Positions 1-64,000 of a stretch of DNA of 64,000 nt are shown piece by piece. The first letter of the stretch is position 1, and the number at the start of each line of letters is the position of its first letter. Under the pieces are notes generated by a model. The model had not been told where the DNA came from and did no database searches. It saw only the letters and a list, made by a program, of their open reading frames with translations. The translations under genes were made by a program, and so were the position numbers. The stretch comes from Deltaproteobacteria bacterium (GTDB lineage: Bacteria > Bdellovibrionota > FAC87 > UBA2466): positions 1 through 64,000 of the forward strand of contig JACPWY010000023.1 in the NCBI GenBank assembly GCA_016196825.1, written 5' to 3'.

Positions 1-315
1 ATTATGCTTGTTGATAACTTTAAGGAGCAGCGTGGCATTAGATACCGACAATGAACCTCGATCAATCAGCTCAAGCATCTTGGGACATTCCCTGCTCTTT
101 CGGGCAATGCCTACGAGTGAATAGGCCTGAAAATCGCTCAGGCCTAGCGGGCCCACACAATAGGACCTCATCGAGGAATAACCCAAGGCAACAAATCCTC
201 GAGTCCTATCCATCTCATTCAACAGATCGATGAGGTGTCTCTCACAGCGTTTGAATTCTTTTGCGACGCCAAGGGTCTTCTCATGCAGGGAGAGAATCAC
301 GCGAGAAATCATCAT
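1..315 (-). CDS. HNH endonuclease-type protein, N-terminal part (runs off the left edge)
   Basis: The minus strand is open for 105 codons from an ATG at 315 (a second ATG at 312) to the window edge, with no stop. The protein reads as alpha-helical, with segments such as LIDLLNEMDRTRGF, LGYSSMRSYC and GSLSVSNATLLLKVI. This resembles the helical N-terminal region that precedes the HNH nuclease domain in many Bdellovibrio proteins, where a similar helix-E-R-G-Y-S-S-x-x-x-Y-C pattern occurs. A GAGG ribosome site sits about 9 bases upstream. The catalytic HNH domain itself would lie outside the window, so the nuclease assignment is inference from the N-terminal part. The three TATCGACGATA operators lie immediately upstream, suggesting tight repression. 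Confidence 0.6.
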   Translation of the reverse strand, partial: MMISRVILSLHEKTLGVAKEFKRCERHLIDLLNEMDRTRGFVALGYSSMRSYCVGPLGLSDFQAYSLVGIARKSRECPKMLELIDRGSLSVSNATLLLKVINKHN

Positions 316-327
316 GAAGCACCTCAA

Positions 328-394
328 TATCGACGATAGATCTCACAAATATCGACGATATGTCAACGTGAAACAAGCTGATCTATCGTCGATA
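328..394. promoter_or_regulatory. Array of three TATCGACGATA operator-like sites
   Basis: TATCGACGATA occurs exactly at 328-338 and 350-360, and its reverse complement TATCGTCGATA at 384-394. The first two are 22 bp apart, about two helical turns. They lie upstream of the minus-strand gene at 1-315, next to a TTGACA hexamer on the minus strand (366-361). The spacing and placement fit a repressor array overlapping that gene's promoter. A related site, GATCGTCGATA, lies at 1117-1127 ahead of another gene. The binding protein is unknown; the XRE-like protein encoded at 532-951 is a candidate. Confidence 0.6.
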
Positions 395-531
395 ACGAGA
401 GAATGGCAGGAAAGAAATACCAGTTTCATTGCCCGGGCAATTAGCTGCGCGTCGGTACGCGACAGCGACCGCCGACTACGGGCGATGTTCTGCTGAGTAC
501 GAAGCTAGAGACCGAAGCGTTCTAAGCCGAC

Positions 532-951
532 TTAACTCGCCTTAAGGAACGGTTCTAAAGAAGGATCAATGGCGTGCAGGAGTTCTCGCAGCTTTCCCAA
601 AGTGGGTGTGCGCTTTCCTTGTTCGTATTGGGCGTAGGCTGTCGGTGATTTGGAGTCCATGCGAAGGGCTACATCACGCACACTGAGGCCATGACAAGTA
701 CGCTGTCGCCTGAGTAGGAAGGTGATGAGAAGATCGGGTTTATTGGCGGATACTAGGAAAGTGCCTGCTTCTTTACCCAACTTGGCATGTATTCTTAACC
801 CCTCTTTTTCAGCTTCCACTTGGACAGCGTCTTCAATCATCACCAAAGCATTCTTTTGAGAGCGTCCTTGGGTACTTATGTCGAGCAAAGGCACACTCAC
901 AACCCAGAAGTTTGTTTTCCTATCCCTCCAAATGCATCCTTCCAGCTTCAT
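532..951 (-). CDS. HicB-like domain plus XRE helix-turn-helix regulator
   Basis: The product has about 139 residues. The N-terminal half (W-x-x-x-x-P-L-L-D-I-S-T-Q-G-x-S-x-x-x-A) has the pattern of the partly degraded RNase H-like fold of HicB antitoxins. The C-terminal half is an XRE/Cro helix-turn-helix (GLSVRDVALRMDSKSPTAYAQYEQGKRTP). HicB proteins normally neutralise a small HicA RNase toxin, but no HicA-like gene is visible on either side. It may therefore be a solitary regulator derived from HicB. The ATG at 951 is preferred over the one at 990 because the upstream residues lie in a sequence duplicated from the glycosyltransferase gene at 4219-5682. A palindrome at 961-974 just upstream suggests autoregulation. 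Confidence 0.6.
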   Translation of the reverse strand: MKLEGCIWRDRKTNFWVVSVPLLDISTQGRSQKNALVMIEDAVQVEAEKEGLRIHAKLGKEAGTFLVSANKPDLLITFLLRRQRTCHGLSVRDVALRMDSKSPTAYAQYEQGKRTPTLGKLRELLHAIDPSLEPFLKAS

Positions 952-1062
952 TGGCTTTTGCACACGATCGTGTGACGCGGGATCACCCACTCGGCGCCTC
1001 GGGCCCAGAGTTCTGGTTCAGAACCGATTTCCGCAAATTTGCTGATGTTCAGGAAAGCTGCG
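948..1062 (-). pseudogene. Remnant of a glycosyltransferase 3' region (contains a 35-bp exact repeat)
   Basis: Bases 970-1004 are identical to 4403-4437 inside the GT39-like gene. In the same minus-strand frame both encode ARGAEWVIPRHT, and the remnant then continues I-V-C-K-S-Q-stop against T-V-C-D-K-D-Q in the intact gene. The frame is open only from about 1062 to the TGA at 950-948. I read this as a leftover of a second copy of the same gene end. The flanking bases have diverged, so the extent beyond the exact repeat is uncertain. The upstream region and the longer alternative N-terminus of the HicB/XRE gene lie within it. Confidence 0.4.
961..974. promoter_or_regulatory. 14-bp palindrome CACACGATCGTGTG
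   Basis: A perfect 14-bp palindrome sits about 10 bp upstream of the ATG at 951 of the HicB/XRE-like gene. HicB- and XRE-type proteins usually repress their own promoter through such sites. The role is inferred from position only. Confidence 0.4.
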
Positions 1063-1116
1063 CTTTACATCGGTTGTTCACACCAGGTAGTCCGTCACTT
1101 GAGACGATCAAACGTT

Positions 1117-1127
1117 GATCGTCGATA
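1117..1127 (+). promoter_or_regulatory. Fourth operator-like site (GATCGTCGATA)
   Basis: It matches 10 of 11 bases of TATCGTCGATA at 384-394, and the shared stretch ATCGTCGATAAC extends to 12 bases. It lies 15 bases upstream of the ATG at 1143, just before the GGAGG ribosome site. This suggests the same regulator controls the plus-strand genes starting at 1143. Confidence 0.45.
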
Positions 1128-1142
1128 ACATGGAGGTAGATA

Positions 1143-1520
1143 ATGAAGTTCAAAGCAAGCGTATGCGGTCTGGCACTTCTTGCGGGATCCCTTTTGGCAA
1201 ACCCGGTACAACAAGAACTGGACCATAACGCCCGGCAACTTCTGACGGTTGTTTTCACCGACTGCCCAATTCCTTTCATCCAAGCCATGAAGGGAGCCGA
1301 TCGAGTAGGGAGAGTTCTTTACACTGCGGATCGCAATGGGGAGGCATATGAAATCAGTACTGTGGCCGATGGATTTGCGCCTGTTTTCCACAGTTATGAT
1401 GTGGCCACGCTGAAGATTGTTCGCAAAGTCGTGCCGCGGCCGGCCATTCCCGATAGACCAGCCCACTGGCAAACAGCCTGTGAGCTGACGTCCAAGTATA
1501 CGGAAGGTAGACAGCCGTGA
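1143..1520 (+). CDS. Small exported protein of unknown function
   Basis: The 125-residue product begins with a clear Sec signal peptide (MKFKASVCGLALLAGSLLA, cleavage probably after the LLA at residues 17-19). The mature part is about 105 residues with two cysteines (FTDCP and QTACE) that could form a disulfide. I do not recognise the family. A GGAGG ribosome site lies 6 bases before the ATG, and an operator-like site lies just upstream. The stop overlaps the GTG start of the next gene, so the two are translationally coupled. Confidence 0.65.
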   Translation: MKFKASVCGLALLAGSLLANPVQQELDHNARQLLTVVFTDCPIPFIQAMKGADRVGRVLYTADRNGEAYEISTVADGFAPVFHSYDVATLKIVRKVVPRPAIPDRPAHWQTACELTSKYTEGRQP

Positions 1521-1978
1521 AGTCATTTATTTGCTTTAGTCTGATCGGAATAGCAAACGCTTGGGCGGGCAGTTCACTGACATGCGTTGGAAATGGTCTG
1601 CTTTACACAGAGTCGGTTGGGGACTCTGGGGTGGCTCTACCCCACAGTGAGGCCGCTGTTTTCTTTAAAGACGCTCTGATGGAACGCAAAGTGACCCAGG
1701 CGGGCGGACCCATGGCAACATGGACACTACTCGCCGCACCCTGGAAAACATGTCGCATCCTTCCTATTGAGAGTCATGGCTCTCAAAAAAGTGAATGCCA
1801 TTGGTTGGCTGCCCCATCGGAACCGAATTGCATCCTTCGGGCTCTGGGCAAATACTTAACGCTACTAAGGTGTGTTGCGTTCGATCGGGCCAGGTTACCC
1901 TTCGAAAGCGATACTCTCTCCGTTTGTCGGCGGGAAGCATCCCTCCGGGTTCCCAGTAATAGGTTCGGGGTATCGTGA
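1517..1978 (+). CDS. Exported protein of unknown function, doubtful 3' end
   Basis: The GTG start overlaps the preceding stop (GTGA). A signal peptide (MKSFICFSLIGIANAWAGSS) is plausible, and the first 85 residues or so read like a real mature protein. From about 1764 onward the frame lies opposite the minus-strand gene ending at 1764, and the last 70 residues look like antisense reading. The true gene may once have ended earlier, or its end may have been replaced when the neighbouring block moved in. The function is unknown. Confidence 0.45.
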   Translation: MKSFICFSLIGIANAWAGSSLTCVGNGLLYTESVGDSGVALPHSEAAVFFKDALMERKVTQAGGPMATWTLLAAPWKTCRILPIESHGSQKSECHWLAAPSEPNCILRALGKYLTLLRCVAFDRARLPFESDTLSVCRREASLRVPSNRFGVS

Positions 1979-3059
1979 GGGTTGCGTGTGCTTTCATGGC
2001 AGCTATCAAATCCCTTTCCTCGGTAGCGAGTGGCACCAGAAGATTCTGAGTCATCAGTTGTCGACCAAAAGCCGCTAGCTGAAAATCCACTTGCTGGAAA
2101 GTTTGCGGCCACACTTTTTGCACCAGACTAAACGCCTGGCCACCTAGGCGTGGATCTTCTCCATTGGTGAGTGTCTTTAAATAAAAATCATCCCCTGCAA
2201 AGGAACGTCCTCGCCAAACTTTATTGATCCCAAGATCGGCAACGGTAGCAGGGGGACTTTTTTCATAGAGCGCGTGGATTTTCTCCCACATCTCCGCGGG
2301 AGAAAGCGGCTGACCTTCAAAAAGTCCGGCTGCAGAGACTGAAACGGCAGGTCTTGCCCCTAATTCCGTAGTCGCCTGAGAACTTCCCCGATCGGTTGCA
2401 CTCAAGACATGGACATACGGCGACTCCAGGCGATATTGGACCGTCCAAGCCTCGTTTTGTTGAGAAACGATGGTGGGGAGAAACTTCCCGTGATTGACTC
2501 GCGTGGTCCATCGATGAACCTCGACGCTCGGGTACGGAAGTTCCGCGCAATTTTGGGTATACACAAGCCGATCGGTTGGGGATTGCTCATAGCGCTTTTT
2601 GATCTCTTCTCGCCACACGAGACAGGCATCGTAAAAGCTCTGGATCGCTTGGGTGTAGGCCGCTTGCGCGGCGACACTGTTTGCCACTGGGAGATTGATC
2701 ACGTTTCCCGAAATGGCGGGGGTCTCCTTAATTCTCATTAATTTTCGATCCTTGGCGTCTACGGCGATTAAGACCTTGGCAGTTGCCTGAACCACGTAAC
2801 CCACCTTATTCCCCCCAGGATCAGTGATGGTCACTACATTATGGCGCTGCCGCTGAACTTTTGAGCTCACAATGGGAACCATGCCGCCCAGTTGGCTGGT
2901 GATTTCCTTGAGGTAATGATCCTTCCACTCAATGGGAAAGAGTTCAGAAAATCTCTTGACCGCTTTTTCGATGACGGCGTTCTCTTGGCCTGGTTGGTGG
3001 AGAAAAATTTCTGTGCGAAGGATAACGGGGACACTGATCACCTCCGCCGGACGCGCCAT
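1764..3059 (-). CDS. Main part of a frameshifted exported protein of the type found beside TIGR02147 regulators
   Basis: This 431-residue frame has no family I can name. Its coding sense continues upstream of the annotated ATG in the same frame (IALESGKLRAES before MARP) until it meets a stop near 3099. An upstream frame with a signal peptide (3067-3246) stops at 3067. The two frames almost certainly belonged to one protein of about 490 residues. The body is rich in soluble, mixed alpha/beta sequence and has no transmembrane segment. Its partner at 3243-4049 is a TIGR02147-type regulator, and such regulators often sit beside exported proteins in Bdellovibrionota. Whether the frameshift is real, programmed or a sequencing error cannot be told here. 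Confidence 0.55.
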   Translation of the reverse strand: MARPAEVISVPVILRTEIFLHQPGQENAVIEKAVKRFSELFPIEWKDHYLKEITSQLGGMVPIVSSKVQRQRHNVVTITDPGGNKVGYVVQATAKVLIAVDAKDRKLMRIKETPAISGNVINLPVANSVAAQAAYTQAIQSFYDACLVWREEIKKRYEQSPTDRLVYTQNCAELPYPSVEVHRWTTRVNHGKFLPTIVSQQNEAWTVQYRLESPYVHVLSATDRGSSQATTELGARPAVSVSAAGLFEGQPLSPAEMWEKIHALYEKSPPATVADLGINKVWRGRSFAGDDFYLKTLTNGEDPRLGGQAFSLVQKVWPQTFQQVDFQLAAFGRQLMTQNLLVPLATEERDLIAAMKAHATLTIPRTYYWEPGGMLPADKRREYRFRRVTWPDRTQHTLVALSICPEPEGCNSVPMGQPTNGIHFFESHDSQ

Positions 3060-3066
3060 GAGGGAT

Positions 3067-3246
3067 TCAGCGCGCAGCTTGCCCGATTCCAGGGCGATTA
3101 GCCTTCACAAAATCTCCGGCAAACACCATGCGATCGCGAAAACCCTGAATCACGGGATCGCCGCCGCCAGATCCTTCATGGCCGTTCACGGCATACAGAG
3201 CCATTGGGACAACGAGAACCAATCTGTAGAATAGTTGCAACATCAT
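3067..3246 (-). CDS. Signal-peptide-bearing 5' fragment of the frameshifted gene
   Basis: From ATG-ATG at 3246 the frame encodes 59 residues: a hydrophobic signal peptide (MMLQLFYRLVLVVPMALYAVNG), a glycine-rich GHEGSGGGDP patch and then FRDRMVFAGDFVKAN, before an out-of-frame TGA at 3069-3067. The ATG overlaps the stop of the TIGR02147-type gene (ATGA) and AAGGAG precedes it, so this is the natural translation start. The glycine-rich patch after the signal peptide followed by a helix matches the layout of exported proteins paired with TIGR02147 regulators. The protein should continue into the frame that becomes the ORF at 1764-3059. Confidence 0.55.
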   Translation of the reverse strand: MMLQLFYRLVLVVPMALYAVNGHEGSGGGDPVIQGFRDRMVFAGDFVKANRPGIGQAAR

Positions 3247-4049
3247 TGGGCACTCCTTATTGAATCCACTGGAAAAAGATGAATAGCGAGTGTGTAGACT
3301 CGACTTTTATTTCCCGATTCCAACTGCCGGGCCAACGCTCGTCGGAAGCGACGAATCTCCATCTTAGCCTTTGGGATCAGGGCTGGGTCGATAGCCATTG
3401 TGATGTAGCTGGCGTCCCGGCTCTCTACCCCAACGGTTTCCAACACCTCTTCCGCTTTCTTGAGGTTCTCCCGATGGGCATTGCGAAGGGCTGGTGAGGT
3501 TTCCGTGGGTGTAGCCACATTCCTTCTCTCACGCTGAGGAAGAAGCTTCCCGTCGCGAATGAGTCCCAGACGCTCCAGCCGCTCCAAAGCCGCTGCTGAT
3601 TCTCGTTTGTCGATTCCCAGTCGAGTGGCGATCCAGGCCGGATCCGCGAAGCTACCCTCAATCTCAAGAACGCAGAGAATGGCGTAGTGGTGCCATTCTG
3701 AAATGAGCTGAAACTGGTCCATTTCCAAAACGAGGTAGTCGTCAGAAAACTCGCCGGATTGACCAGGCGCCTGAGCCAGCGCGAGGAGTTGGCGGCGCTG
3801 GTTAGGGGGGAGGGCTAGGCGATTGGCGATAACGAACGCGCTCTTCTGTGTGAGGGGGCGCTTGCCACTGAGAATCTGCGAGAGAGAAGGGTGGGAGACA
3901 CCGAGTGAGCGCGCGAAGCTACGCAAACTATAGGCTGGGTTTCGCCGGCATCTTTCATGAAAGATGGTCTGCAGCCATACGCGGTAATTGTGTAAACCAT
4001 GCTCGTCTGTTATCGGCATTCGCGGCATATCGCACTCGGCAAGATCCAA
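3243..4049 (-). CDS. TIGR02147-family (DUF4423) regulatory protein
   Basis: The product has about 268 residues. The N-terminus has an XRE-like helix-turn-helix (SLRSFARSLGVSHPSLSQILSGKRPLT). It is followed by the DUF4423-type region, with YLVLEMDQFQLISEWHHYAIL, a second winged-helix-like stretch (WIATRLGIDKRESAAALERLERLGLI) and the conserved C-terminal part (SYITMAIDPALIPKAKMEIRRFRRAL). This architecture is typical of the TIGR02147 family known from Fibrobacter and Bdellovibrio. AGGAGG at 4063-4058 is 8 bases before the TTG at 4049, which is better spaced than the TTG at 4055. The gene is coupled by ATGA overlap to the exported protein downstream, which it probably regulates. Confidence 0.85.
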   Translation of the reverse strand: MDLAECDMPRMPITDEHGLHNYRVWLQTIFHERCRRNPAYSLRSFARSLGVSHPSLSQILSGKRPLTQKSAFVIANRLALPPNQRRQLLALAQAPGQSGEFSDDYLVLEMDQFQLISEWHHYAILCVLEIEGSFADPAWIATRLGIDKRESAAALERLERLGLIRDGKLLPQRERRNVATPTETSPALRNAHRENLKKAEEVLETVGVESRDASYITMAIDPALIPKAKMEIRRFRRALARQLESGNKSRVYTLAIHLFPVDSIRSAQ

Positions 4050-4218
4050 AGTCAATTCCTCCTGAAACGAAATGGTTCAGATGGTTCGGCCGACCGCACA
4101 AAATTGACAGATTGTCATTGTACGAGGCCCTTGTCTCGAAAGTTATCCCAGAGAATGAAGTGATGAAGTCCGCCGTTGGCATCGGTTGGAGTTCATGTGA
4201 AGCGCTCCAACATTTCGA

Positions 4219-5682
4219 TCACCGTTTTCTATAGACCACCACCCGTGGCTCCCCCTCGGGCGAGCGAAAGAGATGGAGCGCTGGTTCTTCCCGGTTTTCT
4301 GTCATGGTGTCGGTTGCGGGCAACGTGATCTTTTCATAGCGGCTCAGGTCGAAGTTGGCGTTGATGAAATCCTTCACCTTCTGGTCTTTGTCGCAAACTG
4401 TGGTGTGACGCGGGATCACCCACTCGGCGCCTCGGGCTTTTGATAGGTCCTCACCGGTAAGGCCGCCGAACACGCGAAGGGGCGTGTAGAACTTTACCGG
4501 CAAATCGTCGTACGTGATCACCACTCGGTCTGTCGTTTTGGCTTCCCTCCTGAGCAATTCCACAATTGCCCTCACTGGCCCGCGATAATCATTGTGAATC
4601 TCGCCCCAGAACCCACGCGTATCGGCGCGACTTAGAACAAGTACAACGACAAGACAGGATAATGCCCACCGTCCCTTTCCGAAAACCCCGTTCAACACCA
4701 AGCCCAGGAGAATGGCCGCAAGCGCCATCTCAGGAGCGAGGTACCGAAAAAACGGCGCGGGACTTGTGATGGAGAGTCCCAGAAGAGTCAGCATCCCCAC
4801 ACCCACTAGCAGCGCGCTTTCTCGTCGATAAGCGCCACCTCCCATGGCACATATCAGGCCCAAAAACAACGGCCAGGGAACAATGTACCTCCGCACATAC
4901 CGAAAATACCCCGTCCACTCTTCCCAAAAGTGCACCCACCCCATCTGCCCGCCATAAGCGCTTCCGTAGCGAATCCCCAAAATAAAGGGAACCCAAGGAA
5001 CGCACAGAATCGCAAAGATTCCCAAGGCCCAGAGTACTTGCCGGCCACTTTTTCTATCCCACACTACCCAATCCAAAAGAATGGGGGCAGCAACCGCCGC
5101 GCAGTGGAGATAGTGAGTGTGGAAGAGCAGACTGAGTGCAATCCCAAGCAGTATGGCCTGAATTCGTTTTCGCTCACGACACCACCGCTGATAAAAATAC
5201 AGGGCGGCCACCGTGAAAAGCGTCAGAAAGCTGTAGTAGCGGCACTGCCGATTCAGAATGAGAAACGGGACATAGAGAGAAAGCACAAGCGACGAAACAA
5301 GGGCCGGCCCCAGCGCGCCTTGCTCATGGAGAAAGAAAAACACCAGAAGAACAGAGATTATCCCCGCCAGAGCAAACGGCAACCGAGACGAAAACGTGCT
5401 CTCGCCCAACACCGCATAGGTTCCCGCCACGGCATAGAACGGCAACCACATGTGCCATTGCCAGAGATGATCCTTCCCGTACTCGGCCCCCAGTTCGGCG
5501 CTAAAAAAATTCCGACCGTCAGTGCCATACGGCGTACCGCGACTGAGAACAGTCCGGGCGACAAGCGCCGTTTGGGCCTCATCCTCCCACAGGTAGGCGT
5601 CGCCTAAGTTTTTGAGATGGGTGTACGACGCGACACCGAGCAGAACCAGAAGGGAAATTAATTGTGGCCTTGTCCAAGCCAC
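4219..5682 (-). CDS. GT39/ArnT-like polytopic membrane glycosyltransferase
   Basis: The 487-residue protein has about ten transmembrane segments. It opens with a first helix followed by the periplasmic D-E motif (YLWEDEAQTALVARTVL) seen in the PMT/ArnT superfamily. These enzymes transfer sugars from polyprenyl-phosphate donors on the outer face of the inner membrane. The C-terminal soluble domain (from about residue 385) carries DRVVITYDDLPVKFYTPLRV. The start overlaps the end of the multihaem cytochrome gene by 25 bases, so it is the last gene of that operon or travels with it. The acceptor is unknown. A 35-bp piece of this gene (4403-4437) is duplicated at 970-1004. Confidence 0.75.
   Translation of the reverse strand: MAWTRPQLISLLVLLGVASYTHLKNLGDAYLWEDEAQTALVARTVLSRGTPYGTDGRNFFSAELGAEYGKDHLWQWHMWLPFYAVAGTYAVLGESTFSSRLPFALAGIISVLLVFFFLHEQGALGPALVSSLVLSLYVPFLILNRQCRYYSFLTLFTVAALYFYQRWCRERKRIQAILLGIALSLLFHTHYLHCAAVAAPILLDWVVWDRKSGRQVLWALGIFAILCVPWVPFILGIRYGSAYGGQMGWVHFWEEWTGYFRYVRRYIVPWPLFLGLICAMGGGAYRRESALLVGVGMLTLLGLSITSPAPFFRYLAPEMALAAILLGLVLNGVFGKGRWALSCLVVVLVLSRADTRGFWGEIHNDYRGPVRAIVELLRREAKTTDRVVITYDDLPVKFYTPLRVFGGLTGEDLSKARGAEWVIPRHTTVCDKDQKVKDFINANFDLSRYEKITLPATDTMTENREEPALHLFRSPEGEPRVVVYRKR
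4403..4437. repeat. 35-bp exact direct repeat, copy 2 (in the glycosyltransferase gene)
   Basis: It is identical to 970-1004 and in the same orientation. It encodes ARGAEWVIPRHT in the glycosyltransferase. See the remnant entry at 948-1062. Confidence 0.85.
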
Positions 5683-8573
5683 AGAACGTACTTTGCGACC
5701 GCTTCTATTTGCCGCTTGCTATCGCCGCCCAGCACATCGGGCACGGGTGACTGGCCGTCGGGCCAGAAGCCGGGCATTCGAGTGCCCGGAATCATCTTGT
5801 TGGGATCCTGCAAGAGCGCCACGACCCACTCTTTGCGCAAGCGCTTACTAGCGTGGATGAAATCAGGCGCAAGACCCTTACTGCCCCCCTCCATCTCCTC
5901 CGGAGTCGGATTGCGATTGACGGTGTGACAGTTCAGGCACTGAAGCTTGGTGAATAACGTCTTCGCAGCCTCCATCTCGGTCGGACTGAGCTCCACGGCC
6001 TTGGGCTGTCGATAGGGATACTCAGCGTCACCAGAATAGTGAGCCCAATAGCTCACAATCTGGTTGTACTCTTCATTAGGCATCTGAAACGAAGGCATCC
6101 GAACCTTGAGCTTGGTGCGAAGGGGCGTTCGGCCGGGATCCTGCAAGAACGGATAGACCCAATCGGGGTGGACCCGGCGCCCTTCAGTCACTAGGGGTGG
6201 CGGCCCTAAAGAGTCATCCTCTTCGTAGTGAACCAGGATTCTCCCCTCGAGAAGACGCTTCAACTTCTCATGCTCCTCGCGCGCAGGGGCCTCGTCGGCA
6301 AGTGATTCAAACATCCCTTCCACGATATGGCAGCCCTGACAGTTGTATTTGTGAACAACCCTTAAGCCCTCCTCCATCTTGGCTTCACGAGCATTCAAAA
6401 CCTTCGCCGCCGGCGGCAGAATCTTCTGGGCTGTCTGGCCGAGTAAGAAGGTAATGAGGCTTCCGCGCTCAGGCTCATCAAACTCGTAGTTCGGCATCCT
6501 CAAAAGATCGAGGTACTCCTTCACCTGCCCAGAATCGAAGATACGCGTGTTTTCAAGTTTCTTGTCAAACCAAGCAAAGTTGGTGTGCTCGAAGTGGAGC
6601 AATCCAAAGTCGAGCTTGTTAACCGGCTTAGTCCCCTCCTCCGTCAGCTCCACGCCAATACCGGGGGTCTTCTCGAGCCCCTTGATCTCGTGACAGCCAA
6701 AACAGCCGTAGCGCATCACCGAGTTCTTGCCGAGCTCAAGCGATAGATTGTGCGCATCCAATGTCCCAATATACTTGTCGACCTTCTCGTCGGTCGCTGG
6801 GGCAAACTTGGGATCTCGCTGAACATACAGCCGAAGCACCTTCCGCTGCGTCTCTTCGGTCGTCGCCGGAGCGGCCGTGCCCTCGAACTCCGAATTCCTC
6901 TTGGACATCAAGTAGGCCGCAATGTCAGAGATTTCAGGGTCGGTGAGTCTCAACGAAGGCATCACAGTGGCGGCCCAGTAGTGGCGCGGATCTTTCAGCC
7001 AGCTGGTCAACCAATCGCGTGAAACCTTACTCCCCACCATCGACAGATCGGGCGCCTGCCCAAATCGGCCACGGGTCTGGCCAAAATCATCGATCTGGTG
7101 ACAACCCAGACAACCGATTGAAGCCACCAGCTCTTTGCCCTTTTCCACACTCCCAAGAGCCAATGGGTGGTTCGGCGCGTAATCTTCCGAGAGTTCCATT
7201 AAATAATCGCCCAAAGCCACGATCTCAGCATCATTGTAGGCCTTGTATTCATCGGTTGTAATATTGGCCTGATGGAAAGCAGCCGGCATTCTGGCATGAT
7301 TATTAAATGACTTCGGACTTCGAATCCATTTCAGGATCCATTCTCGAGTGAGCTTCCCCTTCACCCTCTTCAGTGACGGAGCCGGCTTGCGAACATGGTC
7401 CCAGCCTTCGATTCGGTGGCAACCATAACAACCGGCCGATTTCACCATCTGCACGCCGCGGTCCAACTTCTGCGCCCGCGGTACGTATTCGGTCTGCTTA
7501 TGGCAGGTCCGACACTTCCCCTCGGTGTATTGCAGAGGAATCATCTTCTCCATCACGTGATGCATCTCACGCCAGCCGTATTTCTTCTCCCAGACCCTCT
7601 TTTGATCTTCGTTCTGAGGGGTGTGCGCCGACCTCACAAAGTGCGTCGCCTGCCCCCGTCCTTCGTGACAGGCCGTACAACCAATCGTGTCGAGGGGGTG
7701 CGGAGACCGACTGCCCAGCATCAGATCCAGCTTCGGATGGGTCTTGAAAGGATTCGCCTCACCCTCAAAACCCGGTGTATCGATGGCCAGGTGGCACGTC
7801 GTACAGCGATCCACTCTCTGCACACTCGCAAAATAGAAATCATCGCGAATCCCCGGCAAGACAATCTGCTGAAGACGAAACACAGGACTCGCCAAATCAA
7901 TGATTGGCGATGAACGAATGAGCTTGGTGAGCGTGAATTTTTCGGCGTCGCGTGCCAGCTCCTGCTTGTCGAGCTCGGTACGCACCAATTTCAGGTGCTT
8001 CTCGGCATCGGTCCTAGCAGCAATGAGCCCCGCCCGTTTCTTCTGGGCGTCAATCAGCTCCATCTGAAGAACGCTCGCTTGATTCCGGACCTCCAGAACC
8101 TTCTTCCAATTGTCCTCTAACCTGGTGAGCGCCTTTTCGGCCTTTTTTCCCAGGTGGTCCCCGTGACCCTCCGCCACATTATGGCCATAGTCGGCCTCGT
8201 AGTGATACTTCTGCACGTCCCAAATCGCCTTGGCGTCCTGATACTTGCCGGTTGCAATTTTCTCCTTCGTCTTCAACTCATCGATCGCCTTATCGGCATC
8301 ATCGACATCCTTCTGGTGCCCCTTAATCACACCCTCGGCGCTGACCAACTCTTCCTGAGCCTTCTTCAGACTGCCAGCATCAATGGCAGCCTTGGCATCC
8401 TCGACCGCCTTGTCGAGCTTCTTCTTTTTCAGGACCGTAAACTCTCTCTGGTAGCCCTTCCATTCTCGGCCGAAGTCGTCGAGGATCATCCAAAGCGAGG
8501 CCACGAGCATCGCCACCGCCAAGAAACCAAACACCTTAATGAGGGTCTCTTTTTTGTAGAAACGATCGTCCAT
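5658..8573 (-). CDS. Membrane-anchored octahaem cytochrome c of a bc-type complex
   Basis: The 971-residue protein has one N-terminal transmembrane helix (about residues 12-30), a long charged coiled coil (about 45-215), and then a periplasmic region with eight CXXCH motifs at about 257, 299, 354, 382, 488, 624, 745 and 879. Five M-P motifs (RMPAAF, VMPSL, RMPNYEF, RMPSFQ, RMPGFWP) are likely distal methionine ligands, indicating repeated class I cytochrome c domains. It follows the Rieske and split cytochrome b genes. It probably replaces cytochrome c1 and passes electrons from the quinol oxidation site to soluble carriers or an oxidase. The coiled coil between anchor and haems is unusual and may position the haem domains. 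Confidence 0.85.
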   Translation of the reverse strand: MDDRFYKKETLIKVFGFLAVAMLVASLWMILDDFGREWKGYQREFTVLKKKKLDKAVEDAKAAIDAGSLKKAQEELVSAEGVIKGHQKDVDDADKAIDELKTKEKIATGKYQDAKAIWDVQKYHYEADYGHNVAEGHGDHLGKKAEKALTRLEDNWKKVLEVRNQASVLQMELIDAQKKRAGLIAARTDAEKHLKLVRTELDKQELARDAEKFTLTKLIRSSPIIDLASPVFRLQQIVLPGIRDDFYFASVQRVDRCTTCHLAIDTPGFEGEANPFKTHPKLDLMLGSRSPHPLDTIGCTACHEGRGQATHFVRSAHTPQNEDQKRVWEKKYGWREMHHVMEKMIPLQYTEGKCRTCHKQTEYVPRAQKLDRGVQMVKSAGCYGCHRIEGWDHVRKPAPSLKRVKGKLTREWILKWIRSPKSFNNHARMPAAFHQANITTDEYKAYNDAEIVALGDYLMELSEDYAPNHPLALGSVEKGKELVASIGCLGCHQIDDFGQTRGRFGQAPDLSMVGSKVSRDWLTSWLKDPRHYWAATVMPSLRLTDPEISDIAAYLMSKRNSEFEGTAAPATTEETQRKVLRLYVQRDPKFAPATDEKVDKYIGTLDAHNLSLELGKNSVMRYGCFGCHEIKGLEKTPGIGVELTEEGTKPVNKLDFGLLHFEHTNFAWFDKKLENTRIFDSGQVKEYLDLLRMPNYEFDEPERGSLITFLLGQTAQKILPPAAKVLNAREAKMEEGLRVVHKYNCQGCHIVEGMFESLADEAPAREEHEKLKRLLEGRILVHYEEDDSLGPPPLVTEGRRVHPDWVYPFLQDPGRTPLRTKLKVRMPSFQMPNEEYNQIVSYWAHYSGDAEYPYRQPKAVELSPTEMEAAKTLFTKLQCLNCHTVNRNPTPEEMEGGSKGLAPDFIHASKRLRKEWVVALLQDPNKMIPGTRMPGFWPDGQSPVPDVLGGDSKRQIEAVAKYVLWLGQGHN

Positions 8574-8576
8574 AAT

Positions 8577-9674
8577 CTAAATGTTAAAGAAGGCCTCCGG
8601 AATCGCCACGATGTACTTCAGATTGATCGTCCAACGCAGAAACATCTTGATCGGAAGCGAGGCCATCGAGAGCACGAGGAAAGCCAATATATAAAACCGG
8701 GCCTTGCCCAATTTTTCATAAAACTCTTTCAGCAGTTTGTTCTGGAGCAGCCAGATTCCGCCAACGAAATAGCCGATCACCGCCACAAAACCGAAAAACT
8801 CCCGAACCAGAACGTTCTCGGGCATCTTTCCGCCGAGAAGTCTAAACTCGCGGTAGATATATTCGGAGAGGTTTACGTTTTTCAGAACCTCAAGCTTGTG
8901 AATATCCCAAACCTCATATGGTCCGAAGAAGTTCCAGTTCGGACCGCGTAGAAATGTGCCATACACGATGAGCAGAATCCATAAAATGAGAAAACCAAAG
9001 AGAAACGATGTGATCGAAAACTTCCTCTCGTTGAACGTAAAGTACCCGTTACCCTTCGGGTTGATGTCGATGTAGGGGACTAGGATCAACCCCACAATAA
9101 TGAGCCCCGGAAACACAACTCCCGCCAGCCAGGGATCGTAGTAAACGAGCATTTCCTGAAGACCCAGAAAATACCAGGGCGCCTTGGACGGGTTCGGAGT
9201 CTCGACTGGGTTTGCCGGCTCTTCTAGGGGCGCCTTCAAAAGAATCGACCAGACCACTAACCCCACCCACACCGCTATCGAACAAAGAAACTCGCTGAAG
9301 ACCAGATCAGGCCACGTGAAAACAAGCTCCTTGGCCTCTTTCTTATTCTCAACATCCTGTCCAGCCGCGATGCGATCATCATTCTTCACCATCTTGCTGA
9401 CGGCGAGCCACGTGAAGAAGGCGATGAGAAAGAGCATGCCGACGATCGGAACGTTGTCCGGCTTTGTAACGATATCGCGAAAGGTCGGGTGGAGCATCGA
9501 CACGGCGATAAATGCCGCCATGAGCACCTCGATCCAGATGATCGTCCGCACCTCGGCAAATTTGGAGCGCCACTTAAAAAGAACCAGAAAGAAAACAATG
9601 ACGGCGGCTGTAAAAAGAAGGGAGGGCTGACAAAGCGAGTTGATGGTGCCAGTGATGAGTTCCACGATGTGCAT
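8577..9674 (-). CDS. Cytochrome b C-terminal domain / subunit IV-like protein
   Basis: The 365-residue membrane protein has two extra N-terminal helices before a subunit IV-like core. The core carries FTWPDLVFSEFL, then PVETPNPSKAPWYFLGLQEMLVYYDPWLAG and VVFPGLIIVGLILVPYID. This is the quinol-oxidising Qo region, with P-W-Y-F replacing the usual PEWY. Three or more helices follow. Together with the 4-helix cytochrome b upstream it makes a split cytochrome b as in b6f complexes. The next gene, the octahaem cytochrome, starts 3 bases after this one ends. Confidence 0.85.
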   Translation of the reverse strand: MHIVELITGTINSLCQPSLLFTAAVIVFFLVLFKWRSKFAEVRTIIWIEVLMAAFIAVSMLHPTFRDIVTKPDNVPIVGMLFLIAFFTWLAVSKMVKNDDRIAAGQDVENKKEAKELVFTWPDLVFSEFLCSIAVWVGLVVWSILLKAPLEEPANPVETPNPSKAPWYFLGLQEMLVYYDPWLAGVVFPGLIIVGLILVPYIDINPKGNGYFTFNERKFSITSFLFGFLILWILLIVYGTFLRGPNWNFFGPYEVWDIHKLEVLKNVNLSEYIYREFRLLGGKMPENVLVREFFGFVAVIGYFVGGIWLLQNKLLKEFYEKLGKARFYILAFLVLSMASLPIKMFLRWTINLKYIVAIPEAFFNI

Positions 9675-9683
9675 ATTGTCGAT

Positions 9684-10466
9684 TTATAAAGGCCCCGAGA
9701 TGCCCCCATCCTTTCGCACGCGCCAAAAATGAATCGCCATCAAGACCGCAGCCGCCAGCGGAATAAAAATACAATGTAACACATAGAATCTAAGAAGAGT
9801 TGCCTCCCCCACCAGACGACCAGCCAGCAATGCAAACCGAGCGTCACTGCCCGCGTGGATGACTTCAAACCCCATCAAGGAATTGATCAGCGCCGCTCCG
9901 GGCCCCTCATTTCCGGCAAACGGAGTCGCCCGCGCCATGTTCGATCCGACCGTGATGGCCCAAATGGCCAATTGATCCCAAGGCAAAAGGTATCCCGTGA
10001 AGCTCAACAGCAACGTCAGCACGAGCAAAATCACGCCTATACCCCAGTTGAATTCACGAGGCGGCTTGTAGGAGCCGGTCAGAAACACGCGGAACATGTG
10101 CAACCACACACTGATGACCATCGCATGGGCTCCCCACCTATGAATCTCGCGCATGATGCCAATCGGCACGTGCTCGCGCAGCGCAATTATGTCCGCGTAC
10201 GCGTAATCAGCGGTTGGTCGGTAGTAGAACATCAAAAGCACACCGGTGATCGTTTCCACCAAAAACAGAAAGAAGGTGATTCCACCCATGCACCAGGTGA
10301 AGCTCATCCGGACACCCGACTTCTTCATGCGAATCGGGTGCAGGTGCAGAAACACATTCATCAGAACCACGAGCACGCGATTTTTCGGATTGTTGGGCGC
10401 CCCGTGCCGAAAGATCGATTTCCAGGCCTGTGAACTCGTGATCGATTCAATAAACTGGTTCGCCAT
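9684..10466 (-). CDS. Cytochrome b6-like N-terminal cytochrome b
   Basis: The product has about 260 residues with four transmembrane helices. The haem-ligand histidines lie in HRWGAHAMVISVWLH (helix 2) and in RFYVLHCIFIPLAAAVLMAIH (helix 4), the usual pairs for low- and high-potential b haems. GYLLPWDQLAIWAITV is the conserved Qo-side segment. The ATG at 10466 was chosen because GGAG inside the preceding Rieske stop region lies at the right distance; the longer frame to 10508 reads through the Rieske coding end. The gene lies between the Rieske and subunit IV-like genes, so the complex is encoded as one operon. Confidence 0.9.
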   Translation of the reverse strand: MANQFIESITSSQAWKSIFRHGAPNNPKNRVLVVLMNVFLHLHPIRMKKSGVRMSFTWCMGGITFFLFLVETITGVLLMFYYRPTADYAYADIIALREHVPIGIMREIHRWGAHAMVISVWLHMFRVFLTGSYKPPREFNWGIGVILLVLTLLLSFTGYLLPWDQLAIWAITVGSNMARATPFAGNEGPGAALINSLMGFEVIHAGSDARFALLAGRLVGEATLLRFYVLHCIFIPLAAAVLMAIHFWRVRKDGGISGPL

Positions 10467-10471
10467 ATGCG

Positions 10472-11014
10472 CTACGCCAACTCCAGGAATGCTGCCGGGT
10501 CTTCCCACTGACCCTTTTCGTATTGATACTTCGCCGTCTTATCGACGAGGATCTGGCCATCTTCCGACCGAGCTACTTTGAACCTCTCGAGAGGTCGCGG
10601 GGCCGGGCCTTCAAAGTTGATGCCCGTGGGATAATAGCCACTGCCATGGCAAGGGCACTTAAACTTCCCCTCGGCCTCGAGCCAGTTTGGAGTACAACCC
10701 AAATGAGTACAGACGGTCGAAAGCACATAGAGCCCGCGCTCGTTGCGAACGATCCAAACGCCGTAACGTTTCTTGAAGCGCTCATCCACCTTGCTGACCG
10801 CGTACTCATCGGGGAATCCGGCCTTGAACTGCTGCGGCGGCTCAAATGTGATATTGGGAAAAAAGAACCGGCCAACCGCTGTAAGCGAGGCACCCATCGC
10901 GGCCGAAAAGGCTACCCACCCGACGGAGACCCACGACAGGAACGTCCTTCGACTCACACCTTCTGGGGCTTCTGGAAAAATGGGCGCTGGCATAGAATCT
11001 TTTTTTTCGGCCAT
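10472..11014 (-). CDS. Rieske iron-sulfur protein of the bc-type complex
   Basis: The 180-residue protein has a twin-arginine motif (SRRTFLSWV) before one transmembrane anchor, so it is probably exported folded by Tat. The cluster ligands are in CTHLGC and CPCHGSGY, the two canonical loops of the Rieske [2Fe-2S] fold. It is the first gene of the operon and accepts one electron from quinol at the Qo site, passing it to the cytochrome c subunit. The ATG at 11014 is preferred over a TTG at 11044, which has no ribosome site. Confidence 0.93.
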   Translation of the reverse strand: MAEKKDSMPAPIFPEAPEGVSRRTFLSWVSVGWVAFSAAMGASLTAVGRFFFPNITFEPPQQFKAGFPDEYAVSKVDERFKKRYGVWIVRNERGLYVLSTVCTHLGCTPNWLEAEGKFKCPCHGSGYYPTGINFEGPAPRPLERFKVARSEDGQILVDKTAKYQYEKGQWEDPAAFLELA

Positions 11015-11134
11015 CAGAATCTTTCGAGCGAAATCATTCGTCAAGCGAAAGTATCTTTTGAGATTCGCTAGTTAGGCCTTTCGCAATGCATCTTGCAGTC
11101 CCAAAATTTATCTTAGACACTTCAAAACCAATTC

Positions 11135-11884
11135 ATGAAAAGAGATCCCATTTCCGAGAGACTCACAGGCGGTGTCAAGGCAACGGCCGGTCTCTCGTGG
11201 GCCATCGCGCGCGAGGCCGGCGCCAGCATTCTCACCTACGAGCTCTACCCACTTGGTATCATCGGCCCTCTTCCGCGCGTTCCCTCACTCAAACGCTCCG
11301 ACGGCCGAAAGCGGGTCCCCATTCTTTTCATTCATGGCATCCTCCACAACCGTGCGACGTTCGCCTGGATTGTCCAGAATCTTGCGCTCAAAGGGTGGCG
11401 TGAGTTTCGTGAGATGAACCTTATGACCACCTTTCACAGCATTCCCAGAATGGCTGAACAGGTCGGAGAGGCGGTCGATAGCCTCCGCCGGCGCTGTAAC
11501 GTCCCCCAGGTCGACGTCATCGCCCACTCTCTCGGCGGAATCATAGCCCGCTACTATGTGCAGCTTCAGGGTGGGGACGGCCCCGTTCGCAATCTCATAA
11601 CATTGGGAACACCACACGGCGGGACGGAGCTTTCCCGCCTTTCCATTCTTCCGAACGTGCGTGATCTGAATCCCGAAAGCCCGATCATTCGCCGACTCAA
11701 TGCTGGTCCGCCGCCGCGGCACACGCAGGGGCTAGCCATCTCCGGCGCTCTCGACATCGTCGTCCGCCCCCGCTCACACGCGTGGTGGAAGGGAGTCAGA
11801 AATGTGGAACTCAAACGAGTCGGCCACGCCGGCCTTCTCTTCTCAGGTCGAGTCGCCAAACTTATTGAATCCCGCCTCAACTAA
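11135..11884 (+). CDS. Lipase-like alpha/beta hydrolase
   Basis: The 249-residue protein has the oxyanion-hole motif FIHGILHNRATF and the nucleophile elbow AHSLGG (G-x-S-x-G type with A at the first position), followed by LITLGTPHGGTELS, typical of PGAP1/LipA-like triacylglycerol lipases. A late histidine in VGHAGLL would complete the triad. There is no clear signal peptide, so it may act in the cytoplasm or be tethered by its hydrophobic N-terminal part. It is transcribed divergently from the respiratory operon. Confidence 0.75.
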   Translation: MKRDPISERLTGGVKATAGLSWAIAREAGASILTYELYPLGIIGPLPRVPSLKRSDGRKRVPILFIHGILHNRATFAWIVQNLALKGWREFREMNLMTTFHSIPRMAEQVGEAVDSLRRRCNVPQVDVIAHSLGGIIARYYVQLQGGDGPVRNLITLGTPHGGTELSRLSILPNVRDLNPESPIIRRLNAGPPPRHTQGLAISGALDIVVRPRSHAWWKGVRNVELKRVGHAGLLFSGRVAKLIESRLN

Positions 11885-11898
11885 TCCGAGCTGAGGGA

Positions 11899-12333
11899 TT
11901 AATTCATCGCCGATTCGGCCAGGTCACGCCCAAGAAGACTGATGAGCGAGCGAGCATTGGAGTTTTCCACCCCGCCGCCCAGACAAATGTCCCCCAGCCC
12001 GAGAAAGACCTCACCGTCATTGCCATCGAATCGATATTGATACAGGGGAGGAGCCGCACAGAACGTGCGCGAATACCACCTTTTCAGCTGGGCCTTTCGG
12101 GGAACCGACCTGAGCTTCGCCTTTATTGTCTCGATCTCAAATTCCGACAGCTGCTTCACCGTCCTCCACAGACGGTTCGATCGGCTCGAGCCAACCTGTA
12201 CCCGCCCATCGTCCTCAACCCTCAGTTCCGGCAAGGCCCCCTGATAACTCGCCTGGAGCGGCACAGCGCGAGCCCGAAGCACGTATCCCCAAGAACTCGA
12301 CGTCAGCATCAGAATGAGTAGACACCACCTCAT
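11899..12333 (-). CDS. Exported protein of unknown function
   Basis: The product has about 144 residues with a signal peptide (MRWCLLILMLTSSSWG). The mature part has two cysteines (RTFCAA and GDICLGG) and the acidic pattern VEDDGRVQVGSS. No family is recognised. The ATG at 12333 is chosen because it starts directly on the signal peptide; the longer frame adds an unlikely 14 residues. It ends tail to tail with the lipase-like gene, 14 bases apart. Confidence 0.65.
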   Translation of the reverse strand: MRWCLLILMLTSSSWGYVLRARAVPLQASYQGALPELRVEDDGRVQVGSSRSNRLWRTVKQLSEFEIETIKAKLRSVPRKAQLKRWYSRTFCAAPPLYQYRFDGNDGEVFLGLGDICLGGGVENSNARSLISLLGRDLAESAMN

Positions 12334-12472
12334 GGTCCAACTCTTAAGCAATCCGTTTGCCAACCCTTTACACATTCCACAAGCACGACTCCATGCGTAA
12401 TATCGCCTGCCCCCACTGGTTCCAGATCGGAACCGAAACCCATGATGGACCGCGTAACGGTAGCGATAAGAC

Positions 12473-12501
12473 TTGAGTTACTCCGCCCACCTTAAGATAA
12501 T
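12473..12501 (+). promoter_or_regulatory. Sigma-70 promoter placing the start next to the ATG (leaderless)
   Basis: TTGAGT (12473-12478), a 17-bp spacer and GATAAT (12496-12501) form a near-consensus promoter. Transcription would begin about 12508, only about 3 bases before the ATG at 12511, with no room for a ribosome site. The mRNA of the PLP decarboxylase is therefore probably leaderless. An inverted repeat, GGTTCC-N5-GGAACC, lies upstream at 12419-12435. Confidence 0.6.
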
Positions 12502-12510
12502 GCGCGCGCA

Positions 12511-13929
12511 ATGCCGGCCGATCCCAAATCGCTCTATTCTCCTAACAGCTTCCGCGAATGGGGCCATGAGCTCATCGAGCAGCTCGCTAGCCACGTTGAG
12601 ACCTCAACCACAGGCCAACGCCCGGTCCTGAATTGGGAACCGCCGGAAAAACGCCGAGACTTTTGGGCCCAGGCCCTCAAAGACCGCTCGCTCGATTTTG
12701 GCGGCCTCACGAGCGAATTCCTCAAGCAAAGTATTTCGCTCCAGAGCCCTCACTACATGGGCCACCAAAACGCGCCCGCCCTCCCGAGTGCGGCAATGGC
12801 CGATCTCATCGTCTCGACCCTCAATTCCAGCAGCGCCATCTACGAAATGGGCTCAGCCTCGACGATGATGGAAAAGGCCGTCATAAGCTGGATGAATCGA
12901 CACCTCGGTTTTGTGGAGGGCGACGGAGTCTTCACCTCGGGAGGCAGCCTAGCCAATCTCACCGCCTTGCTTTGCGCACGCCAAAATGCGACAGGTCTTG
13001 ATGTCTGGAACAAAGGGAACACGACCAAACTGGCCATTCTTTCGTCGGGGTTCTCGCATTATTCGGTCAGGCGGGCCGCCCAGATTATGGGCCTCGGCCG
13101 CGATTCGATCATCGAGGTCCCCGTTGATGAGGCGTTCCGGATAGTGCCGTCCCAACTCGAAAATGCGCTAAACAGCGCTACTCGATCGGGCCAGAAGGTC
13201 TTTGCCTGTGTCGCCTCGAGCTGCAACACCGCGCTAGGAACCTACGACCCTATTCAATCAATCGCAGATTTTTGTCAGCGCCACGGTCTCTGGCTCCACG
13301 TGGATGGTGCACACGGGGCCTCGGCCCTTTTGAGCCCGTATTATCGCTCCCTCCTCGACGGGATCGAGCGGGCGGACTCAGTCGTGTGGGACGCTCATAA
13401 GATGCTCATGATGCCGGCCCTCACCTCGGCCGTTCTCTTTCGCCGAGAGAGCGACAGCTCCAGCACCTTTTCCCAAAGCGCGTCCTATCTATTCGAAAAA
13501 GACAAGAATGAGGAGTGGTATAACATCTCCCACCGCACCCTCGAATGCACCAAGCGTGCCTTCGCCACTCGTCTTTACTTTGCCCTCATGCTTCATGGGG
13601 AGGAGGTTCTGGGAGAGTACGTGACCCGGCAATACAATCTTGCGCAGGAATTCGCAGGTCTGATCAAGGAGCACCCCCGATTCGAGCTTGCAGTCCAACC
13701 CCAGAGCAACATCGTCTGCTTCCGCGCAATGAAGGATGGCACTCCCCTCTCCGATTCCGCTCAACGGGAGATCAGGAACCGGATGATCCGCTCCGGCCGA
13801 TTTTATCTCGTCCAAACGCAATTGCCAAAAGGCGCCTACTTGCGAACCACCCTCATGAACCCGTTCACCCAACTTCTGGATCTCACACACCTTCTCGAAG
13901 GCCTCGACTCTATCGCCGAGGGCCTCTAA
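12511..13929 (+). CDS. PLP-dependent group II amino-acid decarboxylase
   Basis: The 472-residue protein has the group II decarboxylase layout. HYMGHQNAPALP lies near the N-terminus, GVFTSGGSLANLTAL in the cofactor-binding region, LWLHVDGAHGASALL holds the aspartate that contacts the pyridine nitrogen, and VWDAHKMLMMP holds the Schiff-base lysine (about K297). The family includes glutamate, aspartate, aromatic amino-acid and 2,4-diaminobutyrate decarboxylases, and the substrate cannot be fixed here. Ten bases separate it from the ArsA-type gene downstream, suggesting co-transcription. Confidence 0.85.
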   Translation: MPADPKSLYSPNSFREWGHELIEQLASHVETSTTGQRPVLNWEPPEKRRDFWAQALKDRSLDFGGLTSEFLKQSISLQSPHYMGHQNAPALPSAAMADLIVSTLNSSSAIYEMGSASTMMEKAVISWMNRHLGFVEGDGVFTSGGSLANLTALLCARQNATGLDVWNKGNTTKLAILSSGFSHYSVRRAAQIMGLGRDSIIEVPVDEAFRIVPSQLENALNSATRSGQKVFACVASSCNTALGTYDPIQSIADFCQRHGLWLHVDGAHGASALLSPYYRSLLDGIERADSVVWDAHKMLMMPALTSAVLFRRESDSSSTFSQSASYLFEKDKNEEWYNISHRTLECTKRAFATRLYFALMLHGEEVLGEYVTRQYNLAQEFAGLIKEHPRFELAVQPQSNIVCFRAMKDGTPLSDSAQREIRNRMIRSGRFYLVQTQLPKGAYLRTTLMNPFTQLLDLTHLLEGLDSIAEGL

Positions 13930-13939
13930 GATCACCCGC

Positions 13940-14761
13940 GTGGGCCCGTACCTTTCAGACACGCTCAAACGCCGCCTCGTCTTTCTCACCGGAAAGGGCG
14001 GCGTAGGAAAGACGACTCTGTCGTTGGCGCTTGCGACAGCAGCCCTCCGCCAAGGCGCCAAAGTCGCCATCGTTTCACTCAATCCCTTCGCTTCTGAGCC
14101 GCCCCCACCCTGCATTCCCTTCTACTCGCTTGAACCAGAGGGCTGCTTCCGCGAATACGCTCTCAAGATTCTCAGATTTGAAAGACTCTATACCAGTATC
14201 TTCGACAATAAGGTCCTTCGCACCTTCATTCGAGCCGCTCCTGGGCTATCCGACACGGTCATTGGTGGGAAGATCTGGGAGCTCGTCGACTCCCGCGTCC
14301 ATGACCTCTTGATAGTGGATCTCCCCTCCTCGGGCCACGCCGTCTCTTTTTTCCGATCTCCGCGCGGTGTCTCCCACATGTTCAAGCACGGCTTCGTCCA
14401 CGAGAAGGCGGAACGGATCAATACACTCTTCACCTCACCCGAAGCGCGAATCGATCTTGTGGTCACACCAACCGAGTTCTCCGTGACGGAAGCTCTAGAG
14501 CTCCGCACCAGCCTTCTGGGAATCGCAGCGCTCCCGCTTGGGTTTTGCCTTAGGAATCAACTCCTGCCCGATATTTCGATTGAGGAGAGCTCCTTGCAAA
14601 CCGTGACTCTGCTGAAAAGATCCTACGACACCCGTCGCCACCAAGAAGAAGGAGCACTCGCCGGACTGGCCGCCGTGGGATTGCCCTCGCTCGCCCTGCC
14701 CGTCATCCCCAACGGATTGAATCGAATCGGGGATCTCGCTGAGAGGCTATCGGTGGCATGA
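13940..14761 (+). CDS. ArsA/Get3-family ATPase, first of a tandem pair
   Basis: The 273-residue protein starts with GTG. The deviant Walker A of the ArsA/MinD class is FLTGKGGVGKTTLSLAL near residue 15. A switch-like LLIVDLPSSGHAV and the ArsA-type VVTPTEFSVTEA follow. ArsA proteins energise arsenite export, while Get3-like relatives target membrane proteins; no arsB or arsC is nearby. The pairing with a second ArsA-type gene suggests a heterodimer like the two halves of ArsA. The stop overlaps the next ATG (ATGA). Confidence 0.8.
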   Translation: MGPYLSDTLKRRLVFLTGKGGVGKTTLSLALATAALRQGAKVAIVSLNPFASEPPPPCIPFYSLEPEGCFREYALKILRFERLYTSIFDNKVLRTFIRAAPGLSDTVIGGKIWELVDSRVHDLLIVDLPSSGHAVSFFRSPRGVSHMFKHGFVHEKAERINTLFTSPEARIDLVVTPTEFSVTEALELRTSLLGIAALPLGFCLRNQLLPDISIEESSLQTVTLLKRSYDTRRHQEEGALAGLAAVGLPSLALPVIPNGLNRIGDLAERLSVA

Positions 14762-15789
14762 ATCCTGTCTTTCAATATTCACGCATTTTTCTAGTGGGCG
14801 GTCCGGGCGGAGTCGGTAAGACGACGCTGTCCGCGGCGCTCGCCGTTGCGCTCGCGGAAGGCGGCCACCCCACGCTCGTACTCACCGTCGACCCGGCCAA
14901 ACGGCTCGCGCAGGCCCTCGGCCTTAAGACGATTGAGAATAGCCTGACGCCGGTCCCTCTCGCCAACGGAAAGCTTTGGGCCAGCCAACTCCACACCGAC
15001 CGTTTTCTCGATGAACTTATCCACCGCATCGCCAAGGATCCCGACCAAGAACAGCGCATCTTTTCGAACCCTATCTACCAAACACTCTCGCGCGAATTAG
15101 GCGGAACCCAGGAATACGCCGCCATGGAGCGAATCCTGGAATTTGTGGATCAGTCCCAATACACCAAGATTGTCGTCGACACACCCCCGACCCAAAACGC
15201 ACTCGATCTGATCACCGCCCCTCGGCGGATGTTTGATTTCATGGACACCTCTGTCCTTAACTGGTTCTCGGGGAAAACCTCATTCGTAGCCGGACTGTTC
15301 GGACGAAGCACCCACCTCGCGCTCAAGGCGTTGCAAAGGATCTTTGGCAGCCATTTCTTCGATGCCTTCGAGCGATTCCTCAAGGACATCGACGGACTCC
15401 AGGCCGGCTTCCAGCGCCGCAATTTTGAACTCATGCGGCTTTTGAGATCCGATGCCTGCGCCTTCCTCCTCACCACGATCGCAACCGAAGAACGGGTCAA
15501 AGAGTGTTCCCTCGTCCAGACCGCCCTGACGGATGAGTCTATTGCTTTGCGAATGATTCTTCTCAACCAATTTGAACCTGAGCCCCCCTCCCTGACGGAT
15601 GAAGAGAGCCGCCAATGGCCGCGAGCCGCCCAGTGGTGGGCCCACCTCGCCGAGCTCCACGCCTCACAAGCAAGGGCCCGCGACCTTCTTCTCAAGCTTA
15701 AGACGCCTCTTGTTACCCTCAGTCGACTCGACGAGCCCCCCTCCTCGCTCACCGACCTTTCTTCTTTGGGGGCTCAGTTGATAGAATAG
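14758..15789 (+). CDS. ArsA/Get3-family ATPase, second of a tandem pair
   Basis: The 343-residue product has the signature VGGPGGVGKTTLSAALAV and then LTVDPAKRLAQALGL, the ArsA/Get3 switch region. IVVDTPPTQNALDLITAPRRM is the conserved DTxPT motif of the family. It overlaps the preceding ATPase gene by 4 bases. The sequence shows no arsenite-binding cysteine cluster, so a role like membrane-protein targeting or signalling is as likely as metal export. The HAMP protein follows 4 bases later. Confidence 0.85.
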   Translation: MNPVFQYSRIFLVGGPGGVGKTTLSAALAVALAEGGHPTLVLTVDPAKRLAQALGLKTIENSLTPVPLANGKLWASQLHTDRFLDELIHRIAKDPDQEQRIFSNPIYQTLSRELGGTQEYAAMERILEFVDQSQYTKIVVDTPPTQNALDLITAPRRMFDFMDTSVLNWFSGKTSFVAGLFGRSTHLALKALQRIFGSHFFDAFERFLKDIDGLQAGFQRRNFELMRLLRSDACAFLLTTIATEERVKECSLVQTALTDESIALRMILLNQFEPEPPSLTDEESRQWPRAAQWWAHLAELHASQARARDLLLKLKTPLVTLSRLDEPPSSLTDLSSLGAQLIE

Positions 15790-15793
15790 ATCG

Positions 15794-16240
15794 GTGGACT
15801 ACACCGAACAGCGTCAATTCAAGAGCATGCCCGTTCAACTCAAGTACGCGGTCATCCTCACCCTGATCACCGCCGCGATGAACCTCATCTTAACCTTCGT
15901 CGTCGCCTGGTTTGTCCAGCGTAACTACAATCTCTTCATGGGAGATGAGCTCGGCATTTCAGCCCAAGTTGTAGAGATCGTCAGGCGCGAACAGAGGCTC
16001 CTTGAGTGGGCGCTGCTGATACTTTTCTTGGCGTCGGTCTTTGTGACGTTTGCGTCCACTCTCTTCGTCACGCGAAAACTCACTGGCCCCATCATCAGCC
16101 TAGAGCGCCATCTCATCCATTTTTCCCGCGGCGATTGGACGCGCGATTTCCGCCTTCGCAAGAATGATGAGTTCAAGGAACTCGAGGCGATCGTCAACGA
16201 TCTGCGAAAGACCCACCTAGCAGACGCCCATTACTTATGA
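15794..16240 (+). CDS. Small HAMP-domain membrane protein
   Basis: The 148-residue protein starts with GTG. It has two transmembrane helices (about residues 18-40 and 72-93) and then a HAMP-like linker (VTRKLTGPIISLERHLIHFSRGDW ending with NDEFKELEAIVNDL). No kinase, cyclase or methyl-accepting domain follows, so it is a sensor-like stub that may signal through a partner. It is the last gene of the decarboxylase-ArsA group and ends tail to tail with the SpoVR/VWA gene. Confidence 0.75.
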   Translation: MDYTEQRQFKSMPVQLKYAVILTLITAAMNLILTFVVAWFVQRNYNLFMGDELGISAQVVEIVRREQRLLEWALLILFLASVFVTFASTLFVTRKLTGPIISLERHLIHFSRGDWTRDFRLRKNDEFKELEAIVNDLRKTHLADAHYL

Positions 16241-16264
16241 CCTCATTAGTAAGAGCCTCGGCCG

Positions 16265-19200
16265 TTATTTTTTCTCGTTCTTGAAAAGCTTTCGGAAATC
16301 GCTCGGGGAATACTTCAGGCCTTCGAGATCGAGATAGCCGATATACGGGTCCTCCTGGGCCAGCTGCTCAAACCGCTTTCCCATATCCCAATCTCCTTCC
16401 CACCCATTGGCACGGACCATACCCGAGTACTCACAATCAGCCGCGATTTCCTTAAACTTATTGATAATCTCATCGACGTTGCCGTCCTCAAGGTCACCCA
16501 CACCGATCGTGTAACGATCCCACAATGCACGCGGAAACTTCTCGAGCGACTTATGAACCGCCTTGAGACCCGCCAGATAATCGGTGCCACCCAGGAGCTC
16601 GAACTTGAAAAACTCATCCTCGCTCTCGTGAATCTTCGCGCGCGTGTCAAATGTCACAAAACGAAACTCAACCTTGGGGTAGCGCTTCTTGAGAATAGTC
16701 TTCAGATCGTAGATCATCTTCTTGGCGACCATGAGCCGGTCACCACCCATCGATCCACTGCCATCCAGCATGAAGTGTACAACAGCGTTGATATCGGGAT
16801 CGGGCGTGACATCCTGATCGTCCACCCGCCAGTCGCCCGGCTCAAGATATCGAAAGCCAAGCCGCATCTGCTGAGCACGCGACATCTTCTTGACGTTCTC
16901 TCCTCCGCGCGTACGGGCCCGAATCAACGCGCGGCGGGCAATCTCATTCATGACGGCCTCGCCGTCGCGCCTCGCCACAGCCCCATCTTCAATCATGTCC
17001 TTCAACGGAGAAATGCCGCCTTTGGGCCTCAACCGGGGGAGCTCCACCTTTTCTGCCAAAAACTCCGCGTAGAGCTCAGGTGGAATCACAACCCAAGAGG
17101 GATCATTCGGGTCAAACCCCTGGCCGTCTGATGGATCCCCGGGGCGCCTTGGTCTTCCTTGATCCCCATCCTCGGGATCGCCATCGCCGTCCCCCACTCC
17201 ATCCCCATCACCTTGATCGTCTGGGCCCCAGATATTCTCACCCTCGTTCGCCTCGGTCTCGTTCAGGTTGTGGCCATCGTCCTCCGTGTAGGGATTCTCC
17301 ACTCGGCTAAAGAGCCAGCTCGGATTCCCCTGTGACATCTTAGCCCGACTCAGAACCTGCATGGCATTGCGGTCAAAGCGAAACTGCGGAATTTTCGGCA
17401 ATGCCTTCACGGCCACTCCTCGAGAGGTGCGGACGAATTGCCGCTTCCCCGTGAGCGCGTCAAGAAGGACCTTCGCAAGCCGACGATTCAGCTCGATGTT
17501 GTATCGCAAAATCGCCTCGGGCGCTGTCGGTGCGTGGAACATCATGCCCGTGGGTACTGAGTTAGCGGCCGCCGCGGCGATGGACCGAATCGTCGAATCT
17601 TTTACGGAACCATCCATCTCCCGACCGAAATCGATCTCTTGAACAAAGGTGTCGAGGCGTTTCTGGAAATCCTCCGTCAAAAATGTATTGGCTCTCCAAG
17701 CTGCCGGGGTTTCGACCTCTTCGCGTTTTCGTACTTCCACCCACTCAAGGACAGTGACCCGCCCCTGTGGGGTCACAACCACGCGGATGGGGCTTGTGGC
17801 GGGGACCTGCGGCTCGTCTTCCCAAGGAGGATAATACGGCGGGCCGAAGATGGGTTGTGTCGCAAAACGCTGAAAAAGGGTTTTACGCTCGTCCCATTGG
17901 CTGAATTTCACAGTGTCCAGCTGAGCTGGTTTTTCATTCGCTCGCGCATGGACCAGAAGCGTCGACACCATAGAATCCCGCTGAAGAGGAATCCCAGCCC
18001 CGAAGCTCCCCTCCGCAAAACCCAAAGCCACGTTCCCGGTTTCAGCGTCCGTATAGTCAGTGATGAGAACGCGTGGAAATGAGCGCTCGGAATCGGCCAG
18101 AGCCCGCGCGAGTTGGCGTCTCAACTGATCGGGGTCCTTCGAAACGACGCGGTGCTGCGTGCTATCTTCGTCCTTTTCCGGCGGCGGAAGATCGTGATCC
18201 CACTCATCCCAATTAGCCTTACGGGTAATCGCCAGCTTCTGTTCATGAAACCAGGTCTGATCCAGTGCGAAGAGAATCGTGTCGTATTGATCCCTTCTCT
18301 CGATCACCTCGTGGGTAACCCACTGAATAAACCGACGATCGCGCTCGATAGGCTCGAGCCGCTGGTTCTCACTGCGAGCATTGAACTGACGCCGTAGGTT
18401 CCGATAGAGCTCTCGCCCAAACCAATACGGGCTCCCGATGTTTTTAGCAGTAACCCCCGTGTGGAGCTCATGCATCTCAAGGCCCCATTTCAACGTACGA
18501 TACTTCTCGGGCAGATGTTCAACGGCCAGTTCCTGCATGATGGTCGCAAACCCTTCGTTGATAATCTTCGTTGGAATGGCGCCTGAATAATACCGAGTGA
18601 TCCGTTCAAAACGTTTTGCTAATTCCCGCTTCCAGACCGGCAACGTCCTAGGAAGGTTGGCAACATAGACCTGAAAAATGTTGGGTGAAGGACTGAGTGG
18701 AATCGAAACCCGCTTCCCGCGATTTTCCGGATCGAGAAAGAATCTGTCGGTAACCCTCTCGGGCTCAAATTCTTCGGGATTGCTATGGACGCCGCGGCTC
18801 ACATCTTGTGACCATGCCAGCGTATTCAGATACTGAATCCACAGGCTCACTTCGAGGGGGTCTTCGCTCGCAATCAATTTCTGAATGTAGCCTGCCAGCG
18901 CGTAGGATTCGGCCTGAACGTCGACCTCACTTTTTTGGTGAAGACGCGAGTGATGCATAAAATGGTAGTGACCCGCCACATGGAGAATAATCGAGAGCTG
19001 TTGTTCAAGAGGCAAAGTGTCTTTGTAAAACGACCTCAAGGGACAGTTACTGGGGCAGACAAATTCGAGAACTCCGCTTCCTCGCGTCAGGGATTGAATG
19101 ATGTTCGCTCCATCGAGCCAAAAGGGAAGAGCGTGGTGATTGTTGGCCACAAGGCAATTGATCTCGTTGCCCGGACAGAAATGCATGACGTGGTCGGGGT

Positions 19201-19417
19201 GATTGATCCCCAGTCGAGTGAGCACGCCTTTTGGTCCAAAGAGAACGCGGTTGATCTCGTTGAAATCCTCCAGGACGTCGGCATCGCGACCACTCGAGAT
19301 GATCTTTCCTTCCCCGGCAAAAAGGTGTTCGCCGCAGGTGCGTGCAGCATGCCCGGCCAACGCTCCGCCAGCCCCAAGTACACACGCCAGAAGGCAAAGG
19401 GTGTACAGCCTCGTCAT
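16265..19417 (-). CDS. Exported SpoVR-like / YeaH-like (DUF444) VWA fusion protein
   Basis: The product has about 1050 residues. A strong signal peptide (MTRLYTLCLLACVLGAGGALA) is followed by a cysteine-rich stretch (CPGNEINC, CPSNCP) that suggests disulfides. Residues about 140-390 match SpoVR/YcgB: IILHVAGHYHFMHHSRL parallels the conserved ACYGHNSFFKNNYLF, and TKIINEGFATIMQE and SPYWFGRELYRNL parallel its later motifs. An acidic low-complexity linker leads to a C-terminal YeaH/DUF444-like region with ELYAEFLAEKVELPRL and a VWA domain with an intact MIDAS (FMLDGSGSMGG, FVTFDTRAKIH, LLGGTDYLAGL). In other bacteria SpoVR and YeaH are separate cytoplasmic proteins working with PrkA. The ATG at 19417 overlaps the upstream stop (ATGA), fixing the start. 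Confidence 0.85.
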   Translation of the reverse strand: MTRLYTLCLLACVLGAGGALAGHAARTCGEHLFAGEGKIISSGRDADVLEDFNEINRVLFGPKGVLTRLGINHPDHVMHFCPGNEINCLVANNHHALPFWLDGANIIQSLTRGSGVLEFVCPSNCPLRSFYKDTLPLEQQLSIILHVAGHYHFMHHSRLHQKSEVDVQAESYALAGYIQKLIASEDPLEVSLWIQYLNTLAWSQDVSRGVHSNPEEFEPERVTDRFFLDPENRGKRVSIPLSPSPNIFQVYVANLPRTLPVWKRELAKRFERITRYYSGAIPTKIINEGFATIMQELAVEHLPEKYRTLKWGLEMHELHTGVTAKNIGSPYWFGRELYRNLRRQFNARSENQRLEPIERDRRFIQWVTHEVIERRDQYDTILFALDQTWFHEQKLAITRKANWDEWDHDLPPPEKDEDSTQHRVVSKDPDQLRRQLARALADSERSFPRVLITDYTDAETGNVALGFAEGSFGAGIPLQRDSMVSTLLVHARANEKPAQLDTVKFSQWDERKTLFQRFATQPIFGPPYYPPWEDEPQVPATSPIRVVVTPQGRVTVLEWVEVRKREEVETPAAWRANTFLTEDFQKRLDTFVQEIDFGREMDGSVKDSTIRSIAAAAANSVPTGMMFHAPTAPEAILRYNIELNRRLAKVLLDALTGKRQFVRTSRGVAVKALPKIPQFRFDRNAMQVLSRAKMSQGNPSWLFSRVENPYTEDDGHNLNETEANEGENIWGPDDQGDGDGVGDGDGDPEDGDQGRPRRPGDPSDGQGFDPNDPSWVVIPPELYAEFLAEKVELPRLRPKGGISPLKDMIEDGAVARRDGEAVMNEIARRALIRARTRGGENVKKMSRAQQMRLGFRYLEPGDWRVDDQDVTPDPDINAVVHFMLDGSGSMGGDRLMVAKKMIYDLKTILKKRYPKVEFRFVTFDTRAKIHESEDEFFKFELLGGTDYLAGLKAVHKSLEKFPRALWDRYTIGVGDLEDGNVDEIINKFKEIAADCEYSGMVRANGWEGDWDMGKRFEQLAQEDPYIGYLDLEGLKYSPSDFRKLFKNEKK

Positions 19418-22400
19418 ACGCCAGCCCCCGCAATCAATGCTGAGCATCGCTCGGGGCTCATGTCTCGTTTCTGACTTTTTCCACCCTCGTTCTGCAAGAA
19501 ACGCTCATTCAGGCTGTCAAATGTTTGCGTGATGGCATCCACCGTGGTGGGATTAAATGGGCTAAACCTGTTCCGAAAAAGATAGTTCTGAAATGTCTCC
19601 ATCTGACCTAGACTCGGATCGACGGCCGCTTCCTTCAGACGGTCCGAAACGAATCGGTTGAGGCGAGCCCAAGGGAATTCGAGCACTGCTCGGTCCATCG
19701 CCATCCAGAAGAAATGCGCCTGGTCATACGACGTCATTTGAGGGCGATCACCTAACATTTCCACGAGATTGGTGTCGAAGAGTTGCACACCCAATTGTCG
19801 ATAAATCGCAGCGAGTTGATCCCCCGCTAGAATGAGTAGCTGCTTCGGATCCTCGATCTCGAGCCTGTCAAACCACCCTTGCGACTGGGGCGAGAGAGAG
19901 TCGGAGCGGTAGAACGCGGCCGCCATCGGGACCAACGCTTCATAGATCTTCCGGGAGACCTCGGAGATCACGTCGGCCCGGTTAAACTGGCGATTCTCCT
20001 TAACCACCTTGCCCAGGAAATCGTCAACTCTCGGGAGCGTGTTCCCGTGCCGCGGGCCAAATTTCAACGGGAAAAAGTTGGCGTCGGCCTCGGCCCGAGA
20101 ATCAATGAGACGAAGAATAAAATCTCGCTCACCCGAATTACTCCCGCCAAAATCATCGGGTTCGATCTGAATCATTGAGAGCGGAATGTGGGGCTTCAGG
20201 TCATAATACTGAAACGCTGAAAGAAAGAGAGGCACCAGCATATTGCGCCTCATCATCCTGTCGACGCTCAACGAAGGATCGCGCCGCGCCCCCTGAAGGG
20301 CCGCGTGGGCAGCGTGCATCCTAAAGGCGTCAACATTGAGCTGAATCCACTCGAGTTGGTTGCCGTACTCCTTGTCGGAGACCGGCTTGATCACCCTGTG
20401 TTCCTTTACATACGCCTCGACCCGGTCGCCTTCTGTGTCAAAAACCTGTTCACCCCAATCCTTGGCGCGCGCCTCGGAAGCCAAATAGACAGGCGCATCG
20501 GGCACATCGCCATCCAGCTGAATGAGACCACGGGAGGCTGCGGTCAGGAACTCGCGTGCGTTGGCCTTTCTGTTGCCCGTCACGACGGACTTGAGAAGCC
20601 CTGGGGTCACCACGACGATATGGGGATTCGCGCGGTAGTCCTCTTCCTGGGCTCTGCGCACCTCTTTCACCAGTGCGGGGGCCCTGGCTTCGAGCGGAAA
20701 TTCACTCATATCGATGATCGTGCTCCAGCGCGCTAAAAAGGAATCCTCCACGGAGTAATCGCTCCTCGCCAAAGCGGCGAGAATCTCACCCGTGAGATCA
20801 CCTTCGGCCGCGTATCGGTCTCGGATCTCCTGATCTCGCTTTGGGTTAATGGTGAGAAAGAGGTTCAAGTTGCGGACGGGAATTTCGCGTCGTTCGGTTT
20901 TTCCCCTCTTCTTCACCGTAATGTAGCCTTCCTTGGCCTCAAACAAAGACTCAATGAAGGCCATAATCTTAGTGTAGATGGGCGTCGACTTCGCGAGATG
21001 AATGTCATCAAAAAGAAGGAACGCCCGGTGACCACGTGGCCCCGCCAAGAAGTTACTGATGTTCTCGAGCTCCTGGTCAACTCCGCGGCTGTCCGGGGCG
21101 GCGGGATCTTCCTTTTCCCGAAGGTTACGCACCTTCACGATGTAGTAGTCCGCCTCCTCGTTGTCGGCGACATCAGGGTCGTATTGCTTGAGGCCGAGGT
21201 ACTGCATGAGGACCTCAAAAAGATAAGTCTTGCCGGTCGATGTGCCACCAAAGAGAATCGTTGAACTCGGAATCGGCCGCCCTGGTGTCGATCCGTGAGT
21301 CTGGCCCAAGATGGAATCGATAACGCGAATCTTGAGGTCAATAGCGCTGTCATAACCCAGATTCTGAATCGCCACGCCCGCTTTCACGGGATCCTTGAGT
21401 TTGTGGAGAGGATCGGTGGGGGGCAATGCGTTCAGGGCGATGGGAACAGGGAAAACTCGGGCGAAAAGGCTCTCCACGAAATACTTATCAATTTTCTTTT
21501 CCGCCCGCAGACGGGAATCCGATGTCAAAGTGCGAGAGAGTTCCGCATAGGCCCGAATGAAGGCAGCGGTTTCATCGATATCATGTTGCCGCGCAATTTG
21601 ACTCGCGCGGTTCACAATCAGACTCACAATCTGATTCTGGGCCTCGGCACCAACGATACTCTCCAATTGGTATTCGTACCCATACCGCTTGATGAAATCC
21701 TTATTGAAGAGAGAGCTCACAAGATCAAGCCGCCGCTTCAAAGAGGGCGCCTCTAGTCGGACGATTTCAAACTGGTTCGCCAGACCGAACCGACTCTCCC
21801 ACTCCGTTTCACTTTGAAGAATGGTCCAATCTCGTTCGCTGCCGATGAAAAGTGAGTTGATGGACGGTGACATCCCCAGCTTCTTTTCAAAAACCTTGGG
21901 TTGAATCTTCCTCCCCTCCGTCGCAATCCACCATAAAGCATGGGGGACGCGGGAACGGTCAGTCTCAGTGTTGCCTTCCAGAGAGCTTCCGCTGGTGCGT
22001 ATCCCATGATCTTTAATCGTGAAGGTATTGTCGGGAACCGCGGCCATGGGGCGGCCAATTCGAAGGAGTTCATCGAGGGCCCCAATGAGCACCGGCCGAC
22101 GATCAATTGCTATGGCCCTCATGGAGTCAAAATTATCCAATATGTCTTCCTGCTTTAGGTCCCGTGTCTCACCCTCCTTGGCACCATTCAGTATCCGTGT
22201 CGCGTAGAAGAGGCTGAGTGCGGGGTTATGGTGGTTCCAAGGCCCCATGAGGGAACGGGAATCCGATGCCCATCGAGTCAAGACCAACTTGTCCAATAAC
22301 GCCTTGATCTCGTCAGGAACAATGAGTATCCGGCGTTTGGGGGACTTTCCAAGATCCACTATGTCCCCAAGAAGGGCCTCAAGGTCCGGAAAGACCTCAT

Positions 22401-25400
22401 GCTCCTCTTTTGAGGTCGCGGCCCTGTTCAGAGCCTTGGTCAGTTTCGAAGCCCGTTCGGTTCCGGGGTTCCAAAGAGTCCATGAAGAGCTGAGCACATC
22501 GCCATTAACCCTGTAGCGGGAGAAGGCCGCCGCTTCACGCGGAAAGATTTCCTGGGCCACCCGCCACTCTTCCGGAGTCGCGACAACGATCGAAGGAAAA
22601 CTGGGGATTTCCGCCATACCGGCCATTCGTTCGGGTTTCAGGTCCTCTCCCCCTGTGGCCAAAAGGAGAAGCGGCGACCCGTGAACTTTCTTCACGGTAT
22701 CACTGCCCTCATCGAAAAACTCATCCTCGGCTAGGGACCCATCGGCGTCGTCAGAGTCATCCCCAGCTTTCGATTCGTCTTCCTTGGCGGCCTTCTTCTC
22801 TTCTTCTTCCGCTGGATCTTCTTGATCGGCATCCTCTTCTGTCGCTGGAGGCTCCTCTCCCCCGGAACTGATTGCCTTTGCCACTGACCGTCGATTCTTG
22901 TCCGCAATCCTCTGGCGCGCATCCTTCGGCAGAACCTTTTCAATATCGACAACCAAAAGACTTCGCCGTTTTGAGGTGTTGTCCGCCCTGATTTTTCGCG
23001 CTTCTTCGGCAAACTGCTCGTTCGACACCCCTTGTTCCGTTGCCTCGTGATAATAAAAGTGCTGCGCGTGGCGAGAGGAGAAGCTCCACGGTCCACTTCG
23101 GTTCGTCACAAGGCGCGTTCGCATGCGTTGAAGCACGTTTGCCTTCATCGTGGGATCCACGAGGAGAAGCGTTGGCCCGTGAAAACCATCCATGGCTGCC
23201 GCCCTATCCAAAAAGTCATCCAGCGCGGGAAATCCTTTATCCGACTCCTTTTCTTCGTGATCCTTAAGGGCCTTTTCCGTATCGGGGAAAGCGCTAGTCA
23301 GTGCAAACTCTCCCAAAATGAGCCAATCGCTCCCTCCGAGGAGTGCGCCCCAGTTTGTCTCAAGAGACTCCTCCCAACGAAGTGCGACCGTGCTCCCAGC
23401 CCGTCGTGGATAGACCTTTTCGGCGGGGTTTTGGAGACTCTTTACAGCAAAGCGAGTCTCGGTGTTTGCCAAAGCGGGATCGTCAATCCAGAACCAACTT
23501 CCCGAGCCATCCGGCATCAGACGGTCCTTAATGGTCGCAATCGGCACGCTCTCTCGCTCTAACCATCCGGGCCCCCCAACCTCCTTAACCAAAAGGCGTT
23601 TGGGCGCAAAGTGATAAGCAAATTCCAAATTGAAGTTCTGAACGAGAACCCCGCCCGTTTTTTCAATCCCCCGGGAGGCACTTTTGGATCCATCGAGGAA
23701 TACTAGTACGCTCATCTGGAATGCACTCTTACGCCGACCCAAAACGATCTTCGCGCCACGGAGGTTTTCAAACGGAGCGGGAACTGTGAACGAAAAGGTG
23801 GTACCGAAAAAATCGCTCTCGGGGTTGGCGACACCAACAATGCGAAACTCCTTGGATCCCCCTTTGCGGCTGACATCAGGATTAACCGCAAGGATCCGGA
23901 AGTGGGCGGAGGGGTTCCCCGCAAAAGCCTTGCTCGCGTCGTCGTCAAGAAAGACAGATCGCTTTTTCTTTTTTAGCAGGAGTCCGGGGACAAACGCAGG
24001 CTTTTCGTCGCCTAGGTCAACATAGAGGCCGGTTCTGATTTCAGTGGCCCCCGTGGGATCGTATTCCTCAAAAAGAATGTCAGGGGCCACCTGAAGCCGG
24101 GCAACTGAAAAGAGGTAATCCTGCTTTCCAGTCAGAAGATCCGTGTATGGTGTCGTCCTTTCGGTCTTCGGATCGTAACGACGACTCTGGATCACGGGCG
24201 TGACCATATCGTACAAAACTTGCGTCGGATCATCGTCCTCACTCGGCCCATGAGGAATCAGTCGGGCCCTCAGCTCTTTGGCATCCACAAACCTATCGAA
24301 AATCTCGGTCTTATTGACGACATTCAGGTGCTGCCCCGCCTCGTCAATTGTCATGCAGATTGTCTTTGAGGACATCGCAGTCTTCTGGGAGATCAAGAGA
24401 AAATGCTTGTGCGGGTGAAAATGATGATGAACAAAAGAAAATTTCTGCCGGCGATCCGGGGTGTCTATTCCCAGATCGACAAATCCGACATTGTCATGGT
24501 CCCCCCCGATGGGAAGGGCCGCCCAGAGACGACCGGCACGGGAGAGAATCACAGCGTTGTGTTCATCTGCGTCTTTTTCCGAATACGTGTAGGCGATGGG
24601 ATTGCCGTCGTCGTCGAAATCGACCGTTCCCTGAATGCCAACGGCCTGCCCATTCACCGCATTGGCCCCCGTTGCAATCACCGCATTTCCCGTGATCGGG
24701 TTAAAATGCTGGCGGAATGCCAACGGCTCTTCCATCAAAAACTGATCGGGCACTTCCAGGATATCGACGCCCCCCGTGATAACGTCGAACAGAGGCACCC
24801 TGGAAACCAGACTCTGCTTTTCCCTATTGATGGCTTGAGACGGATTGGGGTTAGCGATGAGCCGCGAATACTTTTTCACCTGTTCGCGCCACAAAGTGAT
24901 GAGCGGAAAGTCATGCCGTTGAGGAGCGCTATAGGCGCGCAAGAGTTGCTGAGACACAATATTCGAACCGTTTCGAGTGTGAAGTTGCGCCAGCCCTTTC
25001 GAGTCGAGAAACGCGTAATCGATTACGGAGATATCACTCACCACTGGAAGACTCGCGTTTGAGCTTTGGGAGACAATGAGCGCCAGCGTGAAACCATCAC
25101 CCAACGCGTTCCTGCTCTTGGTGGAGAGAAGAATCAGCTCGCCATAGCCAAAGTCCCCGTGTAGCTGAAGCGACTGCAAACTGACCTCTGAGGTGCTCTG
25201 TATCAAGGGCAGCTGAACGGGCCGCTTGGTGAGAATATCAACGGCCTTATCGCGCTGAGAGCCGATCTCAACATAGGTGTCGCGATTGCCGGCTTTTGTC
25301 TGAGTTGAGAATATGACGATGCGCCCGTCCACAATTGCCATTGCCTCTTCCCGGCCGGTCACGGCTCCTAAATGGAAGGCACTCAAAACGCCCGAGAACG

Positions 25401-25623
25401 TGGCCGATGCTCCCACAACGTTCCCCTTCAGAATCAGCGCGCCCGGGCCTTTGTCATCGACCTTGTAAATGCCGGGCGCCTTGTTTGTGTCGGGTGCGTC
25501 GCTTGCGTAAACAACCAGATACGGATTGCGGTTCCCTGTCCCGCGAACGAGGTGGGTCGAATTCCCCCAGAGCAGGTTTCCGAGACTCAGCAGGGGGATG
25601 AGAATGTGGAGTGTGTGCACCAC
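19414..25623 (-). CDS. Giant exported Clp-like AAA+ protein (2069 residues)
   Basis: The GTG start follows AGGGGG. A signal peptide is likely (MVHTLHILIPLLSLGNLLWG). Residues 20 to about 780 are unassigned. Two related modules without a P-loop follow, near residues 796-895 and 1077-1190, each with F-P-x-L-x-x-x-L, a hydrophobic V-D/V-P-D strand and a G-P-W...H...L/F-Y-x-A-T tail; a highly acidic segment (about 920-965) separates them. The C-terminal AAA+ domain has Walker A FGGTSTGKT (about 1457), Walker B AFLLFDDIH (about 1534), sensor LFLTINPKRD and DSFLARW. The arrangement of a degenerate first ring domain and an active second one recalls ClpB/ClpA. The gene lies between the PrkA-like and SpoVR/VWA genes, with spacing of 16 bp and a 4-bp overlap, so the three probably act together. 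Confidence 0.8.
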   Translation of the reverse strand: MVHTLHILIPLLSLGNLLWGNSTHLVRGTGNRNPYLVVYASDAPDTNKAPGIYKVDDKGPGALILKGNVVGASATFSGVLSAFHLGAVTGREEAMAIVDGRIVIFSTQTKAGNRDTYVEIGSQRDKAVDILTKRPVQLPLIQSTSEVSLQSLQLHGDFGYGELILLSTKSRNALGDGFTLALIVSQSSNASLPVVSDISVIDYAFLDSKGLAQLHTRNGSNIVSQQLLRAYSAPQRHDFPLITLWREQVKKYSRLIANPNPSQAINREKQSLVSRVPLFDVITGGVDILEVPDQFLMEEPLAFRQHFNPITGNAVIATGANAVNGQAVGIQGTVDFDDDGNPIAYTYSEKDADEHNAVILSRAGRLWAALPIGGDHDNVGFVDLGIDTPDRRQKFSFVHHHFHPHKHFLLISQKTAMSSKTICMTIDEAGQHLNVVNKTEIFDRFVDAKELRARLIPHGPSEDDDPTQVLYDMVTPVIQSRRYDPKTERTTPYTDLLTGKQDYLFSVARLQVAPDILFEEYDPTGATEIRTGLYVDLGDEKPAFVPGLLLKKKKRSVFLDDDASKAFAGNPSAHFRILAVNPDVSRKGGSKEFRIVGVANPESDFFGTTFSFTVPAPFENLRGAKIVLGRRKSAFQMSVLVFLDGSKSASRGIEKTGGVLVQNFNLEFAYHFAPKRLLVKEVGGPGWLERESVPIATIKDRLMPDGSGSWFWIDDPALANTETRFAVKSLQNPAEKVYPRRAGSTVALRWEESLETNWGALLGGSDWLILGEFALTSAFPDTEKALKDHEEKESDKGFPALDDFLDRAAAMDGFHGPTLLLVDPTMKANVLQRMRTRLVTNRSGPWSFSSRHAQHFYYHEATEQGVSNEQFAEEARKIRADNTSKRRSLLVVDIEKVLPKDARQRIADKNRRSVAKAISSGGEEPPATEEDADQEDPAEEEEKKAAKEDESKAGDDSDDADGSLAEDEFFDEGSDTVKKVHGSPLLLLATGGEDLKPERMAGMAEIPSFPSIVVATPEEWRVAQEIFPREAAAFSRYRVNGDVLSSSWTLWNPGTERASKLTKALNRAATSKEEHEVFPDLEALLGDIVDLGKSPKRRILIVPDEIKALLDKLVLTRWASDSRSLMGPWNHHNPALSLFYATRILNGAKEGETRDLKQEDILDNFDSMRAIAIDRRPVLIGALDELLRIGRPMAAVPDNTFTIKDHGIRTSGSSLEGNTETDRSRVPHALWWIATEGRKIQPKVFEKKLGMSPSINSLFIGSERDWTILQSETEWESRFGLANQFEIVRLEAPSLKRRLDLVSSLFNKDFIKRYGYEYQLESIVGAEAQNQIVSLIVNRASQIARQHDIDETAAFIRAYAELSRTLTSDSRLRAEKKIDKYFVESLFARVFPVPIALNALPPTDPLHKLKDPVKAGVAIQNLGYDSAIDLKIRVIDSILGQTHGSTPGRPIPSSTILFGGTSTGKTYLFEVLMQYLGLKQYDPDVADNEEADYYIVKVRNLREKEDPAAPDSRGVDQELENISNFLAGPRGHRAFLLFDDIHLAKSTPIYTKIMAFIESLFEAKEGYITVKKRGKTERREIPVRNLNLFLTINPKRDQEIRDRYAAEGDLTGEILAALARSDYSVEDSFLARWSTIIDMSEFPLEARAPALVKEVRRAQEEDYRANPHIVVVTPGLLKSVVTGNRKANAREFLTAASRGLIQLDGDVPDAPVYLASEARAKDWGEQVFDTEGDRVEAYVKEHRVIKPVSDKEYGNQLEWIQLNVDAFRMHAAHAALQGARRDPSLSVDRMMRRNMLVPLFLSAFQYYDLKPHIPLSMIQIEPDDFGGSNSGERDFILRLIDSRAEADANFFPLKFGPRHGNTLPRVDDFLGKVVKENRQFNRADVISEVSRKIYEALVPMAAAFYRSDSLSPQSQGWFDRLEIEDPKQLLILAGDQLAAIYRQLGVQLFDTNLVEMLGDRPQMTSYDQAHFFWMAMDRAVLEFPWARLNRFVSDRLKEAAVDPSLGQMETFQNYLFRNRFSPFNPTTVDAITQTFDSLNERFLQNEGGKSQKRDMSPERCSALIAGAGV

Positions 25624-25639
25624 GCAGAGTCCCCCTCTC

Positions 25640-28078
25640 TTATTTATCCCCCTCGCGCCGTTCCTGATCCCGCATCAGGTCGCGCGCCATGGAGATCGCC
25701 TCGAGAAGCGCCCGCTGGTTGTAGCCATGCTGGGTCATCTCGGACTTCGCGCGATCGGCTGCTCGTCGCACCGTCTCGGGGCCCGTCGCCGTTTCGAAGT
25801 AGTGCAGATATTGATCCAATGCATTCGCACTGATCTCCGTCCGATAGAGCCAGGTCTGGATGGCATTCAGCAGGCCGGGGTGACGGTCTTCCGGCTTTCG
25901 CCCGGGCACCAGCTTGAAGGAAGCGACTTCGCCCGGCTCCAGGGAGCGGCCGGTGAGATCCTTGTAGCTCTTTTTGATCTTGTCCAACCGGTCGAATTCA
26001 ATATCGACCAGATTGTTGTTCCCAGTGGCATCCCGCTTTTGGGCATCCTGGTTTTGGAACAGCGTGATCAACTCAGCTTCAATCTCGGCGTACAGACTAT
26101 CGACATCGGTGCGCTGAGACAGAAGTGTCAACACATCACTTGTTAGGGCCGGAAGAAGGAGACCGGCCTTCACCTGATTGTTGAGGCTGATCCACTGAGC
26201 CCTCACGTCCATTGTCTTGTTGAGGAAGTCCTTGCGGTCCATGAGCTTCTCAAACACCGCATTGGCAAGCGCCGGCGTCAGAGTGGATTCGTTGCGGCCG
26301 GCCCTTGCCAGCGCAGCCAAGAACCAGGTTTGGGAAGAACGGGCCGAGATCCCTTCTGAACCTTCGTTCAGGAGATCCTTCACTTTGTTCAGCTCCGTTC
26401 GAAGCGCATCGCTTGCCGGCAATTGGCCCAGAATCACCTGCAAACGGGTAACGGGACTCGTGAACTCATTGGAATTGTTCCCAAGAATGTCAAACTCACT
26501 GACGAACTTGACCAAGGAGGACGGGCTCGTCACGAGACGAGTCGCGGCAGCCGTGGCCCCCAGAAGGAAGAGGGTTCTCGGCGCAACGAGGACGTTCTGG
26601 CCGGATCCCAATTTACAATGGATCGAATAGCGACCATCGATATCCGGGAACTTCGAGTTATCGTCCACCTCTGGAAAAATGACGTTCACGTCGGCCGGCT
26701 CCGGCTTGGCATTCTTCTTCGAAAGATCGGTCATCGTGAACTTGCCCGGACCCCACTCCTGCATCGCCATGGCCAGGATGACCTTGGCGTTTTGGTACGG
26801 GTTAATCGTCAGACGCATCGGGAGGTTGGCACCCCGATCGAGCTGTGCGCCGGCGGCCCCTTCGTCTTTGGCCTTGTCTTTGCTTTCATCGTTGTCCGCG
26901 AGGATCGCGAACGCGTCGACTGTCACGGCCTTCGCTCCGCCACGCTGAACAACGCGGTTTTGACTGAATTCCAAAGTAGCGTCTCGGAAGCTCACAATTT
27001 GACGAAAGAATTCGTCGAAGAAGGCTCCGAATCCGTCGGCCTGGAGAATGAGACCCGAGTAGTCGTAGCTTAAGGGATTGCCCACGCCGTAGACGAGCTT
27101 ACGAGCCGGATCCTCGGCCATGAAGAGGTTAGACCAATCGATGTTGCGGCCCTGGTTGCGCACGAAGACCGGCGGCTGATCGGGATCAACCACGAATCGG
27201 TAGATCTCAACATGTCTGGAGATTGCGGATAGGTACTCCATCTGCGTAGGGGCCTTGCCCGGGTAATAGAATGCAATTATGCGCTCGATGATCTCTTTGG
27301 TGTGCGGATCGCGGATCAGGAACGGGTGCGGCTCAAAGCCAGTCAATCGCTCCGCCGCGGGGGTCGCGAGCTCCACGACAGCTTTTTGCATCTCCTTTGT
27401 GAGCAGCACAATGGGTGATCTCCCCATCTGGTGGTAAAACGGCTCATCCTGCTGAGTGGGGTCCTGGAGCGGCTCCAAAGATGGAATGTCTTTCAGATTC
27501 TTCCAGCGGAATCGGAACTCCCAGAAGTCGGGGTTTTCATAAGACAGAATCGCCCTCCGAAGATGAAGCACCTTGAGGAGCTCCGTCTTCCCGGTGCCGG
27601 CAGGCCCCGTCAGCGACAACACCTTGGCCGGGCTTGAGCCCGAGGCACCTTCGCGGAGGAAAGTCACAACGTTATCAACTGGGACGTACTGGCCAAAAAT
27701 CTGGGGGCCGTTGGGGCTGACTGGCGTGGCGAACGCGTTCCATAGGTTCACCTGCTCCACCCGAAAGTCGGGCTCCAGGATCGTGCGGTGACCGTAATGG
27801 TTAATGATAGCCCACGCCTTCTGGTAGGCGTTCCATACGATTGAGGGGTGGCGAAGCGCAATATTCTTTTTGGGGTCGTTAGAGAGCAAATCCTCGAGGG
27901 TATAGACCTGCCCAAGGAAGTCGAACTCCGAGACTGAGGCTCCTGGCTCAACCAGAAGAAGGTCCCCACACTGGGTCAAACTCACGGGTCTGGCCCCCTT
28001 ACCCGCTTGCCCCGCTTTTCCCGCCCCCATCGAAAGCACCGAAACCAAAAGACTTAGGACGATGATGTTCCCAACCAC
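25640..28078 (-). CDS. Exported PrkA-like AAA+ protein
   Basis: The 812-residue product starts with GTG preceded by AAGGGG. A signal peptide is likely (MVGNIIVLSLLVSVLSMGAGKAG). The AAA+ core has Walker A LTGPAGTGKTELLK (G158-T165), and the PrkA-specific region YDYSGLILQADGFGAFFDEFFRQ aligns with the GALCRANQGIMEFVEMFK motif of E. coli YeaG/PrkA. Further PrkA features are HPFLIRDP, reminiscent of HPFCLFDP, and the order of domains. PrkA is known as a cytoplasmic AAA+ kinase or protease-like ATPase acting with YeaH and SpoVR. Here it heads an operon with a Clp-like protein and a SpoVR/YeaH fusion. If translation began instead at M17 the signal peptide would be lost, but the upstream ribosome site favours the long form. 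Confidence 0.8.
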   Translation of the reverse strand: MVGNIIVLSLLVSVLSMGAGKAGQAGKGARPVSLTQCGDLLLVEPGASVSEFDFLGQVYTLEDLLSNDPKKNIALRHPSIVWNAYQKAWAIINHYGHRTILEPDFRVEQVNLWNAFATPVSPNGPQIFGQYVPVDNVVTFLREGASGSSPAKVLSLTGPAGTGKTELLKVLHLRRAILSYENPDFWEFRFRWKNLKDIPSLEPLQDPTQQDEPFYHQMGRSPIVLLTKEMQKAVVELATPAAERLTGFEPHPFLIRDPHTKEIIERIIAFYYPGKAPTQMEYLSAISRHVEIYRFVVDPDQPPVFVRNQGRNIDWSNLFMAEDPARKLVYGVGNPLSYDYSGLILQADGFGAFFDEFFRQIVSFRDATLEFSQNRVVQRGGAKAVTVDAFAILADNDESKDKAKDEGAAGAQLDRGANLPMRLTINPYQNAKVILAMAMQEWGPGKFTMTDLSKKNAKPEPADVNVIFPEVDDNSKFPDIDGRYSIHCKLGSGQNVLVAPRTLFLLGATAAATRLVTSPSSLVKFVSEFDILGNNSNEFTSPVTRLQVILGQLPASDALRTELNKVKDLLNEGSEGISARSSQTWFLAALARAGRNESTLTPALANAVFEKLMDRKDFLNKTMDVRAQWISLNNQVKAGLLLPALTSDVLTLLSQRTDVDSLYAEIEAELITLFQNQDAQKRDATGNNNLVDIEFDRLDKIKKSYKDLTGRSLEPGEVASFKLVPGRKPEDRHPGLLNAIQTWLYRTEISANALDQYLHYFETATGPETVRRAADRAKSEMTQHGYNQRALLEAISMARDLMRDQERREGDK

Positions 28079-28187
28079 GGTAACCCCTTTTGCCAGCGTT
28101 TTTGCCTAGTATTTTTCCGGGTAACACTATGCGTCATGTGGGTCAAACAATTTTCTAGGTTAGGGAGAAAAGAGTGCAGCCGAACCG

Positions 28188-28535
28188 TTAATCCTTGAGA
28201 TCGCCTTCGATTCCAGCCATCCAGCTCAAGTCGTCGGAGTCGGTGGGTGCGTGCTGAATAATCTCCCGATCACGTTTGACAACTTCGAACTCACCCACGA
28301 AGAGGCGCATCCCTTCGTCTACCACACGCGCGACCGTTTGCGATGAATGGCCGGCAAAGGAAAAGCCGATGTGGGCCGTCTTGAAGTCATCTTGAGCCCC
28401 GCACTCGCAGACCGAAAAACCAAGATTTCTGAGCCGACTGACAATACTTTGAGTGATCTGACGCTTGTCTTTCAGCGAGCGTGCGCCGCGCAGGCGCATG
28501 GCTACGTGACAAATCGCGGTGTGTAAGCTGTACAT
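28188..28535 (-). CDS. DUF503 (YlxP-like) protein
   Basis: The product has about 115 residues. The family signature is clear: a strand of CHVAMRLRGARSLKDKRQITQSIVSRLRN followed by FSVCECGAQDDFKTAHIGFSFAGHS. YlxP-type proteins are small ferredoxin-like folds often found near rbfA and infB and linked to ribosome function, but their role is poorly defined; neither gene is seen nearby here. The start at 28535 gives the usual family length. The divergent nuclease gene begins only 18 bp away, so the promoters overlap the two coding starts. Confidence 0.85.
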   Translation of the reverse strand: MYSLHTAICHVAMRLRGARSLKDKRQITQSIVSRLRNLGFSVCECGAQDDFKTAHIGFSFAGHSSQTVARVVDEGMRLFVGEFEVVKRDREIIQHAPTDSDDLSWMAGIEGDLKD

Positions 28536-28553
28536 GGAAAATAAGCTTTCCCG

Positions 28554-30671
28554 ATGCTCGTGGATAAGACCACCTATTTTTTTGAAGATCACGTCGCCAG
28601 AGACTGGTTCCGTGTCTCCACTGGGATTTCGTCCCCGCCAACGCAGGTCTTGACCGAATTCCTTCTTTCACGCGCAGAACAGGCGCCTCTGCCGCGGACT
28701 GAGCGACTAGCCCTTTTGACGGAAATGCTACCAACCTCCGAGCGGCCCCGTGCCGGCCTTTACCTGGAAACGATCGAGCAGCTGCGCGAGACCTTCATCC
28801 TTCTGCCCGAACATGTGGAGCATTGTTTTTCTCTTCTTTCCCCTAGCCCTAAGAACATCCTCCTTCAGGCGTTGCTTCATGCCTATTTTTCTACTGAGCT
28901 TTCTCGCGATCCTGTAGCTCTGGCGTGGGAGGCCATTGGGCAGCTGAAGGCCTCTCGAGACCGTCTCTTCGGCGAGGTGATCTTTGTGCGATCGCTTGAG
29001 CCTTCTCTGATTTTTTCGGAACTCGCAACAGCGTTCCGCAACGTGAGTGAAAGCGTGACTGAAATTGAGCTCGCTGGTTTGGGGGACCATTCCAGTGCCG
29101 ACACCCATCACATGACCGGAACAGAGGCAGTCCGAATGGAGCACCTGGCCGACCAAGCCCGCCGAGCGATTTCCGACGGAAAAAAACAGGTACTCGTTCC
29201 CTTTTGTGGTGAGGATCACCATCGGCATTCGCTCGAGGTGATTCTCGCCTCAAGAGGTCTGACCGTTTCGCTTCTGCCGCAACCATCCCAACGCCCAGAC
29301 CACCCCCTGAAGCATTGGCGGCAGGCTCCGTTTCCTATTCTCGACAGACTCAAGATTCATGCGCTCGCGTTACTCAACCCCGATCGTGAGGCACGCGATC
29401 CCCGGTGGAACGATTATTGGGGACAATGCCGAGCTCAAAACGCGATTAGCGAAGCCCAGCGGGGGTGGCTGTGCGAATCGGAAGTTCCCCCTGCTTCCTT
29501 CGAAACGCTTTCTCCCAAGGTGGGGGATGTGGTCATCGGGCCATTTCTCATTCCGCCCGAGCGACCCTTTTCGGAGATTCTTCCTCTACTCGCAGATGAT
29601 CCGTTTCGTCAGAAGCGATCCACGCTATTGCGCGAGGATGAACGCAATCACCTCATTCGTCAGGGTTTTCCGCTGCCCAGTCGCACCGATTTCCGGGCTC
29701 GAGTCGTGGCCCAGTGCGGTCTCGCAAGCACTCTCTTTGCTCCGCCGGATTGGGGGCTCTGTCCCCACATTGAGCCAACCGCGCTTGCGCCGGTCGTGAA
29801 TCGCACCCTGGCCCCGAACGACGGAAATCTTTCTCTCCCAGAGCGCCCCCTTTCCGCCACTGCCCTTCAAAACTATTCCCGGTGTCCGTCGATCTACCTC
29901 TACTCCAATCGCCTGAAGCTCCGCGACGCTTCGGCCATTGATCCCAATGGCTTTGCTCTTCTGCTGGGGGATGCAACCCACCGAACCCTGGAGAATTTCT
30001 TTCGCCAGAGTGAGCGATCGTTTGATGACCTCAACGGTCTTTTCCTGAACACAGTGAAAACGGCGCACCCCACATTACCCGACTCACACCCTACGATGAC
30101 GCGCTTGAGGGCGCGCTTCAAAAGGATAGCCGCCGAGGTCCCGCAGATCGAAAAGCAGTTGGCGGCCATTTTAGGGCCAACGACACCAGACAGTCTTGAG
30201 ATGCCATTTGAAGCGGTGGTGGGTGGCGTTCGGGCTCGCGGGAAGATCGACAGGATTGATCGCACCCCCGACAATCGATTTGTTCTTCTCGACTACAAGA
30301 CGGGGACGGTCGATTTTTCTCCGAACCACATCGAGAGCGGGGAGGATTTTCAAGTGCCGCTCTACCTTTTTGGAACTGAGTCATTGCCATCGGTGATTGG
30401 ATTTCTATTTTATGATCTTAAGAAGGGCGAAGTGCGCCGAGGCCTCTTGAAGGAAGAGCTCGTCCCAAAGGAGGCGAAGGGCCTCTTAACCCGGGGACAT
30501 GTTGTCTCGCCCGAGAAGTTTGAACGAATCATGGCTACCAGTCGCGATCACATCGCTCGCATTGCTGGGCTCATCGCTCAAGGCAACTTTGTTCCCACTC
30601 CCTCCTGTGCGAGTTGCCAGAGTTGCCAGTTTGGAACCCTTTGTCGGAGGCGGCATGGCACTGACGGGTGA
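28554..30671 (+). CDS. AddB-like PD-(D/E)XK nuclease with a cysteine cluster
   Basis: The product is 705 residues. The C-terminal third is the RecB/AddB nuclease: LSATALQNYSRCPSIYLY (first cysteine), LGDATHRTLENFF, GKIDRIDRTPDNRFVLLDYKTG (the D...D-Y-K catalytic core) and a terminal CASCQSCQFGTLC. The spaced cysteines resemble those that hold a [4Fe-4S] staple in AddB. It is much shorter than classical AddB (over 1100 residues), so the inactive-helicase part is reduced. The gene overlaps the UvrD-like helicase downstream by 17 bases, making a compact AddAB-like pair for double-strand break processing. Confidence 0.8.
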   Translation: MLVDKTTYFFEDHVARDWFRVSTGISSPPTQVLTEFLLSRAEQAPLPRTERLALLTEMLPTSERPRAGLYLETIEQLRETFILLPEHVEHCFSLLSPSPKNILLQALLHAYFSTELSRDPVALAWEAIGQLKASRDRLFGEVIFVRSLEPSLIFSELATAFRNVSESVTEIELAGLGDHSSADTHHMTGTEAVRMEHLADQARRAISDGKKQVLVPFCGEDHHRHSLEVILASRGLTVSLLPQPSQRPDHPLKHWRQAPFPILDRLKIHALALLNPDREARDPRWNDYWGQCRAQNAISEAQRGWLCESEVPPASFETLSPKVGDVVIGPFLIPPERPFSEILPLLADDPFRQKRSTLLREDERNHLIRQGFPLPSRTDFRARVVAQCGLASTLFAPPDWGLCPHIEPTALAPVVNRTLAPNDGNLSLPERPLSATALQNYSRCPSIYLYSNRLKLRDASAIDPNGFALLLGDATHRTLENFFRQSERSFDDLNGLFLNTVKTAHPTLPDSHPTMTRLRARFKRIAAEVPQIEKQLAAILGPTTPDSLEMPFEAVVGGVRARGKIDRIDRTPDNRFVLLDYKTGTVDFSPNHIESGEDFQVPLYLFGTESLPSVIGFLFYDLKKGEVRRGLLKEELVPKEAKGLLTRGHVVSPEKFERIMATSRDHIARIAGLIAQGNFVPTPSCASCQSCQFGTLCRRRHGTDG

Positions 30672-32658
30672 GCAGCAGGCGGCCATTGAGGCACAGGGGC
30701 CGGTGGGCCTTGTCGCGGGAGCCGGCAGCGGCAAGACCTCGGTGCTCGCGGGCCGCTACATTCGTCTCGTGAAGGCCGGGATCTCTCCTCACGCTATTCT
30801 GACCGTCACCTTCACCACCGACGCCGCAGAGGAGCTGCGGTCGCGGATCATTGCCCAGCTGACTCATGAAGGGCTTGAGGAAATGGTCCTGACAGCGCAA
30901 GCTACCTCCTCCATCGGCACCATCCACAGCTTTTGCTACCGAGTACTGGACGCACATGGCTCCACGGTGGGAGTTCCATCGATTGAGGCGATTCTCGACG
31001 TGGCCCAATGGCACGCGGTTTTGGGAGAGGAATACCGGCGCTGGCTCAGAGAGACATCGCCGGAGGTGCTTGAGCGCCTCGACGATCGCTTTGGACTGGA
31101 GATCGTCAAGGAGATCGCGGCGAAATTCTATCGCGAGCATGGAGTCACGGCCGCACCATCCTCATTCGAAGGCGAACTTTGGAACGACCTCACAGCGGCC
31201 ATCAATCCGCTCATCGATCGACTGGAGACTCGACTCAGGAGATCCGGTCTTTATAGTTTTGACGATCTTGAGTTTTACTGCGAACAGGTTCTGGGCACTT
31301 CGCCGAGTGTCAGGGAGCACCTGCGCAGGCAATACGCCGCCGTCCTCGTTGATGAATTCCAGGACACGAGCCGGCGCCAGCTTCGCATTTTGGAGAACCT
31401 CGTTGGTGACGCTCCCCACAAATTTTTCTTCGTGGGCGACCCCAAACAATCGATCTACCGCTTCCGTCAGGCGGAGGCGGCTCTGTTTTCTGAACAGATG
31501 GCCCGGCTTCCGCAGAGTAGTGGCATTGCGCTGGCGCTCACCTACAACTTTCGCTCCCGGGCTGAGCTCCTCGTTCCGCTCAACACCTATTCGGCAGCGC
31601 ACTTCCCCAACTCTTCGATGCTTCCGGGACGTGAAGCATCCGCTGAACTGCATCTCCACGAACCCCTGGCTGTGCGACGATATTCGGCAGGTCAGAATCG
31701 AGCAGAGATTGCGACCTCAGAGAACAAAGCCATCGTGCAAGAGATCTTGCGCCTTGTCGATCGAGGGGTGGAACCCAAGGACATCGCGATTCTGTGTCGG
31801 ACCAATTCGCCCATTGGGGAAGTGAAAGCACAGATCGAACGGGCGGGGATATCTGTCAGTTGCGAACGCACGGCTCGGCTGGACGAATCCTATATCTGTC
31901 TGGATGTCTTTGCGTTTCTCAACGCCCTCTTGAATCCTCTTGATGATCTGGCATTCGCAGCCGTTCTGAGGGGACCTCTGGTCGGTTACAAACTTGAGGA
32001 GCTGTGGAGGTTATCATCGCAAGTGGGTGACTCCCTTTTCGAAAAGAGTCTCAAAGGACAGGATGATCGGGTGACCTGGTTCCATTCGCTTGTTGAGTCT
32101 GATGAATGGGATCTGAGGGTCGCTCTCTCCTTGGCATTTGGAAGACTGGGATCGGTGCCGAACGCAACAGCAGCCCTCTCGCTGCTCAACACCCTATTTG
32201 CTCATTGTGGAGATGTTCCCAGCGCGGTTTTTCTTCTGGGGGAGAGCTTAGAAGAGGGCCTGCTCTATTCGTGCGACGACCGGCATCCGAATGGTGTCAT
32301 CCTTTCAACGGTCCATGCGGCCAAGGGCCTTGAGTTCCCCCACGTGTTTATTATTGACTGTCTGAGGCAGCCGCCCACCCGGCGACCCGTGTACGCGCTT
32401 GATCGAGATGGCTTTCCTGCCCTTCGCTGGCGAGAAAAAGGAGAATGGATTGAGAGCGAGCGTTACCAACTTCTGATGAATGAGGACCGCACCCTCGAGG
32501 ATGGGGAATCGCTCCGCATCCTTTATGTTGCCCTCACTCGGGCTCGGGAGAGTCTGACGATCTTCTTACCAGAAGAGCGCAACAAACTGCCCAAGAGAAG
32601 TTGGGCGGCAACCCTCAATCCACTCCTAGATTCACTCCCTACGCTGCAACCGAAATAA
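30655..32658 (+). CDS. UvrD/AddA-like superfamily 1A DNA helicase
   Basis: The protein has 667 residues counted from the ATG at 30655, which begins exactly at the family start LTGEQQAAIEAQGP. Motif I is VAGAGSGKTSVLAGRYIRL, motif Ia TFTTDAAEELRSRI, motif II VDEFQDTSRRQL, motif III FVGDPKQSIYRFRQA, motif IV LTYNFRSRAELL, motif V STVHAAKGLEFPHVFI and motif VI LYVALTRARESL. The C-terminal nuclease of AddA is absent, so nuclease activity would come from the preceding AddB-like protein. The longer frame starting at 30499 overlaps the upstream gene and is not credible. Confidence 0.9.
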   Translation: MALTGEQQAAIEAQGPVGLVAGAGSGKTSVLAGRYIRLVKAGISPHAILTVTFTTDAAEELRSRIIAQLTHEGLEEMVLTAQATSSIGTIHSFCYRVLDAHGSTVGVPSIEAILDVAQWHAVLGEEYRRWLRETSPEVLERLDDRFGLEIVKEIAAKFYREHGVTAAPSSFEGELWNDLTAAINPLIDRLETRLRRSGLYSFDDLEFYCEQVLGTSPSVREHLRRQYAAVLVDEFQDTSRRQLRILENLVGDAPHKFFFVGDPKQSIYRFRQAEAALFSEQMARLPQSSGIALALTYNFRSRAELLVPLNTYSAAHFPNSSMLPGREASAELHLHEPLAVRRYSAGQNRAEIATSENKAIVQEILRLVDRGVEPKDIAILCRTNSPIGEVKAQIERAGISVSCERTARLDESYICLDVFAFLNALLNPLDDLAFAAVLRGPLVGYKLEELWRLSSQVGDSLFEKSLKGQDDRVTWFHSLVESDEWDLRVALSLAFGRLGSVPNATAALSLLNTLFAHCGDVPSAVFLLGESLEEGLLYSCDDRHPNGVILSTVHAAKGLEFPHVFIIDCLRQPPTRRPVYALDRDGFPALRWREKGEWIESERYQLLMNEDRTLEDGESLRILYVALTRARESLTIFLPEERNKLPKRSWAATLNPLLDSLPTLQPK

Positions 32659-34321
32659 TCCGGAAGAGATCTACGTCGACAAGGCCTTTGTCGGTGAGCT
32701 TGAGCGTTGGGATCACGGGCAGAGACAAGAATGCGAGCTGGAGAAACGGTTCCGGCAATTCGCAGCCGATGGATCGTGAGGCCTGTCGCAATGTCTTGAG
32801 ACGATCTACGATTGCCGTCGGCTCGGCGGAGGTCATGAGCCCTCCGAGCGGCAACTCGAGCCGTGCCAGGATTTGACCATCCTTCACGACGGCAAATCCC
32901 CCTCCACACTCTATGAGACTCGCAAGCGCGGTCTTCATGTCTGTCACATTTGACCCCACTACTATCAGATTGTGACTGTCGTGCCCGACGCTGCTAGCGA
33001 TCGCTCCGTCCAATTTTTCGCCAAACCCCCGCACATACGCGTTGACGGGGCGGCCGCCGTGACCGTGGCGCTCCAGTACACTCAAATGGGCGACCCCCCG
33101 AGCGTCATGACGACCCACACTTCGCCCGGTGAGGATCTTTCCTGCGGTCACCTCGATGATATGGACGTTGCCTTGCGACCCCGCCAAATCGGCATCGGCT
33201 GGAGCTTTGGCCTTCATTGAATCCATTATTCTCACCGGAGCAGCACCAAAGTCGATTTCGCTCGCGAGACGGCCCAGCCGAAAAACATCTCGAATCGCCA
33301 CAGTTTTGGGATCATCCAAGATCACAATATCGGCGAGGCGGCCCGGAGCAATGGCACCGCGATCTCTCAAACCATAATGATTCGCAACGGACCAGGAGGC
33401 TGAGCGAAACGCGACCTCAGGGCACACGCCTCGATTGATCGCACGTCTAACCAGGTGATCGATGTGCCCCTCCGTTTCAATGTCGAGTGGATTGCGATCG
33501 TCGGTGCAGAAGCCGATTCCAATGCTGGTCGCCACATTGAGAAGCGGAACGAGCGCGTCGAGATCCTTCGCCACACTTCCCTCCCGGATCCACACCGACA
33601 TTCCCTTGGAGAGTTTTTCCCTCGCCTCTTCCAGTTCGCTGGACTCGTGGCAGGAGGAGATTCCGGCGGCAATATAGGCACTTAAAGGCCGCCCTTGCAG
33701 CCCTGGGCAGTGGCCGTCTATCGGTCTGTCGATGAAGCTCTCAATCTTTTCCATCACCTCGGGTGCCCCCGCGAGGACCCCGGGAAAGTTCATCATTTCA
33801 GCGAGCCCCAGGGCCTTTGGGTGCGCTTTGAGAGGGACGAGATCCGCCGCCAAGAGTGTCCCGCCACCATTGGTCTCCATGTGGGTCGCCGGGACACAAG
33901 AGCTGAGCATGACGCGCAAATCGAGATTTGCTTTCGCCGCGGCCACCAGGAAAAACTGGATTCCCTCGATGCCCAGAACATTCGCCAGTTCGTGGGGATC
34001 ACAGACAGCCGTAGTCGTCCCTTTTTTCACGACCGATTTGTCGAAATTGGAGGGGACCATCATCGAGCTCTCCAGGTGCACATGGGCATCGATGAATCCA
34101 GGTACAAGAAAGCGCTTCATGCCATCGATCTCTCGTTTGGCTTTGAGCCCCGGTTCGGTCGCAACGATGTGACCACCGTGGATGGCCACATCCCCGGTTC
34201 GAAACTGCAGTGTAAACACGTCGAGCCAGTGCGTGTTTCGGATGATGGTGTCACATGGGATCTTGCCCTGTGCGGCAAGAATTCTGGACTGAAGTGCGGT
34301 TGCCATTGGGTTATTATCGAC
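32639..34321 (-). CDS. ade: Adenine deaminase
   Basis: The product has about 560 residues. It belongs to the amidohydrolase superfamily as adenine deaminase (hydrolysis of adenine to hypoxanthine and ammonia). Signs are FLVPGFIDAHVHLESSMM (metal ligands H-x-H), KKGTTTAVCDPHELANVLG, DGHCPGLQGRPLSAYIAAGISSCHESS and FCTDDRNPLDIETEGHID. The late GGGFAVVKDGQILARLELPLGGLMTSA is typical of the family's C-terminal domain. The start lies at 34321 or at the ATG at 34303; neither has a good ribosome site. It ends with a 20-bp overlap of the convergent helicase gene. Confidence 0.9.
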   Translation of the reverse strand, partial: VDNNPMATALQSRILAAQGKIPCDTIIRNTHWLDVFTLQFRTGDVAIHGGHIVATEPGLKAKREIDGMKRFLVPGFIDAHVHLESSMMVPSNFDKSVVKKGTTTAVCDPHELANVLGIEGIQFFLVAAAKANLDLRVMLSSCVPATHMETNGGGTLLAADLVPLKAHPKALGLAEMMNFPGVLAGAPEVMEKIESFIDRPIDGHCPGLQGRPLSAYIAAGISSCHESSELEEAREKLSKGMSVWIREGSVAKDLDALVPLLNVATSIGIGFCTDDRNPLDIETEGHIDHLVRRAINRGVCPEVAFRSASWSVANHYGLRDRGAIAPGRLADIVILDDPKTVAIRDVFRLGRLASEIDFGAAPVRIMDSMKAKAPADADLAGSQGNVHIIEVTAGKILTGRSVGRHDARGVAHLSVLERHGHGGRPVNAYVRGFGEKLDGAIASSVGHDSHNLIVVGSNVTDMKTALASLIECGGGFAVVKDGQILARLELPLGGLMTSAEPTAIVDRLKTLRQASRSIGCELPEPFLQLAFLSLPVIPTLKLTDKGLVDVDLFRIISVAA

Positions 34322-34379
34322 CATGATGAATGCGTTCGTAAACTTAGCGGCATGGCTCGCTGTTGGCATGGGAGCGTCG

Positions 34380-34796
34380 ATGACCCATTGGAAGGGCAAA
34401 CCCGATTCGTACTGGCGTGAACACCTCACCCCTGAGGAGTATCGAGTGTGCCGCCAGGCGGGAACCGAAGCCCCCTTTAGCGGCGAGTACAACGACTTTA
34501 AGGGAATTGGCACCTACTATTGCCGCTGCTGCGAGCTAGAACTTTTCCGTTCCCAAGAGAAATTTGAATCGGGCTGCGGATGGCCCAGTTTTTCCGGTCT
34601 GCTCGATTCGAAAAATGTCGTCCTGATTCCCGACTCCTCACATGGGATGAATCGAACTGAGGTCCGCTGCTCGCTGTGCAACGCTCACCTGGGGCATGTT
34701 TTTGATGACGGGCCGAAGCCGACTCGAAAGCGGTACTGCATCAACTCGGTCTGTTTAAAATTTCGTCCTGATTCAACGCCCAATAAGCCGAAATAG
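34380..34796 (+). CDS. msrB: Peptide methionine-(R)-sulfoxide reductase MsrB
   Basis: The protein has 138 residues from the ATG at 34380, which is preceded by GGGAG. It reduces methionine-R-sulfoxide in oxidised proteins. The structural zinc cysteines are in YYCRCCELELF and CSLCNAHLGHVFDDG, the substrate loop is ESGCGWPSF, and the catalytic cysteine is in RYCINSVCLKF. A start at 34323 would add a hydrophobic leader (MNAFVNLAAWLAVGMGAS) and could make an exported form, but the ribosome site favours the short one. It is divergent from ade. Confidence 0.92.
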   Translation: MTHWKGKPDSYWREHLTPEEYRVCRQAGTEAPFSGEYNDFKGIGTYYCRCCELELFRSQEKFESGCGWPSFSGLLDSKNVVLIPDSSHGMNRTEVRCSLCNAHLGHVFDDGPKPTRKRYCINSVCLKFRPDSTPNKPK

Positions 34797-35360
34797 CGCC
34801 GCCAGCGAAACGGAGAGCTTGCTTTGAAAAGATTCCTCGTGGGGGATGAGAACGAAGTTCTTATGCCGATCCCAGACCCTTCGCACGCGACGATCGAGGG
34901 CCCGAGCCTCTTCCACGGTCTCAAATCGGTGAGGATTGTTTCCACCCCGGACCGCGATTCCGCCCACCGCCGCCGTCTCAAGAAAAATCACCGCATCGTA
35001 GCGCGAAAGCTCCGCGCGATAGGAAGTTCGCATGTCTTTGAGGAAACGGGTGGGGCCACCGGGCCAATAGGCTGCTCCATCGAGAGTCCCGCGATCGCAG
35101 ACGATGAATTTCGCCGAGGTCACCTGAGCGTGGGCGTCCTCCATATTCTTTTGGAGATAGTAGATGGCTCTCTGACAATTTCGCTGAGCTCCAGCGTGGT
35201 CGGCCCGAGGAAAACCGACACTAAAAACGACCGTCGCGGCCTCTTGAACGAGCACGCATTCCTTCCCCAGCTCCTTTTGGAAGAGCTCGGCCACCGTGGA
35301 CTTCCCTCCGCCGGGGCCTCCGGTCAGAACAATCCTCAAAGGGCGTTTTCGTCTGGGCAT
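34773..35360 (-). CDS. P-loop ATPase/kinase of the AAA_28 type
   Basis: The 195-residue product has Walker A VLTGGPGGGKSTVAELFQ near the N-terminus and a Walker B-like KFIVCDRGTLDGAAYW, followed by an R-rich C-terminal lid (RRVRRVWDRHKNF). This layout belongs to the AAA_28/NadR-like nucleotide kinase group. The substrate is unknown. The ATG at 35360 has AAGGA upstream. It ends with a 24-bp overlap of the convergent msrB gene. Confidence 0.7.
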   Translation of the reverse strand: MPRRKRPLRIVLTGGPGGGKSTVAELFQKELGKECVLVQEAATVVFSVGFPRADHAGAQRNCQRAIYYLQKNMEDAHAQVTSAKFIVCDRGTLDGAAYWPGGPTRFLKDMRTSYRAELSRYDAVIFLETAAVGGIAVRGGNNPHRFETVEEARALDRRVRRVWDRHKNFVLIPHEESFQSKLSVSLAALFRLIGR

Positions 35361-35586
35361 CGAGACATTCCTTTTAGAGAGCGCGCGCCACAGTGTCAAT
35401 TCCGGTGACATCACAAGCACTTCAACGGAGTGAGGTAACTCTTCGAAAGTTCAAGTCATTTCTCACACCCGATTCGGTTGGTGGACACGCCATGGGCATC
35501 AAATTGGGTGTCTACGAAACGACGATTGTGAAGAGATTCTCTTAACCAATTGAATTTACGGATGGCTGGCAACAGGCCCCATTTTT

Positions 35587-35602
35587 TGGTCCCCCCCTTG
35601 CA
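35587..35602 (+). promoter_or_regulatory. Sigma-54 promoter (TGGTCC-N5-TTGCA)
   Basis: The GG (35588-35589) and GC (35600-35601) dinucleotides are exactly 10 bases apart, and the downstream element is the consensus TTGCA. Transcription would start near 35613, leaving a 35-base leader with the AAGGAG at 35637-35642 before the ATG at 35648. This is the best-placed of the three sigma-54 sites seen in the window. Confidence 0.6.
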
Positions 35603-35647
35603 AATGCTAGTTCCGACAACGCCCCAACTTTTGAGCAAGGAGTTAGT

Positions 35648-35941
35648 ATGAAATCGATGAAGAAGTACCAAAAGCGGATGAACAAGATAGCCAAGAATTT
35701 CTCGAAAAAAGGCCGAAGATTCGCGCTGAATAATCAGTACGGGATCTTTTTTTCGGTCCTCACCTTCGTGACGATGATGGTGGGCGTTAATGAATACATG
35801 GTTCGCAATACGGACATGTTCCTGGCTGAATTCAATGCAAAACAGCCGAGCCCGATCGTATCGGAGAATGTCCAGCTGGCGAAAAAGACGAAACCTGAAC
35901 CCCGGCACCTCGCCAGCCAGCCTCACACAAAGCACCGCTAA
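35648..35941 (+). CDS. Small single-span membrane protein
   Basis: The 97-residue product has a very basic N-terminus (lysine/arginine-rich, about residues 1-25), one transmembrane helix (YGIFFSVLTFVTMMVGV, about 31-47) and a short outside tail ending in KKTKPEPRHLAS. No family is recognised. The ribosome site (AAGGAG, 5 bases before the ATG) and a sigma-54 promoter upstream indicate a truly expressed and regulated gene. It is followed by the 62-bp perfect palindrome at 35968-36029. Confidence 0.7.
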   Translation: MKSMKKYQKRMNKIAKNFSKKGRRFALNNQYGIFFSVLTFVTMMVGVNEYMVRNTDMFLAEFNAKQPSPIVSENVQLAKKTKPEPRHLASQPHTKHR

Positions 35942-35967
35942 ATTTGCTTGGGAGACAAGATAGCTAC

Positions 35968-36029
35968 GGACTTCCTCAGGTACCAAGTTACTTTTCGGCC
36001 GAAAAGTAACTTGGTACCTGAGGAAGTCC
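35968..36029. repeat. 62-bp perfect palindrome, possible terminator
   Basis: Each 31-base arm is exactly self-complementary around a central GGCC, with no loop. It contains CTCAGGTACCAAGTTAC and its mirror. It lies between a plus-strand gene ending at 35941 and a minus-strand gene ending at 36033. TTTT follows on the plus side, so it could end transcription of the gene at 35648. Perfect palindromes of this length are rare in stable DNA because they extrude cruciforms. Confidence 0.85.
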
Positions 36030-36032
36030 CTT

Positions 36033-36386
36033 TTAATGAAGGATTGTAATTGAGGCGGAGGCGATTTCGTTGAGATTGGTGACTAAGAGTCGGAAGGCCA
36101 TCTTGCCACCGGCGGTCGACGCTGGTTGGACCGAGAAATTGAAATCCTGCTTGTCTCCTGAGATCGTGGTGGAGTTACTCCCTGAACAGTCCCCGCTCGC
36201 AAATAGGGAAAGGGCCTTTTGATCGGTCTGAAGAGCGATCTCCCGCACCTTCCCACCTTCAGTAGGACCCGAAAAATGGGCACGAAATGAAACGCACTGG
36301 CCCGGCACGACGTTTTGCGTGCCAGGGTTGATGGTGACCTTTGCCCAACCCGTAGCCGAAACCAAAAACACAAGGAGCATGCGCAT
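36033..36386 (-). CDS. Small exported beta-rich protein
   Basis: The product has about 117 residues with a signal peptide (MRMLLVFLVSATGWA). The mature part is made of short beta-strand-like stretches (VTINPGTQNVVPGQCVSFRAHF and FRLLVTNLNEIASASITILH), resembling an Ig-like or lipocalin-like sandwich, with two cysteines likely paired. No family is recognised. AGGAG at 36398-36394 and TATAAT at 36411-36406 lie upstream. Confidence 0.65.
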   Translation of the reverse strand: MRMLLVFLVSATGWAKVTINPGTQNVVPGQCVSFRAHFSGPTEGGKVREIALQTDQKALSLFASGDCSGSNSTTISGDKQDFNFSVQPASTAGGKMAFRLLVTNLNEIASASITILH

Positions 36387-36405
36387 AGGTGTTCTCCTAT
36401 GCCTC

Positions 36406-36411
36406 ATTATA
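36406..36411 (-). promoter_or_regulatory. TATAAT -10 element for the gene at 36033-36386
   Basis: A perfect TATAAT on the minus strand lies 20 bases before the ATG, with AGGAG between. No good -35 hexamer is found at 16-18 bp, so the promoter is only half supported. Confidence 0.45.
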
Positions 36412-36492
36412 GACCATTGCACTGAGAGCACGTTGCAAAATCAACCCCGTGAGCGAGGGAGAGATAAAAATGTCTGGAACGCAGCGCGCGGA

Positions 36493-36954
36493 TCACTGGA
36501 AAAGCACAATAAAGCCCGCACGCCGGTTTCTGGCTCGCGTGTCATCGCCCGCCCCCGGAATTCGCCCGACGCCCACCGCTTCCACACGACTGTCGGCTAC
36601 GCCTAGGCCTTTAAGATAGGACTTCGCGGCGTCGGCGCGGCGTTGCCCCAGCGCGAGGTTGTACTCGTAGCTGCCCGTCTCATCGCAGTACCCCTCCACC
36701 TGGACAGTCGCCTGTGGGTGTTTCTTTATCCACTCTGCGTCCGCCCGGAGCGCTTTTTTCGCCTCGGACCGAAGGATCGCTTTGTCGTAGTCGAAATAGG
36801 CATTGGCCAGATCCACACTCTTGGGGCTCTCCACCACTCGTGGAATGGCTCTGAGAGGAGTGCTGGGCAAACTTAAGGCGGGGTCATCAGAAGCCCGCTC
36901 CTTCAAACTACAACCGGCAATGAGTGCCATGACCAATAGAAGAATACGTCTCAT
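36493..36954 (-). CDS. Pal/OmpA-family lipoprotein
   Basis: The product has about 153 residues. A lipoprotein signal (MRRILLLVMALIAGC) leads to an OmpA-like peptidoglycan-binding domain with VDLANAYFDYDKAILRSEAKKAL, VQVEGYCDETGSYEYNLALGQRRADAAKSYL and the later ARNRRAGFIVL, typical of Pal. It would link the outer membrane to peptidoglycan. No tolA or tolB is nearby, so it may be an accessory Pal-like protein. The ATG at 36954 begins the signal peptide. Confidence 0.85.
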   Translation of the reverse strand: MRRILLLVMALIAGCSLKERASDDPALSLPSTPLRAIPRVVESPKSVDLANAYFDYDKAILRSEAKKALRADAEWIKKHPQATVQVEGYCDETGSYEYNLALGQRRADAAKSYLKGLGVADSRVEAVGVGRIPGAGDDTRARNRRAGFIVLFQ

Positions 36955-37060
36955 AACCCGCCCCTTTCGGAGGTCTTCACACTTCAAGGAGCGTGCCAGA
37001 TATCGGAGCGAACTTTCAGGGGGTAACAGGTCAGAAAAAACGGGAGAGGGCTGTAATTTG

Positions 37061-37873
37061 TCACGCGAGTGTCGGCAATTGTTGTCGCCAGTGGGAGGAG
37101 CTTTGGGCGAGCTGCCTTACGTAACCAACAATGTCCTCACGAACTTCACGCGGCAACCGATTGGCGTCTACAATGTGCTCATCGGGAACGAAACGAAAGG
37201 TAAGATTGATCCGCCTGATTCTCACCCCGTGCAGGACGACGGGGAATTGGAAGCCACCATTTCTCTTCACCCTCTGAACTCGATGAAAGACCTCAGATTT
37301 CCAAAAAGTTCCCCCAAACGCCTGGAACTCGCCGTTCTTGAGCCAGTGCTCCCGGACAACCGCGTCCCTTGACCCCTTCGATCGGCTCTTCACGAACTGA
37401 AAAAGCGCGCTCTCACCGAATGACAGCGAGGCAACGGGCCCCGGCTCATAGTCGCGGTGTTCTCCCACCGAGGCGACATCCACCCAGCGGCCGTCCTCTT
37501 CCACTTTTCCATAGTAATTAATGAGACAAGTGTTGAGGTGCCAGCCCGGGGGTGTGCCCATCGACGCCCGAATCTTCGCCTCCATCTTCCCGACTAAGCT
37601 GGACAGAAACTCAGGGTATGGTTCAGCCCGCACACACCGGTTCAACACGCCCTTCGGCGGATGGTAGTAATCTAGACAGGCGAACTGCCAGTTGCCGAGC
37701 CAGTACACCGGACGCTTCAGCCGGCGCTGCCATTCGCCATCCGGTGGTGGGTTGTGGTTCGAGTATCTCTCTTCCCAAATGGGCACCAGACTGGTGAGCC
37801 ACTTCACCATAACAGCCTCGAGCGGGGGGCCCACAAAGCCTGGAATCACAAATAGTTCTTGGTTTTTCTTCAT
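37061..37873 (-). CDS. AlkB-like 2-oxoglutarate/Fe(II) oxygenase
   Basis: The 270-residue product has the AlkB core: WHLNTCLINYYGK, the iron-binding H-x-D in GEHRDYEPG, SLSFGESALFQF, a late histidine (FHRVQRV) and the 2-oxoglutarate arginines in RRINLTFRFV. AlkB relatives reverse alkylation damage on nucleic acids by oxidative demethylation, though some act on proteins. It is somewhat longer than E. coli AlkB (216 residues). It is divergent from the symporter at 37882, with the start codons 8 bp apart. Confidence 0.8.
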   Translation of the reverse strand: MKKNQELFVIPGFVGPPLEAVMVKWLTSLVPIWEERYSNHNPPPDGEWQRRLKRPVYWLGNWQFACLDYYHPPKGVLNRCVRAEPYPEFLSSLVGKMEAKIRASMGTPPGWHLNTCLINYYGKVEEDGRWVDVASVGEHRDYEPGPVASLSFGESALFQFVKSRSKGSRDAVVREHWLKNGEFQAFGGTFWKSEVFHRVQRVKRNGGFQFPVVLHGVRIRRINLTFRFVPDEHIVDANRLPREVREDIVGYVRQLAQSSSHWRQQLPTLA

Positions 37874-37881
37874 GGAATGTC

Positions 37882-39057
37882 ATGCTCTATACACTGAAAA
37901 AGACCGGGATCGGCATGAAAAACTTCCATCTAGCGGGGCTGACCTTCCTCGCCATGATTCTCGGGGCCGCATTCGGCCTGGCCGGGTTCGAGATGAGTTT
38001 GGTCTCCCAGATCGCGAAGATTCTCATCACCCTTTTCCGATGGGCCGCGACACCGCTCGTGTTTTTTGCCATTTTGGACGCCGTTCTTAAGTTTGAGATC
38101 CGGATGAAGGGAATTCAATACCTCGTGCTGGTGACGGGCCTCAACCTTGTTGCCGCGATCACCATCGCCCTCGCCGTCTCCAACGTCTTTCACGCTGGGC
38201 GCTACCTTCCCCTCACATCACCGAGTGTAACCGCCGAAACCCGGCCAAGCTTCTCAAGTCCCCAATCCACCAAACTCGATCAGGTGATGCCAATCGCCAT
38301 TTTTTCCGCTCTGGCGTTGGGCCTTCTCGGCCGAAGATTTCGCTTTAAGCTGAATCCCGTGAGTGAAAAGGGTTACTCCTTGTGCATCAAGCTTATCGAT
38401 AAGCTGGTGCTCCTTGTTCCGATTGCGGTTTTCGGAGCCGTGGGAAAGGCTATGGGCACACACGGCCTCACCGTTCTCTCCGGACTGGGTAGCTACTTCA
38501 TCGTCACGGTCGGTGGTATGGGGTTGCACGTCTTATTCATCTACCATTCGTGGATCGTTTTTTATGCACGCATGCCGCTGCGACAGTTTTGGTCGGTGGC
38601 CCGATCGCCCGCTCTGTACGCCTTTGGAATCAACAGCAGTCTCGCCACACTTCCCGAAACTCTGAAGGCGCTCGATCGCCTCGGAGTCAGTCGAGGAGCC
38701 TCGACATTAGCCGCTTGCATAGGGACCAATTTCAACAACGACGGAATCTTGCTCTACGAGGTGGTGGCCGCCCTCTTCATGGCCCAGGCTTACGGCTTTC
38801 ACTGGTCGCTCACATATCAAATCACCGTTGCGGCGGTATGCATCATCGCGATGGTCGGTGTCGGCGGGGTTCCCGAGGCGGGCATAATCTCACTGTCGCT
38901 CGTTCTCACAACGGTTGGGCTTCCGTTCGAAGGCGTTCCACTGCTGTTGGGGGTCGATTGGTTCGTGGCCCGGCTAAGATCGGTCACCAATGTGCTCGGT
39001 GATATGACCGGCTCGATCGCGATTGATCGTTTCCTGAAGCAGGATTTACGCCTATAA
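37882..39057 (+). CDS. Dicarboxylate/amino acid:cation symporter (DAACS family)
   Basis: The 391-residue protein has about eight transmembrane helices and two re-entrant loops. Family marks include INSSLATLPETL, the serine-rich re-entrant loop between helices, and GTNFNNDGILLYEVVAALFMAQ, equivalent to the conserved NMDGT region of GltP/DctA-type transporters. It likely imports glutamate, aspartate or C4-dicarboxylates with sodium or protons. The true start may be the ATG at 37915. It is followed 8 bases later by the TIGR03546 gene. Confidence 0.85.
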   Translation: MLYTLKKTGIGMKNFHLAGLTFLAMILGAAFGLAGFEMSLVSQIAKILITLFRWAATPLVFFAILDAVLKFEIRMKGIQYLVLVTGLNLVAAITIALAVSNVFHAGRYLPLTSPSVTAETRPSFSSPQSTKLDQVMPIAIFSALALGLLGRRFRFKLNPVSEKGYSLCIKLIDKLVLLVPIAVFGAVGKAMGTHGLTVLSGLGSYFIVTVGGMGLHVLFIYHSWIVFYARMPLRQFWSVARSPALYAFGINSSLATLPETLKALDRLGVSRGASTLAACIGTNFNNDGILLYEVVAALFMAQAYGFHWSLTYQITVAAVCIIAMVGVGGVPEAGIISLSLVLTTVGLPFEGVPLLLGVDWFVARLRSVTNVLGDMTGSIAIDRFLKQDLRL

Positions 39058-39064
39058 TTTTCCA

Positions 39065-39589
39065 GTGATCCTGCTCAACCAAGTCTTTAGGTTTTTTAAG
39101 CTCGTCCACTCCGAGTCATCGGCTCGTCAACTGAGCCTAGGCTTTCTCTTTGGCTTTTACATGGGGCTAACGCCTCCCTTTACGTTGCTCCAGTTTGTCT
39201 ACGTCATTCTTCTTTTGATCGTTCGAGTCAATTTTGGGGCAGTATTCTTATCATTTGCTCTCTTCAAGGCAGCTTCATTCGGAGTGGATCCCATTTTCAA
39301 CACGATAGGCACTCGAGTCTTGCGGGCCGAGGCCCTGGAAGGGCTCTGGACCTTTCTCTACAATTCGCCAGTCGTGCCCTACACCTTCTTTTACAACAGC
39401 ATCATCATGGGCGCCGTCACGGTCAGCGTGGCTCTCACCGTACCGCTCTATTTTCTTTCGGCCTTTTTGATCGACACGTACCGCGCGACCGTGGTTCGTC
39501 GCTTTAAGGGAACCTGGCTTTTCCGAGCCTGGTTGTCTTCCAAACTCTATCCACTCTATGTCAAATACACCCAGTTCAAAGACAGCTAA
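39065..39589 (+). CDS. TIGR03546 / DUF2062-type membrane protein
   Basis: The 174-residue protein starts with GTG. It has three or four transmembrane helices and the DUF2062-like pattern LSLGFLFGFYMGLTPPFTLLQFVYV. The family is defined by its partnership with TIGR03545 proteins, and that partner indeed overlaps its end by 32 bases. The function of the pair is unknown; they are thought of as envelope proteins. Confidence 0.8.
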   Translation: MILLNQVFRFFKLVHSESSARQLSLGFLFGFYMGLTPPFTLLQFVYVILLLIVRVNFGAVFLSFALFKAASFGVDPIFNTIGTRVLRAEALEGLWTFLYNSPVVPYTFFYNSIIMGAVTVSVALTVPLYFLSAFLIDTYRATVVRRFKGTWLFRAWLSSKLYPLYVKYTQFKDS

Positions 39590-41510
39590 GGGGGCGGGCC
39601 TCATTCGGTGGGGCGGTCTCATTCCCGTTGGCGTTCTCTTTGTGGGCCCATTTGTCTACCTCACTTTTTTTTTCGACTCCCAGCTGATGGACTGGCTCTC
39701 GCGGGCGGGAGCAGCGATGAACGGCGCCAAGGTGGATATCGGCGAACTGAAGACGAGCTTTCTCAACTGCACCTTCGAAGCGAAGCGAATCGAGATCGCC
39801 AATCCCCTTGAACCGATGAGGAACCGGGCCTCGATCGACAGAATCTATTACTCGTTTCTTTTTGGCCCCGTGCTAGAGAAAAAATTCGTCATCAAGGAGG
39901 CTTCCATCACTGGAATTCAGTGGGGTACCGAGCGAAAGGAATCGGGATCGATTCCCAATCCGCCCCCCAAGCCCAAAGGGCCCGGCCTGATGGATGGCCT
40001 TATCGACAATCTCGAGAAGACAGCTCGAAAACAGGCCGAAGGGACCTCCATTTCCCAGTTCACCGGTATTTTCTCGGGAAATCTGGATGCAAATATCGAA
40101 AGACTCGGGACCAACTCGAATTCTTTCAAGAGGTACAGCGAACTCAGTAACGAGCTCTCCGAGGCAGCCAATGAGTGGAAACGCTTCAACGAGGGCCTTC
40201 CCTCGCAGTCCACGTTCGGCGACCTCAAAACAAAGGCCGAGGCTTTGGCGAACCAAAAGCCAGGCCGCCCTGAGGAGATCGCCACCGCCATTCAAACAGC
40301 CGTAACCCTCAAGAATTCGATTGAATCCAATATCAGCTCGTTGAATCAGAGCAAGGAGACCCTCACGGGCAACGTCCAGAAGATCAACCAGCAGATCAGT
40401 TCCTTTGACGATGCCATCAATGCCGACATTGCTTCGGTGCGCCAATCGCTCCACATACCGTCAGTGGAGCTGAAGGATATTACGCCGTCCATTCTGGGGC
40501 CGCACCTCATGCATTGGGTGACCGAGGCTATCTATTGGGCCGATCTTTCCCGCAAGTACCTGCCAAAGAGGGCAAAAGATCAGTCGATGAGAGTTGAGGT
40601 CAAGAGAGCGCGAGGCACTGACATCCACTTCGCCAAGGTCCGCACCTATCCGACCTTTCTCGTGGAAAAAGCTTCGATTCAATCTAACGTCGGGGCCAAC
40701 AGTCGCGCCGGCAATATTGAGGGCTCTATATTGGGACTCAACACCAATCCACCCGCCTACGGAAAACCAACAAGCTTTTCTCTCAAAGGGGAGTTTCCGG
40801 CGGCCCGAATTTATGGTGCGAACATCTCGATTGTTTTGGATCATGTGAGCGAGGACGCCTATGAACGGGCGCACATCAAGATGGACGCATTCCCCATTGA
40901 GAATGCCATACTCTCGACCGATCCGAGTCTTTCGCTGGGAATTGAGAACGCCAGTGGAAAAGCCTCAATCGATTTGTTACTGGCCGACAATAAGATAGAG
41001 GGCGAGTTCACATCCATGATCGCTGGGGTCCGCTACAAAACCTCATCCACGCGCCCGGAGCTCGATGCCATTCTCAAATCGGTGACCGGTCGTCTAGCAG
41101 CATTCGAGATGAAGGCCTCGGTCAAAGGAACGTTCGATGACCTGAAGTTTAAGATCACAAGTGATCTCGGAGAAAAGTTGGCTACAGCCATTTCCAGCGA
41201 GTTTCAAAAGCAGATCACTATCCTCAACGAACGCGTTAAGAAGGTAGTGGAGAGCGAAATTGCGGTTAAGAAGGCAGACCTTCTGAAGCAGTTTGAAAAG
41301 GAGAGGGCTTTAGCCCTCGCTCCCATCGACGATAGAATTCAGGTGGCCCGAGAGGCCCTGAAGATAGCAAGTACCGCGGAATCTCGATTCGAGGCGGAGA
41401 AGAATCGGCTGGCCAAGCAGACTACCGACCAGGCTAAGGCCAAGGCAGCCGAAAAGGTTCAGGAGGCCGGCAAGGCCCTGAAAAACTCGATCAAGATCCC
41501 GGGGTTCTGA
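39558..41510 (+). CDS. TIGR03545 envelope protein
   Basis: The 650-residue protein has an N-terminal transmembrane helix (about residues 15-37), then an AsmA-like beta-rich region, a helical middle (about 120-310) with repeated polar heptads, a second beta-rich part and a C-terminal coiled coil rich in lysine, glutamate and alanine. It is the standard neighbour of TIGR03546, which it overlaps. The layout resembles large periplasm-spanning AsmA-type proteins, suggesting a role in envelope lipid or protein movement. This last point is inference. It overlaps the convergent SGNH gene by 20 bp. Confidence 0.8.
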   Translation: MSNTPSSKTAKGAGLIRWGGLIPVGVLFVGPFVYLTFFFDSQLMDWLSRAGAAMNGAKVDIGELKTSFLNCTFEAKRIEIANPLEPMRNRASIDRIYYSFLFGPVLEKKFVIKEASITGIQWGTERKESGSIPNPPPKPKGPGLMDGLIDNLEKTARKQAEGTSISQFTGIFSGNLDANIERLGTNSNSFKRYSELSNELSEAANEWKRFNEGLPSQSTFGDLKTKAEALANQKPGRPEEIATAIQTAVTLKNSIESNISSLNQSKETLTGNVQKINQQISSFDDAINADIASVRQSLHIPSVELKDITPSILGPHLMHWVTEAIYWADLSRKYLPKRAKDQSMRVEVKRARGTDIHFAKVRTYPTFLVEKASIQSNVGANSRAGNIEGSILGLNTNPPAYGKPTSFSLKGEFPAARIYGANISIVLDHVSEDAYERAHIKMDAFPIENAILSTDPSLSLGIENASGKASIDLLLADNKIEGEFTSMIAGVRYKTSSTRPELDAILKSVTGRLAAFEMKASVKGTFDDLKFKITSDLGEKLATAISSEFQKQITILNERVKKVVESEIAVKKADLLKQFEKERALALAPIDDRIQVAREALKIASTAESRFEAEKNRLAKQTTDQAKAKAAEKVQEAGKALKNSIKIPGF

Positions 41511-42561
41511 TCAACCCAGCGAGAAGGCGAGCCACCTCGGCATGGCCGAGTTCATTGAAATGGCCATCTATAGAATGGTAAAGCTTTTTCCCCTCAGCCG
41601 CGAGTCGTCGCAAGTCTGGAGTCGTATCAAACACGGAGACTCCATCGGCCTTGAGCTCCCGGGCTAGAACCTCGTAGCTCTGATATTGAACCTCAGAGAA
41701 TATCTTTGGCCCCATCAGCGGATCGAGTGGAGCGTAGACCATCTCTTTGGAGGGAAACAGCACCAACCAGAATCTCTTCTTTGCTCCTTGCGCGAAACTT
41801 GCGGCCGCTCCGGCAAGCTCCCGGTTGATCTCCACTCCCTCGCGCACGTTTCGGTTCCCATAGGATATGTAGGGATCCCAATATTCCTTGGTGGGGAACA
41901 TGAAGAAGTGCCCCTTCCATCGCCAGGGAATGGTGTGGAATCTCGCCGAGGGTTGGGCGAAGGTCTTGTAGAACTGGTACTGCAGCGAAAGATTGGTGAC
42001 CCATTTCAGAAGATGGGCGGCTCGCTCATTGGGCCTGAGTGATGCTGTGAAGAGGTCGTCATCGTATTCCTGTTTCCGCCCGGTGTAGGTTTTGAGCGGC
42101 TGGATCTTAGGGTGCGCGTCGTAGCTAAAGTCATTCGCGAAGACCCCGTAGATCACAGTCGACGGCTCATAAGCCATTCCCACCTCGACCATCCGGTTGT
42201 ACTGCACGGGCCCAGTCCCCCCCACCCCAAGATTCAACACTCGCTTTCCGAGACCCCTCTCCAGGAGGCTCGTGAAGATGTCTTCTTCTTTGACATAGCT
42301 GCCAAAGACGAAGGAATCGCCGACCACCAGAATGTCGGTCTTCATCAGGGGAGGAAGGAGGCGCCTGACGCCTCCGTGAAACCCGTTGAAGATACGCCGA
42401 TTTGAGTAGGGCACCTTCTCCGCCTCTTCGATCATGCTCTTCAAAGGGTCTCCCACGAGAGTGGGGACCAATCGCAGCACCAGCTCAACGAGCGTGAACG
42501 TGAGCGCAATCACCAAAACCGCGTCACGAACGATGGCAGGAGGACGCGGCACCCGAATCAT
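41491..42561 (-). CDS. SGNH/GDSL-type hydrolase with N-terminal membrane anchor
   Basis: The 356-residue product has one N-terminal transmembrane helix (about residues 10-30). The SGNH fold is shown by the block I serine motif ILVVGDSFVFGSYV, the glycine block LNLGVGGTGPVQYN and a block V D-x-x-H-like DGHFNELGHAEVA. The active site would face the periplasm. Such proteins often acylate or deacylate surface polysaccharides. The substrate is unknown. Confidence 0.75.
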   Translation of the reverse strand: MIRVPRPPAIVRDAVLVIALTFTLVELVLRLVPTLVGDPLKSMIEEAEKVPYSNRRIFNGFHGGVRRLLPPLMKTDILVVGDSFVFGSYVKEEDIFTSLLERGLGKRVLNLGVGGTGPVQYNRMVEVGMAYEPSTVIYGVFANDFSYDAHPKIQPLKTYTGRKQEYDDDLFTASLRPNERAAHLLKWVTNLSLQYQFYKTFAQPSARFHTIPWRWKGHFFMFPTKEYWDPYISYGNRNVREGVEINRELAGAAASFAQGAKKRFWLVLFPSKEMVYAPLDPLMGPKIFSEVQYQSYEVLARELKADGVSVFDTTPDLRRLAAEGKKLYHSIDGHFNELGHAEVARLLAGLIRTPGS

Positions 42562-42683
42562 TCCGTAAATTTACCACACCTTCCAAAACCGCCCCCCGAA
42601 AACCGGGTGTATACAGACTGGCCACTTGTTAAGAACCATCACGGCGTACGGCCCGAAAAACCCAATTATTTCAATACTTTTTT

Positions 42684-42699
42684 TGGCACAGCGATTGCT
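42684..42699 (+). promoter_or_regulatory. Sigma-54 promoter (TGGCAC-N5-TTGCT)
   Basis: A full consensus match: GG at 42685-42686 and GC at 42697-42698, 10 bases apart. The predicted transcription start is near 42710, only about 6 bases before the ATG at 42716. Either the message is almost leaderless or translation starts later. Confidence 0.65.
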
Positions 42700-42715
42700 T
42701 TTCTAAAGGCTACCT

Positions 42716-43183
42716 ATGCAAAAATATACGGCAAGAATCAGTACACTGGTGTCAACGCTCTTTACAGCGGCCGCGCTCCTCCTTTCGGCGTGCGGCAAAC
42801 TCAACATAGGAGAATTTGCTTCCTACGTGAGTACGTTCGAAGCTGAAGCGGCGGCCCGCGGCCAGGAACTGCACGTAGACAACCTCGTGATCAAGCTCGA
42901 CTCGTCACTCCCGAACACAATTCGGGCGCAATGCCAGGAGCGCCCCTTCGCGACCCCCACGATTGCGGTGAACCAAACGATCTGGGACAAGTCGAGCGAC
43001 GAAGACAAAGAGGCGCTGCTCATGCACGAGCTCGGTCACTGCGTTCTTCACCGCGATCACAAAAAAGGCGACTTTCCCGATGGCACGGCCATCAGCCTAA
43101 TGCGCGCCGTTTCGCCGTACGGAAAATCGTACGAGGCCCATCGCCAGTACTACCTCGACGAACTCTTCGACAATAACGACTGA
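42716..43183 (+). CDS. Lipoprotein with a zincin-type HExxH motif
   Basis: The 155-residue product has a lipobox (TAAALLLSAC, cysteine near residue 26) and the metallopeptidase motif LLMHELGHCVLHRDH, where H-E-x-x-H would bind zinc. The small size leaves little beyond a minimal peptidase core. It would act in the periplasm, tethered to a membrane. The only promoter seen is a consensus sigma-54 site immediately upstream, so it is probably made under specific signals. Confidence 0.7.
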   Translation: MQKYTARISTLVSTLFTAAALLLSACGKLNIGEFASYVSTFEAEAAARGQELHVDNLVIKLDSSLPNTIRAQCQERPFATPTIAVNQTIWDKSSDEDKEALLMHELGHCVLHRDHKKGDFPDGTAISLMRAVSPYGKSYEAHRQYYLDELFDNND

Positions 43184-43191
43184 TAGCTCCG

Positions 43192-43221
43192 TTGACACAC
43201 CACCGGCTGTGCTCCTTTAAT
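43192..43221 (+). promoter_or_regulatory. Sigma-70 promoter (TTGACA-N18-TTTAAT)
   Basis: TTGACA at 43192-43197 and TTTAAT at 43216-43221 are separated by 18 bp. The start would be near 43228, followed by AGGGGG (43231-43236) and the ATG at 43242. It begins right at the stop of the preceding gene. Confidence 0.65.
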
Positions 43222-43241
43222 TCCAATTCAAGGGGGCAGAA

Positions 43242-43667
43242 ATGCACAAACTTCTTCGGTGGGTTCTTCCATCTCTTCTCATCGCATCTTTCGCGGTATC
43301 TCAGGATCGTTTCCCAGAAGGCGTCTTTGCCGGGAAAGGCCTCAAGACCTACGCCGACGGCACGACCAAGACCTACACTCTCGAATTTACGATCAAGGGG
43401 AATCAGCTGAACTTCAGCTACCAATTGCCTTCGGGGCCCGTGGGTTACGCGTTGGAGCTCACGTACGAAAAGTTTGGGTTCTTCAAAGTGGGGACCATCG
43501 GCGAAGGTTATTGCGGCGCATCCTTCTGTCACTATTCGGTCCAGCTCGATCCTGAAACGGTGGAGGAGTGGACCTTCCTGTTTGACGGTTCGCACCTGAA
43601 AAAGGTCGGCTCCCTCACGGGCCCGAAGGTGCACGCCTACTGGGACGAGGATCTCAAGCAAAAGTAG
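43242..43667 (+). CDS. Small exported protein of unknown function
   Basis: The 141-residue product has a signal peptide (MHKLLRWVLPSLLIASFAVS). The mature part is beta-rich with a G-E-G-Y-C-G-A-S-F-C pair of cysteines that may bond; the overall look is lipocalin-like, but I do not recognise a family. It has its own sigma-70 promoter and strong ribosome site (AGGGGG). Confidence 0.65.
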   Translation: MHKLLRWVLPSLLIASFAVSQDRFPEGVFAGKGLKTYADGTTKTYTLEFTIKGNQLNFSYQLPSGPVGYALELTYEKFGFFKVGTIGEGYCGASFCHYSVQLDPETVEEWTFLFDGSHLKKVGSLTGPKVHAYWDEDLKQK

Positions 43668-43675
43668 ACCGCCCT

Positions 43676-43692
43676 AGGGCCGAAGTGGCCCT
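43676..43692 (+). terminator. Short GC-rich hairpin after the gene at 43242
   Basis: AGGGCC-GAAGT-GGCCCT forms a 6-bp stem with a 5-base loop, 9 bases after the stop. The following bases (TGTTGCC) are not a proper T-run, so it is a weak candidate. Confidence 0.35.
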
Positions 43693-43732
43693 TGTTGCCA
43701 GATTCCCCCAGCCCACTGGAGAGCCGCGCCCC

Positions 43733-43748
43733 TGGCACTCGCCTTGCA
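43733..43748 (+). promoter_or_regulatory. Sigma-54 promoter (TGGCAC-N5-TTGCA)
   Basis: A full consensus match with GG at 43734-43735 and GC at 43746-43747, 10 bases apart. The start would fall near 43759, 7 bases before the ATG at 43766, again giving a very short leader. Confidence 0.65.
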
Positions 43749-43765
43749 ACTCAAAGAGGCGAGCT

Positions 43766-44776
43766 ATGAACGCACCACACCTCGCATTTAGGCTCGTCTT
43801 GAGGGAAGTGAAAACCCTCAAGAGAGAGGTCGGTCTCTATTGCGGCCTCTCCGCGGTCTGTTCCGCCCTTTCCCTGCTCCCAGCGCAGTTCCTTTACTCA
43901 TTTGCCACCCAACTCCCCGGGATTGAGGTCAACAACCTGCGCCCCTTTCTCACCACGCTCGCCATCGCGGGGACTGTAACCGGGCTTGGTGCTGCTAGCG
44001 CGGCTTGGGTGAAGACCTTTGTCCGCGAATGGCTTCGTCTCAAGATCATCCCGGTCCTGCGTTTGCAACTTATGGAAAAAAGTGGCGAGCTCCACCCCAT
44101 TCCGCTCGAGACTCTGGGCGAAGACCGGCTCTCGATTCTGTCTCACGACCTCTCCGTCACGGAGCGGTTTCTGACCCAAAGTGTGCTCGACGGAATCGAT
44201 GGTGCGACACTTTTCCTAGAAACGGCTCTCATCCTTCTCCTTGTTTCAGGAGGGGTTGCGTTCGCGCTGGCGCTGGGGGCACTTCTTTTAGTAAGGTTCG
44301 ACTCATTTCTGCAGCAGCGGCTTGCCCCTCAGGTCACCGAACTCAAAGCCCTTGAGGTGAACACCAACCAACTTCTTTTCGAGCATCTCTTCAATTGCAG
44401 CACCATCCGTCCGCAAACAGCCGAGGAGCTCCAAATCCGTACGATTCAAGATCGCCTCCGCGGCGTCGGTGCCCGAGGTCTTTCGGTTGCGCGAAAATTG
44501 GGCCGGACACAGGCCATTTACGAACTGATTGGCATCACGCTGCTCACTCTGTGTCTTCTTGCGCTAGCCTATGGAACAGCATTTTCCCAAATCTCCATCC
44601 GCACGGCGTTTTACTATCCGTTTTATCTTGTCCCGCTGCTCTTCTCGACCAAGATGTTGGCCCAAGCTCTTGCCGAGTGGCACACCGTCACGCCAAGCGT
44701 GGCCCGACTTTCGTTGTTCCTGGAAACGCCCTGCCCCGCTAAAACCCCTGCTCTGGACGCTCTCGTGGGCGGATGA
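43766..44776 (+). CDS. ABC exporter transmembrane-domain protein without an ATPase domain
   Basis: The product has about 336 residues. It has about six transmembrane helices in the pattern of an ABC type I exporter membrane domain, including the long cytoplasmic-loop helices (ELQIRTIQDRLRGVGARGLSVARKLGR), but the frame ends without any nucleotide-binding domain, and none is encoded next door. Either it works with an ATPase encoded elsewhere or it is a truncated half-transporter. A consensus sigma-54 promoter lies directly upstream. Its 3' end overlaps the convergent lysA by 38 bp. Confidence 0.55.
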   Translation: MNAPHLAFRLVLREVKTLKREVGLYCGLSAVCSALSLLPAQFLYSFATQLPGIEVNNLRPFLTTLAIAGTVTGLGAASAAWVKTFVREWLRLKIIPVLRLQLMEKSGELHPIPLETLGEDRLSILSHDLSVTERFLTQSVLDGIDGATLFLETALILLLVSGGVAFALALGALLLVRFDSFLQQRLAPQVTELKALEVNTNQLLFEHLFNCSTIRPQTAEELQIRTIQDRLRGVGARGLSVARKLGRTQAIYELIGITLLTLCLLALAYGTAFSQISIRTAFYYPFYLVPLLFSTKMLAQALAEWHTVTPSVARLSLFLETPCPAKTPALDALVGG

Positions 44777-45956
44777 GGACAGAATCAGATCCATCAACCC
44801 ACACCTCGGCAGGTCGGGGACGGGCGTTATAGTTGGAAGCCATCGACATGCCGTAAGCCCCGGTCGTGAGGACCGCGATGAGATCGCCTCGGGACAATTG
44901 CGGAAGGGGGATGTCGCGCCCCAAAAAATCGCCCGTCTCGCAGATGGGGCCGACCACATCGAACTTGGCCTTTACAGGCGATTCCACAACCGGCTCCACC
45001 CGGTGCACAGCCTCGTAAAGGCTCGGACGAATCAGATCATTCATCGCGGCGTCGACTACGCAAAAATTTCTTTTGGGCGTGGATTTGCACCCTAAGACCG
45101 AAGCCACAAGGATTCCATTGTCAGCGATAACGCTTCGCCCTGGTTCAATCACCAGGCGCACACCTAATCGATCGGCCTCTGCTCTTACGATCGCGCCATA
45201 GTCTTTCAGGGACGGGGGTTTCTCATCGACGTAGCTGACACCCAGTCCACCCCCCATATCGATAAATTCGATGGGGTGGCCGGCCACTTTCAGTTCGCTC
45301 GCAATCTTGGCCAGCCGAGAGCTGGCCAACTGATAGGGCTTGAGCTCGAGCAGCTGGCTCCCCAGGTGACACCCGATCCCAACGAGCTTCACCAGAGGCT
45401 CTCCCTCGACAATTTCGAGGAGCTCAGCCAGATCGCCTTCCGGCACGCCAAACTTGTTCTCATAAAGGCCGGTCGCAATGTACGGGATCGTCATCACGTC
45501 CACGTTGGGATTCACTCGGAAGGAAATGCGGACCGGTTTTTTCAAACGCGCAACGATCCGAGCGATTGCCTCCATTTCAAAACGTGATTCAACGTTGAAC
45601 GAAAAGATTCCCAATGAGATTCCCCGCTCAATCTCCGCATCGGTCTTCCCCACGCCAGAAAAAACGATATCGGAGGGAAGGGCCCCAGCCTTAAGAGCGT
45701 GTTCCATTTCCCCGACACTGACGACGTCCATCCCGAATCCCGCCGCGTGAAGAAGAGTCAGGATCGAGGGGTTGGAGTTGGCCTTAACGGCGTAGCAAAT
45801 CTTCGTATTCCCCAGTGCGGCCCGAAAACCCCGACACCGGTCTACAATTCCGTTTTTCGAGTAGACGTAGAGTGGCGTGCCGAACTTCTTCGCCAATTCG
45901 GAGACGGCGATAGCCTCACAACACAGCTCCCCACCGCGCCGAGAAAACGCACTCAC
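44739..45956 (-). CDS. lysA: Diaminopimelate decarboxylase
   Basis: The 405-residue fold-type III PLP enzyme decarboxylates meso-diaminopimelate to lysine, the last step of lysine synthesis. The Schiff-base lysine is in ICYAVKANSN. The glycine-rich phosphate loop is EFIDMGGGLGVSY, then LVIEPGRSVIADNGILV, and the substrate-binding CETGDFLGRD is conserved. The start overlaps the stop of the upstream lipoprotein gene by 4 bases, so the two are coupled. Confidence 0.92.
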   Translation of the reverse strand: MSAFSRRGGELCCEAIAVSELAKKFGTPLYVYSKNGIVDRCRGFRAALGNTKICYAVKANSNPSILTLLHAAGFGMDVVSVGEMEHALKAGALPSDIVFSGVGKTDAEIERGISLGIFSFNVESRFEMEAIARIVARLKKPVRISFRVNPNVDVMTIPYIATGLYENKFGVPEGDLAELLEIVEGEPLVKLVGIGCHLGSQLLELKPYQLASSRLAKIASELKVAGHPIEFIDMGGGLGVSYVDEKPPSLKDYGAIVRAEADRLGVRLVIEPGRSVIADNGILVASVLGCKSTPKRNFCVVDAAMNDLIRPSLYEAVHRVEPVVESPVKAKFDVVGPICETGDFLGRDIPLPQLSRGDLIAVLTTGAYGMSMASNYNARPRPAEVWVDGSDSVLIRPRERPEQGF

Positions 45957-46738
45957 TGCGTCGCCACTTCACTCGGCGGTGCCAAAACCTTGAGCGAGTC
46001 ATCCAAGAGATAGGGCGAAAGTTTGCGCCCCTCCGCTGGAACCACCCACTCGTATGACAGTTTGGAGACCTTCTTAAGTGCAGAGATCCAACTCCTGCTA
46101 TCGGCCTGGGTAGTAGCCGGCACGAGCGCGCCAGCAAAAACTAAGCGTGACTCGGGAAAATGAACGACAACATTGTCCGACACATACCCATTTCCCGGGT
46201 AGATCACGTCCACCTTTTCAGCCCCTAATATGAGGTGAAGACCGGTCTTTAGTTTGAAAAGGTGGTTCGGCGGGGCCATTCGAGCATCATCGATGTGAAG
46301 AAGAGTTGGCGCCATCGATTGATCCACGCGTTTCATCAACGCTACTGTTTCGCGGGAGCCGAAGACCGGAATTCCGCTCTGGATCAAAGTTCCGGCGCCA
46401 CTGACACGATCCCAGCGGTGGCTCGAAAGAATAGCCACAATTTTCCTGGGTCCCATCTTGTAGTCGATCCACGACAGAAGACTCTGGGTAGCCTTTTCGC
46501 CGACCGGTGTATCGACGAGAACGAGCTCGCGGTTTTTCATCTCCACCAGGAGCGAATTGTAGGTCTTGGGGCCCGCATGGTGAAAAACGACGTAGGCATT
46601 CGGGAGAAACTGTTTCACTTCCACGCGGGCCGCGTCATTGGTGTACGGAACAAGTTCCGCCATGCTTCGCGGCGGCTGACTGGAACAGCCTAAGATCACA
46701 GTTCCCAAAAGAAAAAGTCTCAGTATAATAGGCCTCAT
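45953..46738 (-). CDS. Metallo-beta-lactamase-fold lipoprotein with degenerate metal site
   Basis: The product has about 261 residues. It begins with a lipoprotein signal ([18 protein letters not shown]). The fold resembles subclass B1 metallo-beta-lactamases: [20 protein letters not shown], then [24 protein letters not shown] in place of the usual H-x-H-x-D-R-x-G-G. The first two histidines of that motif are not both present, so metal binding is doubtful, and [30 protein letters not shown] keeps the later pattern. The role is unknown. The longer frame to 46942 lies on the divergent FKBP gene and is rejected. The ATG overlaps that gene's ATG on the other strand. Confidence 0.75.
46724..46729 (+). 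promoter_or_regulatory. TATAAT -10 element giving a leaderless FKBP mRNA
   Basis: A perfect TATAAT ends 7 bases before position 46737, the A of the ATG of the FKBP gene. Transcription would thus begin on the start codon. The -35 region is poor. On the other strand the divergent lipoprotein gene shares the same CATG, with TAGAGT as a possible -10 element at a comparable distance. Confidence 0.5.
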
Positions 46739-47201
46739 GAAAACACACTCTACCCTAGTCGGACTTGTTTGTATTTTGGCAATTCTCTCCAGCGCGCAGG
46801 TTGAAGCGGCGAAGAAAAAGCCGGCGAAAGCGGGGAAAAAGTCGGAGGCAACCGTGGATAATTCAAAGACGGCAGGCGGATTAAAACTGGAAGACGTCAA
46901 GGCCGGCACCGGACCAGAAGCCGTGAGTGGCAAAGAGGTCACGGTTCATTACACGGGTAAACTCACTGACGGAAAGAAGTTCGACTCCTCACTCGATCGC
47001 AAACAGCCCTTCAAGTTCATTCTCGGGGCCGGTCAAGTCATCTCCGGCTGGGACAAGGGTGTCGCCGGAATGAAGGTAGGCGGCAAGCGCAAGCTCACGA
47101 TTCCGCCTGACATGGGCTACGGTAAAAATGGCGTCCCTGGCGTGATTCCCCCTGACTCCACCCTCGTGTTTGACGTCGAACTTCTCGCTGTCGGCAGCTA
47201 A
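46737..47201 (+). CDS. FKBP-type peptidyl-prolyl isomerase, exported
   Basis: The 154-residue product has a signal peptide ([24 protein letters not shown]), a lysine-rich linker and one FKBP domain. Its marks are [58 protein letters not shown] and [13 protein letters not shown]. It would catalyse proline isomerisation in the periplasm during protein folding. The ATG overlaps that of the divergent lipoprotein gene. Confidence 0.92.
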
Positions 47202-47211
47202 GGGGCTAACC

Positions 47212-48828
47212 TTAGGCCGTCTCTCGAGACAATAAAGCTTCGGTGGCGCTAAGGGCTTCGGACACACAGACTTCAAAGGCCGGAAGTGCCCAATTGTCCT
47301 GATTGGCAAAGAGGATCCTTCCTCCCACAGTTTGTCGTGCCCTCTCATAGCGCCCGCTCGTGATCGCGCCAACCTCAGCAAGGGGAAGCGCGTGGCCCCA
47401 GCGATTCATTCGAAAATCGGCGACTTGAGATTTGTGATAACCGAAAAGAGGCAGGATCTCGCCTTGAATCTGCTGCTCGAACTCCGTCCGGAGTTCCGAA
47501 TAGGCGTTTTGCGCGAGCAACTTTGGACGACCACCCTCGAATGCTAGGGGACGGTACACCGAGAGAACGGTGTTCCCCAAAAACCCGGAGGCGAAGTTGG
47601 CGATGACGACATCGGTCCCGCGTCGACTCCCTTGCGGCTTAACAGCCACCCCATCCCCCAGAACATAGACATCACAGTAATTCCCTTCGGGTGGCTGGGC
47701 CTTGAGACAGACGGTTCCGATCGCATACCCTCGGTATTTGATCTCCCCCATCGCGGCCTTCTGCGATTCCGATAGGTCGGCGACGATGTGTTTCGCGACA
47801 TATTTCGGGGCGGCTACGACCACTTTGCGCGCCAACACCGAGCGGAGCTTCTGCTCACGATCCACATAGGCCACTCTTACCCCGCCCTTATAAAGTTCGA
47901 CGCGCACAACGATCGACTCCGTCCGCAGCCGGACCTGGCCATCCATCGCCCGATAAAGTTTTTCCGCGATCCCAGCATTGCCGCCAGGGACCATGCAAGT
48001 GCCGCCGGCATCACCGGCCAAAAAATTGAGGCCCGCCGCTGCACTCACCTCACGGGCCCCACCGCCGAACGAAGACCAACAGTAATACTCGACCCAAGTT
48101 CGGGCATCCCGACTCCAGCTTTTCCCGAGGTGTTTCTCAAAAAACTGAGCAAGCGAAATGCGATCCAGACCATTGAGAGGTGCCAGGTCTCCTGGAATCT
48201 TGGGGAAAACAAACCCCTCCTTTTCATTTCCAACCTTTTCGAGAAGGTCCGCCAGGGGACTGAAGGACTGCGTTGTCCCCTCCTTCCAAAAATCGGTAAA
48301 GAGCTTGCCTCCGACCCCAACCGCCTCGACCATTTCCTTGGGGGAGTGATCGACTCCAATCTCGGTGAGAAGCCGATCGATTCGCCCTCCCTTCTCGGGC
48401 TTCGTGAAATACACGGCCCCCATGGGGTAGTCGTTCCCTCCCCACGATGCGCCCTTCGCGTTTCCGCCGAGCCGCCTGGCCTGTTCAAATAGAATGGGAC
48501 GATGCTGGCGCAGAAGGTAAGCGGTGACAAGCCCGCTCATGCCTCCACCGACCACAGCAAAATCCACGGTCTCCTGCGGGTCCGGAATTCCTCCGCTAGA
48601 TTTGATAAAGCCCTCGATATCCCAAAGAACCTTGTGCGCAGGATGCGGATCATCACCCACAAACTGCTGGGGAGCGACAAGCCCATTCGTCCGATCGATC
48701 GGGGAGAGATCTGACGGAACCTTCATTCCCGCCGGCAGCCGCCAAACGCCCCGCGTATTGGAAAGAACCAAGGCCCCGGCTCCAGCTCCCATGGATGCCA
48801 AAAACAGACGACGCGAAATTCTTTTCAT
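47212..48828 (-). CDS. Tat-exported FAD-dependent amine oxidase-like protein
   Basis: The 538-residue product starts with a twin-arginine signal (MKRISRRLFLASMGAGAGAL). The FAD-binding motif is VDFAVVGGGMSGLVTAYLLRQ, and PILFEQARRLGGNAKG continues the dinucleotide fold of the amine oxidase/phytoene desaturase class. The C-terminal GRILFANQDNWALPAFEVCVSEALSA closes the FAD site. The folded flavoprotein would be exported by Tat and act in the periplasm. The substrate is unknown. The ATG at 48828 begins the Tat signal. Confidence 0.8.
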   Translation of the reverse strand: MKRISRRLFLASMGAGAGALVLSNTRGVWRLPAGMKVPSDLSPIDRTNGLVAPQQFVGDDPHPAHKVLWDIEGFIKSSGGIPDPQETVDFAVVGGGMSGLVTAYLLRQHRPILFEQARRLGGNAKGASWGGNDYPMGAVYFTKPEKGGRIDRLLTEIGVDHSPKEMVEAVGVGGKLFTDFWKEGTTQSFSPLADLLEKVGNEKEGFVFPKIPGDLAPLNGLDRISLAQFFEKHLGKSWSRDARTWVEYYCWSSFGGGAREVSAAAGLNFLAGDAGGTCMVPGGNAGIAEKLYRAMDGQVRLRTESIVVRVELYKGGVRVAYVDREQKLRSVLARKVVVAAPKYVAKHIVADLSESQKAAMGEIKYRGYAIGTVCLKAQPPEGNYCDVYVLGDGVAVKPQGSRRGTDVVIANFASGFLGNTVLSVYRPLAFEGGRPKLLAQNAYSELRTEFEQQIQGEILPLFGYHKSQVADFRMNRWGHALPLAEVGAITSGRYERARQTVGGRILFANQDNWALPAFEVCVSEALSATEALLSRETA

Positions 48829-49001
48829 GTGCGTTCTCAGGATATCCAAAGAAAGCTAGTCTGCCCCGCTCAACGCAAGAAAGGCACGTTGCGCCATGTC
48901 CAGCGCAACGCGATAAAGCCTCGGCTTTTTTCGTCCGAAAAGGAGAGTGAGACTCTCGGAATTCTTTCTGGAGTCCACGGAGTCAAATCCGTTCATTTTC
49001 G

Positions 49002-49033
49002 GTACTACGGGGTCCCTTGAGACCCCGTAGTAC
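49002..49033. promoter_or_regulatory. 13-bp inverted repeat over the mutY promoter
   Basis: GTACTACGGGGTC (49002-49014) and its exact complement (49021-49033) are separated by 6 bases. The presumed -35 box TTGAGA (49017-49022) lies in the centre. This could be an operator for a dimeric regulator or, as RNA, a terminator for the divergent side. No T-run follows. Confidence 0.55.
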
Positions 49034-49045
49034 TCGATGTAAAGT
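49017..49045 (+). promoter_or_regulatory. Probable mutY promoter (leaderless)
   Basis: TTGAGA (49017-49022), a 17-bp spacer and TAAAGT (49040-49045) precede the GTG at 49054 by 8 bases, so the message would start within about 2 bases of the start codon. There is no ribosome site. Confidence 0.45.
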
Positions 49046-49053
49046 CTCCGCCC

Positions 49054-50091
49054 GTGGCAATCCCCGTCGTCCTCCAACTCGAAAACTGGTATCGAAAAAA
49101 TAGACGCCCGCTCCCGTGGCGCACCCTCACCACACCATACCGCACATGGGTGTCTGAGGTAATGCTTCAGCAGACTACAGTCGCCGCCGTCATACCTTAC
49201 TTTGAACGATTCCTAGCCCGATTCCCAACCCTCCCCGACCTGGCCCGCGCGCCCGAAGAGGCTGTGCTCGCTGTGTGGTCGGGCCTGGGCTACTACTCGC
49301 GCGGCCGCAATCTCTGGCGGGGAGCACGCCATGTTTTGGAAAACTTCGGCGGCGCCCTTCCACCATCAGCGGAAGAACTCCTCAGGATTCCGGGTATTGG
49401 CCCCTACACGGCCGGTGCCATTGCGAGCATCGCCTTTGGTGAAAAGGCCGCGATCGTCGATGGAAATGTGAAGAGGGTTTTTGCCAGGTATTACGGCATC
49501 GAGGATTCTATCGACGACAAAGCAACAACGGGCCGCCTGTGGAGTCTCGCTCAAAAATGGGTCGACGCCTCTCAAACCCCGGCCGATCTCAACCAGGGGA
49601 TTATGGAGGTGGGCGCCACGATCTGCCGAAAAAGCTCGCCCGACTGCGATCACTGCCCACTGAGGCGCGGCTGCGTGGCTTTGGAAACTCATCGTGTCGA
49701 TGCAATTCCGGTCAGAAAGGCAAAGACCGAGAAGCGCAAACTGAATTGGTTGAGCCTGGTCTACACCAACGCAGACTCGATCTACCTAGAGAACTCCCCC
49801 GATAAGAAATGGTGGCGCGGCCTTTGGGACACTCCCCACATTCCGCTCGCGTCAGCCAAGGATTTAGAGGGAACACTCAAAAGAACCGTCGGTAAATGCA
49901 CCGCATCAATCGCTCCACTCGGTAGAGCTCAACACACGGTCACAACCAATAAGATTACCGTGCACGCCTATCGAATTAATCTCCCCCGGAAGGTTAGTTT
50001 TTCGCCACACGGCAGATGGTTCAAAACCTCCGAACTAGGTTCGCTCCCCATGTCATCGCTGGTTAGCAAGGTATTGGCCCTCTTGGTGTAG
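49054..50091 (+). CDS. mutY: A/G-specific adenine glycosylase
   Basis: The 345-residue protein removes adenine mispaired with 8-oxoguanine. The catalytic glutamate is in WVSEVMLQQTTVAAVIPYFERF, the helix-hairpin-helix is LLRIPGIGPYTAGAIASIAF, the catalytic aspartate is in AIVDGNVKRVFARYY, and the [4Fe-4S] ligands are in C-x6-C-x2-C-x5-C (CRKSSPDCDHCPLRRGC). A NUDIX-like C-terminal domain follows. The start is GTG; upstream in frame there is a stop before any better start. Confidence 0.93.
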   Translation: MAIPVVLQLENWYRKNRRPLPWRTLTTPYRTWVSEVMLQQTTVAAVIPYFERFLARFPTLPDLARAPEEAVLAVWSGLGYYSRGRNLWRGARHVLENFGGALPPSAEELLRIPGIGPYTAGAIASIAFGEKAAIVDGNVKRVFARYYGIEDSIDDKATTGRLWSLAQKWVDASQTPADLNQGIMEVGATICRKSSPDCDHCPLRRGCVALETHRVDAIPVRKAKTEKRKLNWLSLVYTNADSIYLENSPDKKWWRGLWDTPHIPLASAKDLEGTLKRTVGKCTASIAPLGRAQHTVTTNKITVHAYRINLPRKVSFSPHGRWFKTSELGSLPMSSLVSKVLALLV

Positions 50092-50102
50092 AATGGAAAA
50101 CG

Positions 50103-50585
50103 ATGCTTCACCTTCTTCTATTCCTCAATCTCGCGACGGCAGCGCTCTCCCCTCCGAAGCGCGACCTGCCCGTATTTCGCTCCAGCGGCAGCTTTACTGG
50201 GGGCGACACTCGTAACCTGAACCTCGAGAGGATTGAGCTTCTTAAGAAGGGAGACACCGAGCGAATCGACCTCACCTTCACCGCGGGCTCCCGGAAACTT
50301 CCCTCGCCTCGGATTCCCCCCTTTCAGTTGCGCTACGACCCTCAGGAGTCCGAAAATGGCCGCCTTCTTCTGCTCTTACAGGGGATTTCGGGACGAAATG
50401 TCCATCGGCTGGCTCTCAATTCCATCACGACCACGAGCGACCTCATTAAACACGTTCGAATCTTCCCCCCGCTCGAAGACGGAGACACCGTCGTAGAGCT
50501 AAGTCTGAAGAGAAAGGTCGAGTTCCGCCCCGAGCAGGAACGCAAAGGCTCATTGAGACTCGCACTCCGCGCAGCCCCTCGTTAA
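50103..50585 (+). CDS. Exported protein of unknown function, possibly AMIN-like
   Basis: The 160-residue product has a signal peptide (MLHLLLFLNLATAALS). The mature part is made of regular beta strands with basic residues (IDLTFTAGSRKLPSPRIPPFQLRYD, VVELSLKRKVEFRPEQ), resembling AMIN-type peptidoglycan-binding sandwiches, but the match is only in appearance. It follows mutY by 11 bases and may be co-transcribed. Its stop codon lies inside the left arm of the inverted repeat at 50584-50764. Confidence 0.6.
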   Translation: MLHLLLFLNLATAALSPPKRDLPVFRSSGSFTGGDTRNLNLERIELLKKGDTERIDLTFTAGSRKLPSPRIPPFQLRYDPQESENGRLLLLLQGISGRNVHRLALNSITTTSDLIKHVRIFPPLEDGDTVVELSLKRKVEFRPEQERKGSLRLALRAAPR

Positions 50586-50764
50586 GAGTGCGTAACAGAA
50601 TGAAAGTCTACTGCAGCCGGCCAAACAGACCAAGCTCTTCGTCCTCCGTGGTCGCCATCCTCAACGGCCCTTTCAGGGCCGCCTCCGGCGCCTCCCGTGT
50701 GCGTCCTCGATCTTGGTCTGTTTGACTCGGCGTCGTGACGACTTTCATTCTGTTACGCACTCTT
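50584..50764. repeat. Nested inverted-repeat element (181 bp)
   Basis: The outer arms are 25-bp perfect inverted repeats (50584-50608 and 50740-50764). Inside them is a second pair of 13 bp (CAAACAGACCAAG at 50622-50634 and its complement at 50712-50724), and near the centre a hairpin, CGGCCCT-TTC-AGGGCCG (50665-50681). It could fold into a long branched hairpin in RNA or a cruciform in DNA. It may be a MITE-like insertion, a structured RNA or an elaborate terminator. It carries no credible open frame. Confidence 0.8.
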
Positions 50765-50821
50765 TGGTTCCCCGCCCCAGACTTGGCAAACAAGGCCCCA
50801 TTTACTATTCTCTGGGAGCCA

Positions 50822-53146
50822 ATGAATAAAAAAGAATTGTCCAACAAAGAAGCGCTCGACTACCACTCACAAGGAAGACCCGGAAAGATTGAGGTCATTT
50901 CCTCGAAATCTTGCAAGACCCAGCGAGATCTTTCTCTGGCTTACTCGCCAGGAGTCGCTCAGCCCTGCATCGAGATCCACAAGAGTCCGGAGGATGTTTA
51001 CAAATACACCGCCAAGGGGAATCTGGTCGCGGTGATCAGTAACGGCACGGCCGTTCTGGGCCTCGGCAATCTAGGCCCGCTCGGAGCAAAGCCCGTGATG
51101 GAAGGCAAAGGAATCCTCTTTAAGAAATTCGCCGACATCGACGTTTTCGACCTTGAGATCGGCACTGAGGACCCCGAGAAATTCATCCAGTGCGTAAAGC
51201 TTCTTGAGCCGACCTTCGGCGGAATCAATCTTGAGGATATCAAGGCCCCCGAGTGCTTCACGATCGAGGAGCGCCTTAAGGCGGAGATGCAGATCCCCGT
51301 TTTCCACGACGATCAGCACGGCACGGCGATTATCTCCGGTGCTGCTTTCTTGAATGCCCTGCTTCTTGTTGAAAAACCGATCGACCGGGTGAAGATCGTT
51401 TTCAGCGGTGGCGGAGCGGCTGCTCTCTCCTGCGCAGAGCTCTATGTCAAGCTGGGTGCCAAGCGCGAAAATATTCTTCTGTGCGACAGTCAGGGCGTGA
51501 TATTCGAAGGGCGCAAAGAGGGAATGAATAAGTACAAGCAGGCCTTTGCGACAAAGCTCAAGGTCCGCACCCTCACCGAAGCCATGAAGGACGCCGATGT
51601 TTTTGTGGGGCTGTCTGTGGCAGGCGCTGTAACACCCGACATGGTGAAGTCGATGGCGAAGAAGCCCATCGTTTTCGCGATGGCGAACCCCGATCCCGAG
51701 ATCGGCTACGATGAGGCCACAGCAGCGCGAAATGACATTATTTTCGCGACAGGCCGGTCGGATTACCCCAACCAAGTGAACAACGTATTAGGGTTCCCGT
51801 TCATCTTTCGAGGCGCACTCGATGTCTCGGCCAAGGCCATCAATGAAGAGATGAAGATCGCAGCGGTCCACGCGCTCGCAAAGCTTGCGCGACAAGAGGT
51901 GCCCGAATCCGTTTCGAAGGCCTACGGAGGCAAGCGCTTCCGTTTTGGCCCCGAATATATTATTCCGAAACCGTTCGATTCCCGCGTGCTGCTTTGGGTC
52001 TGCCCGGCAGTGGCGAAGGCTGCCATCGACAGCGGCGTGGCTCGCCGAAAGATCGATCTGGATGAGTATGTGAATGGTCTCGAACGGCGGCTCGGAGTTC
52101 GCCAGAGCTTTGTGGCCTCGATCAGGGAAAAGATAACCACGGCCAATGAAGGCAACTCTCGGCCGGCCCATCGGATCGTATTTCCCGAAGGAGCCAACTC
52201 CCGCATCTTGCGCGCATGCGACATCATTGTTCAGGAGGGGATCGCAGAGCCCATTCTTCTTGGCAATGAGAAGCGCATTCAAACTGCGATCGAAAAGCTA
52301 GGGCTTGAGAGCTTGAAACATGTCAGGATCGTCACGCCCTCAACCGCGGAAAATCGCGAGGCCTATGCCATTGACTTGTGGGAGAGCCGCCAACGACGGG
52401 GTTTCACGCGCGAACAGGTCTACTCCCTCATGAAGAACGAGAATTACTTCGGCTCAATGATGGTCCGTCGAGGGGACGCCGATGGGCTTTTGTCAGGCGT
52501 GACTCAATCCTACCCCGAAACGATTCGACCTTTTCTGCACGTTGTGGGGGCCCGCAAGGGAATGAAGATCGCGGGCGTCTACATGATGTTGTTCCGAGAC
52601 CGCGTGATCTTCTTCGCCGATACCACGGTAAACATCGATCCAACTGCTTCTGATTTGGCGGACATCGCCATTTGCGCCGCCGAAGAGGCCCGATTCTTTG
52701 ATATTGAACCCAAGGTAGCAATGCTCTCCTTCAGCAACTTCGGGAGCAACAACCACCCGCAAGCACTTAAAGTGCGAGAGGCAACGCACCTCGTGAAGGG
52801 TCGCCGGCCAGACATCTTGATTGACGGAGAGATGCAGGCCGACACTGCTATCGTGCCCGAGATCGTTGATGAGAGCTTTCCGTTCTGTGAAATCAAGGGC
52901 GGTGCCAACGTCCTCATCTTTCCAGATCTTCAATCGGCCAATATTTGCTACAAGCTCATGCAACGCATGGGTGGCGCCGAGGCGGTTGGGCCCATTCTTG
53001 TGGGTATGAATAAGCCCATCAATGTGCTTCAGCGCTCGGCCGACGTGGATGAGATCGTCAATATGGCGATGATCACCGTGCTCGAGATCAAGAAGATGGA
53101 GCCCTTTAGGCGCCAGTCGATGGTTTCGCCAATGGCCCGAGCTTAG
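50822..53146 (+). CDS. maeB: NADP-dependent malic enzyme with a phosphotransacetylase-like domain
   Basis: The product has about 774 residues from the ATG at 50822, which has GGGAG upstream. The N-terminal part (to about 430) is the malic enzyme: [34 protein letters not shown] and [22 protein letters not shown] (Rossmann motif). The C-terminal part (about 440-770) is phosphate acetyltransferase-like, with [37 protein letters not shown], and [19 protein letters not shown]. The fusion is the standard MaeB form, converting malate to pyruvate with NADPH production; the second domain is regulatory. Confidence 0.93.
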
Positions 53147-53171
53147 AACCTTAAGAACAACCGCTTTCGGA

Positions 53172-54029
53172 TTACTCAATAAACCTCTTAATCATGGCCC
53201 ACTCTGCCTTGGATCGAGAGATAATATCAGGAAACGCCGTCAACGGCTTCGTGTCGATGTCCTTGTAGAAGTAGTGCACGGTAAACATTTTTGTCGAGCG
53301 CCCTTCGAATGCCGCGGCCACCTTCTGGGTGTGCTTCTTACGGTTATCGATAAAGACCGCGGCCGACACCGGGATTCTTGACTTGAAAAATAATGTCCTC
53401 AGCATCGCCCCCTTGTGCTGCCCCTCCGTAAAGAGAATCCCGCTTGCGAACGAGATAGTGTTGGGCTTTTTCAGACCCAGCTTCTTCACATCGTCTTGAT
53501 TAAGTCCCGCTCCACCCAAATGGTCCATGTTGTAGGGAAAGTACGGCTCGTACTTTTCATTCATTTTGGCGAACACGGAATCGGAGAGATCGATCCCATT
53601 CACGCGGAGCTCGCGCACGGTGCTTGTCATTTCCGCCGGACCACGTGATGTGCAGACGATGACCTGGTAGCCCTTCTGCTGCAGACTCCTGACGTAGTCA
53701 GGAATCATCGGCTCGGTCGGACGCATCCGGACTAGCCCCAGGAATCGGTTTTGGAGCGTTAGAAGATCTTCGAACGAAGTTGCCATCCGCTCGGGATTCT
53801 TCTCATCCTTCAACACCATTTCCTCCTGCCAATTGAACCACCCCTCGCTCCCGAGCACTGTGCTGGGTGACAGAAGGGTGTCATCGTAATCAAAGGCGAT
53901 AACAACGGACGTGGGCTTCCCCTTCTGGGTGGCGAGGAAACCATCGATTCCGGCGGCCACTTCCGAGAACTTGTTCGTAGCCAGGTTCGCTGAAAGTGCG
54001 ATTGAGAAAAGCCAAAGAACCAGTGACAT
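53172..54029 (-). CDS. Exported DUF2608 HAD-like protein
   Basis: The 285-residue product has an N-terminal signal (MSLVLWLFSIALSANLA) and a HAD-type core: motif I AFDYDDTLLSPS (D-x-D-x-T), motif II VIVCTSRGPAEM and a late AAVFIDNRKKHTQKVAAAF (motif III/IV). DUF2608 proteins of this type are known mainly from Legionella, Chlamydia and other intracellular or predatory bacteria. A phosphatase role in the periplasm is plausible but unproven. It follows the nitroreductase by 2 bases. Confidence 0.75.
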   Translation of the reverse strand: MSLVLWLFSIALSANLATNKFSEVAAGIDGFLATQKGKPTSVVIAFDYDDTLLSPSTVLGSEGWFNWQEEMVLKDEKNPERMATSFEDLLTLQNRFLGLVRMRPTEPMIPDYVRSLQQKGYQVIVCTSRGPAEMTSTVRELRVNGIDLSDSVFAKMNEKYEPYFPYNMDHLGGAGLNQDDVKKLGLKKPNTISFASGILFTEGQHKGAMLRTLFFKSRIPVSAAVFIDNRKKHTQKVAAAFEGRSTKMFTVHYFYKDIDTKPLTAFPDIISRSKAEWAMIKRFIE

Positions 54030-54031
54030 CG

Positions 54032-54682
54032 TCAGACCTCCTTCACCACATCAGTTTCTTTGAAGCGCACCTTGAGCGCCATTGCATATTTGTCGTCGTG
54101 GCTGCGAAAGCCAACCGCACAGGCTACGATGGTCTTAAGGCCCTGATCGGGTAACCCCAATATTTGGTCATATTTTTCGGGCTCAATGCCCTCCATCGGG
54201 CAGGTGTCGATGCCCAATGCCGCCGCACTGGTCATGAGATTGCCCAGCGCGATGTAGATCTGGTTTGAGGCCCACTGCTCGATCATCTTGCTCCGGCCGG
54301 CGACAACGAGATCCTTCACCATCATCTTGCGGTAATTCTCGAGAGACTCGGGCTGCTGGCGTCTCACCTCGGCCACGCGCTTAATGAACGTATTGATGTG
54401 GTCCTCGCCGAAGGTCTTGAGACCGCAAAAGACGAGGAAATGGGAGCAATCCTCCACCTGGTTCTGGTTCCACGAAGCCGGTGTGAGCTTTTTCAGAAGA
54501 TCCCGATTACTCACATGGAGAAATCGCCACGGCTGGAGGCCGTACGAAGAGGGCGTGAGCACCAGCGCCTGACGCAGAGCCCTCCATTCCACTTCCGATA
54601 ATCTTTTGATGGGATCGAATTTCTTGACGGCATATCGCCACTCGAGCGAGCCGATAAGGCTTTGGGCATTCCAGCGTTCCAT
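54032..54682 (-). CDS. Nitroreductase-family NAD(P)H-dependent flavoenzyme
   Basis: The 216-residue product has the oxygen-insensitive nitroreductase layout: WRYAVKKFDPIKRLSEVEWRAL and APSSYGLQPWRF-like LTPSSYGLQPWRFLHV at the FMN site, then IALGNLMTSAAALGIDTCPMEGIEPEKYDQILGL. These FMN enzymes reduce quinones or nitroaromatics. The usual length is about 217 residues, so it is complete. It begins a two-gene operon with the DUF2608 gene. Confidence 0.88.
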   Translation of the reverse strand: MERWNAQSLIGSLEWRYAVKKFDPIKRLSEVEWRALRQALVLTPSSYGLQPWRFLHVSNRDLLKKLTPASWNQNQVEDCSHFLVFCGLKTFGEDHINTFIKRVAEVRRQQPESLENYRKMMVKDLVVAGRSKMIEQWASNQIYIALGNLMTSAAALGIDTCPMEGIEPEKYDQILGLPDQGLKTIVACAVGFRSHDDKYAMALKVRFKETDVVKEV

Positions 54683-54781
54683 GCCGAGTCTCCTTTTTTG
54701 AAAGGACCGAACTCTAACGCCATTCGCTCCGTTTGCCTAATGGATTCTGATGGGCTAAACCTACGAAGTTCTTTGAAATTT

Positions 54782-54853
54782 GCCGGCGTAGCTCAGTGGT
54801 AGAGCAGCTGATTTGTAATCAGCAGGTCACCGGTTCAAGCCCGGTCGCCGGCT
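54782..54853 (+). tRNA. tRNA-Thr (anticodon TGT)
   Basis: The acceptor stem GCCGGCG pairs with CGCCGGC, the D arm is GCTCAGTGGTAGAGC, the anticodon arm GCTGA-TTTGTAA-TCAGC carries TGT, and the T arm is CCGGTTCAAGCCCGG. The 3' CCA is not encoded. Confidence 0.95.
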
Positions 54854-54902
54854 GTTGAGTATTGAGGCTTGAGCGTTTAACTTAGGCAGAATCTTGGTTC
54901 TT

Positions 54903-54936
54903 AAACTGAGATTAATCTTTAGATTAATCTCAGTTT
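54903..54936. terminator. Perfect 16-bp inverted repeat between the two tRNAs
   Basis: AAACTGAGATTAATCT and its exact complement are separated by only TT. It follows tRNA-Thr by about 50 bases and may end or process that transcript, although it is AT-rich and has only TTTT after it. Confidence 0.5.
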
Positions 54937-54941
54937 TGAAT

Positions 54942-55026
54942 GGAGGGGTACCCGAGTGGTCAAAGGGATCAGACTGTAAATCTGACGGCTCTGCCTTCGG
55001 AGGTTCGAATCCTCCCCCCTCCACCA
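54942..55026 (+). tRNA. tRNA-Tyr (anticodon GTA), probable integration target
   Basis: The acceptor stem GGAGGGG pairs with CCCCTCC; the anticodon loop CTGTAAA carries GTA; a long variable arm (type II) and the T arm GGTTCGAATCC follow, with CCA encoded at 55024-55026. The integrase gene of a mobile element starts its 3' end only 34 bases beyond, the usual arrangement for tRNA-targeting tyrosine integrases. Confidence 0.95.
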
Positions 55027-55059
55027 TTTATTTTTTATCTTCCCGCAATCATTAACGAA

Positions 55060-56373
55060 TCAGTTTTTAGAAACTTCGCTGCAAGCACCTGCAAGCAACG
55101 AGGCCTTCTTTTCCCAATATCCGTGAACGACTTTGGTTAGAGCCGACGCTTGTCTCTTTGCATAAACCAGCGTGGTTTTAAGATCCGAGTTTCCAAGAAG
55201 CTGCTGAGCAATGTTGAGCTCACCATTTTCATTGAACACTCGCCGACATCCACCATGGCGCATGACATGCGTTCCGGTGTAAGGCAAACCTGCCTTCTTA
55301 AAAGAACGATTGTAATGGCACTGGATGACTCGGTACGGCAGCGGCTTTTCATTCCGGCCAAAGATGAGACCGGAACACCCGTCGGTGTAGAGACTTTTCA
55401 GGGCCTCAAACACCTCGGGAAACATTGGCTGCTCCTTGACCCCCGAATTCGATCCGGAGTTCTTAAAGCCCCCTTTCACAAAGGCTTCTTCGTTGCCTCT
55501 GTGCGGGTAGCAAACGGAACGCACTATCTTGATTCGAGAGTTACAGGGTGAAGTCCAATCGAAATGAATGTCTTCCCAATACAGACCAGCCGCTTCAGAA
55601 ATCCGAAGCGCCTGAAAGTATTGCACCGTTGCCATCACCGCAAGGGCTCTGCCGTTCTTTCGCGCCAAGAGCTCTGTTCGGAATTTTAGGAATTCTTCTT
55701 CCGATAGATCTTTTGGCGTGTTCGCCTTGCGGCGATTCAAACGGCATGCATCCTTGTGGCGCTGCTTGATCGGGAACTGAAACAGGCTGTCATCGTAATA
55801 GTTCTGATAATAACTCAAGATGGTCGATAACAGACTGAGCTCATGATCGAATGAGAGTCGGGTTAGTCGTTTTGTCGATGCATCCATCTCAGCTTTAAGT
55901 TCATCCATCCAAAGATCGATCCTCTGTGGAGTGATCGCCCTGACAGGAAGGCCAATAAGGCTATGGAAATGCAGCCGCAGCACCTTGTCGTATTGGACTT
56001 GCGTGCTGTAGGCCATATGAGGGAAACGACGTCGCCTCCACTCATTCAAGATATCCCGAAACATCGGCCCAACGTCGATCGGGGTCGTTATAGCAACAAG
56101 GCCAGTTGAAACGATTTCATTCGTTCCAACGGTGTTGTCGTTTTGCCAATTGCGGGCCTCCTCGAGCGTCGGAAATGACTGATACGACCGCTTCCGATTT
56201 CCGCTTCTGTTGATTTGGTATTTGGCAGCGTAGTAAGTATTCCCTACGGGAATTCTGTACTCCCGCTTGGCTTCATCCCAATTCCACAAACGGCTCACGC
56301 GAGGGGCCTTGGGAACAGGCGAATAGATTCGCGCCTTCCCCTTGTATTCCTTGGTGTTGAATTTAGGTGTCAT
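55060..56373 (-). CDS. Tyrosine recombinase / phage-type integrase
   Basis: The 437-residue integrase has an N-terminal arm-binding region, a SAM-like core-binding domain (about residues 110-200) and the catalytic domain with R in FQALRISEAAGLYW, the H-x-x-R in GTHVMRHGGCRR and the nucleophile tyrosine in LKTTLVYAKRQ. It would catalyse integration of the element at tRNA-Tyr. The ATG at 56373 has AAAGGAG 6 bases before it and overlaps the excisionase stop, so it is preferred over 56397. Confidence 0.93.
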   Translation of the reverse strand: MTPKFNTKEYKGKARIYSPVPKAPRVSRLWNWDEAKREYRIPVGNTYYAAKYQINRSGNRKRSYQSFPTLEEARNWQNDNTVGTNEIVSTGLVAITTPIDVGPMFRDILNEWRRRRFPHMAYSTQVQYDKVLRLHFHSLIGLPVRAITPQRIDLWMDELKAEMDASTKRLTRLSFDHELSLLSTILSYYQNYYDDSLFQFPIKQRHKDACRLNRRKANTPKDLSEEEFLKFRTELLARKNGRALAVMATVQYFQALRISEAAGLYWEDIHFDWTSPCNSRIKIVRSVCYPHRGNEEAFVKGGFKNSGSNSGVKEQPMFPEVFEALKSLYTDGCSGLIFGRNEKPLPYRVIQCHYNRSFKKAGLPYTGTHVMRHGGCRRVFNENGELNIAQQLLGNSDLKTTLVYAKRQASALTKVVHGYWEKKASLLAGACSEVSKN

Positions 56374-56660
56374 GGTTGTCTCCTTTTTTGGAGCCAAGCC
56401 ACAACTTCCCGCACCCGAAATCTCACTGCGCGGCCAACACGATAATGCGGTAAAGCCTCCTCACTCATCAGTTTATTGATGAAGCTCTGAGAAAACGCCA
56501 ATCGTTCGGCCAACTGTTTTTTCGTCAATAAGATCTCGAATGCTCTATCCAGATCCGCCAGATTTTCAAAGACCGAACTGCTGAGGGCGATGGTACGAGC
56601 GGTGGGTTCGAATGGCAATCGAGCCCGTGTTGATGCGGTGTATAATTCATTCACCAACAC
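56370..56660 (-). CDS. Excisionase/AlpA-like helix-turn-helix protein
   Basis: The 96-residue protein (GTG start) ends in a MerR/HTH_17-type DNA-binding domain: LLTKKQLAERLAFSQSFINKLMSEEALPHYRVGRAVRFR followed by VREVVAWLQ. Such proteins act as excisionases (directing the integrase to excise) or as AlpA-type regulators. Its stop overlaps the integrase start. The N-terminal half shows no recognisable domain. Confidence 0.8.
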   Translation of the reverse strand: MLVNELYTASTRARLPFEPTARTIALSSSVFENLADLDRAFEILLTKKQLAERLAFSQSFINKLMSEEALPHYRVGRAVRFRVREVVAWLQKRRQP

Positions 56661-57057
56661 CTCCCAGGGAACCTCCTTCCCCCTCGGTCCCTAGTGAAGC
56701 GGAACGGCACTTTCTCGCCGCCCCCTTTCCTAAGGGTGTGCGATTCAGTGTGATCCGCCCCAGCAGGGACGCTACAGCTTTTTCATCGCCGCTGAGTTGC
56801 GCGATTTTGAGTTGCTTCAGGATTCCCTCGAGTTCATCAACCTTATTGAAGTATCTCTCCTTGATCTCCTCGATGTTTTGGCCTGAAAGGGCAGGGACGC
56901 GCTCAACGGCCCATGAGACGAGCTCACGATCCGTCGGATGAAACTCCGGATGGAGCTCAGCAATTTGGACCTTCCAGTTTCCTAGAACTCCGAGTACCGG
57001 ATCACTCAGAACGATTCGCACCGCCGGTTTTGAAGCCTTGGAAAACTCCTCACTCAT
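56647..57057 (-). CDS. Element-borne protein of unknown function
   Basis: The 136-residue product begins MSEEFSKASKPAVRIVLSDPVLGVLG and has a mid part with alternating charge (IEEIKERYFNKVDELEGILKQLKIAQL), probably a short coiled coil, and a glycine-rich end. The ATG overlaps the stop of the lipoprotein gene upstream (ATGAGTGA). The longer frame to 57384 runs antisense to that lipoprotein's reading and is rejected. Confidence 0.55.
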   Translation of the reverse strand: MSEEFSKASKPAVRIVLSDPVLGVLGNWKVQIAELHPEFHPTDRELVSWAVERVPALSGQNIEEIKERYFNKVDELEGILKQLKIAQLSGDEKAVASLLGRITLNRTPLGKGAARKCRSASLGTEGEGGSLGGVGE

Positions 57058-57469
57058 CGGAACCTCCCTCATCCTCACTATTTTCGCCGTCGCGCAATTG
57101 CCAATGGGCCTGCTTCTTGATGGTGAACACGCGGTGACCCTCTTCAAATCGATCGCCCTCGATGCGATCGGGCACCCAAAGAACATCCTTCTCAGCGCTC
57201 CTGAGGGGCGGTGGGTTGTTCTTGAGCACACTGAAGGCTTGAGGAGCAATTTCCTTTGCACCGTCTCGGTGCAAAAGTGCACCGACCACGCCTCCCAAGA
57301 GAGCACCAGTGACGCCGAGAAATACCACGCCTTTAGCGTTGTAATTGACCGCCTGAGAAGTGGCGAAGCCGGCTGCAGCACCAAGGCCGACTCCTAACCC
57401 GACACTTTTTTCAAAGGACGCACATTGAGTGAGTAACAAAGCGCTCAGTAATAGGATGGTTCGTTTCAT
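57050..57469 (-). CDS. Lipoprotein with a glycine-zipper segment
   Basis: The 139-residue product has a lipobox (LLLSALLLTQC) and then two glycine-rich stretches (GLGVGLGAAAGFATSQ and FLGVTGALLGGVVGALL) of the glycine-zipper kind, able to insert in membranes. The C-terminus is charged. Position among conjugation genes suggests a TraV/VirB7-type role in an envelope channel, but the sequence does not prove it. It is coupled to the next gene by overlap. Confidence 0.6.
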   Translation of the reverse strand: MKRTILLLSALLLTQCASFEKSVGLGVGLGAAAGFATSQAVNYNAKGVVFLGVTGALLGGVVGALLHRDGAKEIAPQAFSVLKNNPPPLRSAEKDVLWVPDRIEGDRFEEGHRVFTIKKQAHWQLRDGENSEDEGGSDE

Positions 57470-58146
57470 TGGAGTTCTCCTTCCTGAAGTCTTTTTCCAA
57501 GGGAAAGGCGCTTGATCGCATAATCAAGAATCTCTTTCAGCACGTTGTCGGAAGAATCGAACAGCTGTTGAGCACGATGAGGCTTCTCTTGCACCAAGAG
57601 TGCAAATAACTCGACCTTATCGCTGAGAAGTGATTTCTTGGTCTTCGTCGACAGACCTGACAGATTATCTGCGGAGATTATCCTTTCAATCGCGCTAACA
57701 ATTTCGGCGTGACTAGTATTTTCCTTCCAAGAAAGGCCAGCCTCCAGGAAGTCGATCATTCGGAGTCTGTCCACCAGCGACTCCGATGAGCCCCGTTCAA
57801 GGCGCGACTCCACCTCCGCAATAGTAGGAAGGTCAGAGAATAGGGCCTGCCGTTCATCGCCTTCGCCCGCGCTCATTAGAACCTTGTTTCGCAACTTATC
57901 GAATCGCGACATTCGTTTTTGAAATGACTGACTCGCTAACTGTGCGGCCTTTGCACTTAAAGGTGCACTGACTTGAATAGGCTCTTGAGTCTCTCTATAC
58001 GATGGCTGAACAAGAGCCCCGGCAGTCAGATGAGTGCGTTTCAGGCACTCCAGTGATAGGTAGCCGAAAGCAGCCACAACAAAACAACTGGCCACACACC
58101 GTAGATAATAAGTACGTTTCCGAGGATATTTTCCACGAATTTCCAT
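57466..58146 (-). CDS. Membrane-anchored helical protein of unknown function
   Basis: The 226-residue product has one transmembrane helix near the N-terminus (YYLRCVASCFVVAAFGYLSLECL) and a helical soluble part with many charged residues. No family is recognised. It overlaps the lipoprotein gene by 4 bases (ATGA), so the two are probably made together as envelope components of the element. Confidence 0.6.
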   Translation of the reverse strand: MEIRGKYPRKRTYYLRCVASCFVVAAFGYLSLECLKRTHLTAGALVQPSYRETQEPIQVSAPLSAKAAQLASQSFQKRMSRFDKLRNKVLMSAGEGDERQALFSDLPTIAEVESRLERGSSESLVDRLRMIDFLEAGLSWKENTSHAEIVSAIERIISADNLSGLSTKTKKSLLSDKVELFALLVQEKPHRAQQLFDSSDNVLKEILDYAIKRLSLGKRLQEGELQ

Positions 58147-58168
58147 AAAGTTCCTTTCAATAAAGATA

Positions 58169-58196
58169 GGAAGGGCACGGTGCCCCGTGCCCTTCC
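58169..58196 (-). terminator. Strong hairpin after the Hint-domain gene
   Basis: A 12-bp GC-rich stem (GGAAGGGCACGG and its complement) with a 4-base loop lies 10 bases after the stop of the gene at 58207-59055. In the minus direction it is followed by a T-rich stretch (TATCTTTATT). This separates that gene from the next. Confidence 0.75.
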
Positions 58197-58206
58197 GGGT
58201 TATTGG

Positions 58207-59055
58207 TTAGTGAGCTAATGCGTCTGGTATGGTTCGACGTAGGAGCTCGCGATTTTGGAGATCAACTCCGTCATTCTGGAAATAGGAAGAGCCGTTGAGA
58301 TACCCTTGGGCCACAACGACATTCGCCGTTGGCAGTCGAGTATCCGGAGCAAGGTTATAGACCTTGCCGAAATAGCTCTTCTCTTGAATTGATTCAATCG
58401 GGTCGAGCCCATTGAGATAGTGAATGAGTGATTCACCCACCTTGAATTTATCGGCGGTCTTAACCACACCAAATTCATCTACGATGGGGTGATTCCGAGT
58501 TACCTTCAGTTCACCGCCACTCTTCATCTTGAAGAGCCGGATATCCTGCCAATTCGGGCGTATCTCCTCCGTGTAACTTTCAACGGGCATGGCAATGAGG
58601 TTGAGACTCTCGAGGGTTGAGTTATCCCTCAAAGTCATGACGTGTGTGAGCACATCATCCTTCGCCTTTTTGATCTCAACGAACCCCTCCGGAAAGAGGA
58701 GCTCCTGCTCGGGCGTGTAGCAGGACGACGTACAGAATGCGACGACGGTCATTCCGCCCGGAACGTTACAGGGTGCGTTTCTATCGACCGGTGCAATCCA
58801 TATCTCTGAGAGATCCTCCTTTCCATAGAGTGGATGCAATGGCCGAGAACGACCCTTCCCTCCGTCAAAGAGAGAGAATTGGCGTTCATCAGCAGTGATA
58901 TGCCCGCACTTTGCGGACCATTCGGTACGCTCCGTAGCAGGTCCAACATCAAGGCTGTCTTCGTTACAGCGGGTTCGCATCATCGGTGCCGAACCTGCCA
59001 TCAGCATTTGCGCCCCGAAAACGAACGTCATAAGAGTCGTTTGAAGTAGTTTCAT
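58207..59055 (-). CDS. Secreted protein with a Hint (intein-like) domain
   Basis: The product has about 282 residues. A signal peptide (MKLLQTTLMTFVFGAQMLMA) is followed by a cysteine-containing N-terminal domain. From about residue 110 the pattern is that of a Hint autoprocessing domain: a cysteine followed by Y-T-P-E-Q-E-L-L-F, then KMKSGGELKVTRNHPIVDEF with the block B T-x-x-H, then KFKVGESLIHYLNGLDPIESI and the end VYNLAPDT...NVVVAQGYL. The usual terminal H-N is not seen (S-S-Y-F-Q-N instead). It may cleave itself or a partner. The ATG at 59055 is preceded by GGAGAT. Confidence 0.65.
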   Translation of the reverse strand: MKLLQTTLMTFVFGAQMLMAGSAPMMRTRCNEDSLDVGPATERTEWSAKCGHITADERQFSLFDGGKGRSRPLHPLYGKEDLSEIWIAPVDRNAPCNVPGGMTVVAFCTSSCYTPEQELLFPEGFVEIKKAKDDVLTHVMTLRDNSTLESLNLIAMPVESYTEEIRPNWQDIRLFKMKSGGELKVTRNHPIVDEFGVVKTADKFKVGESLIHYLNGLDPIESIQEKSYFGKVYNLAPDTRLPTANVVVAQGYLNGSSYFQNDGVDLQNRELLRRTIPDALAH

Positions 59056-59126
59056 ATTTTTATCTCCGAAATAGTTTGGCGCCATCTGCGCCCGGGTCAT
59101 CGAGCCTCAAACTTTGGGGCTCTATT

Positions 59127-59146
59127 CATTGAGTGTGAACTCAATG
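59127..59146 (-). terminator. 8-bp hairpin after the lipoprotein gene
   Basis: CATTGAGT and ACTCAATG form an 8-bp stem with a 4-base loop, 23 bases after the stop at 59169. A second weaker stem (GAGCC/GGCTC, 59102-59122) follows. No T-run is present. Confidence 0.35.
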
Positions 59147-59168
59147 GGTGTCATAAAGACTTGAGTAC

Positions 59169-59576
59169 TTACTTGGCATTGGTGAAGCCATTCATCTCCA
59201 ATGCACGAGCACACTCATACCAACCTTCAACGCCCGACTGACGAACGCCCGCATCATTGAACACGGGGGCGAGGTTGCGCTGTTGGTAGAGACGTAAAGC
59301 AGACACATCGATCAATCGGCTGTTAAACGCCCACATGCGCTCGGCTTCACACGCTCGCCAGTTCTTCTGCTGATCTGTTTCGGGACCATTGGCCGGATTG
59401 GGAGTCGGCGACGGCTCTGTCGGTGGAGTCGGTTCAGAGTGCGGCGCGGGTTCCGAAGGTGTTGGATGGTCAACAAAGTCGGAGCATGACGACAAGGTCG
59501 GGAGTACAAGAAGAAATGATAGAGTAAGGAGTGTCTTAATGCGTTTGGATTGTTGAGTTTGGTTTAGTTGATTCAT
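59169..59576 (-). CDS. Proline-rich lipoprotein of the element
   Basis: The 135-residue product has a lipoprotein signal (LLTLSFLLVLPTLSSC), a proline/threonine/serine linker of about 30 residues, and a small C-terminal domain (WRACEAERMWAFNSRL ... GWYECARALEM) with two cysteines. No family is known to me. It is separated by about 60 bases from the replication-relaxation gene upstream in the same direction. Confidence 0.65.
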   Translation of the reverse strand: MNQLNQTQQSKRIKTLLTLSFLLVLPTLSSCSDFVDHPTPSEPAPHSEPTPPTEPSPTPNPANGPETDQQKNWRACEAERMWAFNSRLIDVSALRLYQQRNLAPVFNDAGVRQSGVEGWYECARALEMNGFTNAK

Positions 59577-59637
59577 AAATTACCTACAAAAAATATCAAT
59601 CGGGTCAAAAACGGCCATATAGGCCCATCAATAAGGC

Positions 59638-60516
59638 TCAGCGGGGTCCGCCGAGCAAACCGCAAAACTTTGTATTCTGTGGACTTTTTCGCCCATCAAG
59701 CATCAAGTGGGTCCCATGTACTTGGGAACTACTTGGGAGGCACTTGCCAAGAACCTCAGCAATCGTTTTTCCGGACTTCTGTCCAAAAGAAATCGATGCC
59801 TGCCATCCCTTTGAATAGATGGCGTCTAGTTCGACAAACGCATGTTTGGTCTGCCCTCTCGACACCCGACTGGTCAGGCGATGGATCTTCTCAGCAAAGC
59901 GCGCCCCACTCACGATCCATAAAACCATCGCTACCTTCGTTTCGCCTCCGTAGAAACGGCCAACCATTTCATAGTCGTCGTCGCACTTTGAGGTGAGTTC
60001 AACTTCCAGAGCAATCACCTGCTGGCCGCTCTCGTTCATAAGACGCCAGAAGCCGTCCGATCGGTGAAACATGTTCTTCGGCACCCACTCCGGAAAGTCG
60101 TTTGGATGCAGGCGACGGAGCTCCTGTTCAGAAAAAAACTCCAGTCCCGATGAGTCCTCAATGAGACCATCCCCGAGGTGGACCGCCGACACCAATGCAT
60201 CGTGGACCAAATACTCCGATAGATACCCTTCTTCACGCATTTTTGGCATCCGCGCCTTAACGAAGGCAAACCCTCTCTTGTTTAGGGCCCAGAGACAGTA
60301 ACTCTGGGTCTCGTCACAACGCGCGCGGATATACCCGGCCTTTTCCAACACCCACAATCGTTTGTAGGCCGTCCATAACGCTAGGTTGGGATAGAACTTC
60401 GCAGCGATGGCACTTGTTGTCGTCATCTTCCACTTCCACAAAAAATGGAGGAGGGGCGCATCGCGATGAGTAATGACAGCCCGGCGATCAGGCCCTTTTT
60501 TGCTGTTCGTATTCAT
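59638..60516 (-). CDS. Replication-relaxation family protein
   Basis: The 292-residue product has a winged-helix start (RDAPLLHFLWKWKMTTTSAIAAKFYP... LWVLEKAGYIRARCDE) followed by the family's nuclease-like region (LVHDALVSAVHLGDGLI, VIALEVELTSKCDDDYEMVGRFY, VAMVLWIV). These proteins are encoded on conjugative elements and plasmids beside FtsK/TraD-like ATPases, and probably take part in DNA processing at oriT. It begins directly after the ATPase gene with no gap. Confidence 0.75.
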   Translation of the reverse strand: MNTNSKKGPDRRAVITHRDAPLLHFLWKWKMTTTSAIAAKFYPNLALWTAYKRLWVLEKAGYIRARCDETQSYCLWALNKRGFAFVKARMPKMREEGYLSEYLVHDALVSAVHLGDGLIEDSSGLEFFSEQELRRLHPNDFPEWVPKNMFHRSDGFWRLMNESGQQVIALEVELTSKCDDDYEMVGRFYGGETKVAMVLWIVSGARFAEKIHRLTSRVSRGQTKHAFVELDAIYSKGWQASISFGQKSGKTIAEVLGKCLPSSSQVHGTHLMLDGRKSPQNTKFCGLLGGPR

Positions 60517-61941
60517 CTACTGCACCTTTTGTTCCGGCTGGTCCGCCTGATCAGACTGTTGAGAAGACTTCTTAAGTGGCGCCAGTAACGACACGGCGGC
60601 GTCGTGCGACAGAAAAGGCGTTTGCAGTTCCAACATTTCCGCCCCGACCTTCCAAATGCCACGACCTGGATAGGGCGGTAGCTCGGTTCCCCGTCCGTTT
60701 CCGAGGACAGCAATGCTGGATGCATCGTTGGCCATCTGGAAACACAAGACTCCCGGCAAGTTTGCTTTCACTTGCGGATCCAAGGAGCGTGAATCCGGTC
60801 GCTGTGTGGAAATGATGAGATGCACTCCGGCAGCGCGCCCCCGCCTAGCAATGTCGCTCAGCACACGTCGGGCCTGCTGTGCCTCAGAGACCTTTGTCCT
60901 GTCACTGGATAAAAACAGCTCGGCCGCTTCATCAACCACAATAAATTCTCGTTTGGGATCAGTCTCTGGATCATGGCCAGGACGCGCACAAAAAGAGTCG
61001 AAGTCCAGACAATTGGCCTCCTTTATCGCATTCAGCCTCCGCGGCAGTTCACCCGAGTATTCGCCCAGTCTTTTGCAGGCGCTCTCAACATTTTCGTATA
61101 CAGCAACGTCAGGAATCCCCTCAAACAGGTGCGACTCAAGTCCCTCCTTGAGATCGATGAGGATGAATTGCGAATTTTTGCAATTGAGCAAGTGCGTCGT
61201 GATGAATTGGCGCAAGAAAGACGATTTTCCGCCGCCGGTTTGGCCCGCGATCAAGAGGTGTGGCACTCGCCTAATGTCGGCCTTAATGATGCTGGCGCGG
61301 GTCTCTCCAACTAGGAACTTGCACGGCGGAAGTAAGGCTACATTTGCCAGTTCAACATTCCGTGGCATCGGATTTTTGGAGAATATGATGTCGATGGTCC
61401 CCCTCTTACGGTTTTCACGGAAATCATCGATAAAAATCCCCATGTTGCTTTCGATTCCGGCGCGAGCCGCTTTAAATTTTTCCAAGGTATTCCCGGCAAT
61501 GGTGACCCGTAACATCTGAGTCAGTTCATCGAAGGTCTTTTCAAACACTAGGGTCGGCAGTCGCCCCGTTGAGCTTTTCAAGCCGGCTTCCGAAAACACC
61601 CGGTGGAGTTCGCGGGTCCTATATTGCTTAAAGCCCATTTGAAATAGAGCCCACGCCCAAAATCCACTGAAGGCCCATATTGCCCAGTTGAGAAGTACCC
61701 AGAGGGGTTTCGTCGGATAGATTTTTCCGAGATGAAGAAGCCGGAATAGCGATCGGTCGACATGGGCTGCGTACCCGATGTTGCCCAGAATGCTGAAGAT
61801 GCCACACAACCCCCAGGGGATGAGACCATGGCGAACACCCAGGTAGAGCTCTTTGAAGAATCCAACAACGAAGATAACTACCTTCTCAATCGATTTTGCG
61901 AATTCAATTCGCGGATCTTTCTTATCATCTGTATTGAGCAT
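60517..61941 (-). CDS. FtsK/TraD-like conjugative coupling ATPase
   Basis: The 474-residue protein has two transmembrane helices near the N-terminus (about residues 38-60 and 80-105) and an FtsK/SpoIIIE-type motor: Walker A LIAGQTGGGKSSFLRQFI, then QFILIDLKEGLESHLFEG, Walker B REFIVVDEAAELFL, LSDIARRGRAAGVHLIISTQRPDSRSL and the later LPGVLCFQMANDASSIAVLG. It probably pumps DNA into the secretion channel. It is smaller than F TraD. It follows the TraB-like gene without a gap. Confidence 0.85.
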   Translation of the reverse strand: MLNTDDKKDPRIEFAKSIEKVVIFVVGFFKELYLGVRHGLIPWGLCGIFSILGNIGYAAHVDRSLFRLLHLGKIYPTKPLWVLLNWAIWAFSGFWAWALFQMGFKQYRTRELHRVFSEAGLKSSTGRLPTLVFEKTFDELTQMLRVTIAGNTLEKFKAARAGIESNMGIFIDDFRENRKRGTIDIIFSKNPMPRNVELANVALLPPCKFLVGETRASIIKADIRRVPHLLIAGQTGGGKSSFLRQFITTHLLNCKNSQFILIDLKEGLESHLFEGIPDVAVYENVESACKRLGEYSGELPRRLNAIKEANCLDFDSFCARPGHDPETDPKREFIVVDEAAELFLSSDRTKVSEAQQARRVLSDIARRGRAAGVHLIISTQRPDSRSLDPQVKANLPGVLCFQMANDASSIAVLGNGRGTELPPYPGRGIWKVGAEMLELQTPFLSHDAAVSLLAPLKKSSQQSDQADQPEQKVQ

Positions 61942-62802
61942 TTATCCCCCACTTCCATCAAACATTACCTGGAACTTTCGACCCTTCTCGACCTCGATTC
62001 TGGGCGCCTTTTCCCGTAAACCAGTCATGAGATCTTTTGATTGATCAAGAGCCGCGTGCGTCGTCCCATTGAGAAGAGCGTTGTTGACCGTGTTTTTTCT
62101 AACAGCCACTCCTCCCTTCACCTCGGTCTCCTGCAACGCGTCTGACAACCCGCCCACAAAGTTAAGTCCAATCCCGGCGGCGAGCTTCATTGCCTCGTTC
62201 CCCACGCGGTTACCTTTAATGCCCGCAATCTGATCGATCCCATCTAGGGCCTGGGCACCAATCGTAAGAATGGTTCCATCTCTTTTGACGAGCTTTTCGA
62301 AACGTAAAATGAGGCGCTCCTCAGTCGAATTGCCATTGCCCAGAAGCTGGGCGCCCGCTTCGATGACCCGCTCTCCATTCACAATGACATCCTGTAAAAC
62401 CTCGGCCCTCACAGGTCCATCTGAGGCACCGGTCACAAGCCTTGCTTTGGCCAAAGTCCCCGGCGGAATCCCGGTCATCGCGCGGTAGATGACCTGCGGG
62501 CCAGAATAGGTAATCGGTTTCCTAGTCTTTGTGGTTTCAGCTAAATTTTGCCTCGGAACCGCCGACACCATGTCCGGGATTAAGTAAAGAATTGCCGGTA
62601 CCATCTCACTCCTGTGTTGCAGGTCCATCTGGGTCATCGCGCAGATCACTGTGTAAGAGGTAAACGCGGTGAAGAATATAATGACTGCCAACCAAACCCG
62701 CTGTCTGCTGAAACTGTATTTAGTCCGGTCCCATGTGCGAAAGACCAGATTGCGCTTTTTCGCAGCGTTTGCGCTCGCAATCTTTGCTTCCTGCTCCATC
62801 AT
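61942..62802 (-). CDS. TraB/VirB10-like type IV secretion protein
   Basis: The 286-residue product has one transmembrane helix (VWLAVIIFFTAFTSYTVI, about residues 36-53) and a periplasmic domain of the TrbI/VirB10 kind: IPPGTLAKARLVTGASDGPV, IEAGAQLLGNGNSTEERLILRF and GNEAMKLAAGIGLNFVGG. It would span the periplasm linking inner and outer membrane parts of the channel. It is shorter than F TraB and lacks a long proline-rich middle. It overlaps the TraK-like gene by 4 bases. Confidence 0.75.
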   Translation of the reverse strand: MMEQEAKIASANAAKKRNLVFRTWDRTKYSFSRQRVWLAVIIFFTAFTSYTVICAMTQMDLQHRSEMVPAILYLIPDMVSAVPRQNLAETTKTRKPITYSGPQVIYRAMTGIPPGTLAKARLVTGASDGPVRAEVLQDVIVNGERVIEAGAQLLGNGNSTEERLILRFEKLVKRDGTILTIGAQALDGIDQIAGIKGNRVGNEAMKLAAGIGLNFVGGLSDALQETEVKGGVAVRKNTVNNALLNGTTHAALDQSKDLMTGLREKAPRIEVEKGRKFQVMFDGSGG

Positions 62803-63170
62803 TTTTTTACCTTCTTTTTTCGTTTGAGCATCGCATCCCGAATCAAAAGGATTTCGTCCCCTGAATTGGTTGAGGCCGATAGATCAAAGCTGAATCGCCG
62901 CCCGGGCAGATACACAACCAGATTTGAATGGGCGTGAGGTATGAGTGCCGAGATCGCCAAATCACTATCGATATACTCGACCCCGAAGACGTTCTTGCCA
63001 CCGAGTACGACCTTCGAGGGTTTGGTCGGAAAGCTCAAAATAGTGCTCTGCCCCAATTTCACGGTCACGCGCGCTACATCGGTGTCCCTCATGTAGAGAG
63101 TCTTCGCCGCCGGCGTGACAGCAGCCCATGAAAGACCCGCCAATAACAAAACAAATAGGCTACTTCGCAT
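62799..63170 (-). CDS. TraK/VirB9-like exported protein
   Basis: The product has about 123 residues with a signal peptide (MRSSLFVLLLAGLSWAAVTPA). The mature part has strands like VARVTVKLGQSTILSFPTKPSKVVLGG and NLVVYLPGRRFSFDL, the pattern of the N-terminal half of TraK/VirB9 and of secretin-associated N domains. It is short for TraK (about 240), so the outer-membrane-binding half may be missing. The ATG at 63170 has GGGGGATAAAG before it. Its order between TraE- and TraB-like genes is as in F plasmids. Confidence 0.65.
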   Translation of the reverse strand: MRSSLFVLLLAGLSWAAVTPAAKTLYMRDTDVARVTVKLGQSTILSFPTKPSKVVLGGKNVFGVEYIDSDLAISALIPHAHSNLVVYLPGRRFSFDLSASTNSGDEILLIRDAMLKRKKKVKK

Positions 63171-63708
63171 CTTTATCCCCCGGTTTAGTGACAGATTTGA
63201 ATTGAAGCACCCTGAGCCCATAAGGGTTACCACGCGACCGCACGACTGAGCTCACGGTGAGCTTGAGCGGAAATGGCAGCACCGATCGCACAGACCCAAC
63301 GCTCAAGATTCGGTCGGCATCCACCAGAATCTCCTGGCCACTCACCTTTTCGATTTGATTGAATAGTACCCGCTGCTTGATCTCCTTTTCCTGAAAACCC
63401 TTCAGCTCCTGCGCTCGGTACTGGATTTCCTCGGAAGATAGCCAGCCCTCTTGGGGTAATCGATTGGAATCAAAACGCCCCGAGAGTGCCTCCGATAGAA
63501 ATGCGTTCAGTTCCGCGTCCGTTCGTTCGGTGGAACCGGTCGCTGCCACTTGAGACATACAACCTCTTTCAATGACAATCGGATCGCGGGCGGTCACAAC
63601 CGTTAGAGCAACTAATAGTCCGATGACTGCGAGTGAGAGACTCACGATCGCAAATCGGAGCACATTGTTTTGGGTTAAGACCTGAGACCAGGCGACTGTG
63701 TACTTCAT
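63160..63708 (-). CDS. TraE-like type IV secretion protein
   Basis: The 182-residue product has one N-terminal transmembrane helix (VLRFAIVSLSLAVIGLLVALTVV, about residues 16-38) followed by a periplasmic domain, the layout of F TraE/VirB8-type proteins, with similar length (F TraE is about 188). Family signs are the spacing from the anchor and the strand-helix-strand end (PLKLTVSSVVRSRGNPYGLRVLQFK). It overlaps the next gene by 11 bases and the preceding one by 4 (ATGA). Confidence 0.65.
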   Translation of the reverse strand: MKYTVAWSQVLTQNNVLRFAIVSLSLAVIGLLVALTVVTARDPIVIERGCMSQVAATGSTERTDAELNAFLSEALSGRFDSNRLPQEGWLSSEEIQYRAQELKGFQEKEIKQRVLFNQIEKVSGQEILVDADRILSVGSVRSVLPFPLKLTVSSVVRSRGNPYGLRVLQFKSVTKPGDKDAK

Positions 63709-63998
63709 TTTCTTTTCTCCTCAAACAGTGGGGGCCGCTTTTTTTCCTTCAAATTGAATCGCGGCAATTTCTTCACCCCTGGAATCGCGAAATACCTTTC
63801 CGACACGTGATTTGCCGCGGTATGACCCGCGTTGTAGGCCCACTTACCTCTCTCAACTACTGCACCACCGTATTGGGTCGCCCTGTTCAATATTTTTCCA
63901 GGTCCAAATGCCAAGGACCCCATGCCGATCTGCCCGAGGCCTGGTGATAACGAACTCAACCCAGCACCCGCCAGTGCGTGGACGATATAAGGCGTCAT
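63705..63998 (-). CDS. Small protein of the conjugation gene cluster, unknown
   Basis: The 97-residue product has a glycine/serine-rich start with weakly hydrophobic stretches (IVHALAGAGLSSLSPGLGQIGMGSLAFG), possibly inserting into membranes, and a strongly basic C-terminus (KKLPRFNLKEKKRPP). Position before the TraE-like gene would suit a TraA or TraL-like function, but the sequence gives no direct support. It starts 2 bases from the window edge. Confidence 0.5.
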   Translation of the reverse strand: MTPYIVHALAGAGLSSLSPGLGQIGMGSLAFGPGKILNRATQYGGAVVERGKWAYNAGHTAANHVSERYFAIPGVKKLPRFNLKEKKRPPLFEEKRK

Positions 63999-64000
63999 CA

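Follow-up and report, generated by a model that had tools for sequence, protein, structure and literature searches.

The 64,000-nucleotide stretch of DNA analysed here, referred to as the window, belongs to a 3.54 Mb assembly of 74 contigs from a member of Bdellovibrionota. It contains a three-gene operon, located entirely on the minus strand, that encodes a PrkA-type AAA+ ATPase (PrkA-X), a giant Clp-like AAA+ protein and a fusion of SpoVR with YeaH (SpoVR-YeaH-X). Each of the three proteins opens with a signal-peptide-like hydrophobic segment and has no other segment of transmembrane strength. This observation, made in the initial annotation, is confirmed by our analysis, and to it are added a Cys tag shared by the three proteins, an ordinary operon of the same kind coexisting in the genome, and a second exported AAA+ machine. 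We think it probable, though far from certain, that the trio is an exported, Cys-tethered AAA+/VWA machine for protein remodelling, working where ATP is present, possibly in a prey or host compartment.

Operon layout and protein modules

The gene for PrkA-X (812 aa, GTG start; 25640..28078) is followed after a gap of 16 bp by the Clp-like gene (2069 aa, GTG start; 19414..25623). The stop of the latter is overlapped by 4 bp by the ATG (in ATGA) at position 19417, from which the fusion is counted (1050 aa; 16265..19417); these and all features of the operon given below are on the minus strand. The tight arrangement described initially, in its coordinates and in its spacing, is thus recovered. 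Both GTG starts are preceded by Shine-Dalgarno-like purine runs. The mechanical ORF of the fusion extends over 16265-19447 (1060 aa), and its start most likely corresponds to ATG 19417 rather than to 19447, located 30 bp upstream. Neighbours of the operon in the window encode a nuclease, a helicase, an adenine deaminase and ArsA-like proteins, none of them common to other loci. The PD-(D/E)XK nuclease and UvrD-type helicase genes overlap, are AddAB-like, and adjoin the operon on the opposite strand (28554-32658), while two ArsA-type ATPase genes form an adjacent pair (13940-15789). Comparison of the operon with PADLOC models of anti-phage defence gave no match, only P-loop-level noise.

Assignment of the first gene is based on its ORF, on profile-profile comparison and on family scores. 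Alignment of the PrkA-X family with that of canonical PrkA by hhalign pairs residues 49-808 with 18-690 (probability 100, E=8e-51), and homology is full-length, including the C-terminal domain. The segment 25640-28078, previously noted as PrkA-like, can therefore be described as a divergent full-length PrkA. In a search through 369 genomes of the phylum, PrkA-X members score 567-1017 bits, and canonical PrkA at most 144, apart from one fragment at 268. In the Pfam search, PF06798 (PrkA C-terminal) remained below threshold with 16.9 bits (cut-off 25) and PF08298 gave no match; NCBIfam agrees with this picture, and a PDB search by sequence alone found nothing. The Walker A motif G158-PAGTGK-T165 (27584..27607; K164 in 17/17) and the Walker B motif D355-E356 (27011..27016; E356 in 17/17, D355 in 16/17) are both recognizable. 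All 17 homologues retain the Walker A Lys and Walker B Glu, as well as a sensor Asn and an Arg.

Sequence searches with the Clp-like protein disclosed no relative in Pfam, NCBIfam or PDB, and hhalign of its family against PrkA indicated similarity at the P-loop level only. AlphaFold2 models of its two halves were built from 14-15 sequences. The model of residues 25-850 (pLDDT 73.5, pTM 0.48) is almost all beta, and Foldseek returned weak matches to DDB1-type propellers (TM ~0.1). On these models, the N-terminal half (approximately residues 25-770; 23314..25551) appears beta-rich and possibly propeller-like, the fold class being tentative. An acidic low-complexity linker, modelled with low pLDDT, is found at approximately residues 905-985 (22669..22911). 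For residues 880-2069 (pLDDT 77.8, pTM 0.59), the top Foldseek matches are ClpA, ClpC and ClpB (lowest E 1.1e-13, probability 1.00), in agreement with a double AAA fold, with low chain-level TM (0.40 by target). The designation of the middle gene as Clp-like, which has no support from sequence profiles, is in this way borne out by the predicted fold.

The Clp/Hsp100-like region (approximately residues 1080-1900; 19924..22386) comprises a first module without a P-loop and a second one with intact motifs. These are Walker A G1459-GTSTGK-T1466 (21226..21249; K1465 in 26/26) and the acidic Walker B pair D1539-D1540 (21004..21009; 25/25 and 26/26), and no exception was found at the Walker A Lys, the DD pair, a sensor Asn and an Arg (25-26 of 25-26). 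Because the P-loop at 1459 is the single one in the protein, instead of the two intact P-loops of Hsp100, the first AAA-like module is probably inactive. Likeness to ClpA, ClpC and ClpB lies in the predicted double AAA of the C-terminal half and in the motifs of its second module. The protein differs from them in the lack of an Hsp100 profile match, the first module without a P-loop, the beta-rich N-terminal half and the signal peptide, and no ClpP partner was seen.

In the third protein, both SpoVR (PF04293, 42.8 bits; 18305..19006) and the VWA-type domain of YeaH/DUF444 (PF04285, 83.8 bits; 16322..16909) exceed the Pfam cut-off of 27. In hhalign, the fusion family matches SpoVR (E=2e-49) and, further on, YeaH from residue 86 of the latter (E=4e-43). 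The YeaH part is fused behind SpoVR, without the N-terminal region of its own that a stand-alone YeaH has. These values substantiate the earlier reading of 16265-19417 as a SpoVR-YeaH fusion. Conserved motifs in the SpoVR part are HxxGH (18968..18982; H156 and H160 in 29/29, both His invariant also in canonical SpoVR) and NEG with its invariant Glu (18551..18559; E298 in 29/29). The final His of NEGWATFWH, found in 60/60 canonical SpoVR sequences, is not retained in those exported sequences that were inspected. The MIDAS motif DGSGS (16751..16765; D895 and S899 in 26/26) is accompanied by its partners T955 (24/26) and D985 (26/26).

With the PrkA/YeaG-YeaH(YhbH)-YcgB/SpoVR module the trio thus shares full-length homology to PrkA, SpoVR and YeaH as well as gene company, and it keeps the MIDAS and HxxxH motifs and, of NEGWATFWH, the NEG. 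It differs from this module in export, in the fusion of SpoVR with YeaH, in the extra Clp-like subunit, in a low Cys content with a terminal tag, and in coexisting with a canonical operon.

Signal peptides and the cysteine tag

Signal peptides are predicted at approximately residues 1-24 of PrkA-X (28007..28078, boundary approximate), at approximately residues 1-20 of the Clp-like protein (25564..25623) and, from start choice and hydrophobicity, at the beginning of the fusion (MTRLYTLCLLACVLGAGGALAGHA; 19346..19417). The N-terminus supplies the hydrophobicity maximum in nearly all 5'-complete homologues, and segments of transmembrane strength are almost absent from the rest of the chain. According to a hydrophobicity heuristic, a hydrophobic N-terminus characterizes 27/28, 25/31 and 28/33 evaluable members of the three families, and those that fail are fragments or borderline in value. 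The same heuristic applied to canonical relatives selected 2/52 PrkA, 0/62 YeaH and 1/60 SpoVR sequences (3/174 in total). Judged by this heuristic, the proteins have the form expected for Sec export, an N-terminal signal peptide with no further transmembrane segment, and PrkA-X departs from cytoplasmic PrkA, which has no signal peptide. The claim that all members look exported is hence supported.

The exported sets are in addition poor in Cys, with 1.8, 1.5 and 2.4 residues per 1000 aa as opposed to 9.4, 6.2 and 9.4 in canonical relatives, a depletion of about four-fold; neighbouring genes have about 12 per 1000 residues. Such depletion may represent a signature of an oxidising compartment.

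In most members of these three unrelated proteins, one terminal Cys is placed in a common motif, C-(E/D)-x-hydrophobic-L/F. The tag is N-terminal in PrkA-X (C37-G-D-L-L; 27956..27970), where Cys follows the signal peptide in 25/29 homologues, one of the four misses (L071) being a start-choice artefact with the Cys present. It is N-terminal also in the fusion (CGEHLF; 19319..19336; Cys in 27/27 in the alignment and in 29/30 in the tag scan). In the Clp-like protein it is C-terminal (C2060-S-A-L-I; 19432..19446), in 25/30 homologues at a distance of 6-22 residues from the C-terminus. Among 79 instances of the tag in the trio, position +1 is Glu or Asp in 47%, +3 is hydrophobic in 81%, and +4 is a Leu/Phe/Ile-type hydrophobic residue in 94%. 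A conserved Cys near the terminus of an exported protein is reminiscent of lipoproteins and of MYXO-CTERM or GlyGly-CTERM proteins. A lipobox has its Cys at +1; most members have no lipobox, and the tag Cys mostly lies several residues beyond the point where cleavage is likely. The C-terminal version has neither a transmembrane helix nor a basic tail, and an NCBIfam search of sorting-signal models of the MYXO-CTERM and GlyGly-CTERM type gave no match.

Retention of the Cys varies among loci. The clade of L089, L090 and L092 lost it from PrkA-X and the Clp-like protein, and the fusion keeps it in 2/3. In genus g116, which has no Clp-like gene, PrkA-X and the fusion both retain it. Given these patterns, simple pairwise disulfide models were not adopted. 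The Clp-like protein of genome G226 (L185 1-3843, L186) has no C-terminal tag and carries CDSLF after the signal peptide instead.

The possibility that the tag is specific to the operon was rejected after genome scans found it on other exported proteins. With the operon family removed, the Cys of single-Cys proteins is terminal in 29/42 exported versus 14/63 cytoplasmic ones (p=2e-6), and among these terminal Cys the motif is found in 10/29 versus 0/14; these counts refer to partial samples of three operon genomes and flanking loci, and to a motif defined after the operon had been seen. The motif is found in 12/31 versus 0/20 once lipobox Cys are excluded and an operon-less genome is included. 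As an illustration, in the genome of the window, the only Cys of an exported alpha-amylase-type enzyme (L211:10889-12940, contig C74) belongs to the tag CVDLL right after the signal peptide. Tagged exported enzymes of cytoplasmic type include an M3 peptidase (L250:10800-12758), a member of the zinc-type dehydrogenase family (L253:7333-8439) and a member of the epimerase family (L252:18990-19922). In genome G144, the operon is flanked by two tagged exported ClpX/ClpA-like (AAA_2) ATPases (L069:1935-3200 and L069:16665-17990).

A further exported protein, of 1275 aa, combines two AAA modules with an M41 (FtsH-type) domain (2xAAA-FtsH; L242:9519-13343, contig C4 of genome G263), and its family (L258-L283, about 1300 aa) is present in 26/369 genomes of the phylum. 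The C-terminal Cys tag was detected in 25/25 members with their own C-terminus, and beyond residue 60 there are on average 1.4 Cys. The operon is also present in 9 of the 26 genomes (enrichment p=4e-5). The M41 peptidase domain is shared with canonical FtsH, from which the protein differs in being soluble and exported, with two AAA modules of the ClpB/AAA_2 type, a C-terminal Cys tag and no transmembrane segment beyond the signal peptide. These data provide independent support for the Cys tag and for exported AAA+ machines.

Distribution and coinheritance

Among the 369 genomes of the phylum, the fusion is found in 29 (about 8%), the Clp-like gene in 27, each of them also a carrier of the fusion, and PrkA-X in 26, together with one fragment; nearly all carriers are MAGs. 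Absent genes correspond mostly to contig ends or decayed loci. The exception is genus g116 (G273, G277; L056/L085, L080/L094), in which the Clp-like gene is missing and PrkA-X directly adjoins the fusion, and the Clp-like gene is for this reason not strictly required. In every other complete locus the order of the three genes is constant and the flanks are unrelated. The three-gene linkage, which the initial annotation proposed to survey in relatives, thus holds across other genomes of the phylum. The three proteins diverge in a correlated manner (r = 0.70, 0.84 and 0.73; 0/5000 permutations).

When GTDB genomes were scanned with an alignment, the matches came only from Bdellovibrionales, Bacteriovoracaceae, Oligoflexales and a few MAGs with odd names, before a sharp drop to canonical modules; a single-sequence scan of genome contigs gave nothing. 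One carrier MAG labelled Bradymonadales belongs to the phylum of the window according to its contig. A match in a Cyanobacteria MAG (L103) was ruled out as an exported trio by its separate genes and by the lack of a Clp-like gene. Some loci deviate in copy number or integrity. A tandem duplicate of the fusion is located downstream of the Clp-like gene in L057:2-5641, genomes G292, G342 and G289 apparently have two operon copies each, and one copy (L083, G287) is split into several ORFs and is apparently decaying or badly assembled.

Possible setting of the exported machine

From their co-occurrence, correlated divergence and shared Cys tag, we infer that the three proteins form one physical machine. 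They would be exported by Sec via their signal peptides, and the Cys tags could tether the parts mutually or to a common partner, through a disulfide or through thiol docking. PrkA-X would assemble into an AAA+ ring, and the Clp-like protein would be an unfoldase in which the beta-rich half recruits the substrate prior to its unfolding or threading. The YeaH-type VWA/MIDAS domain may act as an adaptor that grips the substrate or plugs the ring, by analogy with NorD and NorQ, and SpoVR, with its HxxGH and Glu, might provide a second site for substrate contact or for metal. The NorQ/NorD pair of AAA+ and VWA proteins remodels protein clients via the MIDAS site (PMC9976466). MoxR pairs such as NorQ/NorD and RavA/ViaA resemble the operon in coupling an AAA+ motor to a MIDAS VWA adaptor (PMC9976466), and differ from it in that their AAA+ protein is MoxR-type and cytoplasmic, whereas that of the operon is PrkA-type.

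Invariance of catalytic residues in both motors, at 20-35% overall identity, argues for working ATPases, and both are predicted from these motifs to be ATPase-competent. An ATP-driven machine would have to act where ATP exists. AAA+ motors are treated as cytoplasmic (or organellar) on the assumption of an ATP-free bacterial periplasm. No ATP supply is known there, and no transporter or ATP source was found. A literature word search for secreted or periplasmic AAA+ proteins gave no paper, subscription journals being outside its coverage. Bdellovibrionota is a phylum with many predators, and we would guess that the machine most naturally operates in a prey or host compartment.

Co-inherited exported AAA+ motors with intact catalytic residues would contradict the view of an ATP-free periplasm or imply delivery into another cell, and a categorically new exported ATP-dependent system is a live possibility. 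Tentatively, and with a little less than even confidence, we suggest that Bdellovibrionota have a new class of exported ATP- (perhaps NAD(P)-) dependent machinery with a terminal C-x-x-hydrophobic-hydrophobic tag, acting in an ATP-containing extracytoplasmic or foreign compartment and including the PrkA/Clp/SpoVR-YeaH trio and the soluble 2xAAA-FtsH. If this is true, the Cys tag would be a new protein-sorting or tethering signal, and in any case it is a compact candidate for such a signal on proteins with no other relationship. The finding also offers a setting for asking about the partners, substrate and energy source of the poorly understood PrkA-YeaH-SpoVR module.

A more specific proposal is that the machine is delivered past the envelope into the cytosol of the prey or host, with its ATP and reducing conditions, and that the tag serves as a signal for export or as a carrier signal and is released there. 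Delivery would solve the ATP problem, and it fits with the other tagged exported proteins, including cytoplasmic-type enzymes and a second AAA+ protease, and with carriers among Bdellovibrionales, Bacteriovoracaceae, Oligoflexales and related MAGs of a predator-rich phylum. However, there is no linkage to a secretion system, flanking genes are not conserved, only 29/369 genomes have the operon, and Sec export plus a second step is demanding for a 2000-residue AAA+ protein; we regard this proposal as rather unlikely.

Loss of the P-loop from the first AAA-like module of the Clp-like protein, and the weakened motifs of canonical PrkA itself, could also indicate an exported complex that works independently of ATP, with AAA+ folds as scaffolds and P-loops as relics. 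This seems improbable, since Walker A and B are more classical and fuller in PrkA-X than in cytoplasmic PrkA, and neither motor shows variation in its Walker A Lys, Walker B acid, sensor Asn or Arg despite low overall identity.

Another way to supply ATP would be to keep the AAA+ domains in the cytoplasm by an uncleaved N-terminal signal anchor, and the segments of PrkA-X and the Clp-like protein in the window, which have no Lys or Arg at the start, are compatible with it. In most homologues, however, Lys or Arg precedes the hydrophobic core and orients the C-terminal part outward. Cys depletion and the occurrence of the tag on unrelated exported proteins also speak against an anchor, which we consider distinctly improbable, and the genome of the window already has a canonical operon for the cytoplasmic role.

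Finally, the operon could be a divergent but otherwise ordinary paralogue of the cytoplasmic starvation module, without any special location. This would account for the clear homology to PrkA, SpoVR and YeaH, but is highly improbable considering signal peptides in nearly all members versus 3/174 canonical ones, sharply bimodal PrkA search scores, the co-inherited Clp-like gene and the canonical operon in the same genome. This ordinary prkA-yeaH-spoVR operon is located on contig C8. A search of the genome with PF08298 revealed one true canonical PrkA and three further matches, the length and match extent of which suggest P-loops of Lon or Clp type.

Follow-up and report, generated by a model that had tools for sequence, protein, structure and literature searches.

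A palindrome at the stop codon upstream of maeB is probably one copy of a dispersed MITE-like family with a conserved core and varying ends

The palindrome that separates a small gene from maeB in the window (the whole 64-kb stretch of DNA analysed here) is very probably a non-autonomous, MITE-like element, inserted at the TAA with which the small gene stops and moved in trans by a DDE transposase that would most likely belong to the IS5 superfamily. This explanation is supported by a multi-copy family, an empty site in relatives, TWA/TA duplications in sister copies and ends that leave or rebuild a stop codon, as well as by a strict length and by co-varying stems around a conserved core. Counted against it are the lack of a matching IS in the draft genome, the right flank of the window copy, which reads TTT and not TAA, and a pattern of conservation opposite to that of ordinary MITEs. 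We infer the type of the transposase and, likewise, the absence of a dedicated role at maeB. The first-pass annotation had left three options for this structure, namely a MITE, a structured regulatory RNA controlling maeB and a complex terminator; further copies, the target-site duplications of sister copies and the empty site in relatives support the first. The locus and the parts of the element are listed below.

49054-50091, plus strand: mutY-like adenine glycosylase gene (Pfam HhH-GPD and NUDIX_4; synteny kept in relatives)
50103-50585, plus strand: 160-aa ORF with a signal-peptide-like N-terminus and its TAA stop at the left end of the element (ORF list)
50583-50585, no strand: TAA flanking the element on the left; it is the stop of the 160-aa ORF and the putative target (from TAA/TAA or TTA/TTA flanks in sister copies)
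50586-50762, no strand: the whole palindromic element, putatively mobile, 177 bp long and of arm class D (limits from sister copies and family matches)
50584-50608, plus strand: left outer arm, perfectly paired with 50740-50764 (inverted-repeat search)
50609-50621, plus strand: left internal-loop region and start of the inner stem, with a CTACT-type motif (alignments)
50622-50637, plus strand: left inner arm, co-varying with 50709-50724 (inverted repeat, covariation)
50637-50654, plus strand: conserved core motif, 5' side, CTTCGTCCTCCGTGGTCG (genome motif matches; invariant alignment columns)
50665-50681, plus strand: apical hairpin CGGCCCT-TTC-AGGGCCG, which co-varies among copies (inverted repeat, covariation)
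50697-50709, plus strand: conserved core motif, 3' side, GTGTGCGTCCTCG (alignment)
50709-50724, plus strand: right inner arm (inverted repeat)
50725-50739, plus strand: right internal-loop region with a CTC...ACGA-type motif (alignments)
50740-50764, plus strand: right outer arm (inverted repeat)
50822-53146, plus strand: maeB-type malic enzyme with a C-terminal phosphotransacetylase domain, start ATG at 50822 (Pfam malic, Malic_M and PTA_PTB)

The same annotation described three nested layers of inverted repeats around one centre, and both the coordinates and the folding bear this out. The outer arms form a 25-bp inverted repeat with no mismatch, the inner layer (50622-50637 with 50709-50724) extends over 16 bp at 94% identity and the apical layer (50665-50671 with 50675-50681) is a 7-bp stem, all three centred on 50673-50674; the 13-bp layer of the earlier description is the perfect portion of the 16-bp inner arm. 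Folded as RNA, positions 50570-50780 reached -98.2 kcal/mol, against -58.5 +/- 4.3 for shuffled sequences (z = -9.2). The left arm had also been said to include the upstream stop codon; it takes in the last two bases of this TAA (50583-50585) and not the first. In the alignments the motif CGTC is present in the core motifs on both sides, and classes A-D and several other genomes retain the CTACT-type motif.

Relatives keep the small gene before maeB, usually preceded by mutY; the homologues of the 160-aa ORF found there, with 24-33% identity, lie upstream of maeB. No Pfam family was found for this ORF. In nine distinct relatives (twelve sequences minus the duplicates L154 = L022, L158 = L024 and L157 = L079) the TAA or TAG stop of the small gene is followed by a short, hairpin-free spacer and then by maeB. 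This comparison, which covers the maeB locus only, implies that the element is an insertion at the TAA stop of the small gene. A GTG at 50735 falls within the element; it was discarded as the start of maeB, being an artefact of how the ORFs were listed.

Further copies in the genome, a check that the first-pass annotation had proposed, were present: blastn located about 40 places, spread over many contigs, in the genome to which the window belongs (3.54 Mb, 74 contigs), and the core motif CTTCGTCCTCCGCRSTCG, with up to 2 mismatches, had 78 genome matches against 2 for a reversed control. The sequence stretches around these matches, from which the copies were extracted, yielded 65 distinct two-ended copies, mostly 175-179 bp long. 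Both ends of one contig (G000:C30) lie inside class B copies (L105 and L116); the family thus fragments the assembly, and the copies counted are a minimum. With a covariance model built from the core and inner stem, matches at E <= 1e-5 were found in 21 of 369 genomes of the phylum (Bdellovibrionota, as judged from relatives), those below E ~1e-9 looking solid and the weakest (~1e-6) possibly including chance matches; the spread is patchy, with model matches in at least five families. The class A ends were absent in 13 other genomes of the family. No element match was found in plasmid and phage collections, and 14 viral contigs carrying the core motif gave one weak model match (E = 0.004). A scan of the window copy and 14 loci against Rfam 15 (E-value mode) returned no credible match and none near the gathering score.

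The termini of the copies are TWA or TA. Among the 40 copies in classes A, C and D, 25 have the same 3-mer on either side (mean under permutation 12.6, p = 0.0002), and in 24 of those 25 the flanks are TAA/TAA or TTA/TTA. Classes B and E have mainly YTA on the left and TAR on the right, as from a 2-bp TA duplication, and the flanks of class F are mixed. The window copy is flanked by TAA on the left and TTT on the right, so its duplication is not intact. A stop codon stood exactly at the element end in 38 of the 63 cases in which an end faced the 3' end of a gene (34 of the 65 elements), whereas stop codons make up 25% of the YTAR sites outside coding sequence; the excess is therefore about two-fold, these counts being approximate as genes were called as simple ORFs. 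In one case (L175) a convergent gene pair ends at a single copy, one gene at each end; by our own reading, one would encode a permease-like C-terminus and the other a beta-barrel-like C-terminus ending in F. The other copies adjoin unrelated genes in both orientations, and the stop-codon ends show no orientation preference.

At least seven arm classes have in common a core of about 75 nt and a total length of 175-179 bp, defined variants excepted. Their first bases inside the target are the following.

Class A: GAGCCTATCCCAAAA
Class B: GAACCTATCTCATAA
Class C: GAGCGCGTTGCAAAA
Class D (the window copy): GAGTGCGTAACAGAA
Class E: AACAGGGACGCATCG
Class F: ATCCCTCAGCTCGGT
Class G: CATCCCTGAGTTCG

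The variants include short-core forms of 129-150 bp, which miss part of the apical region and fit the expectation of a deletion between GTCCTCG repeats, and forms of about 200 bp with an alternative apical hairpin, found in class F and, within class A, in the single copy L272. In the latter group (L265, L269, L271, L272, L276, L286, L287 and L288) an apical module GGAGATGCCGGAACATGCC..GGCATGTTCCGG stands in place of the usual hairpin, pointing to module exchange or nested insertion. In one chimera (L251) the left arm belongs to class A and the right arm to class E, and in two relics of 36-38 bp (L252 and L255) class A-type ends are joined end to end. Single-ended matches to the terminal repeats, considered as ends of a longer autonomous copy, turned out to be truncated copies, end-to-end relics or the chimera. 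Together, the ends, the duplications and the relics fit mobilization by a DDE transposase.

The copies, ends, duplication and empty site for which we tested as marks of a MITE were all found, the exception being an identified parent IS. The element is like the RUP, Correia/NEMIS and ERIC MITEs in measuring less than 200 bp, in its terminal inverted repeats, TA termini and target duplication, and in being multi-copy, intergenic and able to fold into a long stem-loop (PMC2229807). However, those elements are known by their conserved terminal repeats, whereas here at least seven ends accompany one core and a fixed length, and no parent IS was found in the 74-contig draft. The 3-bp duplication of classes A, C and D and the 2-bp duplication of classes B and E resemble those of two groups of the IS5 family, IS1031 (3 bp; PMC2516522) and IS427 (2 bp; PMC3281130). 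Its termini may also share the GAG type of IS5-family ends. Searches of the draft genome (74 contigs, in which repeats break the assembly) turned up neither an IS nor a transposase gene whose ends match those of the element, and no DDE_3 transposase. The three DDE_Tnp_1 loci have ends that differ from those of the element, and the Y1/RAYT transposases were rejected as partners because their terminal repeats, of the CTTTTAGGCCGAATAGGTAGCGG type, are unlike it. Two of these Y1 (RAYT/TIRYT-like) genes, L165 (G000:C12) and L168 (G000:C64), lie between 39-bp inverted repeats of that type and apparently form a separate family.

Under the preferred explanation, a DDE transposase, likely of the IS5 superfamily, would act in trans on the element, and insertion at the TAA stop of the small gene would have placed there an element whose ends leave or rebuild a stop codon. 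The arms are probably kept complementary because one transposase has to fit the two ends, changes being transferred from one arm to the other probably by hairpin-templated exchange or through selection on the folded form. The core is rich in purines on the minus strand and is probably a module for recognition or structure that amplification requires.

The conservation of pairing, on which the first-pass annotation had let its proposal depend, is seen among the copies: in 37 copies and 51 pairs, 92.8% of cells were paired, against 73.0 +/- 0.6% after shuffling and at most 51.8% with partners slid, and 40 of the 51 pairs had changed on both sides (covariation score 0.494 vs 0.155). As the structure was predicted from the same alignment and the copies are related, these figures are not independent probabilities. 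The outer 22 bp of the two-ended copies are 97% Watson-Crick complementary; comparison of nearest-neighbour pairs in this segment gave 37 paired double, 54 one-sided and 3 other double changes, where, by our own estimate, a total of about 4 double changes would be expected if the arms changed independently. In some cases a paired change is confined to one copy, for example L184, L174 or L193. This shows that the arms stay matched, and covariation alone fits templated copying and selection alike.

These data bear on an alternative that we consider possible, though rather unlikely, which sees the element first of all as a mobile structured RNA or single-stranded DNA hairpin whose folded minus strand is the active form, protein-bound or copied during mobility, so that arm pairing and internal loops are selected. 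The pairs changed on both sides would agree with it, as would a total length of 175-179 bp held despite differing arm sequences. RNA folding favours the minus strand, defined relative to the window, in 63 of 65 own copies and in 24 of 27 from elsewhere, and stem mismatches on the plus strand are more often A-C than G-T (62 vs 23), the former being G-U on the minus strand. Any RNA form would therefore be the minus strand, bearing in mind that the copies share descent. The folding asymmetry, however, comes from the inner stem and loops, with little of it in the outer 22 bp (16 vs 9 copies), as expected for DNA ends; moreover, the target-site duplications fit a double-strand DDE reaction, shared descent makes the counts non-independent and Rfam holds no match. 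An idea that the minus-strand GGA motifs act as a CsrA sponge was dropped because the motif varies between classes.

In ordinary MITEs the terminal repeat is kept and the interior drifts. The present family departs from the bacterial MITEs and REPs that have been described (PMC2229807, PMC3733652): its core is conserved and its ends vary in step; no published description of it was found in the open-licence literature. One account of this inverted conservation, which we hold to be unlikely, is that a structured core that acts as folded RNA or single-stranded DNA keeps acquiring new arms that hairpin-templated copying makes complementary, so that one core could be moved by several transposases.

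Some likeness also exists to the YPAL (RU-2) repeats of Yersinia, palindromic and intergenic units of about 168 bp for which a structured RNA acting on the upstream mRNA has been proposed (PMC2229807); nevertheless, YPAL lacks TA termini and has duplications of 3-26 bp, whereas the element has TA termini and duplications of 2-3 bp. The CGTC- and GTAG-tagged REPs of RAYT/TIRYT systems (PMC3733652) are likewise palindromic and lie preferentially downstream of genes, and the element shares CGTC in its core. That arms and core are separate things, a small CGTC-tagged REP-like unit sitting in the tips of many unrelated palindromes, is nonetheless very improbable. CGTC does occur in both core sides, and in some genomes REP dimers are inserted within palindromes (PMC3733652), but the arms have the same length in every class, those of classes A-D and of several other genomes share a second conserved internal loop, and no class A palindrome with an intact core-free interior was seen, only broken or end-to-end relics. 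REPs are, in addition, palindromes of 20-40 bp with an unpaired tag at one end, and not 177-bp units, and the Y1 transposases of this genome have unrelated terminal repeats.

It is hardly credible that a cis-acting regulatory RNA or bidirectional terminator was selected at maeB. The very stable hairpin and its place between two codirectional genes would agree with this, but relatives keep the gene order with a maeB that lacks the element, other copies stand by unrelated genes and show no preferred orientation at stop-codon ends, no terminator-like hairpin with a T-tract was found at the element, and the sole promoter-like match (50783-50811) is outside it. An incidental effect on read-through into maeB may occur.

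It is by their terminal repeats that bacterial MITEs are usually recognized and classified; a family able to exchange its ends and still retain its core, architecture and length would show how a transposase parasite can switch helpers. It also represents a natural data set for weighing hairpin-templated mutation against selection on structure, and landing in stop codons with the stop left in place is a plain route to spread without harm to genes.

By length, the palindrome ranks second among the inverted repeats of the 64-kb window with arms no more than 400 b apart. The longest perfect palindrome of the window is a spacer-free, 62-bp inverted repeat with 31-bp arms at 35968-36029, GGACTTCCTCAGGTACCAAGTTACTTTTCGG, which by eye is unlike the element. 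Two other inverted repeats, at 323-399 (20 bp at 90%) and at 54903-54936 (16 bp, perfect, AAACTGAGATTAATCT), may be terminators or other repeats.
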